A DNA stretch of 42,203 nt from Clostridia bacterium. Lineage in GTDB: Bacteria; Bacillota; Clostridia; Oscillospirales; CAG-272. The stretch covers positions 1-42,203 of the forward strand of contig JAFVZL010000035.1 in NCBI GenBank assembly GCA_017508195.1. Direction: 5' to 3'. A program made the position numbers and the translations under genes. The notes under the pieces are model-generated. The model worked only from the letters and a program-made list of their open reading frames with translations. It ran no database searches and was not told the origin of the DNA. Below, one piece after another: positions 1 through 42,203 of the stretch (the stretch's first letter is position 1; every line of letters starts with the position of its first letter).

Positions 1-90
1 GCGACAATATATCGAGTTCGAGCAAAGCGAGAACATATCGAATTCATCTTTCGTGAACATATTTCACGAAAGTGAATATATCGACAGAAG
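1..90 (+). repeat. atatcg-linked hairpin array, partial
   Basis: This is the end of a mini-hairpin array that continues off the left edge. The linker atatcga recurs, and the main hairpin has a perfect 10-bp stem, CTTTCGTGAA with TTCACGAAAG, around the loop catat (about 48-72). The same stretch recurs at about 24411-24463, where one stem A-T pair has become a G-T wobble and the loop differs. It lies next to the terminator-like hairpin at 91-149, the same arrangement as at the other copy. No coding potential was seen. Confidence 0.75.
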
Positions 91-149
91 AAAAAACAAG
101 AGCAAGAATATAAGGATTTTCTCCTTGTACTCTTGCTCTTTTGTTTTTT
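91..149. terminator. Terminator-like dispersed hairpin, copy A
   Basis: The stem AAGAGCAAGA (98-107) pairs with TCTTGCTCTT (131-140). It has an A-run on the left and a T-run on the right, so it could terminate transcription from either direction. Related copies are at 15941-15990 and 24462-24522. It lies downstream of pfkA on the minus strand, though about 360 bases from that stop codon. Confidence 0.65.
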
Positions 150-192
150 CGATTATCCCAAAATAAACCACCCTCGGGCGAGGTTATTTTAG

Positions 193-378
193 GGAGAAAT
201 CTTCGTTCTTCCGACTGAGAGCGCTTCGCAATATGTTCAACAAGCCAAGGGGAAATTTGCTTCAGCAAATCAAAATGGATCAAGGTTCCATTTTGCCCTT
301 TGCTTGACCCGCGCTAAGATGAGCTCGCATACCGCTTTGTTCGTGCGCGGTGTGCGGCGAGTCGAGAAAACGGAGATA
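193..378 (-). repeat. Frame-and-insert structured repeat, inverted copy
   Basis: One edge is ggagaaatcttcgtt (193-207) and the other is aacggagata (369-378). These are reverse complements of the edges of the two elements at 41472-41818. The interior has hairpins AAAATGGA/TCCATTTT (272-279, 287-294) and ATTTGC/GCAAAT (255-260, 265-270). The distant copy has AAACGGA/TCCGTTT and AATTTGC/GCAAATT at the matching places, so one base pair has changed on both sides of a stem. No gene was seen. Whether it acts as RNA or DNA is not known. Confidence 0.65.
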
Positions 379-394
379 GAAAGAAAACTCAAAC

Positions 395-480
395 TAAAAA
401 GGAGAAAACCGTAGGTTTTCAACCTCGATTTTCTCCCCGATAGAGGCGTTTTTACCTCTAAAACGATTTTATTGTTTTTT
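395..480. repeat. Short hairpins downstream of pfkA
   Basis: Two compact inverted repeats lie here: GAAAACC-gta-GGTTTTC near 405-421, and TAGAGG paired with CCTCTA near 443-462. They follow the pfkA stop on the minus strand and may stabilise or end its transcript. No strong T-run follows directly on the minus strand. Confidence 0.4.
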
Positions 481-510
481 CTTTCGGTTATCCCAAAATC
501 ATCAGCCCGA

Positions 511-1575
511 TCAAAGGTTGATCGTCTTGGATATACCATACAACCTCGCCATATTCTCGCGGCGGCGTCTCACCTCGCGCTCCATCTGAGTTATCTCATC
601 CGAGGTAAACGGATCGAGATCGCCTGCCTCCAGCTTACACTTATACATCTTATCGAGCACGAGCGCATATCTGATGTCGCAGGGAGATACTATACCGTTT
701 CTCTCGCACATTACGACGTTGGATCTGCCCTTAAGAAGCTGCTCCACCGCGATAACGCCCATTGTCGATGCGAGCACTCTGTCACGGAGTGTAGGGTTTC
801 CGCCTCTGACGACGTGAGCAAGGCGCGCGAACTTTGTCTCAACACCCGTAGACTTCTCTATCCTTCTCGCAAGAGTAGGAGCGAAGTCCGAGCCGACACC
901 CTCTGAAACCATTACTATGAAATTACGCTTACCGAGGTTCTTACCCACCTCGATCTGCTGAATGATATAATCAATATCTACGTCAAACTCGGGGATAACT
1001 ACCGCTGTCGCACCCGATGCAATACCCGCACTGAGTGCGATATCGCCTGCACCGCGTCCCATTACCTCAACTACGTTGCATCTCGCGTGCGACTCACAGG
1101 TATCTCTGAGCTTATCAACGAGGTCTATAACCGTGTTCATCGAGGTATCGAAGCCGATAGTATTATCCGTCGATGCAATATCGTTGTCGATAGTACCGGG
1201 GATACCGATACAGGGTACGCCGTGCGCGGTAAGATCGGTAGCACCTCTGAAGGTACCGTCACCGCCGATGGCAATAATTCCGTCAATGCCGAAGTTACGG
1301 CACTGCTCGACAGCCTTCGCCATTCCCTCGGGGGTCTTGAACTCGGGGCATCTGTCGGAATAGAGCATCGTTCCGCCCTTGTTTATGATGTTGGAAACGT
1401 CACGGATCTCGAGAGGACGAATATCACCCGCAATAAGTCCCGAGTAGCCGCGATATATACCGAGAACCTCGACGTCCATAGTCAGCGCAGTACGCACGAC
1501 CGCACGGATAGCCGCGTTCATTCCGGGAGCATCGCCGCCCGAGGTAAGTATTCCTATTTTCTTAAACTTTTCCAT
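511..1575 (-). CDS. pfkA: ATP-dependent 6-phosphofructokinase
   Basis: Phosphorylates fructose 6-phosphate to fructose 1,6-bisphosphate, the committed step of glycolysis, in the cytoplasm. The product is 354 residues. The nucleotide-binding start GILTSGGDAPGMNAAIRA follows the N-terminus closely. Further on are GGDGT, the substrate loop with GTIDND, the catalytic-loop region around TIGFDT, and EVMGRGAGDIA. It is slightly longer than the 319-320 residues of the bacterial PfkA type, with a C-terminal extension of about 30 residues. The ATG at 1575 is preferred over an upstream in-frame ATG at 1620, because GAGGTG lies just ahead of it and the protein then begins at the family N-terminus. It is transcribed away from the mgsA-like gene, with separate promoters between them. 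Confidence 0.95.
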   Translation of the reverse strand: MEKFKKIGILTSGGDAPGMNAAIRAVVRTALTMDVEVLGIYRGYSGLIAGDIRPLEIRDVSNIINKGGTMLYSDRCPEFKTPEGMAKAVEQCRNFGIDGIIAIGGDGTFRGATDLTAHGVPCIGIPGTIDNDIASTDNTIGFDTSMNTVIDLVDKLRDTCESHARCNVVEVMGRGAGDIALSAGIASGATAVVIPEFDVDIDYIIQQIEVGKNLGKRNFIVMVSEGVGSDFAPTLARRIEKSTGVETKFARLAHVVRGGNPTLRDRVLASTMGVIAVEQLLKGRSNVVMCERNGIVSPCDIRYALVLDKMYKCKLEAGDLDPFTSDEITQMEREVRRRRENMARLYGISKTINL

Positions 1576-1593
1576 AACATTGCACCTCGCAAG

Positions 1594-1658
1594 AAGCCCG
1601 ACCAAGCCTTTATCGGGCAAAACCTAAAATAAAAGATGACAGCTATACGTCTCATCTT
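1594..1658 (-). promoter_or_regulatory. Structured pfkA leader, two hairpins
   Basis: Read on the minus strand, the leader first has AAGATGA (1652-1658) paired with TCATCTT (1633-1639), followed by TTTATTTTA, which resembles a terminator. Then comes GCCCGA paired with TCGGGC (about 1595-1617), ahead of the ribosome binding site. The arrangement allows leader control of pfkA, but no ligand class is recognised. Confidence 0.4.
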
Positions 1659-1662
1659 CAAT

Positions 1663-1691
1663 ATTATACACGAAACAATCCGCAAATGCAA
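1663..1691 (-). promoter_or_regulatory. pfkA promoter, sigma-A type
   Basis: On the minus strand, TTGCAT (1686-1691), a 17-base spacer and TATAAT (1663-1668). Confidence 0.8.
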
Positions 1692-1717
1692 CGATAAAAA
1701 CGAAAAAAATAGTAAAA

Positions 1718-1726
1718 TGTTGAAAA
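1718..1726 (+). promoter_or_regulatory. TGTTGAAAA, candidate variant DnaA box
   Basis: An exact copy of the 9-mer repeated in the origin (29099-29275). It lies between the divergent pfkA and mgsA-like promoters. It may be a DnaA site or a chance match in AT-rich DNA. Confidence 0.3.
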
Positions 1727-1795
1727 AATCATCTATGCTTTTGTAGATAGTGTGCATAATTTTTTCATATGTGCCAAAATATTGGAAATAACGCA

Positions 1796-1824
1796 TTGAC
1801 AAAGCCCCGATAATTTGGTATACT
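1796..1824 (+). promoter_or_regulatory. mgsA-like gene promoter, sigma-A type
   Basis: TTGACA (1796-1801), a 17-base spacer and TATACT (1819-1824). Confidence 0.85.
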
Positions 1825-1887
1825 TTAGGGTAATTAGAAAACTTGCCAAAGCAAAGCCACGCAAACCGATCCAAGAAGGAGGTACTC

Positions 1888-2322
1888 ATGGATATTGCAA
1901 TTATAGCCGAAAACAACAAGAAGGAGCTTATGGCTCAGTTCTGTATCGCGTATTCCGGCATTCTCTCTAATCACCATCTTTACGCCACTCTATCCACGGG
2001 TCGATACGTATCCGAGGCAGCTAACCTCGAGATCGAGACCTTCCTCTCGGGCAGCATGGGTGGAATCGAGCAGATCGCATCGAAGCTCTCATATAACGAG
2101 ATCGACCTCGTTTTCTATTTCAGAAGCACGGACAGCGAACGTGAGGAGTCCGAGACCGAGCGCGATCTTATCCGCCTTTGCGACGTCCACAACATCCCCC
2201 TCGCTACTAATATAGCCACCGCAGAGGCACTGGTTATGGCGCTCGAATCCGGCAGCCTCAGCTGGAGAGAGTACATCAATCCCCTCTCCCGTCACAATGT
2301 GAAAAAGCGCGAGAGCGTCTGA
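1888..2322 (+). CDS. Methylglyoxal synthase-fold protein, probably inactive
   Basis: The 144-residue product matches methylglyoxal synthase along its length, including LYATLSTG, LSGSMGG and a near-perfect RLCDVHNIPLATNIATAEALV. The true enzyme turns dihydroxyacetone phosphate into methylglyoxal and phosphate. Aligned without gaps to E. coli MgsA from memory, residues matching H19, D20, D71, D91, H98 and D101 are Glu, Asn, Ile, Ser, Glu and Thr. All the usual acid-base residues are therefore missing, while phosphate-site residues (K23, T45, T48, S65, G66) are kept. A binding or sensing role is more likely than catalysis; this is inference. The start is fixed by AAGAAGGAGG at 1873-1882. It is divergent from pfkA, which fits a link to triose-phosphate supply. 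Confidence 0.75.
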   Translation: MDIAIIAENNKKELMAQFCIAYSGILSNHHLYATLSTGRYVSEAANLEIETFLSGSMGGIEQIASKLSYNEIDLVFYFRSTDSEREESETERDLIRLCDVHNIPLATNIATAEALVMALESGSLSWREYINPLSRHNVKKRESV

Positions 2323-2341
2323 CACTGAAAACAACTCAACC

Positions 2342-2373
2342 ACGGCTGTCACACAAAGGGCAGCCGTTTTTAT
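2342..2373 (+). terminator. Terminator after the mgsA-like gene
   Basis: ACGGCTG pairs with CAGCCGT around a short loop, followed by TTTTTAT. It lies 20 bases past the stop codon. Confidence 0.75.
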
Positions 2374-2401
2374 AGGAAACGGAAAGGAGGACCGACCGAT
2401 A

Positions 2402-2848
2402 ATGGCTTACATATACGATTTTGAATATACCGTTCACTCTGTGATCGACAACCTTAACGAGGTCGGACTTCCCGACGGAGAACCCGAGATCAGCATCACC
2501 ACGGTCAAGGGCTTCTTAAAGCGAACGGACGACGCGCTCCTTATCACCTACGCAGAGCAGATGGACGGCGGCAAGCTGCTCACTGATATTGAAATATCGG
2601 GAGATTCCGTATCCTTAAGAAGGCGCGGCAGCGTGGTGTTTGACGTGACCTTCCGCGAGGGAGAGACGTTAAGCACCGTCTATTCCGTGCCGCCCTACTC
2701 CTTTGACTGTGCCGTGAGAACGAGAAGAATACGCAACAGCATCACAAAGGAAGGCGGAGAGCTCAACCTTCTTTATTCTATGAATATAGGCGGCCAGGAA
2801 AAGAACGTCAGAATGAAGATATCGGCAAGGCCGAGCACGAGGGCTTGA
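2402..2848 (+). CDS. DUF1934 (YwiB-like) beta-barrel protein
   Basis: The 148-residue protein resembles the DUF1934/YwiB family, small cytoplasmic calycin-like beta barrels of unknown role. The sequence is dominated by alternating hydrophobic strands. It contains ITYAEQMDGGK and, near the end, a strand pair around LNLLYSMNIGG, typical of the family. There is no signal peptide or membrane segment. AAAGGAGG (2383-2390) precedes the start by a slightly long 11 bases. The stop is one base before the start of holA, so the two are probably translated together. The holA link probably reflects operon structure only. Confidence 0.7.
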   Translation: MAYIYDFEYTVHSVIDNLNEVGLPDGEPEISITTVKGFLKRTDDALLITYAEQMDGGKLLTDIEISGDSVSLRRRGSVVFDVTFREGETLSTVYSVPPYSFDCAVRTRRIRNSITKEGGELNLLYSMNIGGQEKNVRMKISARPSTRA

Positions 2849-2849
2849 T

Positions 2850-3878
2850 ATGCAGGAGAAGGAATTCAAGGAATTGCTGAAATCAGGTAGACCCTCGGGC
2901 GCGTTCCTCTTCTCGGGTGAAGAAGACTACTTAAAGAGGTACTACCTCGGGGAATTGAAGCGCGCGGTAGTCACCGACGAGGCGTTTGCCACCTTTAACC
3001 ACATAGTCTTTGACGGTCAGGAGTTTTCCGCGGCGGCACTAAAGGATGCGGTATCCGCACCGCCCATGTTCGCCGACTACAAGCTCATCGAATGGAAGTA
3101 TCCGCACTTTCTGAAAATGAAGGAGTCCGAGCTTAAGGATATAGAGGCAATTCTCGACACGCTCCCCGACTACGACTACACCGTGCTCGCTATGATAGTG
3201 GCTGACGGAGAGATAGATATCGGCACCGAAAAGAAGCCCGGAAAGTTCGCGAAGCGCTTCGGAAAAAAGATAAATATAATCAACTTTGAGAAGTCGACCG
3301 ACACACAGCTCATGTCATGGCTGAAAAGGCACTTCGACAAGGAGTCGATCAAGGTGACGGCAGAGGTGCTCTCAGCCCTTCTCTTCCGCTCCGGCAGGAG
3401 CATGGACGTTCTCATAGGCGAGGTGGTAAAGCTGTCCTCGTTCTTAAAGGCAAACGGCAGGGACACCCTAACCGTAGCCGACGTCCAAGAGGTTGCATCC
3501 TCGACCCCCGAGTGCGACACCTTCGCGCTTTCAAACGCGATACTCGAGCGCAACAAAAAGGCGGCGTACGATGCGATAGCCGAGATGAAGCGCGAAAGAC
3601 AGGAGCCATCTCTCATCATCGGTATGATGGCGAGGACATACTCTGAGCTACTCTCGGTAGTCATGCTTAAGGATGACGGTGTCGACCAGTCGGAGATAGA
3701 GAAGATACTCGGCATCCACCCCTTCAAGCTGAAGTCCTATATGAAGGCGTCACGGCTCTTTAAGCAGGGGGCTCCCGCAGCCATTCTCGAGGAGCTGTCG
3801 CGCGTTGACGTAGGAATGAAATACTACGGCGTTCAGGGCTATACAGCCATAGAAATGTTCATTTCAAAGTGCGTTTAA
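2850..3878 (+). CDS. holA: DNA polymerase III delta subunit
   Basis: The 342-residue clamp-loader subunit opens the beta clamp so that it can be placed on primed DNA. The N-terminal domain begins with GAFLFSGEEDYLKRYYL, as in HolA proteins, and lacks the Walker A motif, as expected for delta. The middle has the typical LMSWLKRHF and the helical pair around GRSMDVLIGEVVKLSSF. The C-terminal collar domain includes SLIIGMMARTYSELL and HPFKLKSYMKASRLF. The start follows one base after the DUF1934 stop, with GAGGG just upstream inside that gene. Its partner, the beta clamp gene dnaN, is at 29376-30527. Confidence 0.93.
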   Translation: MQEKEFKELLKSGRPSGAFLFSGEEDYLKRYYLGELKRAVVTDEAFATFNHIVFDGQEFSAAALKDAVSAPPMFADYKLIEWKYPHFLKMKESELKDIEAILDTLPDYDYTVLAMIVADGEIDIGTEKKPGKFAKRFGKKINIINFEKSTDTQLMSWLKRHFDKESIKVTAEVLSALLFRSGRSMDVLIGEVVKLSSFLKANGRDTLTVADVQEVASSTPECDTFALSNAILERNKKAAYDAIAEMKRERQEPSLIIGMMARTYSELLSVVMLKDDGVDQSEIEKILGIHPFKLKSYMKASRLFKQGAPAAILEELSRVDVGMKYYGVQGYTAIEMFISKCV

Positions 3879-3922
3879 GACACATTTTGCCAATAATATT
3901 TTACAATAACAGGAGTTTGTTA

Positions 3923-4543
3923 ATGAAAAACACCATTCTCAAAATCGCAGCACTTCTTCTGCTCGTTGCAGTTATGTGTGCATCCTTCACCGCCTGCGAG
4001 CCCACCTATGACGTCTACGTTGTTGATATAGAGGTCGAGAATTTCGGAATAATCACAGTGCGTCTTAATCACAGGAACGCACCCGCAACTGTAAAGAATT
4101 TCTTAAAGCTCGTAGAAGAGGACTTCTATGACGGTCTCACCTTCCACAGAGCGCAGGAGAACTTCGTTATCCAGGGCGGATGCCCCAAAGGTGACGGTAC
4201 GGGTAATAGCTCTGAGTACATCAAGGGCGAGTTCTCCGCAAACGGCTTTGTCGGCAACACCATCCGCCACGAAGCGGGAGTCATCTCCATGGCGAGAGGC
4301 GACAGCATGAACTCAGCGTCCTGTCAGTTCTTCATCACCATCGGTGATGCCAGATCCTCTCTCGACGGACTTTACGCAGGCTTCGGCTACGTAAACGACG
4401 AGAGCATGGAGGTCGTATACGCAATAGCAGAGGCTATGTATCCCTACACCTCGGGTAAATACGGAACCATTTCCCTTACCTACAAGGATAAGCAGCCGGT
4501 TATCAAGGATATCCGCGTTGTGGATCAGTACAATCTCGGCTGA
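3923..4543 (+). CDS. Cyclophilin-type peptidyl-prolyl isomerase lipoprotein
   Basis: The 206-residue protein catalyses cis-trans isomerisation of proline peptide bonds, here probably outside the cytoplasmic membrane. A lysine-led hydrophobic signal ends in a lipobox (FTAC) with Cys25 as the lipid-bearing residue. The cyclophilin core follows, with APATVKNF, YDGLTFHRAQENFVIQGG, GEFSANGF, ISMARGDSMNSASCQFFI and LDGLYAGFGYV. The catalytic Arg of FHR and the QFFI substrate site are present. The ATG at 3923 is chosen because AGGAG lies 7 bases upstream and the signal peptide begins there. A longer in-frame reading overlaps holA and adds nothing. A strong terminator follows. Confidence 0.92.
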   Translation: MKNTILKIAALLLLVAVMCASFTACEPTYDVYVVDIEVENFGIITVRLNHRNAPATVKNFLKLVEEDFYDGLTFHRAQENFVIQGGCPKGDGTGNSSEYIKGEFSANGFVGNTIRHEAGVISMARGDSMNSASCQFFITIGDARSSLDGLYAGFGYVNDESMEVVYAIAEAMYPYTSGKYGTISLTYKDKQPVIKDIRVVDQYNLG

Positions 4544-4600
4544 TGGCGCGAACGGTAATAAACGGCAGTTTGTCAATGTTTTATCAATAAAACGGCAGAA

Positions 4601-4627
4601 AAACGGGCGATTTTGCCCGTTTTTTGT
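4601..4627 (+). terminator. Terminator after the cyclophilin gene
   Basis: AAACGGGC (4601-4608) pairs with GCCCGTTT (4615-4622) around a 6-base loop, ending in a T-run. This closes the DUF1934-holA-cyclophilin unit. Confidence 0.88.
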
Positions 4628-4665
4628 TTATTTTTTAACTATCATCCTGTTTTTCTTCCATAACC

Positions 4666-4694
4666 TTGACAACGCGCACGCCTTATGTTAAAAT
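4666..4694 (+). promoter_or_regulatory. guaB promoter, sigma-A type
   Basis: TTGACA (4666-4671), a 17-base spacer and TAAAAT (4689-4694). Confidence 0.85.
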
Positions 4695-4701
4695 AAAAAA
4701 A

Positions 4702-4733
4702 ATTATTATGTACATTTGCGCGTGCATAATAAT
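4702..4733 (+). promoter_or_regulatory. Hairpin in the guaB leader
   Basis: ATTATTATG (4702-4710) pairs perfectly with CATAATAAT (4725-4733) around a 14-base loop, right at the expected transcript start. There is no T-run, so it is not a terminator. It could stabilise the 5' end or serve as an operator. No known purine riboswitch core was seen. Confidence 0.5.
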
Positions 4734-4771
4734 GTAAGAAAATACTATCTTGAAAATGTGAGGAAAAAAGC

Positions 4772-6277
4772 ATGGCAACCTACCTTAACGAGCCTTCCCG
4801 TACCTTCAGCGAATATCTGCTCATCCCCGGCTATACCGACGAGAGATGCGTTCCGCAGAACGTCTCGCTGAGGACACCGCTTGTAAAATACCGTCCCGAT
4901 AAAGAGGAATGTCCCATCATGATGAACATTCCCATGACGAGTGCGATAATGCAGTCGGTATCCAACGATACTCTTGCAATAGCGCTTGCCAAGGAAGGCG
5001 GAGTATCCTTTATCTACGGCTCACAGAGCATAGAGGATCAGGCGGCGATGGTAGCACGCGTAAAGGGCTACAAGGCGGGCTTCGTAGTAAGCGACTCAAA
5101 CCTCACACCTAAGTCTACTCTTGCCGACGTGCTCGAGCTCGTAGAGGAGAAGGGACACTCGACCATGGCGGTCACCGATGACGGAACAGCAACGGGAAAG
5201 CTGCTCGGCATCGTTACCGGCAGAGATTACCGTGTCAGCCGTATGTCGACCGATGCTCTCGTAGAGAGCTTCATGACACCCTTTGAAAAGCTCGTTACCG
5301 CGCCCGAGGGCACGACTCTCAAGGAGGCTAACGATATCATCTGGGAGCATAAGCTCAACTCGCTGCCCATCATCGACAAGGACGGTAAGCTCAAATATTT
5401 CGTATTCCGCAAGGATTACTCGCAGCACAAGGAAAATCCCCAGGAGCTTCTCGACGCCAACAAGAGCTACATCGTAGGCGCGGGCATCAACACCCGTGAC
5501 TATGCCGAGAGAGTCCCCGCACTCATCGCGGCAGGCGCAGACGTGCTCTGTATAGACTCGTCCGAGGGCTACACCATCTGGCAGAAGAGAACTCTCGACT
5601 ACATCCGCGAGAACTACGGCGACAAGGTAAAGGTAGGTGCCGGAAACGTCGTAGACAGAGATGGCTTCATGTTCCTCGCTGAGGCAGGCGCAGATTTCAT
5701 AAAGATCGGTATCGGCGGCGGCTCCATCTGTATCACAAGAGAGACCAAGGGCATCGGCCGCGGTCAGGCGAGCGCGGTCATCGAGGTTGCCGCAGCGCGC
5801 GACGAATACTATAAAAAGACGGGCATCTATATTCCCATCTGCTCTGACGGCGGTATCGTTCACGATTACCACATGACCTTAGCTCTTGCTATGGGCGCAG
5901 ATTTCATGATGCTCGGAAGATATTTTGCAAGATTTGACGAGTCCCCCACACCTAAGATCATGATCAACGGTCAGTACGTCAAGGAGTATTGGGGCGAGGG
6001 CTCGAACAGAGCGAAGAACTGGCAGAGATACGATCTCGGCGGTAAGACGAAGCTCTCCTTCGAGGAGGGCGTCGACTCCTACGTAACCTACGCGGGATCT
6101 CTGCACGATAACGTAGAGAAGTCACTCTACAAGGTAAAATCCACCATGTGCAACTGCGGTGCGATAACCATACCCGAGCTTCAGGAAAAGGCGAAGCTCA
6201 CGGTCGTATCCTCGACGAGCATAGTTGAGGGCGGATACCACGACGTTATGCTCCGCACCACGACCTCATCTAACTAA
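4772..6277 (+). CDS. guaB: Inosine-5'-monophosphate dehydrogenase
   Basis: Oxidises IMP to XMP with NAD, the first committed step of GMP synthesis. The 501-residue protein has the split TIM barrel with a regulatory CBS-pair insert at about 110-225, including [11 protein letters not shown] and [13 protein letters not shown]. The catalytic loop [12 protein letters not shown] carries Cys320, which forms the covalent IMP adduct. Before it is [12 protein letters not shown], and after it [10 protein letters not shown], in the position of the phosphate-binding loop. The mobile flap includes [11 protein letters not shown], with the Arg-Tyr pair that activates water. GAGG lies at the normal distance from the ATG. 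asnA follows 36 bases later, so the two may share a transcript. Confidence 0.95.
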
Positions 6278-6284
6278 TTGAATT

Positions 6285-6313
6285 GGAGCTCTGACTTTGT
6301 CAGAGAATATAAT
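6285..6313 (+). promoter_or_regulatory. Ribosome binding site and start separated by a hairpin
   Basis: GGAG (6285-6288) is followed at once by CTCTGAC-TTT-GTCAGAG (6289-6305), then AATATAAT and the asnA ATG at 6314. The linear distance is too long for initiation, but with the 7-bp stem folded the gap becomes 8 bases, which is optimal. No other good binding site was seen. Confidence 0.6.
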
Positions 6314-7321
6314 ATGAGCAAGCTGTTTATCCCCGAGGGCTACACGCCGCCCCTCGACGTATACGATACGCAAAAGGCGATATCCTTTATAAAATCAACC
6401 TTCCAGACGCGCCTTGCCAGGGCTCTTAACCTCAAGCGCGTGTCGGCACCGCTGTTCGTCACCGAGGCATCGGGTCTTAACGACAACCTCAACGGAGTCG
6501 AAAGACCGGTATCCTTCGATATCCCCGACGTAGGCGAGTCGGGCGAGGTCGTTCACTCTCTCGCGAAGTGGAAGCGTCTTGCACTCAAGGAGTACCGCTT
6601 CTACGTCGGCAATGGTCTTTACACCGATATGAACGCGATACGCCGCGACGAGGAGCTCGACAACGTACATTCGATCTACGTTGACCAGTGGGACTGGGAG
6701 AAGGTCATCACTCGCGAGGAGCGCACTCTCGATTATCTTATCGAAACGGCGCAGAAAATTGTTGACGTAATATGTGATACGCAGGATCTCTTGCGCGTAG
6801 ACTTCCCCACCATCGGAGATAAGCTCTGCCGCAGGATGTATGCGATAACCTCATCCGAGCTCGAAAAGATGTATCCCGCCCTCACACCTAAGGAGCGCGA
6901 GGATGCCGTAGTCAAGGAGCACGGCACCGTGCTTATCATGCAGATAGGCGGTAAGCTCGCATCGGGCGAGCCCCACGACGGAAGAGCACCCGACTACGAT
7001 GACTGGGCGCTTAACGGAGATATCCTGTTCTACGACAAGACTCTCGGCCGCGCACTCGAGATATCCTCTATGGGTATCCGCGTCGACGAGGAGTCGCTCG
7101 CAAGACAACTTAAGGAGCGCGGATGCGAGGAGCGCGCACTCCTGCCCTTCCATTCGATGCTTCTTCGCGGCGAGCTGCCACTGACGATCGGCGGCGGTAT
7201 CGGACAGTCGAGGCTCTGTATGCTTATGATGGGCTCTGCTCATATAGGCGAGGTACAGTGCAGCATCTGGGATAAGGACACCATTGAGGGCTGCCGGGCG
7301 GCAGGCATCAGACTGCTTTGA
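6314..7321 (+). CDS. asnA: Aspartate-ammonia ligase (asparagine synthetase A)
   Basis: Makes asparagine from aspartate, ammonia and ATP. The 335-residue length matches the family (330 in E. coli), and the fold is that of class II aminoacyl-tRNA synthetases. Family blocks are AISFIKSTF, VSAPLFV, DNLNGVE, VVHSLAKWKR, GLYTDMNAIRRDE, HSIYVDQWDWEKV, IGGKLASG, RAPDYDDW, ISSMGIRVD and LRGELPLTIGGGIGQSRL, which cover the ATP and aspartate sites. The ATG at 6314 is preferred to an in-frame TTG at 6278, since the protein then starts like its relatives. The start region is unusual because of an intervening hairpin. It lies 36 bases after guaB. Confidence 0.94.
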   Translation: MSKLFIPEGYTPPLDVYDTQKAISFIKSTFQTRLARALNLKRVSAPLFVTEASGLNDNLNGVERPVSFDIPDVGESGEVVHSLAKWKRLALKEYRFYVGNGLYTDMNAIRRDEELDNVHSIYVDQWDWEKVITREERTLDYLIETAQKIVDVICDTQDLLRVDFPTIGDKLCRRMYAITSSELEKMYPALTPKEREDAVVKEHGTVLIMQIGGKLASGEPHDGRAPDYDDWALNGDILFYDKTLGRALEISSMGIRVDEESLARQLKERGCEERALLPFHSMLLRGELPLTIGGGIGQSRLCMLMMGSAHIGEVQCSIWDKDTIEGCRAAGIRLL

Positions 7322-7452
7322 TGCGGACCCCTTCAAATACGGGTGACGCTCTCCCGAATCGGAGTCTCGGGGCTTCCGTCGGTATTCGACAAAGAACGGG
7401 CTCTCTTTGCTGCGGCATATCCTTTTTCGGGTAAAGCCCCGTAATACAACTC

Positions 7453-7495
7453 CGCCCGAGTAATCGGGCGCAAAGGTCGCGCGCACTTCGCGACC
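7453..7495. repeat. Tandem hairpins downstream of asnA
   Basis: Two perfect inverted repeats lie in a row: CGCCCGA-gtaa-TCGGGCG (7453-7470) and GGTCGCG (7475-7481) with CGCGACC (7489-7495). The rest of 7322-7452 is GC-rich with weaker repeats. They may end the asnA transcript, though no T-run is present. They resemble the hairpin arrays elsewhere but lack their constant linkers. Confidence 0.55.
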
Positions 7496-7516
7496 CTTTA
7501 CTACGCTCCAAAAGCG

Positions 7517-7547
7517 TTACATTTCTCGAAAAGAATTAAAATACAAT
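7517..7547 (+). promoter_or_regulatory. Possible promoter of the apbE-rnf operon
   Basis: TTACAT (7517-7522) and TACAAT (7542-7547) are separated by 19 bases, longer than ideal. It is the best candidate in an AT-rich stretch just before the operon. Confidence 0.35.
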
Positions 7548-7573
7548 ATAGAAAAAACGAAAGGAGACGCACG

Positions 7574-8185
7574 ATGAAAAGAATTTGCACGTCCATACTA
7601 CTTATAGCTACGGTAGCAATTCTTTGTTTAAGCGTTTTTGTATCCTGCGCACCCACAGAGGCTGATTACAGATTCGGTGTAGGCACCTATGAGACCGAAT
7701 TGGGACAGGTCGCGGCAGCAGTAGTTATTGACGAAAACTACAGGATCAAGGCAATCAGGATAGACGAGATCGATCTCTCGAAGGGCAAGACCGAGTCGAA
7801 GAAGGCACAGGGAGCAAGCTACGGAATGTTCTCTGCCTGGGGCTCTCAGCTCGACGAGTGGGACGATCAGGTCGAATATCTCGAGATCTTCCTCATCGGC
7901 AAGACTCTCGGAGAGGTAACTCAGGTAACAGGCAAGGAGACGGATCTCACCGCAGGCTGCACAATTGCAATCAACGGTCTGACAGCGGCAGCTGCGAAGG
8001 CGGTCGAGGACGCTATCGACAACGAGATCTTTACCACAGCGGAAAAGATCAATCTCTCTCTCACTTACACCGTAACAGTCGAGAATGATATGTATGTATC
8101 GCTTGCACAGGCTAAGGCTACCGCAGGCGAGACTGCCGTCGGTGAGGTAACACTCAGATCCGGATTCCCTAAGGCGGCAGAGTGA
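7574..8185 (+). CDS. Lipoprotein with a degenerate FMN-binding-like domain
   Basis: The 203-residue product has a signal peptide and a lipobox (VFVSC, Cys25). The following domain has a strand pair around AAAVVIDENYRIKAIRIDEID and then D124-L-T-A-G-C-T130, followed by an Ala-rich helix. The order resembles the FMN_bind domain of RnfG, where an SGAT threonine carries covalent FMN and a helix follows. T130 is a candidate flavin site, but AGCT is not the standard motif. The next gene is apbE, which attaches FMN to such threonines, and the Rnf genes follow. An extracytoplasmic flavin lipoprotein is plausible but unproven. AAAGGAG fixes the start. Confidence 0.6.
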   Translation: MKRICTSILLIATVAILCLSVFVSCAPTEADYRFGVGTYETELGQVAAAVVIDENYRIKAIRIDEIDLSKGKTESKKAQGASYGMFSAWGSQLDEWDDQVEYLEIFLIGKTLGEVTQVTGKETDLTAGCTIAINGLTAAAAKAVEDAIDNEIFTTAEKINLSLTYTVTVENDMYVSLAQAKATAGETAVGEVTLRSGFPKAAE

Positions 8186-8203
8186 CCGAGTGAGGATCAG
8201 GAT

Positions 8204-9244
8204 ATGAAAAAAACGATTGCGGCAGGAGTTCTCATCTCGCTCCTTCTCTTGCTTTTATCCTCGTGCACCCCGACACCGACACCCATGTCCAAGACGTTTT
8301 ACGAGTATTTCAACACCGAGTCATCGGTCATCTCCTACGCCGCTGACACGAAGGAGAGCTTTGACAAAATTGCCGACAAGGTCGACGGGATGCTTCGGGA
8401 ATATCACAGACTCTACGATATTTATCACGATTACTCGGGCATAAACAACCTTAAGACCGTAAACGATAAGGCAGGACGCGAGGCAGTCGAGGTCGACGGT
8501 AAGATAATCGATCTTCTGAAGCTCGGCAAGGAGATGTATACCCTCACGGGCGGCAAGGTAAATATTGCGATGGGCTCGGTGCTCTCGCTCTGGCACGATG
8601 CAAGAGAGGGAGACGGTGAGGGCAATCACACGCTTCCGATGGATTCGGATCTCTCGTTCGCATCCATCCACACCGATATAGACTCTATCGTAATAGACGA
8701 GGCTGCATCGACCGTATATATCAGTGACGAGCATACCTCGATAGACGTAGGAGCAATAGCCAAGGGCTATGCAACCAAAATGATCGCTGACGCGCTCATG
8801 GCGGACGAGAGCCTTGATGCAAACGGCTACGCCCTCAATATCGGCGGAAATATCAGGCTGATAGGAACGAAGGCGGACGGAGACTGGCGCATCGGTATCA
8901 CTAATCCCGTAAAGTCGGACTCCGACCCTTACGTTAAAATAGTCGGCGTCAGCAACACCTCGGTCGTCACCTCGGGTGACTACGAGAGATTCTTTACAGT
9001 AGACGGAAAGAATTACCACCACATCATCGATCCCGAAACGCTCTACCCCGCTACCTATCATCACTCCGTGACGGTAATAGCTGAGGACAGTGCGCTCGCA
9101 GATGCGCTTTCGACCGCGCTCTTCACGATGAATATCAACGACGGACACGCGCTCGTAGAGAGCCTTGACGGAGTTGAGGCACTTTGGGTAAGGACTACCG
9201 GAGCGGAGCCGTTCTCCACAGACGGATTCCCCGCCGTAGAGTAA
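8204..9244 (+). CDS. apbE: FAD:protein FMN transferase
   Basis: Transfers FMN from FAD to threonine side chains of membrane-associated flavoproteins, with Mg2+. The 346-residue protein has a lipoprotein signal ending at Cys21 (LLSSC), so it sits on the outer face of the membrane. Family motifs are GGKVNIAMGSVLSLW, IDVGAIAKGYATKMI, YALNIGGNIRLIG, and VVTSGDYERFFTVDGK with YHHIIDPETLYPA, which shape the FAD and metal sites. It lies directly upstream of rnfC. RnfD (T161) and RnfG (T149) in this operon carry likely target sites, and the preceding lipoprotein may be a third. Confidence 0.95.
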   Translation: MKKTIAAGVLISLLLLLLSSCTPTPTPMSKTFYEYFNTESSVISYAADTKESFDKIADKVDGMLREYHRLYDIYHDYSGINNLKTVNDKAGREAVEVDGKIIDLLKLGKEMYTLTGGKVNIAMGSVLSLWHDAREGDGEGNHTLPMDSDLSFASIHTDIDSIVIDEAASTVYISDEHTSIDVGAIAKGYATKMIADALMADESLDANGYALNIGGNIRLIGTKADGDWRIGITNPVKSDSDPYVKIVGVSNTSVVTSGDYERFFTVDGKNYHHIIDPETLYPATYHHSVTVIAEDSALADALSTALFTMNINDGHALVESLDGVEALWVRTTGAEPFSTDGFPAVE

Positions 9245-9323
9245 AAAACTTAAAATAACACGCAGAATGTAAACAATCATATACAAAAGGCTACTAAAAG
9301 CCAATCAAAGAAAGGATATTTAT

Positions 9324-10679
9324 ATGTTCTGGTTTGGTTTCTTAGGCAACACGCACATCCCACACCGCAAGAACACTGCCGGGATGGCTGCCGAGAAGAT
9401 CGCGCCGCCGGGCGAGGTTCTTCTCCCTATGTCACAGCACATAGGCGCGCCCGCGACACCTATCGTTAAGGTAGGCGATGAGGTAAAGGTAGGTCAGAAG
9501 ATAGCGGAGGCATCGGGATACGTTTCCTCCCCTATATATGCATCCGTATCAGGCAAGGTCTCGAAGATAGAGAGCTATCTCAGACCCGACGGAAGGACCG
9601 TACCCGCTATACGCATCGTATCCGACGGTGAGATGACGCTGTCCGACGACATTACTCCCCCCGAGGTGAACGACCTCGAATCCCTCGTCCGCGCAGTAAG
9701 AGAGTCCGGTCTTGTCGGTCTAGGCGGAGCAGGCTTCCCCACCGCTGTAAAGCTCGAGGGTGTGAAAAAGGCAAAAATCGATACCGTGATCATAAACGGT
9801 GCTGAGTGCGAGCCCTACATCACGAGCGACACGCGCACGATGCTCGAAGAGAGCGATCTCATCAAGGAGGGCATCGATACTCTGAAGAAGTATCTCCCCG
9901 ATGTCAGATCCTTCATTTTCGGCATAGAGAAAAACAAGCCCGAGTGCATCAAGAAGCTGAAGGAGCTCTTTGCCCTAGACGAGGCTGTGAGAGTGGCAAC
10001 TCTTCCCTCTCTCTATCCCCAGGGCGGAGAGAAGGTCATCATTTACAACACTACGATGAGAGTCGTACCCGAGGGTAAGCTCCCTTCGGACGTGGGATGC
10101 ATCGTTATGAACGTCACCTCGCTCGCGTTCATGGCGAAATATCTTAAAACGGGTATTCCTCTCGTTGAGAGAAGCATCACCGTCGACGGCTCAGCAATAA
10201 AAAATCCGAAGAACCTCGTAGCACCCATCGGTACACCCATCCGCGCGCTTATCGAAGCGGTTGGCGGTCTTACCGAGGAGGGTGGAAAGGTGATCTTCGG
10301 CGGTCCTATGATGGGTCAGGCGGCATGCTCGCTCGATGAGCCTATCACCAAGACCACGGGTGCTATCACCGCACTTAGTATCAAGGAATCGACCGAGCCC
10401 CCCGTAACCGACTGTATCCACTGCGGCAGATGCGTTGAGGCTTGTCCCGTATTCCTGAACCCAACGGTATTCTCTCACGCTCTCGGCCTCGAGGGTAAGG
10501 ATGAGAGAGTCGCAAGACTCGAGGAGGCAAAGCTCGGGCTTTGCATGGAATGCGGATGCTGCTCCTACGTATGCCCCGCGAACCGTCCTCTTGTACAAAA
10601 CAACCGCATTGGTAAGGCGGAGATAAGAGAGTATAAGGCACATCTTATCGAGCTTGCCAAGGCTAAGGAAGGGAGATAA
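9324..10679 (+). CDS. rnfC: Rnf complex subunit C
   Basis: The membrane-bound Rnf complex moves electrons between ferredoxin and NAD and couples this to Na+ or H+ transport. RnfC is the peripheral NADH/FMN module. The 451-residue protein has the N-terminal barrel with VKVGDEVKVGQKIAEASGYV, a nucleotide-binding region (GLVGLGGAGFPTAVK and INGAECEPYITSD), and two 4Fe-4S sites near the C-terminus: C364, C367, C370, C374 and C407, C410, C413, C417. The last site has an extra Cys (C412). AAAGGAT lies ahead of the ATG. A 79-base AT-rich gap separates it from apbE, and rnfD starts 6 bases after its stop. Confidence 0.95.
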   Translation: MFWFGFLGNTHIPHRKNTAGMAAEKIAPPGEVLLPMSQHIGAPATPIVKVGDEVKVGQKIAEASGYVSSPIYASVSGKVSKIESYLRPDGRTVPAIRIVSDGEMTLSDDITPPEVNDLESLVRAVRESGLVGLGGAGFPTAVKLEGVKKAKIDTVIINGAECEPYITSDTRTMLEESDLIKEGIDTLKKYLPDVRSFIFGIEKNKPECIKKLKELFALDEAVRVATLPSLYPQGGEKVIIYNTTMRVVPEGKLPSDVGCIVMNVTSLAFMAKYLKTGIPLVERSITVDGSAIKNPKNLVAPIGTPIRALIEAVGGLTEEGGKVIFGGPMMGQAACSLDEPITKTTGAITALSIKESTEPPVTDCIHCGRCVEACPVFLNPTVFSHALGLEGKDERVARLEEAKLGLCMECGCCSYVCPANRPLVQNNRIGKAEIREYKAHLIELAKAKEGR

Positions 10680-10685
10680 GGACAC

Positions 10686-11660
10686 ATGAATGAACAGCTC
10701 ATTATAACCACCTCCCCGCACTTCAAGCATCCTACGACGACGCAGAGAATAATGCTCGACGTGCTCATCGCACTCTCACCCGCAGTTATCGCGTCGGTTA
10801 TCATCCACGGCTGGTACGCGCTTGTTATGATCGCAGTAACCACCCTCTTTGCGGTAGGCTCGGAATTTATCTTCAATATCTGCGTAAAGAAAACGCAGAC
10901 GATAAGCGATCTCAGCTCTGCCGTAACGGGCGTGCTCCTCGCTCTTAATCTTCCCACCTCCACCGAAATATGGCAGTGTGCCGTAGGTGCGATATTCGCT
11001 ATCGTGGTAGTAAAGTGCCTCTTTGGCGGTATCGGTAAGAACTTTGCCAACCCTGCGATCACCGCGAGAGTACTTATGCTGCTTGCATTCGCTGAGGTTG
11101 CAGGCGGTCAGCTCGGAGGCAACCCCTTCGTTGAGGGCTCGCACGCAGACCTCATCGCAGGTGCGACACCTCTCGTTAATATTGATAAGCTCAGCCCCGA
11201 GATGTTCTTCAAGGTCACACCGAGCATCCCCGAGATGCTGCTCGGCCTCAGAGCAGGTGCGATCGGCGAGGGCTGCATCGTAGCTCTCGTGCTCGGCGGC
11301 ATTTACCTTATCGTAAGGCGCGTTATCAAGTGGGAGGTTCCCGTAGCATTCATCGGTACGGTATACCTTCTCTCCTGGCTCATCACGGGCAACGCTCTTT
11401 TAGCTCTGTACTACATTCTCTCTGGCGGTCTGTTTATCGGTGCTATCTTCATGGCTACCGACTACTCGACCACTCCCCTTAACAGACTCGGCAAGCTCGT
11501 GTTTGCCATCGGTGCAGGTCTTCTCACCGTTCTTATCCGCTTCTTCGGTAACTATCCCGAGGGCGTATCCTTTGCGATCCTTATCATGAACATTCTCTCT
11601 CCCTATATTGAGAAGCTTTGTGCTAAGCGTCCGTTTGGAGGTGCTAAGAATGAAAAGTAA
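10686..11660 (+). CDS. rnfD: Rnf complex subunit D
   Basis: Integral membrane flavoprotein of the Rnf complex, related to NqrB. The 324-residue sequence has multiple membrane spans, the first around LDVLIALSPAVIASVII. It carries DLIAGATPL with T161 as the probable covalent FMN site, the ApbE target motif. GGIGKNFANPA and the later FMATDYSTTPLN are family signatures. The start of rnfG overlaps its last 11 bases, so translation of the two is coupled. Confidence 0.95.
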   Translation: MNEQLIITTSPHFKHPTTTQRIMLDVLIALSPAVIASVIIHGWYALVMIAVTTLFAVGSEFIFNICVKKTQTISDLSSAVTGVLLALNLPTSTEIWQCAVGAIFAIVVVKCLFGGIGKNFANPAITARVLMLLAFAEVAGGQLGGNPFVEGSHADLIAGATPLVNIDKLSPEMFFKVTPSIPEMLLGLRAGAIGEGCIVALVLGGIYLIVRRVIKWEVPVAFIGTVYLLSWLITGNALLALYYILSGGLFIGAIFMATDYSTTPLNRLGKLVFAIGAGLLTVLIRFFGNYPEGVSFAILIMNILSPYIEKLCAKRPFGGAKNEK

Positions 11661-12171
11661 GATTATGCCAAGCGTAGTGCTCGGCTCAATATGCCTTGTC
11701 GTTGCACTTCTTCTTTCGGTAGTCAACATGTTCACAGCTCCCGTAATCGAGGATGCACTCAATCAGAAGAACCTTGCCGCAATGAAGGAGGTTCTGCCGA
11801 ACGCTACCGAGCTTAAACAGACCAACGTCTATGACGGCAGACTCGATAAGTCTATCAAAAACGTATACGAGGGCCCCGAGGGCTACGTATTCCAGGTGTC
11901 GGCGAAGGGCTACTCCTCAGCGGGCATGACCATAATGATCGGTGTCGATCAGGACGGTAAGATCGCAGGCACTAAGTGCACTGCGAACCAGGAAACTCCC
12001 GATAAGGCGACACCCGTGTTTGAAAAAACCGAAGGCGGCTACTATATCGGTCAGGACAGCACAAGCTTCGATCCCCTGCTCGTTAGCGGTGCCACCTACA
12101 CCTCTGGTGGCTACTCGAGCGCAGTCAAGGCTGCTCTCGACGCGTACGCAATCATAAAGGGAGGTAACTGA
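11650..12171 (+). CDS. rnfG: Rnf complex subunit G, FMN-carrying
   Basis: The 173-residue subunit has one N-terminal membrane span (about 8-30) and an extracytoplasmic FMN-binding domain. The motif DPLLVSGATYTSGG places covalent FMN on T149, to be attached by ApbE. The ATG at 11650 is chosen over an earlier in-frame start inside rnfD, because GGAGG lies just upstream and the protein then begins directly before the membrane span. It overlaps rnfD by 11 bases. rnfE begins 2 bases after its stop. Confidence 0.94.
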   Translation: MKSKIMPSVVLGSICLVVALLLSVVNMFTAPVIEDALNQKNLAAMKEVLPNATELKQTNVYDGRLDKSIKNVYEGPEGYVFQVSAKGYSSAGMTIMIGVDQDGKIAGTKCTANQETPDKATPVFEKTEGGYYIGQDSTSFDPLLVSGATYTSGGYSSAVKAALDAYAIIKGGN

Positions 12172-12173
12172 TT

Positions 12174-12926
12174 ATGAAAAATAACAAATTAGCTATCGTC
12201 CTTCGCGGAATTATTGCCGAGAACCCCGTTCTCATGCTCGTTCTCGGTACCTGTCCCACCCTCGCTACAACCACCAGCGTTGAGTCTGCGGTATGGATGG
12301 GTATTGCAGCTACCATCGTTCTCATTTGCTCCAACGTAGTTATCTCGGCACTCAGAAAGATCATTCCCGAGGTAGTGCGTATCCCCTGCTACATCGTTGT
12401 TATCGCGGCATTCGTTACCGCGGTACAGATGCTCCTTCAGGCATTTTTGCCTGCGATCTACGAGATGCTCGGTGTTTATCTCGCGCTCATCGTAGTTAAC
12501 TGTATCATCCTCGGCAGAGCCGAGATGTTCGCAAGAAAGAACACGGTTATCGATTCCGCACTCGACGGTATCGGTATGGGTCTTGGCTTCCTTCTTGCAC
12601 TTGTTATCATCAGTACCATTCGTGAGGTGCTTGGCGCGGGCAGCTTCTTCGGAATCGTTATCCCCGGCGTTGAGCTCTTCAAGATACCCGTGCTTACTCA
12701 GGCTCCCGGCGGCTTCCTCGTATACGGTATCGTTATTGCCGTTATGAACAAGCTCACCGAGAAGAAGGGCGGAGTCAAGCGCAAGGACTTCTCCTGCGAG
12801 GGCTGTCCCTCTGCTCATATCTGTGACAGGACCTCGTGCTCGGAGATCACCGAGATAGCAGAGGAGATAAAGGACAACGCTCCCGTTTCCGAGACCGTAA
12901 GAGAGGAGGGCGAGGCAAATGCCTGA
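12174..12926 (+). CDS. rnfE: Rnf complex subunit E with a Cys-rich tail
   Basis: Membrane subunit of Rnf, related to NqrD and paralogous to RnfA. The 250-residue sequence begins IVLRGIIAENPVLMLVLGTCPTLA, with the family Cys that helps bind the intramembrane iron centre, and has about six membrane spans. After the last span comes a hydrophilic tail of about 45 residues with the pattern C-x2-C-x5-C-x4-C (CEGCPSAHICDRTSC). That could bind a metal or cluster; whether it is common in clostridial RnfE I cannot say. Its last 8 bases overlap rnfA. Confidence 0.93.
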   Translation: MKNNKLAIVLRGIIAENPVLMLVLGTCPTLATTTSVESAVWMGIAATIVLICSNVVISALRKIIPEVVRIPCYIVVIAAFVTAVQMLLQAFLPAIYEMLGVYLALIVVNCIILGRAEMFARKNTVIDSALDGIGMGLGFLLALVIISTIREVLGAGSFFGIVIPGVELFKIPVLTQAPGGFLVYGIVIAVMNKLTEKKGGVKRKDFSCEGCPSAHICDRTSCSEITEIAEEIKDNAPVSETVREEGEANA

Positions 12927-13521
12927 ATTCGTAAAAGAGCTTATACTCATTCTTATGGGCGGAGTTCTCGTTAACAACTACGTCCTTCAGCAGTTCCTCG
13001 GAATCTGCCCCTTCCTCGGTGTATCGAAGAAGGTCAATCAGGCGGTCGGTATGGGCGTAGCCGTTACCTTCGTTATGCTCTGCGCTACCGCGGCGACCTA
13101 TCCTATCTTTATGTTCGTGCTCGTTCCCCTTGAGCTCGAGTACCTTCAGACGATAGTATTCATTCTCGTTATTGCCGCACTCGTTCAGTTCGTTGAGATA
13201 ATTCTGAAGAAGTTCATACCCGCGCTCCACGCATCGCTCGGTGTATACCTTCCTCTTATCACTACAAACTGTGCGGTTCTCGGCGTTACCATCAACAACA
13301 TTACCGATGGCTATAACTTCCTTGAGTCGATGATATCCTCTCTCGGTGTCGGCCTCGGATTCTTACTCGCAATGGTCCTCTTCGCAGGCGTTCGCGGCAG
13401 AATTGAAAACTGTCCCTGCCCCAAGTGCTTCCGCGGAGTACCTATCACGCTTATTGCGGCTTCGATAGTCGCTCTTGCATTCTTCGGATTTGCGGGCGTT
13501 GTCGAAAACCTCTTGGCATAA
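12919..13521 (+). CDS. rnfA: Rnf complex subunit A
   Basis: Membrane subunit of Rnf related to NqrE, 200 residues with six hydrophobic spans. NNYVLQQFLGICPFLGVS carries the conserved Cys of the intramembrane iron-sulfur centre shared with RnfE, and YLPLITTNCAVLGV is the matching second half. A short loop RGRIENCPCPKCFRGVP contains three Cys in C-x-C-x2-C spacing. It starts inside the end of rnfE, and GAGGAGGGCGAGG precedes the ATG. Confidence 0.95.
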   Translation: MPEFVKELILILMGGVLVNNYVLQQFLGICPFLGVSKKVNQAVGMGVAVTFVMLCATAATYPIFMFVLVPLELEYLQTIVFILVIAALVQFVEIILKKFIPALHASLGVYLPLITTNCAVLGVTINNITDGYNFLESMISSLGVGLGFLLAMVLFAGVRGRIENCPCPKCFRGVPITLIAASIVALAFFGFAGVVENLLA

Positions 13522-13536
13522 GAAAGGAGAGTTACT

Positions 13537-14349
13537 GTGACTATTTTAATTCCCGTTCTTATCCTTCTTGCTATCGCTGTCATCTGTGCCGTTCTTCTTA
13601 CAGTATCGAACCACTTCTTCGGTGTTCCCTCGGATGAGACCGAGGTGGCAGTACGCGACTGTCTGCCGGGTGCCAACTGCGGTGCCTGCGGCTATAACGG
13701 CTGTGACGCTTATGCAAAGGCACTCGCATCGGGCGAGTGCGACAACCCGAGCCTATGCGTGCCCGGCGGTGACAATGCCGCAAAGGGTGTCGCACAGATC
13801 CTCGGACTCGAGGCGACCGACGTTGTCGAGCAGGTTGCGTACGTTGCGTGCAACGGCACCTGCGATGCCACTAAGAGAAAGTACGATTTCCAGGGCCATA
13901 AGACCTGCCGTACCGCAAATCTCGCATACTCGGGCGACAAGCTCTGCATCTACGCCTGCCTCGGCTACGGCGACTGTGTTCAGGTATGTCCCCAGGACGC
14001 TATCGGTATCGAGAACGGTGTCGCACGCATCGACCCCCGTAAGTGTATCGGCTGCGGTATCTGCGCTCGCACCTGTCCGAACTCGATAATCCACCTTATC
14101 CCCGACGTATCGCGCGTTGTCGTTGAATGCTCGAACCACGCGAAGGGTGCCGAGACGAGAAAGGCGTGTACAAACGGCTGTATCGGCTGCGGCAAGTGTG
14201 AGAAGAACTGTCCTCACGATGCTATCCACGTCGTTGACAATCTCGCAGTTATCGACTACTCGAAGTGCACGGGCTGCGGCAAGTGCGCTGAGGTCTGCCC
14301 CGTCCACTGTATACACGAGGGCAACTTTATCTGCGGTGCTCACTTTTAA
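13537..14349 (+). CDS. rnfB: Rnf complex subunit B, multi-cluster ferredoxin domain
   Basis: RnfB takes electrons from soluble ferredoxin and passes them into the complex. The 270-residue protein has an N-terminal membrane anchor (about 3-25), then CLPGANCGACGYNGC with a downstream Cys for the first 4Fe-4S site. Further ferredoxin-type sets follow: CLGYGDCVQVCP, CIGCGICARTCP, CIGCGKCEKNCP and CTGCGKCAEVCP. This many-cluster form fits clostridial RnfB. Translation starts at GTG (13537) with AAAGGAG upstream. It is the last of six rnf genes in the order C-D-G-E-A-B. Confidence 0.95.
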   Translation: MTILIPVLILLAIAVICAVLLTVSNHFFGVPSDETEVAVRDCLPGANCGACGYNGCDAYAKALASGECDNPSLCVPGGDNAAKGVAQILGLEATDVVEQVAYVACNGTCDATKRKYDFQGHKTCRTANLAYSGDKLCIYACLGYGDCVQVCPQDAIGIENGVARIDPRKCIGCGICARTCPNSIIHLIPDVSRVVVECSNHAKGAETRKACTNGCIGCGKCEKNCPHDAIHVVDNLAVIDYSKCTGCGKCAEVCPVHCIHEGNFICGAHF

Positions 14350-14415
14350 TAAAATTCTACACGGGTAGGGCGTTTTCCCTGCAAATGCGACAAGCAACAG
14401 GACGGAGGTTTCCTT

Positions 14416-14805
14416 ATGGAAGATAAAAAAACATCTCGCATAAGAGAATTTCTCCAAAAGCACAGGTATGACCTCGTGCTTATCCTGTTGCTTGTTTTTG
14501 TTTCACTTGCCGCTCTTCTCATCCTCAGCCTCACACGCACCGAGGGTGCAAGAGTCGAGGTCACAAAAGACGGTGAGCACTACGCCACCTACTCACTCTC
14601 GGATGAGGGAGAGTACCCGATCGGGGACGGAAACATCCTCGTCATCGAGGACGGATGGGCGTATATGAGATCTGCCGACTGCCCCGACCGCACCTGCGTG
14701 AATAGGGGTAAGATACGCTACACGAATCAGACCATCGTCTGCCTTCCTAACCGAGTTGCCGTTAAGGTGATATCGGGTGAGGGCGGCGTAGACCTTGAGT
14801 CATAG
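14416..14805 (+). CDS. NusG domain II membrane protein
   Basis: The 129-residue protein has a basic N-terminus, one membrane span (about 19-41) and a small outer beta domain. The domain has ADCPDRTCVNRGKI and TIVCLPNRVAVKVI, the pattern of the NusG_II family found beside rnf and Gx transporter genes. The two Cys of CPDRTC and the later Cys suggest a disulfide or metal. The role is unknown; despite the name it is not a transcription factor. The start follows GGACGGAGG. The Gx gene begins 8 bases after its stop. Confidence 0.85.
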   Translation: MEDKKTSRIREFLQKHRYDLVLILLLVFVSLAALLILSLTRTEGARVEVTKDGEHYATYSLSDEGEYPIGDGNILVIEDGWAYMRSADCPDRTCVNRGKIRYTNQTIVCLPNRVAVKVISGEGGVDLES

Positions 14806-14813
14806 GAGGGTGT

Positions 14814-15314
14814 ATGACAGACAGAACTAAAAGACTGACCACCCTCGCTATATCGGTATCCGTCGCGATGATACTGTCATTCGTCGAGTCGCAGATACCC
14901 GCACTTATCCCTGTCCCGGGAGTGAAGCTCGGACTCGCGAACATAGCGACCCTGTTCGTGCTCTATAAGCTCGGATGGAAGGAAGCAATAGCGGTGTCAT
15001 CCGTGCGCGTTGCACTCTCATCGCTTCTTTTCGGCTCGGTGTCCTCATTCCTCTACGCCCTCGCGGGCGCGGCACTCAGCCTTGCCATAATGGCACTTCT
15101 AAAGCTTGCAAAAATATTCAGCACGATCACCGTCAGCATAACGGGCGCCGTAGCGCACAATATCGCTCAGATCGGTGTTGCAATGCTTATTTTGCAAACA
15201 GAAGTTGTCATTTACTATCTCCCCGCATTACTTATCTCGGGAATTATAACCGGTGCCGTCATCGGCATTATCGGTGCACTCCTCTTAAATAAAATCTCCA
15301 TCGACCCTCGTTGA
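14814..15314 (+). CDS. Gx transporter family membrane protein
   Basis: The 166-residue, highly hydrophobic protein matches the family annotated as Gx transporter or heptaprenyl diphosphate synthase component I. It has about five spans, with FVESQIPALIPVPGVKLGLANIATL and FGSVSSFLYALAGAALSL. These features suggest a small substrate-binding membrane subunit similar to ECF S-components, rather than a prenyl synthase. It is often the last gene of rnf-type clusters with apbE and the NusG domain II protein, as here. AGGAGG lies 5 bases ahead of the start. Hairpin arrays begin 15 bases after its stop. Confidence 0.85.
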   Translation: MTDRTKRLTTLAISVSVAMILSFVESQIPALIPVPGVKLGLANIATLFVLYKLGWKEAIAVSSVRVALSSLLFGSVSSFLYALAGAALSLAIMALLKLAKIFSTITVSITGAVAHNIAQIGVAMLILQTEVVIYYLPALLISGIITGAVIGIIGALLLNKISIDPR

Positions 15315-15329
15315 CCCTCATGTTCTCAC

Positions 15330-15466
15330 GTTCTCGCCCTGCGAGAACATATCGCGCTTTCCCTCGGAAAGCATATCGCTCCGCCATAGGCGGAATATCG
15401 CGTCACCGCCCGGTGACATATCGCGCTTCGCACAAGCGAAGCATCATAACTGCTGCCCGCGGCAGC
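15330..15466. repeat. Hairpin array 1, linker atatcgc
   Basis: Six perfect mini-hairpins lie in a row. Stems are GTTCTCG (15330-15348), CTTTCC (15357-15371), CCGCC (15381-15393), TCACC (15403-15416), CTTCGC (15426-15441) and GCTGCC (15452-15466). The constant spacer is (c)atatcgcg or a close variant, except before the last, where it is catcataa. Stem sequences differ, while the spacer is kept. Too many different stems and too short for CRISPR repeats. Confidence 0.85.
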
Positions 15467-15487
15467 CTTTCTCCTCGTTTCCCTCAC

Positions 15488-15599
15488 GTTCTCGCTGCGC
15501 GAGAACATATCGAGTTTCGCATCGCGAAACATATCGATCCGTCACAGACGGAATATCGAGTCACCGCCCGGTGACATATCGAGCTTCGCGCAAGCGAAG
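15488..15599. repeat. Hairpin array 2, linker atatcga
   Basis: Five hairpins in the same order as array 1, with the spacer now atatcgag/atatcgat. Stems are GTTCTCGC (15488-15506), TTTCGC (15515-15529), CCGTC (15539-15551), TCACC (15561-15574) and CTTCGC (15584-15599). Against array 1, CCGCC/GGCGG has become CCGTC/GACGG, a change on both sides that keeps pairing. The array looks like a diverged tandem duplication of array 1. Confidence 0.85.
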
Positions 15600-15611
15600 C
15601 ATACCTCAAAC

Positions 15612-15720
15612 GTGCGTAGCACTCATAACGCGACGCAGTCGCTCATAACTGCGTAAGCATCATAACGTGCGTAGCACTCATAACGCGACACAGTCGCTCA
15701 TAACTGCTGCCCTCGGCAGC
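15612..15720. repeat. Hairpin array 3, linker tcataac
   Basis: Six hairpins are separated by exact copies of tcataac. Stems are GTGC (15612-15622), GCGAC (15630-15642), TGC (15650-15659), GTGC (15667-15677), GCGAC (15685-15697) and GCTGCC (15706-15720). The last stem matches the last stem of array 1. It uses the same design as arrays 1 and 2 with a different linker. Confidence 0.85.
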
Positions 15721-15734
15721 CCCCCCGCAGGATT

Positions 15735-15821
15735 TTATTTTTTCCCCTGATTATCCATTCCGAATATTTTATAGAGCAGCCGCCTTAAAAATTTAGGCGA
15801 CCTTACAACCACGATGCGCAT
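15735..15821 (-). CDS. spoVM: Stage V sporulation protein M
   Basis: A 28-residue reading frame on the minus strand begins MRIVVVRSPKFLRRLL and continues with YKIFGMDNQGKK. It resembles SpoVM, the amphipathic helix that recognises the curved forespore membrane and anchors the coat protein SpoIVA. The PKFL block with Pro9 matches B. subtilis SpoVM, and the length is close to its 26 residues. GAAAGGAG (about 15828-15835) is ideally placed before the ATG. A TATACT-like element lies just upstream. It is isolated between hairpin arrays. With spoVACDE nearby, it supports a spore-forming host. Confidence 0.85.
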   Translation of the reverse strand: MRIVVVRSPKFLRRLLYKIFGMDNQGKK

Positions 15822-15880
15822 AACGCTCTCCTTTCGGACTAAGTATAGCGCATAACTGCGCCCATAGCATTATATGCATC

Positions 15881-15906
15881 CACCGCCGATACGGTTATGG
15901 CGGTGC
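15881..15906. repeat. Inverted repeat upstream of spoVM
   Basis: CACCGCC pairs with GGCGGTG around an 11-base loop. It lies about 60 bases upstream of the spoVM start on the minus strand. It could be an operator or another array remnant. Confidence 0.45.
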
Positions 15907-15940
15907 GGGCAAAAAGCCAAGTAAATCAAATTAATCATAA

Positions 15941-15990
15941 AAAAGAGCAGGAATAAGAGAAATTTTTCATCCTTTTACTCTTGCTCTTTT
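15941..15990. terminator. Terminator-like dispersed hairpin, copy B
   Basis: AAAAGAGCA (15941-15949) pairs with TGCTCTTTT (15982-15990), with further pairing inside. It matches the reverse complement of the copy at 24470-24520 at 50 of 51 bases. It could act in either direction. Confidence 0.7.
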
Positions 15991-16020
15991 TTCTATAAGT
16001 GAGTTTTTTTCTGTCAGGGA

Positions 16021-16197
16021 GTGAAGATGCCACGCTTCGCTCGCAGTGAAGTTGTGCTATGCACAGTGAAGTTGCTCGCAAAAGCTCGCAGTGAAGTTAA
16101 GTTTACCCATCACTTCGCCAAAAGGCGAAACTTCACTCACGAAGTGAACTTCACTATCGAAGATAACTTCACTTGCCGAGAGGCAAACTTAGTTTTA
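16021..16197. repeat. Hairpin array 4, linker gtgaag/cttcac
   Basis: In the left half the spacer is gtgaag (16021, 16046, 16066, 16091). In the right half it is its reverse complement cttcac (16131, 16149, 16167). Between them are hairpins such as TGTGC-tat-GCACA, TTCGCC-aaaa-GGCGAA, TATC-gaa-GATA and TTTGCC-gaga-GGCAAA. The right half is an inverted, diverged copy of 41850-41941. It lies directly downstream of dnaJ. A reading frame across it is an artefact of the repeats. Confidence 0.82.
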
Positions 16198-16220
16198 GCG
16201 TGTTCCGTTAAGGATCACGC
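16198..16220. terminator. Hairpin just after dnaJ
   Basis: GCGTG pairs with CACGC, with an inner CC/GG pair, two bases past the dnaJ stop on the minus strand. No T-run follows, so termination strength is doubtful. Confidence 0.4.
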
Positions 16221-16222
16221 GC

Positions 16223-17374
16223 TTATTTCTTATTACCGAAAAGCTTTTTAAAGAAGCTCTTTCTTCCCGAGGTTTCCTCACCGCGAAGCTCTGCAAACTC
16301 CTCGAGCAGCTTCTTCTGCTCCGAGGTGAGCCTTGTGGGAGTTTCGACCGTTACGGTGAAGATGAGGTCACCCTTGGTCTGTCGGCGCGAGTTAATATCG
16401 GTAACGCCCTCGCCCTTAATGGTGAAGTGCGTGCCCGTCTGCGTACCCTCGGGTATCTTGAACTTGGTAGTTCCGCCACCGAGAAGAGGTACCTCTATCT
16501 CGGCACCGAGTGCTGCCTCTGTAAAGCTGAGGGTCACCTCGCAATACAGGTTATTGCCGTCGCGCTCGAATATCTCGTGAGGCTGTACGGAGATCTCGAT
16601 AACGAGGTCACCGTTGTCACCGCCGTTTCTGCCCGCGGAGCCCTGACCGCGAAGGATCACTCTCTGTCCGTCGTCAATTCCCGCAGGGATATTGACCTCG
16701 AGCTTTTTCTTCAGCTTGATCCTGCCCTTGCCGTTACAGTTCGAGCAGGGGTTCTTTACTATCTTACCCGTACCGCGGCAGTTGTTACAAGCGCGCTGTG
16801 TCTGCGAGTAACCAAACATAGTCTGCTGCTGAACGGTTACAAAGCCTCTGCCCTTACAGTTAGGACAGGTATCGGGCTTGGTACCGGGTGCAGCACCCGA
16901 GCCCGAGCAATCGGGACAGCTCTCTACTCTTGCGTAGTTGACTTCCTTCTTGCAGCCCTTTGCCGCTTCCTCGAAGGTTACGGTAACACGGGTGAGCAGA
17001 TCGTCACCGTCCTCGGGCATATTAGCCCTGGATCTTCCGCCTCTGCCGCCGCCACCGCCGAATATCGACGAGAAGATGTCACCGAAGTCAAACGAGCCGT
17101 CAAAGCCGCCAAATCCGCCGAATCCGCTGCCACCGCCCGATGCGGGATCGAATGCGGCGTGTCCGTACTTATCGTACTTCTCGCGCTTATCCTCGTCGGA
17201 GAGCACCTCGTACGCCTCGTTTACTTCCTTGAACTTCTCCTCTGCCTCGGTGTCACCGGGATGCATATCCGGGTGATACATCTTAGCGAGCTTTCTGTAT
17301 GCCTTCTTTATCTCATCGGCACTCGCGCCCTTCTCGACACCGAGCACCTCATAATAATCTCTTTTTTCTGCCAT
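16223..17374 (-). CDS. dnaJ: Chaperone DnaJ (Hsp40)
   Basis: Co-chaperone that brings substrates to DnaK and stimulates its ATPase. The 383-residue type I protein has a J domain (HPD at 34-36), a Gly/Phe-rich stretch with [14 protein letters not shown], four zinc-binding repeats ([32 protein letters not shown]) and the C-terminal substrate domains. An added basic tail ends [11 protein letters not shown], close to the C-terminus of the HTH protein at 37202-37759. The ATG at 17374 is preferred to one at 17422, because GAGGAAAAT precedes it and the J domain starts at once. Last gene of the hrcA operon, 170 bases after dnaK. Confidence 0.95.
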
Positions 17375-17475
17375 ATTTTCCTCATACTGACGCGTCACCG
17401 CAAAAACACGATAGCTTTTCAAACATAGAAACGCCCTGTAAGGATGCGGTAAAAATGCGCTTATTCAAGAGCTTT

Positions 17476-17500
17476 GGCACGGGAGGGGCTACCCCGTGCC
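17476..17500. terminator. Hairpin between dnaK and dnaJ
   Basis: GGCACGGG (17476-17483) pairs perfectly with CCCGTGCC (17493-17500) around a 9-base loop. There is no T-run on the minus strand. It may partly uncouple dnaJ from dnaK or stabilise the dnaK end of the message. Confidence 0.55.
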
Positions 17501-17544
17501 GAGTTTTACCTCGTCAGATGCCCCACCGTGCCTCGCGTTATATA

Positions 17545-19383
<1,839 letters not shown>

Positions 19384-19411
19384 TTATATGATGATTTTTT
19401 TATAAACTATG

Positions 19412-19945
19412 TTAATTAACCGTCTTTACCATTGCAAAGCGGATAATATGCTTTCCCTTTTTGTATCCCTTCTGGAATACGTCTGTGATCTCGCCCTCTC
19501 TACCCGAGTCATCCTCCTCGTGCATCACCGCATTGTGGAGATTCGGATCAAAGCTCTCACCGGGAGCACCGAAGGACTCGACTCCGAGCTTCGTAAGTGT
19601 CGCTGCGACCGAGCCCGTGATCATTTTAAGGCCCTCGATGACCTTCGCGCCATCCTCAAACTGCTCCGCGCGCTCGAGATTATCTATAATAGGAAGCATC
19701 TCTGCAACCGCATCGCCTACCGCGGTGGCATAAACGCCCTCGCGCTCCTCTCTTGAACGGCGGCGGAAGTTATCGTACTCTGCCGCGAGTCTTAAGTATT
19801 TATCGTTAAGCTCCGAAAGCTCAGCCTCAAGTGCACCTACACGCTCCTCGAGAGCAATAACCTCTTTTTTCTTTTTCTTGGGAGCTGCCTTAGGCTCCTC
19901 GACTGTTTCCTGTGTTTCCTGCTCGTTCTTGATTTCTTCGCTCAT
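19412..19945 (-). CDS. grpE: Nucleotide exchange factor GrpE
   Basis: Releases ADP from DnaK. The 177-residue protein has a Glu/Lys-rich, probably disordered N-terminus, a long coiled-coil helix around LEERVGALEAELSELNDKYLRL, the block AEYDNFRRRSREER, and a C-terminal beta domain with LGVESFGAPGESFDPNLHNAVMHEED. GAGAGG lies ahead of the ATG. It sits between hrcA and dnaK. Confidence 0.95.
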   Translation of the reverse strand: MSEEIKNEQETQETVEEPKAAPKKKKKEVIALEERVGALEAELSELNDKYLRLAAEYDNFRRRSREEREGVYATAVGDAVAEMLPIIDNLERAEQFEDGAKVIEGLKMITGSVAATLTKLGVESFGAPGESFDPNLHNAVMHEEDDSGREGEITDVFQKGYKKGKHIIRFAMVKTVN

Positions 19946-19986
19946 TTTTACCTCTCAAACGCTGATAATGTAAATATTTCTTAGAA

Positions 19987-21072
19987 TTAATCGTCATAAT
20001 CTCCGCCGGGAAGCGGTGGATACGCACCGAAGGGTCTATTCTCCTCGCCGAGCTTTTCGATGCCCGACGCAAGCTTCGAGATCATATCGATAACGTGCTG
20101 ATAATTCATTCTCTTAGGTCCTATGACACCTATGGCAACCTGGTTTCCACCGATATTCACACTCTTGAATATCATCGTGGTGCCCTGCATTACGTCACTG
20201 TCATTCTCCGTTCCGATATAAACGTGTATTCCGTCATCGGGGTCGGTATGCGAGGTTATTACCTCCATCAGTCTGTCCTTTTCCTCGAGGACACCGAGCA
20301 AGCTCCTGAGCTTCGTGACGTCGGAATATTCGGGATACTGTAAAAGCTTCGCGATACCGTCGAGCTTAACGTCCGCGGAATCGAGCTCCGCAATTGCCTC
20401 GTAGATAACCTTTATCGTGGGATGCACCATCTCGGATGCCGAGCCCATTATAGCCTCGAGCTTCACGATTATCGGCATCGCTATCTCATCGCCGGTCAGA
20501 TTGACAAGATATATGTTCAGCGCCTCGGTGAATCTTCGTAATACATCCTCGTCAATACGGAAGGTGAGGTGTATCTTCTTGGATTTCACAACGTCCTTGG
20601 CAAAGGTCATAACGAGAAGGAAATCCGTTTCGGAAAGGAGCACGCTGTTGAACTTCAGCACTCTTACCTTTCCCGCGCCCGTCTTGAAGGCTATTCCCGT
20701 ATAGTCCGTGAAGGATGCGGCAAGCCTAGATGCCTCTGAGAGGATCTCGTCCATCTCGGTCAGCTTGTATCTTAAGCGCTCGTTGATCTCGTCGATCTCG
20801 GACTTCGTCTCGGAGTACTGCTGGATAAGTGCGTCAACGTAGAGCCTGTATCCGAGCTCCGAGGGAACTCTGCCCGCCGAGGTGTGCGGCTGAATAAGAT
20901 ATCCCATCTCCTCGAGCTCTGCCATCTCGTTTCTTATCGTGGCGGGAGAGGCGGGTATCGCAACGTCGCGTGAGAGATACTTCGAGCCGACGGGCTCACC
21001 GTGCGTGATATGCGCATCGACTATCGCCTTGAGTATCTGTACCTTTCTCGGTGTGAGCTTCTTTTCACCCAT
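19987..21072 (-). CDS. hrcA: Heat-inducible transcription repressor HrcA
   Basis: Represses class I heat-shock genes by binding CIRCE. The 361-residue protein has an N-terminal winged helix with RKVQILKAIVDAHITHGEPVGSK and IPASPATIRNEMAELEEMGYL, then HTSAGRVPSELGYRLYVD, and a C-terminal effector domain with GPKRMNYQHVIDMI. An imperfect CIRCE site lies 49 bases upstream of its start, next to the promoter, so it probably represses its own operon (hrcA-grpE-dnaK-dnaJ). GAAGGGAG precedes the ATG. Confidence 0.95.
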   Translation of the reverse strand: MGEKKLTPRKVQILKAIVDAHITHGEPVGSKYLSRDVAIPASPATIRNEMAELEEMGYLIQPHTSAGRVPSELGYRLYVDALIQQYSETKSEIDEINERLRYKLTEMDEILSEASRLAASFTDYTGIAFKTGAGKVRVLKFNSVLLSETDFLLVMTFAKDVVKSKKIHLTFRIDEDVLRRFTEALNIYLVNLTGDEIAMPIIVKLEAIMGSASEMVHPTIKVIYEAIAELDSADVKLDGIAKLLQYPEYSDVTKLRSLLGVLEEKDRLMEVITSHTDPDDGIHVYIGTENDSDVMQGTTMIFKSVNIGGNQVAIGVIGPKRMNYQHVIDMISKLASGIEKLGEENRPFGAYPPLPGGDYDD

Positions 21073-21120
21073 ATCACTTTCTCCCTTCTCAAATACTTAG
21101 GTTTGTCGTTTTTGCTCGAA

Positions 21121-21147
21121 TTAGCACTCTCATGTCCAGTGTGCTAA
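21121..21147. promoter_or_regulatory. CIRCE operator
   Basis: TTAGCACTC, nine bases, GTGTGCTAA. It differs from the consensus arm GAGTGCTAA at one position. It is the HrcA target and lies downstream of the promoter on the minus strand. Confidence 0.93.
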
Positions 21148-21160
21148 CTTCGACACCTAT

Positions 21161-21189
21161 AATATATACCATTTTGCTCCCCTCGTCAA
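21161..21189 (-). promoter_or_regulatory. hrcA operon promoter, sigma-A type
   Basis: On the minus strand, TTGACG (21184-21189), a 17-base spacer and TATATT (21161-21166), with CIRCE beginning 14 bases downstream. Confidence 0.82.
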
Positions 21190-21438
21190 TACTTTATCGG
21201 TAAAAATGTGTGAACTTTTCGTTAACATTTAGCGCGACGTTTGCGAAAGTGCTAAAAAACAGCTTGAATTTTCCCCTTCATTATATCAATTTCTCACACA
21301 TCACGCATATAGATATACCGCTCGGTACATCATCGCCAACAAATACCCCCCCGCCTTTCAGCAGCCCTCTCAGGCTTAAAGGTGTGAATCACGCAAAGGG
21401 GTGCGCCCACACGCACGCACATAATTTTTATTTTTCCG
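21190..21438. other. Intergenic stretch, nothing recognised
   Basis: AT-rich DNA between the divergent hrcA and alaS promoters. I see no gene with a ribosome binding site, no T-box core for alaS, and none of the hairpin-array linkers. Confidence 0.5.
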
Positions 21439-21467
21439 TTGACTATATCTCTGCTTTGTGGTAAAAT
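21439..21467 (+). promoter_or_regulatory. alaS promoter, sigma-A type
   Basis: TTGACT (21439-21444), a 17-base spacer and TAAAAT (21462-21467). Confidence 0.83.
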
Positions 21468-21476
21468 AAAGGGTAG

Positions 21477-21490
21477 GCGCGTATACGCGC
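21477..21490. promoter_or_regulatory. Perfect palindrome at the alaS transcript start
   Basis: GCGCGTATACGCGC is a 14-base perfect palindrome starting 10 bases after the -10 element. It could be an operator or a 5'-end hairpin. Confidence 0.4.
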
Positions 21491-21535
21491 GTAATGATAA
21501 TTATAATTTTTCGATATATATACGGAGGTTTCACT

Positions 21536-24157
21536 ATGAAGTGGACATCACTTAACGATCTCAGAGAGAAGTTTCTCTCGTTCTTTGAGTCTAAGGGACA
21601 TCTCAGAATGAACAGCTTTTCTCTCGTGCCGAGAGGAGATAAATCTCTCCTTCTCATAAACTCGGGTATGGCGCCCTTAAAGAAGTTCTTTACGGGTGAG
21701 GAAAAGCCGCCGAGAACAAGAGTCTGCACCTGTCAGAAGTGTATCAGAACTCCCGACCTCGAGCGCGTAGGACACACCGCAAGACACGGTACCTACTTCG
21801 AGATGCTCGGTAACTTCTCCTTCGGAGATTATTTCAAACACGAGGCAATTCCCTACGCGTGGGAATTCCTTACCGGTACTCTCGAGATACCTGCCGATCT
21901 TCTCTGGCCATCTGTCTACGAGAAGGACGACGAGGCTTATGCTATCTGGCGCGACAAGATCGGCGTACCCGAGGAGCATATCGTAAAGCTCGGCAAGGAG
22001 GACAACTTCTGGGAGCACGGCTCGGGTCCCTGCGGTCCCTGCTCCGAGATATACTTCGACCGCGGTCCGAAGTACGGATGCGGCTCCCCCGACTGTAAGC
22101 CGGGATGCGACTGCGACAGATTCATGGAGATATGGAACAACGTATTCTCCCAGTTCAATAATGACGGAAACGGAAATTACACCGAGCTCGCTCAGAAGAA
22201 TATCGACACGGGCATGGGTCTTGAGCGTCTTGCCTGCGTTATGCAGGGCGTGGACAACCTCTTTGAGGTAGACACCGTAAGAAAGATACTCGACACCGCC
22301 TGCTCTATCGCGGGTAAGACCTACGGTGCCGATGCGAAGGACGACATATCCATCCGCGTTATCACCGACCACACGAGAAGCGCGACCTTCATGATCTCCG
22401 ACGGAGTTATCCCCTCGAACGAGGGACGCGGCTACGTTCTGCGCCGTATCATCCGCCGTGCCTGCCGCCACGCGAAGCTCCTCGGTATAGAGGAAAACTT
22501 CCTCGGCAAGCTCGTTGAGGTATGTATCGGTGAGAACCGCGGTGCATATCCCGAGGTAGAGGAAAAGCGCGAGTATATCCTCAAGGTAGTAAATCTCGAG
22601 GAGTCACGCTTCAACACCACCATTGACGCAGGTCTCGGCATCCTCGAGGGCATCATTTCGGATTGCACTGCAAAGGGTGAAAACACCATCAGCGGCAAGG
22701 ACGCATTCAAGCTCTACGATACCTTCGGCTTCCCGATCGACCTCACCCGTGAGATCGCAGAGGAGCGCGGACTTATTATTAACGAGGCTGAGTTCACCGA
22801 GCTTATGAACGAGCAGAAGCAACGCGCACGCGCGGCGCGCGGCAATATCTCGGGCTGGGCTGAGAGCGCGAGCGATGCTCTCTCGGGCATCGGTGCTACC
22901 GAGTTCGTCGGCTATACCGACGCATCATGCGAGGCAAAGCTTCTCTCCATCATCCTTGACGGTGAGAGCGTAGAGGCTATCTCCGAGGGCGAATGTTCAC
23001 TTATCTTTGATAAAACTCCCTTCTACGGTGAGGGCGGCGGCCAGGTAGGCGACAGCGGTATTATCAGCGGTAAGGCTGACGCCACCGTAACAGACACCAA
23101 GAAGGTAAACGGCGTATATATCCACGAGGCAAAAATCGAGGGCGGTGAGATGCGCGTAGGCGAGACCTATACCCTCGCTATCGACACTCTACGCCGTGCA
23201 TCCATAAAGAGAAACCATTCCTCGGCTCACCTTCTCCAGGCTGCGCTGCGCGAGGTGCTCGGCACCCACGTTGAGCAGGCGGGCTCCTACGTAGACGAGT
23301 CGAGAGTACGCTTCGACTTCACTCACCTTGCGGCATTGACCAAGGATGAGATAGCTAAGGTCGAGGCAATCGTAAACGCAAACATTCTTAAGGCAGAGGC
23401 GGCATCGACCGTCGAATGTGATATAGAGACCGCACGCGGTATGGGTGCGATGGCACTGTTCGGCGAGAAGTACGGAGATATCGTAAGAGTCGTTAAGATA
23501 GGCTCGTCCTCCACCGAGCTTTGCGGCGGTACCCACGTATCTAATACGGGTGAGATCGGTCTGTTCAAGATCATCTCCGAGTCCTCCGTTGCCGCAGGCG
23601 TCAGAAGAATCGAGGGAACGACAGGTCTCGGTGTCCTCAATCTTCTCGGTGAGCGCGAGGAGCTTATCGCAGAGTGTGCAAGGGAGCTTAAATCTCCCAA
23701 CCCGAACGCAATCGCTAAGCGCGCAGGCGCAATGACGGGCGAGATCAAGGAGCTGCGCCGCGAGATAGAGAGCCTCAACTCCCGTATCTCCGAGATGCAG
23801 TCTGAGAAGCTTCTCGGCAATATCACCGAGGTAGGAGCATACAAGCTCCTCACCGCCAAGCTCGAGATGCGCCCCGATGCGGCACGCACCCTTACGGACA
23901 CCTTTAAGTCCAAGTACCCCGATGGCGTTATCGTTATCGCGGCAGTATCCGACGGCAAATTCAATTTTGTTGCCGCAGCAGGCGCTGAGGCAGTCAAGGC
24001 AGGCGCGCACGCAGGTAAGATCATCTCAGAGGTTTCGACTATCTGCGGCGGTAAGGGCGGCGGACGCCCCGACAGCGCGATGAGCGGCGGCAAGGACGCA
24101 TCGAAGATCGACGAGGCACTCCTTAAGGTCAAGGAGCTTCTTAGCGCGTTATCCTGA
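21536..24157 (+). CDS. alaS: Alanyl-tRNA synthetase
   Basis: Charges tRNA-Ala. The 873-residue protein has the class II catalytic core (LREKFLSFFESKGH, SLVPRGDKSLLLINSGMAPLK, RHGTYFEMLGNFSFGDYFK, WNNVFSQFN, DTGMGLERL), the tRNA-binding middle, the editing domain with HSSAHLLQAALRE and CGGTH zinc ligands, and the C-terminal domain ending GGKGGGRPDSAMSGGKD. The ATG at 21536 has GGAGG at 21524-21528. The stop codon lies in the loop of an 11-bp hairpin that opens a repeat array. Confidence 0.96.
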   Translation: MKWTSLNDLREKFLSFFESKGHLRMNSFSLVPRGDKSLLLINSGMAPLKKFFTGEEKPPRTRVCTCQKCIRTPDLERVGHTARHGTYFEMLGNFSFGDYFKHEAIPYAWEFLTGTLEIPADLLWPSVYEKDDEAYAIWRDKIGVPEEHIVKLGKEDNFWEHGSGPCGPCSEIYFDRGPKYGCGSPDCKPGCDCDRFMEIWNNVFSQFNNDGNGNYTELAQKNIDTGMGLERLACVMQGVDNLFEVDTVRKILDTACSIAGKTYGADAKDDISIRVITDHTRSATFMISDGVIPSNEGRGYVLRRIIRRACRHAKLLGIEENFLGKLVEVCIGENRGAYPEVEEKREYILKVVNLEESRFNTTIDAGLGILEGIISDCTAKGENTISGKDAFKLYDTFGFPIDLTREIAEERGLIINEAEFTELMNEQKQRARAARGNISGWAESASDALSGIGATEFVGYTDASCEAKLLSIILDGESVEAISEGECSLIFDKTPFYGEGGGQVGDSGIISGKADATVTDTKKVNGVYIHEAKIEGGEMRVGETYTLAIDTLRRASIKRNHSSAHLLQAALREVLGTHVEQAGSYVDESRVRFDFTHLAALTKDEIAKVEAIVNANILKAEAASTVECDIETARGMGAMALFGEKYGDIVRVVKIGSSSTELCGGTHVSNTGEIGLFKIISESSVAAGVRRIEGTTGLGVLNLLGEREELIAECARELKSPNPNAIAKRAGAMTGEIKELRREIESLNSRISEMQSEKLLGNITEVGAYKLLTAKLEMRPDAARTLTDTFKSKYPDGVIVIAAVSDGKFNFVAAAGAEAVKAGAHAGKIISEVSTICGGKGGGRPDSAMSGGKDASKIDEALLKVKELLSALS

Positions 24158-24170
24158 ACGGATAACGCGC
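24144..24170 (+). terminator. Hairpin enclosing the alaS stop codon
   Basis: GCGCGTTATCC (24144-24154) pairs perfectly with GGATAACGCGC (24160-24170). The 5-base loop tgaac begins with the stop codon TGA. No T-run follows. Confidence 0.7.
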
Positions 24171-24463
24171 ATCGAGATAAATCCCTCGCGGGATTTTCGA
24201 TATGTTGCTGATGGTAACTATGTGCCATCAGCAACTCGATATGCCTACGGCTCGATATGCTTTTGCACGTCTCGCCAAAGGCGAGACGTGTCAAAAGCGA
24301 GAGGGATTTATCTCATATCGAGTTCGAGCGAAGCGAGAACATATCGAGCTTGAGCAGCCGGGGTTCCCAAAAGCGAAGAATGAGTTTTTGGGGTTCTCAG
24401 CGTAGCGAAAGCATATCGAATTCATCTTTCGTGAATGTGTTTCGCGAAAGTGAATATATCGAC
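24171..24463. repeat. Hairpin array 5, nested, linker tcgatat/atatcga
   Basis: Hairpins in order are AAATCCC-tcgc-GGGATTT, GTTGCTGATGG/CCATCAGCAAC, GCC-tac-GGC, a 17-18-bp stem beginning GCTTTTGCACGTCTCGCC with loop aaa, and the conserved CTTTCGTGAA hairpin near 24426. Early spacers are tcgatat; later ones are the reverse complement atatcga. An outer pair, GAGATAAATCCCTC near 24174 with GAGGGATTTATCTC near 24301, encloses the first group. No gene was seen here. Confidence 0.75.
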
Positions 24464-24522
24464 AAAAACAAAAGAGCAAGAGTAAAAGGATGAAAAATTC
24501 CTCTTATTCCTGCTCTTTTTTT
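24462..24522. terminator. Terminator-like dispersed hairpin, copy C
   Basis: AAAAGAGCA (24470-24478) pairs with TGCTCTTTT (24511-24519), followed by a T-run. It is a 50/51 inverted match to 15940-15990. It may end both alaS and the convergent gene at 24572-24976. Confidence 0.72.
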
Positions 24523-24571
24523 ATTGTAAATGAAATACTGCAAACCTCGTATCGCGCGACAAAATCCGCCT

Positions 24572-24976
24572 TTAGCGTAAGAAATCGAAAACTCCGGTAA
24601 TATCAACAACCATCGAAAATATCCCAAACACAGCACCGAATATACCGAATATAAGTCCGAACAGTGCCATTCTGTCAAAATATCCGAGCTTGCGCGAGGA
24701 CACTATCGAGAATACGATAGCGGCTGCCGCACAGATTATTCCGCCGATATAGAAGAAAGCGAAAAGAACAACGGAAAGAATCGCAAATATGACCGCAAGT
24801 AGAGACCACAAGAGATTTCCGCTCTCTATTCGCACGGTATAGTACTCACTGTCGTCACCTTCATCTCCTGCTTCGGCAATTGCCTCTGCCTCGCTCTCGG
24901 TGGTAAAGCTCTCATCGCGGATATCTTCCTCATTATCAACGGCCTCGAGCCCGTTAGCGGCATTGTTTTCCGTCAT
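24572..24976 (-). CDS. Small acidic membrane protein (DUF4190-like)
   Basis: The 134-residue protein has an acidic, probably disordered N-terminus (about 1-50) and then two or three membrane spans, with LLWSLLAVIFAILSVVLFAFF, ICAAAAIVFSIV and GLIFGIFGAVFGIFSMVV. The RKLGYFDRMALFGLIFG turn resembles DUF4190-type proteins of unknown function. AAAGGAGAGG lies upstream. It is convergent with alaS, with array 5 between. Function is not known. Confidence 0.7.
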   Translation of the reverse strand: MTENNAANGLEAVDNEEDIRDESFTTESEAEAIAEAGDEGDDSEYYTVRIESGNLLWSLLAVIFAILSVVLFAFFYIGGIICAAAAIVFSIVSSRKLGYFDRMALFGLIFGIFGAVFGIFSMVVDITGVFDFLR

Positions 24977-25154
24977 ATACGCACCTCTCCTTTCTTATGT
25001 TTAATGTTATTTTACCATAAAGGTAATCAAAAATCAACATAATGCGCCAAATTCACCGAAAATTATAAGAGTGCGTATTTTATGCCCCGACAGGAGCAAA
25101 ATAATTTTACGAGGATCGGTAGGATATCCCGAAAATATATAATAGGAAGAAAAA

Positions 25155-25607
25155 ATGGACATATATACGAACGAAGGAAAAAAGAAGCTGATAAAGGAAA
25201 ACACACCCAGATCAACTCTCGGTAAGAACCTTGTAAAGTCCTTTCTTATAGGCGGTGCTATCTCGGGCGGAGGCGAGGCTTTAAGAATATTGCTTTTAAA
25301 GATAGGTGTAGCCGAGAAGCAGGCACCCGTGTACGTTTCTCTCACTATCGTCAGTATCGCGGCAGTGCTTACCCTCTTAGGTGTATTCGATTCAATTGCG
25401 CGCCACGCGGGTGCAGGCACGCTCGTCCCCATCAGCGGCTTTTCAAACGCGGTAACGAGTCAGGCAATAGACGCAAAGAGCGAGGGGCTGGTTCTCGGTG
25501 TCGGTGCTAAAATATTTTCAATATGCGGTCCTGTTATACTTTTCGGCCTTGCGGCAGGGGTTATTTACGGTGCCATTTACTATATTGCTATTTCGTTTGG
25601 ATGGTAA
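25155..25607 (+). CDS. spoVAC: Stage V sporulation protein AC
   Basis: Inner-membrane protein of the SpoVA system, which moves dipicolinic acid into the developing spore and releases it at germination. The 150-residue sequence has several spans and family blocks FLIGGAISGGGEAL, FDSIARHAGAGTLVPISGFSNAV and DAKSEGLVLGVGAKIF. TAGGAAG precedes the ATG. spoVAD and spoVAE follow in the same direction. A forespore (sigma-G) promoter is expected upstream, but I could not place one with confidence. Confidence 0.93.
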   Translation: MDIYTNEGKKKLIKENTPRSTLGKNLVKSFLIGGAISGGGEALRILLLKIGVAEKQAPVYVSLTIVSIAAVLTLLGVFDSIARHAGAGTLVPISGFSNAVTSQAIDAKSEGLVLGVGAKIFSICGPVILFGLAAGVIYGAIYYIAISFGW

Positions 25608-25674
25608 TTATACCGTCGTTATTTCGGTATAAATACAGAATTTTCTAACTTTTATTTACAGTAGGTGTACAAAA

Positions 25675-26895
25675 ATGAAAAGAATAACAGAGTTGAAGGC
25701 TCCCGCATATTTTATTGCAAGTGCGGCAGTAGGCGGGCGCGAGGAGTGGCAGGGACCTCTCGGCGGCAGCTTTGACTTCATAGATCCCTCTGACAGCTTC
25801 GGGCAGAGTACCTGGGAGATGGCAGAGGCAGAGATGGGGCGCGTCGCGCTCAACGTCGCACTGAGGAAGTGCGATCTGTCACACAGTGATATAGACGTGA
25901 TAATTGCCGGGGATCTTCAAAATCAATGCGTTGCAAGTGCAATAGCTCTCGATTCCTTCGGCATACCTCATATAGGCGTATACGGTGCCTGCTCAACCTG
26001 CACCGAGTCGCTTATGCTAGCGTCGGCAATGCTATCGCTCGGCTCCTACAAGAGGGTCGCAACACTCACGACATCGCACAACCTTGCTGCGGAAAGGCAG
26101 TTCAGAGCACCCACCGAATACGGTGCGCAAAGACCGCCCGCGGCACAGTGGACCGCAACGGCAGGGGGTGCTTTTATACTGTCAACGGACGATGAAATTA
26201 TAAACGAAAATAGGAGAAGGGGGCTACCCGTGTCGGCTTGTATTACCGATTTTCTCGTCGGAAGACTTATTGACGGTGCTATCAAGGACGGTGCAAACAT
26301 GGGTGCGGCAATGGCTTTTGCCGCTGCGGATTCAATTCTTTCATACTTTGAGGAGTCTGATCTCACACCGCGTGACTTCGACCTCATCGTTACGGGAGAT
26401 CTCGGAGCTGTAGGATCGCGGATCCTGCGCGAGATATTGAAGGAGAAGCTCCCCTCTGCCGTCTCAAGACACGAGGACTGCGGTCTGTTGCTTTACGATA
26501 TGAGCAGTAAGGACGTCCACGCGGGCGCATCGGGCTGCGGCACATCGGCATCCGTCTTATCCACCCACTTTCTGCCCATGCTCGAGCGCGGTGAGGTCGG
26601 GGATATTCTCTTTCTCTCAACGGGTGCGCTCATGTCGCAGTCCTCTCTGCTCCAGGGCAACAGCATAAGGGGCGTTGCACCCGCAGTACATTTGAAAAGC
26701 CTTACCGCCAACAATAAAAGAAGCTCGGATAAGATATCAGCCCCGTGCTGCAATAACGATGAAGTCAGAATAAGCGATACCGAAGCCTATGAGAAGCAGC
26801 CCTCAGGAAGCAATGCCGAAGGCAAGCCGGGCTATACCCGCCCCGATAGCGGTCAGATTTCAGAAAACAACGGTGAAAGTGAGGTCAGAGGATGA
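25675..26895 (+). CDS. spoVAD: Stage V sporulation protein AD, with C-terminal extension
   Basis: SpoVAD has a thiolase-like fold and binds dipicolinic acid for spore uptake. The core runs to about residue 340: GGSFDFIDPSDSFGQSTWEMAE, IIAGDLQNQC, GVYGACSTCTESL, LTTSHNLAAERQFR, YGAQRPPAAQWTATAGG, IVTGDLGAVG, DCGLLLYD, GASGCGTSASV and FLSTGALMSQSSLLQGNSIRGVAPAV. The family usually ends there, near 338 residues. Here a hydrophilic tail of about 65 residues follows, rich in Ser, Asn, Lys and Glu. GTAGGTG lies before the ATG. spoVAE starts one base after its stop. Confidence 0.93.
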   Translation: MKRITELKAPAYFIASAAVGGREEWQGPLGGSFDFIDPSDSFGQSTWEMAEAEMGRVALNVALRKCDLSHSDIDVIIAGDLQNQCVASAIALDSFGIPHIGVYGACSTCTESLMLASAMLSLGSYKRVATLTTSHNLAAERQFRAPTEYGAQRPPAAQWTATAGGAFILSTDDEIINENRRRGLPVSACITDFLVGRLIDGAIKDGANMGAAMAFAAADSILSYFEESDLTPRDFDLIVTGDLGAVGSRILREILKEKLPSAVSRHEDCGLLLYDMSSKDVHAGASGCGTSASVLSTHFLPMLERGEVGDILFLSTGALMSQSSLLQGNSIRGVAPAVHLKSLTANNKRSSDKISAPCCNNDEVRISDTEAYEKQPSGSNAEGKPGYTRPDSGQISENNGESEVRG

Positions 26896-26896
26896 T

Positions 26897-27295
26897 ATGA
26901 TAACTGATATTATACTTGCCTTTCTGTTTGGCGGTGCGGTGTGCGCTGCCGTTCAGATCTTTATTGATAAAACGATGCTCACCCCTGCGCGTATTCTCGT
27001 CACCCTGGTGACTATCGGAGTACTGCTATACGCAGTCGGGCTTTACGAGCCTCTTTACGAAATATTCGGCTGCGGTATCTCCGTACCTCTCGTCGGGTTC
27101 GGTGCATCAATCGCAAGGGGAGTCAGGGAGGCTATTGACCAGGTAGGTGCTTTCGGTATACTCACGGGCGGTCTGACCGCCACCTCGGCAGGCATAACTC
27201 TGGCACTTCTCTTAGGACTCGCATTCTCCATTATCGGACACGGAAAAAGGCGCAATATTCCGAAAAAAAGAGGTATCCGTCCCCACTCAATGTGA
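26897..27295 (+). CDS. spoVAE: Stage V sporulation protein AE
   Basis: The 132-residue membrane protein of the SpoVA system has several spans and the signature FLFGGAVCAAVQIFIDKTML, GISVPLVGFGASIARGVREA and GILTGGLTATSAGI. The tail is basic (GKRRNIPKKRG). The ATG at 26897 follows GAGG inside the end of spoVAD and matches the family N-terminus; an earlier in-frame start inside spoVAD is not used. Confidence 0.93.
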   Translation: MITDIILAFLFGGAVCAAVQIFIDKTMLTPARILVTLVTIGVLLYAVGLYEPLYEIFGCGISVPLVGFGASIARGVREAIDQVGAFGILTGGLTATSAGITLALLLGLAFSIIGHGKRRNIPKKRGIRPHSM

Positions 27296-27387
27296 TATAA
27301 AAGCGGTTTTTCCGCCGTCCCGTGCTGAAATACGGGCATTTTCGGGATATTTTCGGGGTGTTTTCCCCACTGTTAACAAAACATTAC

Positions 27388-27446
27388 AGCCGAAAGAGAA
27401 AAAAGGGCCTTTTTCAGCCCGTTTCAAGCTCTCTTACGGCTTTTTT
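27388..27446 (+). terminator. Terminator of the spoVA operon
   Basis: AGCCG-a-AAGAG (27388-27398) pairs with CTCTT-a-CGGCT (27431-27441), leaving one mismatch, and runs into TTTTTT. An inner GGGC/GCCC pair extends it. Confidence 0.7.
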
Positions 27447-27495
27447 CACTGTTAACTTAAGTTTACGATTTTTTTCTCAAATTTGGCGTTTTCTC

Positions 27496-27524
27496 TTGAT
27501 TTTTCATTATAACTATGTTATAAT
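27496..27524 (+). promoter_or_regulatory. dnaA promoter, sigma-A type
   Basis: TTGATT (27496-27501), a 17-base spacer and TATAAT (27519-27524). TGTTGAATA (27524-27532), one base from the origin 9-mer, starts on the last base of the -10 element and could allow DnaA to repress its own gene. Confidence 0.82.
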
Positions 27525-27545
27525 GTTGAATACTGGATATATTTT

Positions 27546-27660
27546 GCGCGCGGGTGCCGTACCCGTCGCGCGTGCGAGTCCCGCCCGATCGGATTTTTTC
27601 CTATTATTATATAGCCTGTTGCAAGCAGCATTCAAGCGCCGCCCTCCCGGCTATGGCGGG
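27546..27660 (+). promoter_or_regulatory. Long GC-rich structured dnaA leader
   Basis: The leader before the dnaA ATG is about 155 bases. It holds a strong hairpin, GCGCGCGGGT (27546-27555) with ACCCG-t-CGCGCG (27561-27572 region), then CCGATCGG followed by ATTTTTTCC, which resembles a weak terminator, and a later CCGCC/GGCGG pair. I recognise no riboswitch class. Confidence 0.5.
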
Positions 27661-27690
27661 TATATATGGAGATCAAGGAAAGGAAGTACT

Positions 27691-29088
27691 ATGGACGATA
27701 TAAAGAGCATAAGCGATGCCGTGATGCCCGTTATTGAGCAAAGGATCGGTGCCGCTCCCGCTATATTCAATCTGTGGTTCGGAGAGGTCGAGCTCATCTC
27801 CCTCTCGGATACCGAAGCGGTATTCGTTGCGCCCACGGAGCTGAAGAAGAAGATACTTATCACCAAATACATACATCAGATGGGTAACGCCCTCGAGGAC
27901 GTCATCGGCTTCACGGTCGAGGTAAAGATAGTCTCAAGGGATGAGCTCGAGGAGGTCGAGGAATTCATTGAGGATGACGATGACGAGGATGACATTCCGG
28001 TGCCCGACCCCACCGAGGAGGACGACGGCAAGGAGGAGATAATCTCCGAGTTCATCTCGGGAGCATCCGACAAGCCCTCTATGCTTGATAACTACACCTT
28101 CGATAACTTTGTCGTCGGCTCGTCGAACACCTTTGCGAAGGCGGCGTGCATGGCGGTAGCAAAGGAGCCCACTGTATATAACCCTCTGTTCATCTACGGT
28201 AACTCGGGTCTCGGTAAGACCCACCTGCTTTATGCTATCATCAACTACATGAAGCACAATCACCCGAACCTGAAGATAGTCTATAAGAAATGTGAGACCT
28301 TCCTTGCAGAGCTTATCGAGGCACTGCAGGCGGGATTTGTCGCTCCGTTCAAGGAGAAGTACCGTCGCTGCGACGTTCTTCTGATAGACGATATACAGTT
28401 CTTAGCGGGTAAGGAAATGACCCAAGAGGAGTTCTTCCATACCTTCTCGGCTCTCTACGAGTCGGATAAGCAGATCATTCTTACCTCAGACCGTCCGCCG
28501 AAGGATATCAAGCCCTTAAGCGACAGGCTGAAGTCGAGATTCGAGGGCGGTCTGCTCGCAGACGTTCAACCCCCGAACTTTGAATTACGTATCGCCATCA
28601 TCAGAAAGAAGGCAGACGATATCGGCCTCACTATCTCGAACGAGATGGTAGAATACATGGCTGAGCGTCTGCAGAACAACATAAGACAGATCGAGGGCGC
28701 GCTTAAGCGTCTGTACGCTGTATGCTCCTTCACTGCGACCTCGGTCACAAAGGATAAGGTCGACGAGGTCATCTCCATTATCGACCCCGGCAATATCCCT
28801 GCCGACGCGATGATAGAGAGGATACTCGGCAGCGTAAGCAAGCACTACGGAGTCGATATCGAGAGCATGAAGTCGAAGAAAAAGACCGACTCCATCGCGA
28901 AGGCAAGGCACGTAGCTATCTACCTCATCAGAAATATGACCAGCCTTACCCTGAAGGAGATAGGCGGGATATTCGACAGAAACCACGCAACCGTTATGGC
29001 ATCCATCGACTATGTCGAACTGAATATGAGGACCGTGAACGGTTACGAGAGAGAGATCAAGCAGCTTAAGAAGGAGATCAAGGGCTGA
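27691..29088 (+). CDS. dnaA: Chromosomal replication initiator DnaA
   Basis: Opens the origin. The 465-residue protein has domain I (about 1-85), an acidic linker (about 84-116, with DDDDEDD), the AAA+ domain III (Walker A GNSGLGKT at 170-177, Walker B LLIDDI at 230-235, DRLKSRF near 278-284) and DNA-binding domain IV (about 370-465). In domain IV the usual (G)GRDHTTV loop reads DRNHATV. By alignment from memory, E. coli D433 is Asn431 and T435 is Ala433, while H434 (His432) and R399 (Arg406) are kept. The adjacent origin carries matching non-canonical boxes. The ATG at 27691 follows AAGGAAAGGAAG. rpmH and rnpA, often upstream, are absent. Confidence 0.96.
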   Translation: MDDIKSISDAVMPVIEQRIGAAPAIFNLWFGEVELISLSDTEAVFVAPTELKKKILITKYIHQMGNALEDVIGFTVEVKIVSRDELEEVEEFIEDDDDEDDIPVPDPTEEDDGKEEIISEFISGASDKPSMLDNYTFDNFVVGSSNTFAKAACMAVAKEPTVYNPLFIYGNSGLGKTHLLYAIINYMKHNHPNLKIVYKKCETFLAELIEALQAGFVAPFKEKYRRCDVLLIDDIQFLAGKEMTQEEFFHTFSALYESDKQIILTSDRPPKDIKPLSDRLKSRFEGGLLADVQPPNFELRIAIIRKKADDIGLTISNEMVEYMAERLQNNIRQIEGALKRLYAVCSFTATSVTKDKVDEVISIIDPGNIPADAMIERILGSVSKHYGVDIESMKSKKKTDSIAKARHVAIYLIRNMTSLTLKEIGGIFDRNHATVMASIDYVELNMRTVNGYEREIKQLKKEIKG

Positions 29089-29375
29089 CGCCTTTGAGTT
29101 TTCAACATTTTCCTGTTGAAAACCGTGTTTAAAAGCTGTTGAAAACTGGTATTGCAAGCTGTAGAAAATCCTGTTGAAAACAATCAACACCGACTCAAAA
29201 GCACCAAACAGAAAAAATGTTGAAAACTTGTCCCGATTTTCCCTTATAAATCAAGGGTTTGCCGACTTTTCAACACAATCAACAGCATTAATACAACAAC
29301 AACTAACTTAATTAATAATACAAACAATCTATCATACGATACCCACCTCGGAGTGGGAGACGAAAAGGAGTTAAT
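29089..29375. other. oriC: Replication origin (oriC), dnaA-dnaN gap
   Basis: The gap holds seven copies of a 9-mer. TTTTCAACA is at 29099-29107 and 29267-29275. TGTTGAAAA is at 29114, 29137, 29172 and 29218, and TGTAGAAAA at 29160. Start-to-start steps of the same-strand boxes are 23, 23, 12 and 46, close to multiples of one helical turn. CAATCAACA (29181, 29276) may be weak sites. An AT-rich stretch at about 29285-29340 is the likely unwinding region. No canonical TTATCCACA occurs. Position next to dnaA and dnaN supports the call. Confidence 0.85.
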
Positions 29376-30527
29376 ATGAAGTTTACGGTATCAAGAGCCG
29401 CACTCGTTGCGAAGCTTGCTCCCGCAATGGGATCGGTTTCAAATAAAAATACTATCACCGCCATCGAGGGTGTGCTTATCGAGACTCTTGAAAATGGAAA
29501 AATACAGATATCTACCTATGATATGAATAAGGGATACAGAGCAACCATCGACCCCGTATCCATCGAGCGAGAGGGCAGCTACATAATCAATGCGCAAAGA
29601 CTTTATCAGACCGTGCGCGTGCTCTCCGACGATGAGATCACCTTCGATATAAACGACAGGCTCAACTGCGAGATTACCTCGGGTAAGTCATCGTTCTCGA
29701 TGTTCGCACTTAAGGGTGAGGAGTTCCCGAATCTTCCCGAGCTTACCACCGAGCGCGGCTTCACCGTATCCTCTGAGATTCTTAAGAATATGATAGGAAA
29801 GGTTGCACACTCAATTGCCGAGCAGGACACGAGGCCTATGCTCTGCGGTGCATTCTTCAAGATAAAGAGCGACGGGCTCGAGGTAGTATCCTGCGACTCC
29901 TACACGCTCTCCAAATCCACGATGAACTGCGCTATATCATCTCTCGCTATTGACGGAGAGCTTAATTACTCCTTCATCATCCCCGGCCACGCACTCGGTG
30001 AGCTCTCGAAGATGCTCTCTGACGGTAAGGAGGATACTGTAAAGTTCTACCTTTCGAGAAAGCACGCTATCATCAAGAAGGAGGACGTCACCTTCTTCAC
30101 AAGAACGATAGACAGCGAGTACATCGACTACAACAGAATTATCCCTAAGGATAACGATATTATAGTAACGGTTGACAGAGAGAGATTCCTCTCGGGTCTT
30201 GAGAGAGCTAATATCATCGCCGAGGAGAAGATCCAGGGCGCGGGCAGAAGCTACGTCAAGATCGCAGTCGACCATCACTACCTCAATCTCACCTCGACCT
30301 CGGTCAACGGCGGAGTATCCGACGAGATGGACTGCGTGCACGAGGGCGGCAATATCGTCATCGGCTTCAACTGCCGTTACCTCATCAACAGCGTAAGGGT
30401 TGCCGAGGGTGAGAACATCAAGATAACCCTCAAGGGTCCGAACCAGGCTATCACCATCGAGCCAGCAGAGGCAGACGAGAATTTCTCCTACTTCTACATG
30501 ATCCTTCCCGTAAGGATGAACGAGTGA
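29376..30527 (+). CDS. dnaN: DNA polymerase III beta clamp
   Basis: Ring-shaped processivity factor of the replicative polymerase. The 383-residue protein has three similar domains. It begins MKFTVSRAALVAKLAPAMGSV and has FALKGEEFPNLPEL, RPMLCGAFF, SCDSYTLS and the C-terminal block YFYMILPVRM. AAAAGGAG precedes the ATG, and a small CCCAC/GTGGG hairpin lies just upstream (29342-29357). recF begins 12 bases after the stop. Confidence 0.95.
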   Translation: MKFTVSRAALVAKLAPAMGSVSNKNTITAIEGVLIETLENGKIQISTYDMNKGYRATIDPVSIEREGSYIINAQRLYQTVRVLSDDEITFDINDRLNCEITSGKSSFSMFALKGEEFPNLPELTTERGFTVSSEILKNMIGKVAHSIAEQDTRPMLCGAFFKIKSDGLEVVSCDSYTLSKSTMNCAISSLAIDGELNYSFIIPGHALGELSKMLSDGKEDTVKFYLSRKHAIIKKEDVTFFTRTIDSEYIDYNRIIPKDNDIIVTVDRERFLSGLERANIIAEEKIQGAGRSYVKIAVDHHYLNLTSTSVNGGVSDEMDCVHEGGNIVIGFNCRYLINSVRVAEGENIKITLKGPNQAITIEPAEADENFSYFYMILPVRMNE

Positions 30528-30536
30528 TAATATCAC
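30524..30536 (+). promoter_or_regulatory. Hairpin between dnaN stop and recF start
   Basis: GTGATAATATCAC is a near-perfect palindrome covering the dnaN stop and ending 3 bases before the recF ATG. AAGGA (30512-30516) is otherwise 23 bases from the start; folding would shorten the gap to about 10. It is a possible third case of the asnA-type arrangement. Confidence 0.4.
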
Positions 30537-30539
30537 GGT

Positions 30540-31688
30540 ATGAAAATAAAACGGCTGTATGCTGAAAATTTCAGAAATATCGCTAGCTGTGATATAAGCT
30601 TCGCTGACGGTGTCAATCTCTTCGTCGGAAATAACGCCGAGGGAAAGACTAATGCCGTCGAGGGAATCTATCTCTTCTCGCGCGGTCGCTCACACAGGAC
30701 GAGCGATGACCGTGACATGATCCGCTTCGGCACAGAGGGCTTCCGCCTTAAGATCGAGTATGAGAGTCTTAACGGTGAGGAAACGCTTGAGTACGCCTGC
30801 TTCGGGCGCGAGAGGCAGAGAAAAAAGAACGGCTATAAAATATCGAGAGTGTCCGAGATGATAGGAAGCTTCAGATCGGTGCTCTTCTACCCCGACAATC
30901 TCGAGATAGTAAAGGACGGACCCGAGGAGAGGCGCGCATTTCTCAATATCGCGATATCTCAGGTCTATCCCGCGTATCTCGGAATATACACAAAATTCAA
31001 GGAGTCGCTCGATTCGAGAAACAAGCTTTTAAAGCTCTCGAAGGAGCACTATATAGCACCCGAGGAGATAGAGGCGTGGTCGCTCTCTATGGCTGAGTAT
31101 GCTTCCTTCATTTATATAATGAGGGTCGAATACTTAAAAAAGCTCGAGGTGCACGCAAAAAGAATAGCTCTCGAGCTCTCGGGCGGCAAGGAAGAGATAA
31201 GCTTTGAATATAAGAGCGATATAAAGGACTCGTCGGAGTTCCACGGTGAGATGACGAATATCTACGGAGTAGAAACGGATATCAACCGCGAGGAGGTCGT
31301 GCGCGAGTATTACAGAATACTCACCTCGGAGATCGCGCGCGAGTGCGCTGTCGGAAGCTCGCTCTATGGAATTCAGCGCGACGATATTCTGATAAAGATC
31401 AATGAAAGCTCTGCGAGGAGCTTCGCATCCCAGGGGCAGAAGCGCTCGGTAGTTCTCTGTATGAAGCTTGCCGAGGGTGAGGTCATCAAAGAGGTGTTCG
31501 GAGAATATCCCGTATTTCTCTTCGACGACGTTCTCTCAGAGCTCGACGAGGGCAGAAGAAAATATATTATAGAGGGCATGAAGGACAGGCAGATAATCAT
31601 CACCTCCTGCGAGGCTGAGGAGCTTATAGAGCGTGCCGACTGTATAATAGAGGTCAAGGGGGGCAGCTATGTACCTGCATATAGGTAA
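30540..31688 (+). CDS. recF: DNA repair and replication protein RecF
   Basis: SMC-like ATPase that helps load RecA at gaps. The 382-residue protein starts MKIKRLYAENFRNI and has Walker A VGNNAEGKT (29-37), the signature-type region around SQGQKRSVVLCMKLAEGEV, and Walker B VFLFDDVLSELDEGRR. It lies 12 bases after dnaN. The small S4-type gene (yaaA) usually found between dnaN and recF in Firmicutes is missing. remB overlaps its last 20 bases. Confidence 0.95.
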   Translation: MKIKRLYAENFRNIASCDISFADGVNLFVGNNAEGKTNAVEGIYLFSRGRSHRTSDDRDMIRFGTEGFRLKIEYESLNGEETLEYACFGRERQRKKNGYKISRVSEMIGSFRSVLFYPDNLEIVKDGPEERRAFLNIAISQVYPAYLGIYTKFKESLDSRNKLLKLSKEHYIAPEEIEAWSLSMAEYASFIYIMRVEYLKKLEVHAKRIALELSGGKEEISFEYKSDIKDSSEFHGEMTNIYGVETDINREEVVREYYRILTSEIARECAVGSSLYGIQRDDILIKINESSARSFASQGQKRSVVLCMKLAEGEVIKEVFGEYPVFLFDDVLSELDEGRRKYIIEGMKDRQIIITSCEAEELIERADCIIEVKGGSYVPAYR

Positions 31689-31932
31689 CGGAAGGAGCCT
31701 CAGAAAGCGCGACGTTATCGGAATATTCGATCTCGATACCGCAACGGTGTCGGGAATAACGAAAAAATTCATCAACGAAAATCAAAGGATGGGCAGAGTC
31801 GAATATAACGACAGCGACCTGCCGCGCTCCTTCATTCTCGCGAGTGAGGGAGAGGGATATAAGGTCAGGCTATCAAGAATATCCACAGCCGGCCTCAGAG
31901 CCAGAGCCGAGGACGGCATGGCAGAAAACTAG
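31669..31932 (+). CDS. remB: RemB/YaaB-like protein (DUF370)
   Basis: The 87-residue protein matches the DUF370 family that includes the extracellular-matrix regulators RemA and RemB. It begins MYLHIGNGRSLRKRDVIGIFDLD, with the usual TVSGITKKFI and a later LPRSFILA. It may bind DNA as an oligomeric ring, as RemA does; this is from family knowledge. It overlaps recF by 20 bases and precedes gyrB by 28, the B. subtilis order. Confidence 0.85.
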   Translation: MYLHIGNGRSLRKRDVIGIFDLDTATVSGITKKFINENQRMGRVEYNDSDLPRSFILASEGEGYKVRLSRISTAGLRARAEDGMAEN

Positions 31933-31948
31933 AAGAAAATAAGCGTAA

Positions 31949-33880
<1,932 letters not shown>

Positions 33881-33920
33881 GGTATAAGACCTAGAAAAGG
33901 AAAGGTTACATTTACAAAGA

Positions 33921-36509
33921 ATGGAACACAGTTATAAAAGCACGGATATAGAATTCCCTAATCAGCATATAGAGACAAGGGATATGGAGCGCGAGGTCCG
34001 CACCTCGTTCATCGAATATTCGATGAGCGTTATTACCTCCCGTGCGCTCCCTGACGTCAGAGACGGTATGAAGCCGGGTCAGAGACGTATTCTCTATGCT
34101 ATGTATGAGGATAACCTCACACACGATAAGCCCTTCCGTAAGTCTGCGACTACGGTCGGTAACGTTCTCGGTAGATACCATCCTCACGGTGACAGTGCCG
34201 TATACGAGGCGATGGTAAGAATGGCGCAGGACTTCTCTCTCCGCTATCCTCTCGTCGAGGGTCACGGAAACTTCGGTAACGTAGACGGTGACGGCGCGGC
34301 TGCATACCGTTATACCGAGGCGAGAATGTCGCGTATCGCGAACTATATGATGAGCGATATCGAGAAGAACGTCGTTCCCATGACGAGAAACTTCGATAAT
34401 ACGAGAGACGAGCCTACCGTTCTTCCCTCTAGATTCCCGAACGTTCTCGTAAACGGTGCGGTCGGTATCGCTGTCGGTATGGCGACCAATATTCCCCCTC
34501 ACAACCTGAACGAGGTAATTGACGGAACGATATACAGAATGGAGAACCCCGAGTGTACCGTCGACGACCTTATGATGTTCATCAAGGGACCCGACTTCCC
34601 CACCGCCGCTATCATCTACGGCTCAAGAGGAATCAGAGAGGCTTACGAAACGGGACACGGTAAGGTATACGTCAGAGCGAGAGCGACCATAGAGGACGAT
34701 CACAGAAGGATCATCTTCACCGAGATACCCTACATGGTCAACAAGTCCATGCTCATCGAGTCTATGGCTAATCTCGTAAAGGATAAGAAGATAGAGGGCA
34801 TCACCGCGCTCCGCGACGAGTCGGGCAGAGGCGGTATGAGAATCGTCGTTGAGTACCGCAAGGATGCCAACGCAGAGGTAATACTCAATCAGCTCTATAA
34901 GTTCTCGCAGCTTCAGAGCACCTGCTCCATCAATATGCTCGTCATAGACGGTGGCGAGCCTAAGACACTTCCCTTAGCAGACATTCTTGACAGATATATC
35001 TCATTCCAGAAGAGCGTTATCGTAAACAGAACTCAGTTCGACCTCGATAAGGCACTCCGCGAGATACATATTCTCGAGGGATACAAGACCGCGATAGACA
35101 ATATCGACGAGGTAATAAAGATCATCAAGACGAGCGAGTCCATCCCGAACGCCAAGGAAAAGCTCATCGAGAGATTTGCTCTCTCCGAGGCACAGGCACA
35201 GGCTATCGTCGAGATGACTCTCGGTAAGCTCTCGGGACTCGAAAGAAAGAAGGTAGAGGACAGAATTGCGAAGCTCACCGAGCAGATCGGCGAGTACCGC
35301 GCTATCCTCGCGGATGAAAACAAGGTTATCGAGATCATAAAGAACGAGATGACCGAGATAAAGAATAAATTCGGTGACACAAGACGCTCCGAGCTCGTTG
35401 AGGCGACCGAGGAGATAGACCTCGAGGACCTCATCGAAAGACACACCTGCGTTATCACCGTCAGCCATACGGGCTACATCAAGCGTCAGAAGGCGAGCGC
35501 ATACACTGCTCAGCACAGAGGCGGTAAGGGCATCATCGGTATGACCACGAAGGAGGACGACTTCGTCGAGGACGTTATCGTTGCAAACAGCCACGCACAC
35601 CTCATGTTCTTCACCAACAAGGGACGCGTTTATTCAAAGAAGGCGTACAGAATTCCCGAGGCATCGAGAACGGCAAAGGGTACAAACCTTGTCAATATCA
35701 TCGAGCTCCAGGACGGCGAGTACGTAACGGCTATTATTCCTATTGCAGAATTCCTTGAGGGCGAGTATCTCACAATGGTCACCAAGTACGGTGTTACCAA
35801 GAGAACGCTTCTCTCCGAGTTCGAGTATCAGCGCCGCGGCGGTAAGATAGCTATCAACCTCGATGAGGATGACGAGCTTATCTTCGTCCGTCACACGAAG
35901 GGTGACGAGAGCCTTATCATCGCGACTCACGACGGTATGGCTGTCCGCTTCGACGAGAACAACGTCAGAGCGATGGGCAGAGCTGCAAGAGGTGTCCGCG
36001 GTATTACCCTTTCCGAGGGTGATTACGTCGTGGGCGTTGCACTCGTCGATGAGACTAAGTACCTTCTTACAATGACCGAGCAGGGCGTCGGTAAGAGGAC
36101 CGCATTCGAGGACTTCCGTCAGATGAAGCACAGAGGCGGTAAGGGCGTATCCTGTCAGAACATTACCGAGAAGACCGGTAAGCTCGCGACCGTTATCACC
36201 GTTGCAGAGGATGACGATATCATGCTCATCACCAACGAGGGTACTATCATCAGAACTAACGTAGCGAGCATCAACGTCTACTCGAGGACCGCGACCGGTG
36301 TTATAGTAATGCGCCTTGCCGACGGCTCCTATATCAACAACGTTGCAAGACTCGAGCGTGCCGAGGAGATCGAGCGCGAGAGCTTAGAGGTCGACGAGGA
36401 GATAGCAAGGATGCCGAAGCCCGAGGCTATGCCCGAGGGTGAGGATGCACCCGCCGAGTATGATGGTGAGGTTGCAAACGCTACCGAGAGTGAGGCTGAC
36501 GAGATATGA
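33921..36509 (+). CDS. gyrA: DNA gyrase subunit A
   Basis: DNA-cutting half of gyrase. The 862-residue protein has [21 protein letters not shown], the helix [20 protein letters not shown] (the site of quinolone resistance, with Ser kept and Glu in place of the usual Asp at the second position), and the catalytic Tyr in [11 protein letters not shown]. The C-terminal pinwheel has a GyrA-box variant, HRGGKG, once near [11 protein letters not shown] and again in MKHRGGKG. It ends with an acidic tail. The ribosome binding site GGAAAGG is about 17 bases from the ATG. The next gene overlaps the stop by 4 bases. Confidence 0.96.
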
Positions 36510-37174
36510 CCCTCGGCAGAAAACTGATATCTCTGTTTCTTTTACTTACGGTCATCATCACACCGCTCACACTTACCTCGTGCGATCGCTCCTACAATAA
36601 GGATGAGGTCATAAGCGAGGCAAAGAGGCTGCTTACCGATGCACATATGCTGTACAGCGTGTATTACGGAAACGGCATAATGCATCACGGCGGCGGACAC
36701 AGCGAGGGTGACTACGAGGAGGCAGACGTTATCCATCTCCATCAGCTCGGATTTGAAACGATCGACGAGCTGAAGGAGCTGACATATAAGACCTTCTCGG
36801 AAAAGTATACCGAAAGCATAATAGATAACTATCTCACCTCGTTTGAGGAGGACGGCATAGTATATAACTTTGCAAGATACGTCCAGCTTTATGACGGTGA
36901 GGACCTCGATATCCCCTCGGTTATCCTCGTTTACAGTAAACATAAGCCGATATTCGAGGACAGAATGACCTACGATCTCGACACCGTAAAGGATGTAAAG
37001 AGCGAGGGTGATTATGTAAAAATGACAGTAGAGGTCACCGTGCTCAGTGAGGACGGAGAGTCGCAGCGTGCAGAGCTCGATTTCACAATGTATGAGGAAA
37101 AATCGGGATGGAGAATCGCATCTCCCTGCTTTGCAAACTACAATAAATATATTGATAATGAGCTTTTAAAATAA
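36506..37174 (+). CDS. Lipoprotein of unknown function
   Basis: The 222-residue protein has a signal peptide and lipobox (LTSC, Cys26). The rest is soluble and acidic, with [17 protein letters not shown], a His-rich stretch that might bind metal, and a C-terminal beta portion. I recognise no family. Its ATGA start overlaps the gyrA stop, so it is translated with gyrA. Confidence 0.75.
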
Positions 37175-37201
37175 ATAACAAGTCTGAAAAGGAGAACTAA
37201 A

Positions 37202-37759
37202 ATGAAATTCTGTGAAAAGCTTGTAATTCTTAGAAAGATCAAGGGCGTTACCCAGGATGAGCTTGCCAGCGTTGTAGGCGTATCGAGACAGGCAGTTTAT
37301 AAGTGGGAGTGCGGTGAGTCTTATCCCGAAGCACTCAAGCTTGTAGAGATAAAGAACCTTCTCGGCATCTCCATCGATGACCTTCTTGACGAAGAGTTTA
37401 TCGTTGAGCTTCCCCCCAAGAAGAAGAGAAAGAGAATGACCAAGGCTGAGAAGGAGAGAATCGAGGCTGAGGTTGCTAAGGAAGAGGGCGTAGAAAAGAC
37501 CGAGGAGAAGCCCGCACCCAAGGCAAAGCCTGCTCCTAAGGCAAAGCCCGCACCCAAGGCAGAGCCTGCACCTGCTCCCGTAGTTGAGGAAAAGGCTGCG
37601 CCCGTAGTCGAGGAGAAGGCTGAACCCGCAGTTGAGGAAAAGGCTGCACCCGTAGTTGAGGAGAAGGCTGCACCTGCTCCCGAGGCTCCCAAGGCTGAGA
37701 AAAAGAAGGAAGAGCCTAAGAGAATGAGCTTCTTCGAGAGACTCTTCGGCAACAAGTAA
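37202..37759 (+). CDS. XRE-type HTH protein with repeat tail
   Basis: The 185-residue protein begins with a Cro/C1-type helix-turn-helix (about 1-65): KLVILRKIKGVTQDELASVVGVSRQAVYKWECGESYPE. After a basic, Lys-rich stretch come low-complexity Pro/Ala/Lys repeats (KPAPKA units, then PVVEEKAA units). It ends with a short amphipathic motif, KRMSFFERLFGNK, nearly the same as the DnaJ tail here. A DNA-binding protein with a membrane- or partner-binding tail is plausible. AAAAGGAG precedes the ATG. Function and targets are not known. Confidence 0.8.
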   Translation: MKFCEKLVILRKIKGVTQDELASVVGVSRQAVYKWECGESYPEALKLVEIKNLLGISIDDLLDEEFIVELPPKKKRKRMTKAEKERIEAEVAKEEGVEKTEEKPAPKAKPAPKAKPAPKAEPAPAPVVEEKAAPVVEEKAEPAVEEKAAPVVEEKAAPAPEAPKAEKKKEEPKRMSFFERLFGNK

Positions 37760-37811
37760 TTCTGCCATTTTGTACTCCAAAGATACATAAAAGTAAACAG
37801 TGTTTTACAAA

Positions 37812-37845
37812 ACCCCCGCTGAAATGCGGAATAGTAAGCGGGGGT
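37812..37845. terminator. Hairpin after the HTH gene
   Basis: ACCCCCGC (37812-37819) pairs perfectly with GCGGGGGT (37838-37845). A T-run follows only on the minus strand. Confidence 0.5.
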
Positions 37846-37983
37846 ATCCGTTCTTATTGCAAAAAATGAATTTGCGAGAATAAAATACCCGATATGTGAC
37901 TATAATTCTCTTACCAAAAACAAAAGTAAGTAAAAATCAAAAGAAGGCAAAGCGCCCATGAGATTTTTGTCCGAGGAGCAGAC

Positions 37984-38265
37984 GTGGTAAGAGGATGCCA
38001 GAGAAAAGTAATTTTTTTAAAGAATACCGAGAGTAGAATATTCAGCGAGGCTTATTTTATCGTAGACGATAAGGCGCCGGCGGCCAGCGAAGGGGATATG
38101 ATCCGAGAGGCCAACAGAATAATTGAGGAGAATCTCGCCCGCACAAGAGAGGATAGGATCAGGCACCGCGGCTTTCTCCGTATTATGGGCGCTGTATTGA
38201 AGAGCATACCCGCCTTCTTGATAGGTGCGGTCACGGCTACGGTCATCTGCCTCATTTTTTTGTAG
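37984..38265 (+). CDS. Small single-span membrane protein, unknown
   Basis: The 93-residue product starts at GTG, with CGAGGAG 5 bases ahead. It has a charged, probably helical N-terminal part (EAYFIVDDKAPA, MIREANRIIEENLARTRED) and a C-terminal membrane span, AFLIGAVTATVICLIFL. I do not recognise a family. It lies 62 bases before RNase J in the same direction. The ribosome binding site and clean membrane tail argue that it is real. Confidence 0.6.
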   Translation: MVRGCQRKVIFLKNTESRIFSEAYFIVDDKAPAASEGDMIREANRIIEENLARTREDRIRHRGFLRIMGAVLKSIPAFLIGAVTATVICLIFL

Positions 38266-38296
38266 AAAGAGTTTTTAGTATATACGATATCAATCT

Positions 38297-38327
38297 GAAA
38301 GGCTGACACTTTTGTGTCTATATATAA
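38297..38327 (+). promoter_or_regulatory. Ribosome binding site and start separated by a hairpin (rnj)
   Basis: GAAAGG (38297-38302) is followed by GACAC-TTTT-GTGTC (38305-38318) and then nine bases to the ATG at 38328. The linear gap of 25 is too long; folding would reduce it to 11. It has the same layout as asnA. Confidence 0.55.
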
Positions 38328-40043
38328 ATGAAAGAAAAAAATATAAGAAAGGGTCGTACCGTACCCAAGGGAAGAGGCCGCGAAAAGCAGCCCCTCAGAG
38401 TCATGTGCCTCGGCGGACTTGCCGAGATAGGCAAGAACATGACCGTTCTCGAGTACGGTGACGATATCATTATTATCGACTGCGGCATGGGCTTCCCCGA
38501 CGATGAGATGCCCGGTGTCGATCTCGTAATACCCGATATATCCTATCTTGTGGCGAACGCACATAAGATACGCGGAATACTTATAACACACGGTCATGAG
38601 GACCACATCGGTGCCGTACCGTACGTGCTCCAGGAAATAAGCGTGCCGATCTACGGCACAAGACTCTCGCTCGGCATCATCGAGGGAAAGCTCGACGAGA
38701 ACCCTGCACCGAACGAGCCCGAGCTTTACACCGTTGAGGCGGGTGACGTTATCTCGCTCGGTGTATTCAAGGCAGAATTTATCCACGTTAATCACTCAAT
38801 AGCAGACGCCTGTGCGATTGCAATACGCACTCCCGTTGGTATAGTTTACCATTCGGGAGACTTCAAGATAGACGTATCTCCTCTCGACGGTCAGATAATG
38901 GACCTCACCCGTATCGGTGAGCTCGGCCGCGAGGGCGTGACTCTCCTTATGTGCGAGTCGACCAACGCGGAGCGCTCGGGATATACCGCATCAGAGAGGA
39001 CGGTAGGCTCTTCACTCGAGCGAATTTTTGCTCAGTATGAGGATAAGAGGCTTATAATAGCGACCTTCTCCTCAAATATCCATAGAGTTCAGCAGATCAT
39101 TAACGCCTCGGCGCGCCACGGCAGAAAGGTTGCCGTGCTCGGCAGAAGCATGACGAACGTGCTTTCTGCGGCGGCGGAGCTCGGATATATGGATCTGCCT
39201 GACGGTGTACTTATTGACGTAAATAATATTAAAAGATATAAGCCGGGCAACGTCACGCTTATCACTACGGGCAGCCAGGGTGAGCCGATGTCGGCACTCT
39301 ATCGCATTGCCTTCTCGGAGCACGATAAGGTAAGGCTTCAGTCGAGCGACGTTGTGGTTCTCTCGTCCTCGGCTATCCCCGGCAACGAGAAGCTTGTCGG
39401 CAGAATAATCAACGCACTCGTGCGCGCAGGTGTCAAGGTTGTGAACGATTCGGTCGATGCGGTACACGTATCGGGTCACGCATGCTCCGAGGAGATAAAG
39501 CTCCTTATGGCGCTCCTTAAGCCCAAGTACTTTATGCCGATACACGGCGAGTACAGACACCTCTACGCGAATAAGGATATTGCCGAGTTTATGGGTATCC
39601 CTGCGGAAAATATATTCATATCAGATATCGGAAAGGTGCTCGAGATCACGAAAAAGGGCGCAGCCTTCGCGGGTGAGGTGCCGAGCGGAAAGGTGCTCGT
39701 CGACGGTGCGGGAGTCGGTGATATCGGCTCGGTAGTGCTCCGCGACAGACGCCACCTCGCAGAGGACGGACTCGTCGTTGTGGTAGTCACGGTAGACACC
39801 GAGGGCGGCTATATTCTCTCGGGTCCCGATATCGTATCGCGCGGCTTCGTATACGTCAAGGAATCAGAGGAGCTTATGCGCGAGGTGAAGGCGATAGCCG
39901 AAGCATCGGTCAGAAGACTTCTTGAAAAGGGCGTAAACGATTTCGCACATATAAGAAACGTCATCCGTGACGATCTCGCAAGATATATTTTCAGGGAAAC
40001 GAAGCGTAAGCCGATGATACTCCCCATGATAATGGACGTATGA
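38328..40043 (+). CDS. rnj: Ribonuclease J
   Basis: Endo- and 5'-to-3' exoribonuclease in RNA maturation and decay. The 571-residue protein has the metallo-beta-lactamase core (GGLAEIGKNM, DCGMGFPDDEMPGVDLVIPD, zinc motif THGHEDHIGA, VYHSGDFKID), the beta-CASP domain (ATFSSNIHRVQQI, ITTGSQGEPMSALYR, SGHACSEEIKLLMALLKPKYFMPIHGEYRHL) and a C-terminal domain. The numbered paralogue (J1 or J2) cannot be told. The start is odd: a hairpin separates it from the ribosome binding site. The next gene overlaps its stop by 4 bases. Confidence 0.95.
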   Translation: MKEKNIRKGRTVPKGRGREKQPLRVMCLGGLAEIGKNMTVLEYGDDIIIIDCGMGFPDDEMPGVDLVIPDISYLVANAHKIRGILITHGHEDHIGAVPYVLQEISVPIYGTRLSLGIIEGKLDENPAPNEPELYTVEAGDVISLGVFKAEFIHVNHSIADACAIAIRTPVGIVYHSGDFKIDVSPLDGQIMDLTRIGELGREGVTLLMCESTNAERSGYTASERTVGSSLERIFAQYEDKRLIIATFSSNIHRVQQIINASARHGRKVAVLGRSMTNVLSAAAELGYMDLPDGVLIDVNNIKRYKPGNVTLITTGSQGEPMSALYRIAFSEHDKVRLQSSDVVVLSSSAIPGNEKLVGRIINALVRAGVKVVNDSVDAVHVSGHACSEEIKLLMALLKPKYFMPIHGEYRHLYANKDIAEFMGIPAENIFISDIGKVLEITKKGAAFAGEVPSGKVLVDGAGVGDIGSVVLRDRRHLAEDGLVVVVVTVDTEGGYILSGPDIVSRGFVYVKESEELMREVKAIAEASVRRLLEKGVNDFAHIRNVIRDDLARYIFRETKRKPMILPMIMDV

Positions 40044-40717
40044 TAAGGCTGATTTTATGCGACACGGGTGCGCTCCCACCCGATTCAGCAATCGAAATGG
40101 CGAACGGTATACCCGAGATCTGCGGTGTGCTGAGGAATGGCAAAAGTGAGGAATATCTTCGCGACAGCTACGCCTCTTACCTGGCACTCCACCGCCTTTT
40201 CCCGTCACTCGGGCTCGGTGCACTTCCCTGCCTTCTTCGCGATGGCATGGGTAAGCCCTACCCCGAAGGATCTCGGTACGGTATAAGCATATCGCACAGA
40301 AGCGGTGTCGCTCTTATAGGAATATCCGACGGGTGTGAGATAGGCGTCGATATCGAAAGATATACGGATAAGGATATATCGCATTTAGCCGACCGCTTTA
40401 TCAAAGATATGCGCTTTAAAGAACTGAAATGCACGGATGTAGAACTGTATTTTGCAAAGCTCGACCAAAGTGCTGATCTTGAAAACATATCGAAAAATTG
40501 CGTAAATGACAAGAATAATTTACAAATAGCGCAAATTGACAGCCATCGGGACGGGTACTCGGCGTGGACCGCGCTTGAGTCTGTTCTCAAATGCGAGGGA
40601 TGCGGCTTTGGCGGTGTATCGGCTATCGAAGAGCTTAAAGAGCATATCAGCGTTATGACACTGCACCTTGAATTTAACGGCTCGGCATATGCGATAAGCT
40701 TAGCAAAAAAACAATAA
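40040..40717 (+). CDS. 4'-phosphopantetheinyl transferase-like (Sfp type)
   Basis: Sfp-type enzymes move the phosphopantetheine arm of CoA to carrier proteins. The 225-residue product has YGISISHRSG, IGVDIERYT (the metal-binding Asp and Glu) and AWTALESVLKCEGCGF, matching the family block W-x-x-K-E-S-x-x-K. The Lys before the Glu is replaced by Leu; the Glu and the later Lys are kept. About 35 extra residues lie between the second and third motifs. Activity is likely but not certain. No carrier protein or synthase gene is in the window. It overlaps the RNase J stop. Confidence 0.72.
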   Translation: MIRLILCDTGALPPDSAIEMANGIPEICGVLRNGKSEEYLRDSYASYLALHRLFPSLGLGALPCLLRDGMGKPYPEGSRYGISISHRSGVALIGISDGCEIGVDIERYTDKDISHLADRFIKDMRFKELKCTDVELYFAKLDQSADLENISKNCVNDKNNLQIAQIDSHRDGYSAWTALESVLKCEGCGFGGVSAIEELKEHISVMTLHLEFNGSAYAISLAKKQ

Positions 40718-40727
40718 ATAAAAAACG

Positions 40728-40770
40728 GGGATGCCATGCCTTTTTATCGCGCAAGGTATCCCTTCTTTTT
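40728..40770 (+). terminator. Terminator after the RNase J unit
   Basis: GGGAT-g-CC (40728-40735) pairs with GG-t-ATCCC (40755-40762), followed by TTCTTTTT. Confidence 0.8.
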
Positions 40771-40841
40771 GTGCGTTCACAGACTCTTTGTTGATAGACT
40801 GCAAGGTATTTTTAAACAATACTTTAACTTTTGACATAACC

Positions 40842-40872
40842 TGTTGAAAATAAGCTCCTCATATAGTAAAAT
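40842..40872 (+). promoter_or_regulatory. Promoter overlapping a TGTTGAAAA site
   Basis: TTGAAA (40844-40849), a 17-base spacer and TAAAAT (40867-40872). TGTTGAAAA (40842-40850), an exact copy of the origin 9-mer, covers the -35 element, so DnaA could control this gene. Confidence 0.55.
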
Positions 40873-40902
40873 TAAAATGCCACAAAAGACAGAGGAGTAT
40901 TT

Positions 40903-41478
40903 ATGTTCGATAAGATCATATATGAGTTTTTCTTTATAAATCTTAATGAATACCCCAATATTAACATCGACTTTCAGATAAACGTATTTCTTCTTATAGT
41001 TGCTATTGCCATTGCAATATGCTCGGTAATAATTACCTTCTACCGCTCGTCGCTTCAGCAGGTAATAAAGCAGCTCAGCCGCCTCGGTGCAAAGCACGAG
41101 GAGAGTGCAAGAACCCTTGCCGAGCTCGGACTCGAAAAGTCCGTGTTTATAAAAATGGCTCTATCGCGCGAGGGCAGACTTACGAGAATGATAGGAAGAG
41201 TCGGTGAGGTTAAGTATACTTACGAGGAGTATCAGGAGCTCTCTCGCAAAAAGGGCTTCAAGCACGAGAAGATAGACTTCGCTACCGCTAAATTCTACAT
41301 ACGCGAGGAAAAGGCAGACGATGCCAAAAACATAATCGAAAACTACGGTACCTCGATGCTCCGCACCGCCCTCTACTGCGTAATGATATTCGCCTTCTAC
41401 GTTTGTATCGCGCTTTTGATGCCGGAGATTCTGTCGTGGGTTGATATCCTCGTCAGCGGCTCAATATTTGGGGCTTGA
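40903..41478 (+). CDS. Membrane protein of unknown function
   Basis: The 191-residue protein has a membrane span near the start (VFLLIVAIAIAICSVIITF), a long charged middle with helical stretches (about 45-150) and one or two spans near the end (LYCVMIFAFYVCIALLMPEIL). I recognise no family. GAGGAG lies before the ATG, and it has its own promoter. Confidence 0.72.
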   Translation: MFDKIIYEFFFINLNEYPNINIDFQINVFLLIVAIAIAICSVIITFYRSSLQQVIKQLSRLGAKHEESARTLAELGLEKSVFIKMALSREGRLTRMIGRVGEVKYTYEEYQELSRKKGFKHEKIDFATAKFYIREEKADDAKNIIENYGTSMLRTALYCVMIFAFYVCIALLMPEILSWVDILVSGSIFGA

Positions 41479-41582
41479 TATTTTCCGTATAAATCTCCGT
41501 TTGATTACGCTCGAAGTACGCTCGTACATCTTCGGTAATCAAAACGAAGATTTGTCCTGAAAAATCTCTGCGCCCCGGCTTG
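41472..41582 (+). repeat. Frame-and-insert repeat, copy 1
   Basis: The left frame ends taaatctccgtt near 41502 and the right frame begins aacgaagattt at 41543, ending ctgcgccccggcttg. The insert is about 40 bases and folds as nested stems: TTTGATTAC with GTAATCAAA, and inside it CGAAG with CTTCG. Its right frame runs into the left frame of copy 2. Confidence 0.65.
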
Positions 41583-41818
41583 ATGTTTTTCGTATAAATC
41601 TCCGTTCACCCGCATTTGACGTAAAACCGCGCTGTAATTATCCATAAGCCGACGGTTCGGAGCGCGGAAGCAAGCAAAGGGCGAAACGGAGCCTTAGTCC
41701 GTTTCAATTTGCATAAGCAAATTACCCCTTTGTTTGTATAGCTTTGCGATAGGCGAAGAAGTACGCCTTCAGCGTGCGCAACGAAGATTTCTCCTGAAAA
41801 ATCTCTGCGCCCCGGCTT
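41577..41818 (+). repeat. Frame-and-insert repeat, copy 2
   Basis: It has the same frame as copy 1 (left part to about 41606; right part 41780-41818), but the insert is about 173 bases. The insert contains AAACGGA (41684-41690) with TCCGTTT (41698-41704), and AATTTGC-ataa-GCAAATT (41706-41723). This insert, not that of copy 1, matches the inverted copy at 193-378. Confidence 0.65.
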
Positions 41819-42015
41819 AGAATGTTCTCCGCATAGGAGAACATTCTAAAACTAAGTTTGCCCTACGGGCAAGTGAAGTTATCTTCGATAGTGAAGTTCA
41901 CTTCGTGAGTGAAGTTTCGCCTCACGGCGAAGCGAGGGCAAACTTAACTTCACTTGGGCGTAAGCCCAAACTTCACTGCGTAGCAACTTCACTTTTGCGA
42001 TAGCAAAAACTTCAC
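41817..42015. repeat. Hairpin array 6, linker gtgaag/cttcac
   Basis: It opens with a 14-bp perfect stem, TTAGAATGTTCTCC (41817-41830) with GGAGAACATTCTAA (41836-41849). Then come hairpins separated by gtgaag (41873, 41891, 41909) and later by cttcac (41948, 41971, 41987, 42010). TAAGTTTGCCC (41853-41863) also pairs perfectly with GGGCAAACTTA (41936-41946), enclosing four hairpins. Its left half is an inverted, covarying copy of array 4. Confidence 0.82.
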
Positions 42016-42088
42016 AATACAGAAAAGAGAGAGCGTCACATATTTTGCGCGGAGGATAAAATTAAGTATAAAATTTATCAAAATACTA

Positions 42089-42117
42089 TTGCAATATTTT
42101 CTGACTTATGATATAAT
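42089..42117 (+). promoter_or_regulatory. tRNA-Thr promoter, sigma-A type
   Basis: TTGCAA (42089-42094), a 17-base spacer and TATAAT (42112-42117), ending 10 bases before the tRNA. Confidence 0.85.
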
Positions 42118-42127
42118 ATATGTCGTT

Positions 42128-42203
42128 GCTGGTGTGGCTCAGTTGGTAGAGCAGTTGATTCGTAATCAACAGGTCGCGGGTTCGAGTCCCGCCACCAGCT
42201 CCA
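42128..42203 (+). tRNA. tRNA-Thr (anticodon CGU)
   Basis: 76 bases with a complete cloverleaf. Acceptor GCTGGTG pairs with CACCAGC, the D-loop has AGTTGGTAGA, and anticodon stem GTTGA/TCAAC holds the loop TTCGTAA (anticodon CGT in DNA, reading ACG). The T-arm has GGTTCGAGTCC. The CCA end is encoded. The gene ends at the last base of the window. Confidence 0.97.

Follow-up and report, generated by a model that had tools for sequence, protein, structure and literature searches.

DnaA boxes and the residues that read them

It is common to regard the DnaA box as nearly universal and to take the residues that recognise it as invariant. Going by the title of a 1997 paper, Thr435 reportedly confers sequence-specific binding. 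In the parts of the literature consulted, TTWTNCACA is quoted as the DnaA-box consensus and residues 433-434 are described as highly conserved. A passage of PMC5742627 places a helix starting at residue 434 in the major groove over TnCACA and describes the T435M variant as defective in box binding. Base-specific contacts given in a passage of the review PMC6727663, turned to the orientation used here, include positions 6 and 7 and not position 5, while an excerpt of PMC8235120 assigns D433 and L438 to box position 7.

The canonical origins of E. coli, B. subtilis and C. difficile share with the locus described here the order of dnaA and dnaN, a cluster of boxes in the gap between them and a DnaA with ATPase and helix-turn-helix domains. 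Relative to the canonical TTWTNCACA, the exact boxes of this locus have A rather than C at position 6, and its DnaA has Asn and Ala at residues 433 and 435. According to a passage of PMC3322544, the DnaA-box consensus of several Mollicutes is TT(A/T)TC(C/A)ACA, which the exact box of the present locus, TTTTCAACA, fits; the word is thus not new, although the comparison covers the box word alone and the present host is a Clostridia-type bacterium. In Epsilonproteobacteria, a lineage-specific box change is likewise discussed in connection with changed residues at the helix start (432, 435, 438 and 439) in the part of PMC5043019 consulted, but their box (core TTCAC) has T fixed at position 5 and keeps C at position 6, whereas the present boxes have A at position 6 and, for the most part, C at position 5. 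Divergent base-contact residues in Borrelia DnaA led the authors of PMC9879097 to suggest an altered box; in the passage seen no box was established, while in the present work residues and boxes were compared over many genomes. The basal unwinding system of B. subtilis, as outlined in an excerpt of PMC10721633, has a tandem box pair by an A+T-rich tract next to dnaN, as does the present locus, except that here the second tandem box is degenerate and no clear DnaA-trio run was found. No study relating residues 433 and 435 to box letters across genomes was found in the literature searched, which mostly did not extend to subscription papers.

The dnaA-dnaN gap and its putative boxes

The stretch analysed (42,203 nucleotides; hereafter the window) corresponds to contig C23 of a draft genome that totals 2.0 Mb in 54 contigs. 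The best described of its named relatives are gut-sample assemblies of Clostridia and Oscillospiraceae, with farther matches including Gemmatimonadota. Its genes run in the order SpoVAD, dnaA, gap, dnaN, RecF-like gene, gyrB and gyrA, which is the usual neighbourhood of a chromosomal origin. Both initiator domains of DnaA were identified, the AAA+ ATPase (PF00308, E 7.7e-65) and the C-terminal helix-turn-helix (PF08299, E 1.1e-21), the latter having its single match in the 2.0 Mb genome in this dnaA. By its layout, the gap is probably an ordinary chromosomal origin of a Clostridia-type bacterium, placed between dnaA and dnaN, with a slightly changed putative box (Table 1).

Table 1. Positions of genes, codons and putative origin elements in the window
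Feature	Position	Strand	Remark
dnaA, 465 aa	27691..29088	+	Pfam Bac_DnaA and Bac_DnaA_C
AAC codon, DnaA residue 431 (E. coli 433), Asp to Asn	28981..28983	+	
GCA codon, DnaA residue 433 (E. coli 435), Thr to Ala	28987..28989	+	
dnaA-dnaN gap, putative oriC	29089..29375	.	Densest TTTTCAACA group among the 53 genome copies listed
Putative DnaA box TTTTCAACA	29099..29107	+	
Putative DnaA box TTTTCAACA	29114..29122	-	
One-mismatch box TTTTAAACA	29126..29134	-	Overlooked by the earlier note
Putative DnaA box TTTTCAACA	29137..29145	-	
One-mismatch box TTTTCTACA	29160..29168	-	
Putative DnaA box TTTTCAACA	29172..29180	-	
Putative DnaA box TTTTCAACA	29218..29226	-	
Putative DnaA box TTTTCAACA, adjoining the A+T-rich tract	29267..29275	+	Position kept in alignment with three relatives
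Degenerate box CAATCAACA, abutting the 29267 box (tandem pair)	29276..29284	+	CAATCGACA in sister L026
A+T-rich tract, 72-82% A+T (40-base windows), candidate unwinding element	29289..29348	.	Inferred from layout
dnaN	29376..30527	+	Pfam DNA_pol3_beta domains

A rescan of the 287-base gap returned the six exact copies of TTTTCAACA and the absence of TTATCCACA that had been described in the earlier note, which had also counted one site with a single mismatch where two exist (TTTTAAACA at 29126 and TTTTCTACA at 29160, both on the minus strand). Eight copies of TTTTCAACA lie in the whole window, compared to a mean of 0.32 and a maximum of 2 in 100 dinucleotide shuffles of it. No exact TTATCCACA, TTTTCCACA or TTATCAACA and no TTWTCCACA were found anywhere in the window; the canonical TTATNCACA and TTWTNCACA call for C at position 6, which the exact boxes lack. 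The same-strand spacing of 23, 23, 12 and 46 bases, noted before as close to multiples of 11.5, is correct; with the extra site included it becomes 12, 11, 23, 12 and 46 bases (1.04, 0.96, 2.0, 1.04 and 4.0 multiples of 11.5).

The tandem pair at 29267-29284 was found to be kept in four aligned gaps. In L026, the sister of the window, the counterpart of the 29267 box is TTTTCGACA, and both boxes of the pair have CG and not CA at positions 5-6 (L026:1680-2030), as if they had changed in concert. In a check for DnaA-trios, the longest succession of TAN triplets had three members, and no clear run was found.

A GC-skew switch had been expected at 29.1 kb; on this 42 kb contig of a draft genome there is no sharp switch at that point, the minimum of the cumulative skew lying at 22748, with a shallower second minimum at 30509 from which the curve climbs. 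On this contig, a sharp skew change at the gap was accordingly rejected.

Across the genome of the window, TTTTCAACA occurs 53 times against seven for a reversed-pattern control, six of the 53 being in the gap, while TTWTCCACA occurs 28 times against 34 for its control, with no excess. The word with A at position 6 (A6), and not that with C (C6), is thus in excess in this genome, to which codon usage may contribute. A second tight group of boxes was identified on contig C10 (42697-43017; L435:2698-3018), consisting of three TTTTCAACA and two TTTTCCACA. This group is located after a radical SAM gene, its nearest box lying approximately 170 bases upstream of a gene for a UvrD/PcrA-type helicase (Pfam UvrD-helicase, E 8.8e-86), and may act as a promoter under DnaA control or as a titration site.

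Numbering follows an alignment with domain IV of E. coli DnaA, whose sequence is that of PDB 1J1V. The window's DnaA reads FDRNHATV, with N at 433 and A at 435; the reading RNHATV, with D433 changed to Asn and T435 to Ala, is therefore borne out, and the Asp433/Thr435 pair is absent from this protein. Further base-contact positions listed in papers are also changed (399 K, 423 K, 438 M and 439 A).

Residues 433 and 435 and the bases at box positions 5 and 6

DnaA was sought through its C-terminal family or a profile in relatives of the window and in its genus, family, order and class. From 418 loci examined, 339 were retained, each with a complete dnaA end, dnaN and a usable, non-duplicate gap; 55 had been dropped before counting (46 with dnaN out of reach, four with gaps below 100 bases, three running off the locus and two without a domain IV hit) and 24 duplicates were removed. 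The counts are confined to TTWTNNACA words within the dnaA-dnaN gap. The sample lies outside Mollicutes and Bacteroidota and is non-random: Asn433 genomes are enriched because a profile built from ten Asn433 domains supplied loci in four genome searches (one of them by chosen genomes), with no selection on boxes.

The ratio of A to C at position 6 (TTWTN[A]ACA against TTWTN[C]ACA, recounted over the 339 gaps) was found to be 59:3 for DnaA with Asn/Ser at 433/435 (29 genomes), 15:9 for Asn/Ala (5 genomes), 21:40 for Asn/Thr (16 genomes), 48:37 for Asp/Ala (26 genomes), 176:266 for Asp/Ser (128 genomes) and 113:317 for Asp/Thr (116 genomes). Asn433 with Ser or Ala at 435 thus gives 74 A boxes against 12 C boxes when pooled. 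A majority of A was seen in 12 of the 15 informative clades that are purely Asn/(Ser or Ala), in 14 of 103 Asp/Thr genomes and in 45 of 107 Asp/(Ser or Ala) genomes. In a set of 223 gaps, C6 boxes of Asn/Ser genomes numbered two, with 2.2 expected from shuffles, and A6 boxes 50, with 4.8 expected.

With Ser and Ala grouped, a choice made once the counts were known, a regression over 301 genomes corrected by a tree of DnaA outside domain IV and with G+C as covariate associated position 6 with both Asn433 (p 6e-4) and Ser/Ala435 (p 5e-4), jointly at p 5e-7, and each stayed significant given the other. Both main effects persisted without the largest Asn/(Ser or Ala) clade of 16 genomes (p 0.005 and 4e-4) and when only TTWTC[A/C]ACA was counted. 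The interaction of the two residues had p 0.018 overall, 0.06 without that clade and 0.13 with only TTWTC[A/C]ACA. In the last-added batch of 59 informative genomes, Asn433 had p 0.038 and Ser/Ala435 p 0.14, the interaction was absent (p 0.6) and Asn/Thr leaned to A (11:3).

The proposal in the earlier note that Asn433 reads adenine, and so accounts for the change from C to A at position 6, holds in part. Both residues are associated with that base after tree correction, but Asn433 alone predicts it poorly, and as the sole cause of A6 it was rejected on the counts of the Asn/Thr genomes. Exceptions exist on either side, with four TTTTCCACA in L188 (Asn/Ala), two TTTTCCACA in L094 (Asn/Ser), and A6 boxes with no TTWTCCACA in the Asp/Thr genomes L234 and L245. 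Asp/Thr relatives carrying the same boxes, which had been named as evidence against the proposal, do occur, at least one TTTTCAACA being found in 32 of the 116; only two of the 116, however, have at least two and no TTWTCCACA. As for the assignment of residue 433 to box position 6, it disagrees with the passage of PMC8235120 that puts D433 one position further on.

The change from A to T at position 3, which had been counted as part of the recoding, was rejected as such, since in TTWT boxes of 63 gaps of the genus T is ordinary (192 T against 41 A) and both bases fall within the published TTWTNCACA. Position 3 was used as a control. Residues 433 and 435 were not among the eight residue tests printed for it, and the two-residue model was still nominally associated (joint p 0.011), more weakly than at position 6, which warns that some general drift is mixed in.

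Such drift could in principle be the whole story: DnaA specificity would have stayed constant with C or A tolerated at position 6, the boxes would follow base composition and origin turnover, and the association with residues would be phylogenetic noise. This fits the nominal signal at position 3, the mixture of A6 and C6 boxes in many Asp433 genomes and the Mollicute consensus in PMC3322544, which in the passage available admits either base. It fits also the tests that did not reach significance. Sign tests on independent pairs over a tree of 278 gaps agreed in direction with the association, giving 3.4 pairs in the same and 0.6 in the opposite direction of 9 for Asn versus Asp (median p 0.25) and 7.5 and 2.3 of 26 for Ser/Ala versus Thr (median p 0.18). 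An agnostic scan of position 6 ranked 435T, 433N and 433D, in that order, ahead of all other tests of domain IV residues (580 in total), without family-wise significance (p 0.30 for 435T and 0.36 for 433N); values this high turn up in 30-65% of simulated scans, so that support at position 6 depends on the earlier note having singled out 433 and 435 before the analysis. On the other hand, tree and G+C are already in the regression, the residues ranked first were those named before the analysis, C6 boxes are down to shuffle level only in Asn/Ser genomes, and an effect at position 5 survives family-wise correction. Drift under constant specificity is for these reasons considered unlikely.

That effect at position 5, a contrast selected post hoc from the counts, is the statistically firmest result. 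The share of boxes with G is 36 of 1006 for Asp433, 32 of 165 for Asn433, 7 of 45 for His433, 3 of 11 for Lys433 and 2 of 4 for Ser433. In a scan of G against C, 433D came first of 577 tests (LR 28.1, reached by 0 of 2000 simulated scans), loss of Asp433 going with G at a family-wise p under 0.001, and 433N came second (family-wise p 0.008). The effect persists without the Asn433 genomes, in 17 other non-Asp genomes (p 0.002).

A real association might also be caused by other residues of domain IV, with 433 and 435 merely travelling along. Positions 399, 423, 438 and 439 and the basic loop differ in the window, and the top 15 of the position-6 scan include 438M together with markers of clades at 439, 443 and 453; these were, however, outranked by 433 and 435 at position 6, and 433 stands alone at position 5, which makes this explanation quite improbable. 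The locus is probably an ordinary origin whose box has changed by drift at its sixth base, C giving way to A, and in which residues 433 and 435 set the bases tolerated at positions 5 and 6.

Probable order of changes within the genus and a possible recognition code

DnaA was matched in 66 of the 69 genomes of the genus. Asp433 accompanies 54 of the 63 gaps, Asn433 eight and Arg433 one, and the recognition helix is therefore variable inside a single genus; as 433 and 435 both vary there, the Asp433/Thr435 pair is not a defining feature of the DnaA family. The word TTTTCAACA is present in 24 of the 54 Asp433 gaps and four of the eight Asn433 gaps, and so is by itself no marker of Asn433.

On a quick maximum likelihood tree of the genus (66 rows), the window and L026 form a clade with support of 100, nested in a clade of nine rows with support of 98, all nine having Ser or Ala at 435. 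The five Asp433 members of this larger clade all have A6 boxes, four of them as TTTTCAACA (three copies in L022, four in L024, one in L025 and three in L109) and L029 as TTATCAACA; L025 and L109 additionally carry C6 boxes. No C6 box was found in the four Asn433 members, which form two separate pairs and of which L107 has one TTTTTGACA.

These distributions bear on the earlier claim that DnaA and its origin changed recognition code together, with DnaA gaining an adenine-reading Asn433 as C6 became A6. The window and its sister do combine Asn433 with the lack of a C6 box, and in the full data set Asn433 and A6 go together (p 6e-4). A6 boxes are, however, already present in Asp433 members of the nine-row clade, and boxes with Asn433 and Thr435 are mixed; a change of box and residue in one step was consequently rejected, and a simultaneous switch is held to be very improbable. 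Since the Asp433 members already have A6, it probably preceded Asn433. The simplest order, likely though short of certain given the weakly supported forks inside the nine-row clade, is that A6 came first with Ser or Ala at 435 and that Asn433 came later and twice.

Other variants were seen in the wider sample. L115 and L117, of the window's genus, have a recognition helix reading C-R/N-H-S-N and a gap without any TTWTNNACA word. Two species of genus g154, L208 and L298, have Lys433 (Lys/Ser at 433/435 in L208) and four and three copies of TTTTCTACA, respectively, in the dnaA-dnaN gap. His433 was identified in 13 gaps from several families of the order (L353, L369, L370, L372, L374, L375, L391, L392, L417, L418, L419, L421 and L424), with repeated TTTTGCACA/TTATGCACA in L391 and L392. 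Gemmatimonadota gaps (L058-L080) have a DnaA with Asp433/Ser435 and almost no TTWTNNACA, indicating that their origin boxes are elsewhere or different.

For an ordinary origin with drifted boxes, the mechanism proposed is that residues 433 and 435, lying where the DnaA recognition helix begins, would govern the bases tolerated at box positions 5 and 6. Thr435 would pair with C6, while Ser or Ala at 435 would permit A6; Asp433 would go with the lack of G at position 5 and, jointly with 435, with C6, and its replacement by Asn, His, Lys or Ser would admit purines. If contact is direct, a carboxylate at 433 near base pairs 5-6 would serve as acceptor for a hydrogen bond donated by cytosine and be repelled by the acceptor groups of guanine, and an amide there could face a purine, this being chemistry applied to the association. 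In the window's lineage, Ser/Ala435 and A6 boxes would have come first and Asn433 later, after which C6 boxes would have gone.

A stronger version, put forward tentatively and with less confidence, is that bacterial DnaA has a readable code of amino acid to base at positions 5 and 6, that this code has undergone repeated revision within Clostridia, and that in it Asp433 would select cytosine and exclude G, Asn433 with Ser/Ala435 would select a purine at position 6, and Lys433 would select T at position 6.

The window probably holds an ordinary origin with a shifted box, and the interest lies in the comparative series of its relatives. Related bacteria that vary in both box and residues are natural material for finding which residue reads which base. 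They bear on why pairs of DnaA and origin are not interchangeable between species, on whether origin-finding programs that assume C6 miss origins, and on the question of how change in an essential protein, and in the many sites that it binds, can avoid a lethal intermediate; some living relatives, with Asp433, Ser or Ala at 435 and mixed A6 and C6 boxes, represent a tolerant stage. If the code of amino acid to base were true, origins would become mutually unreadable over time, like dialects, even between members of a single genus.
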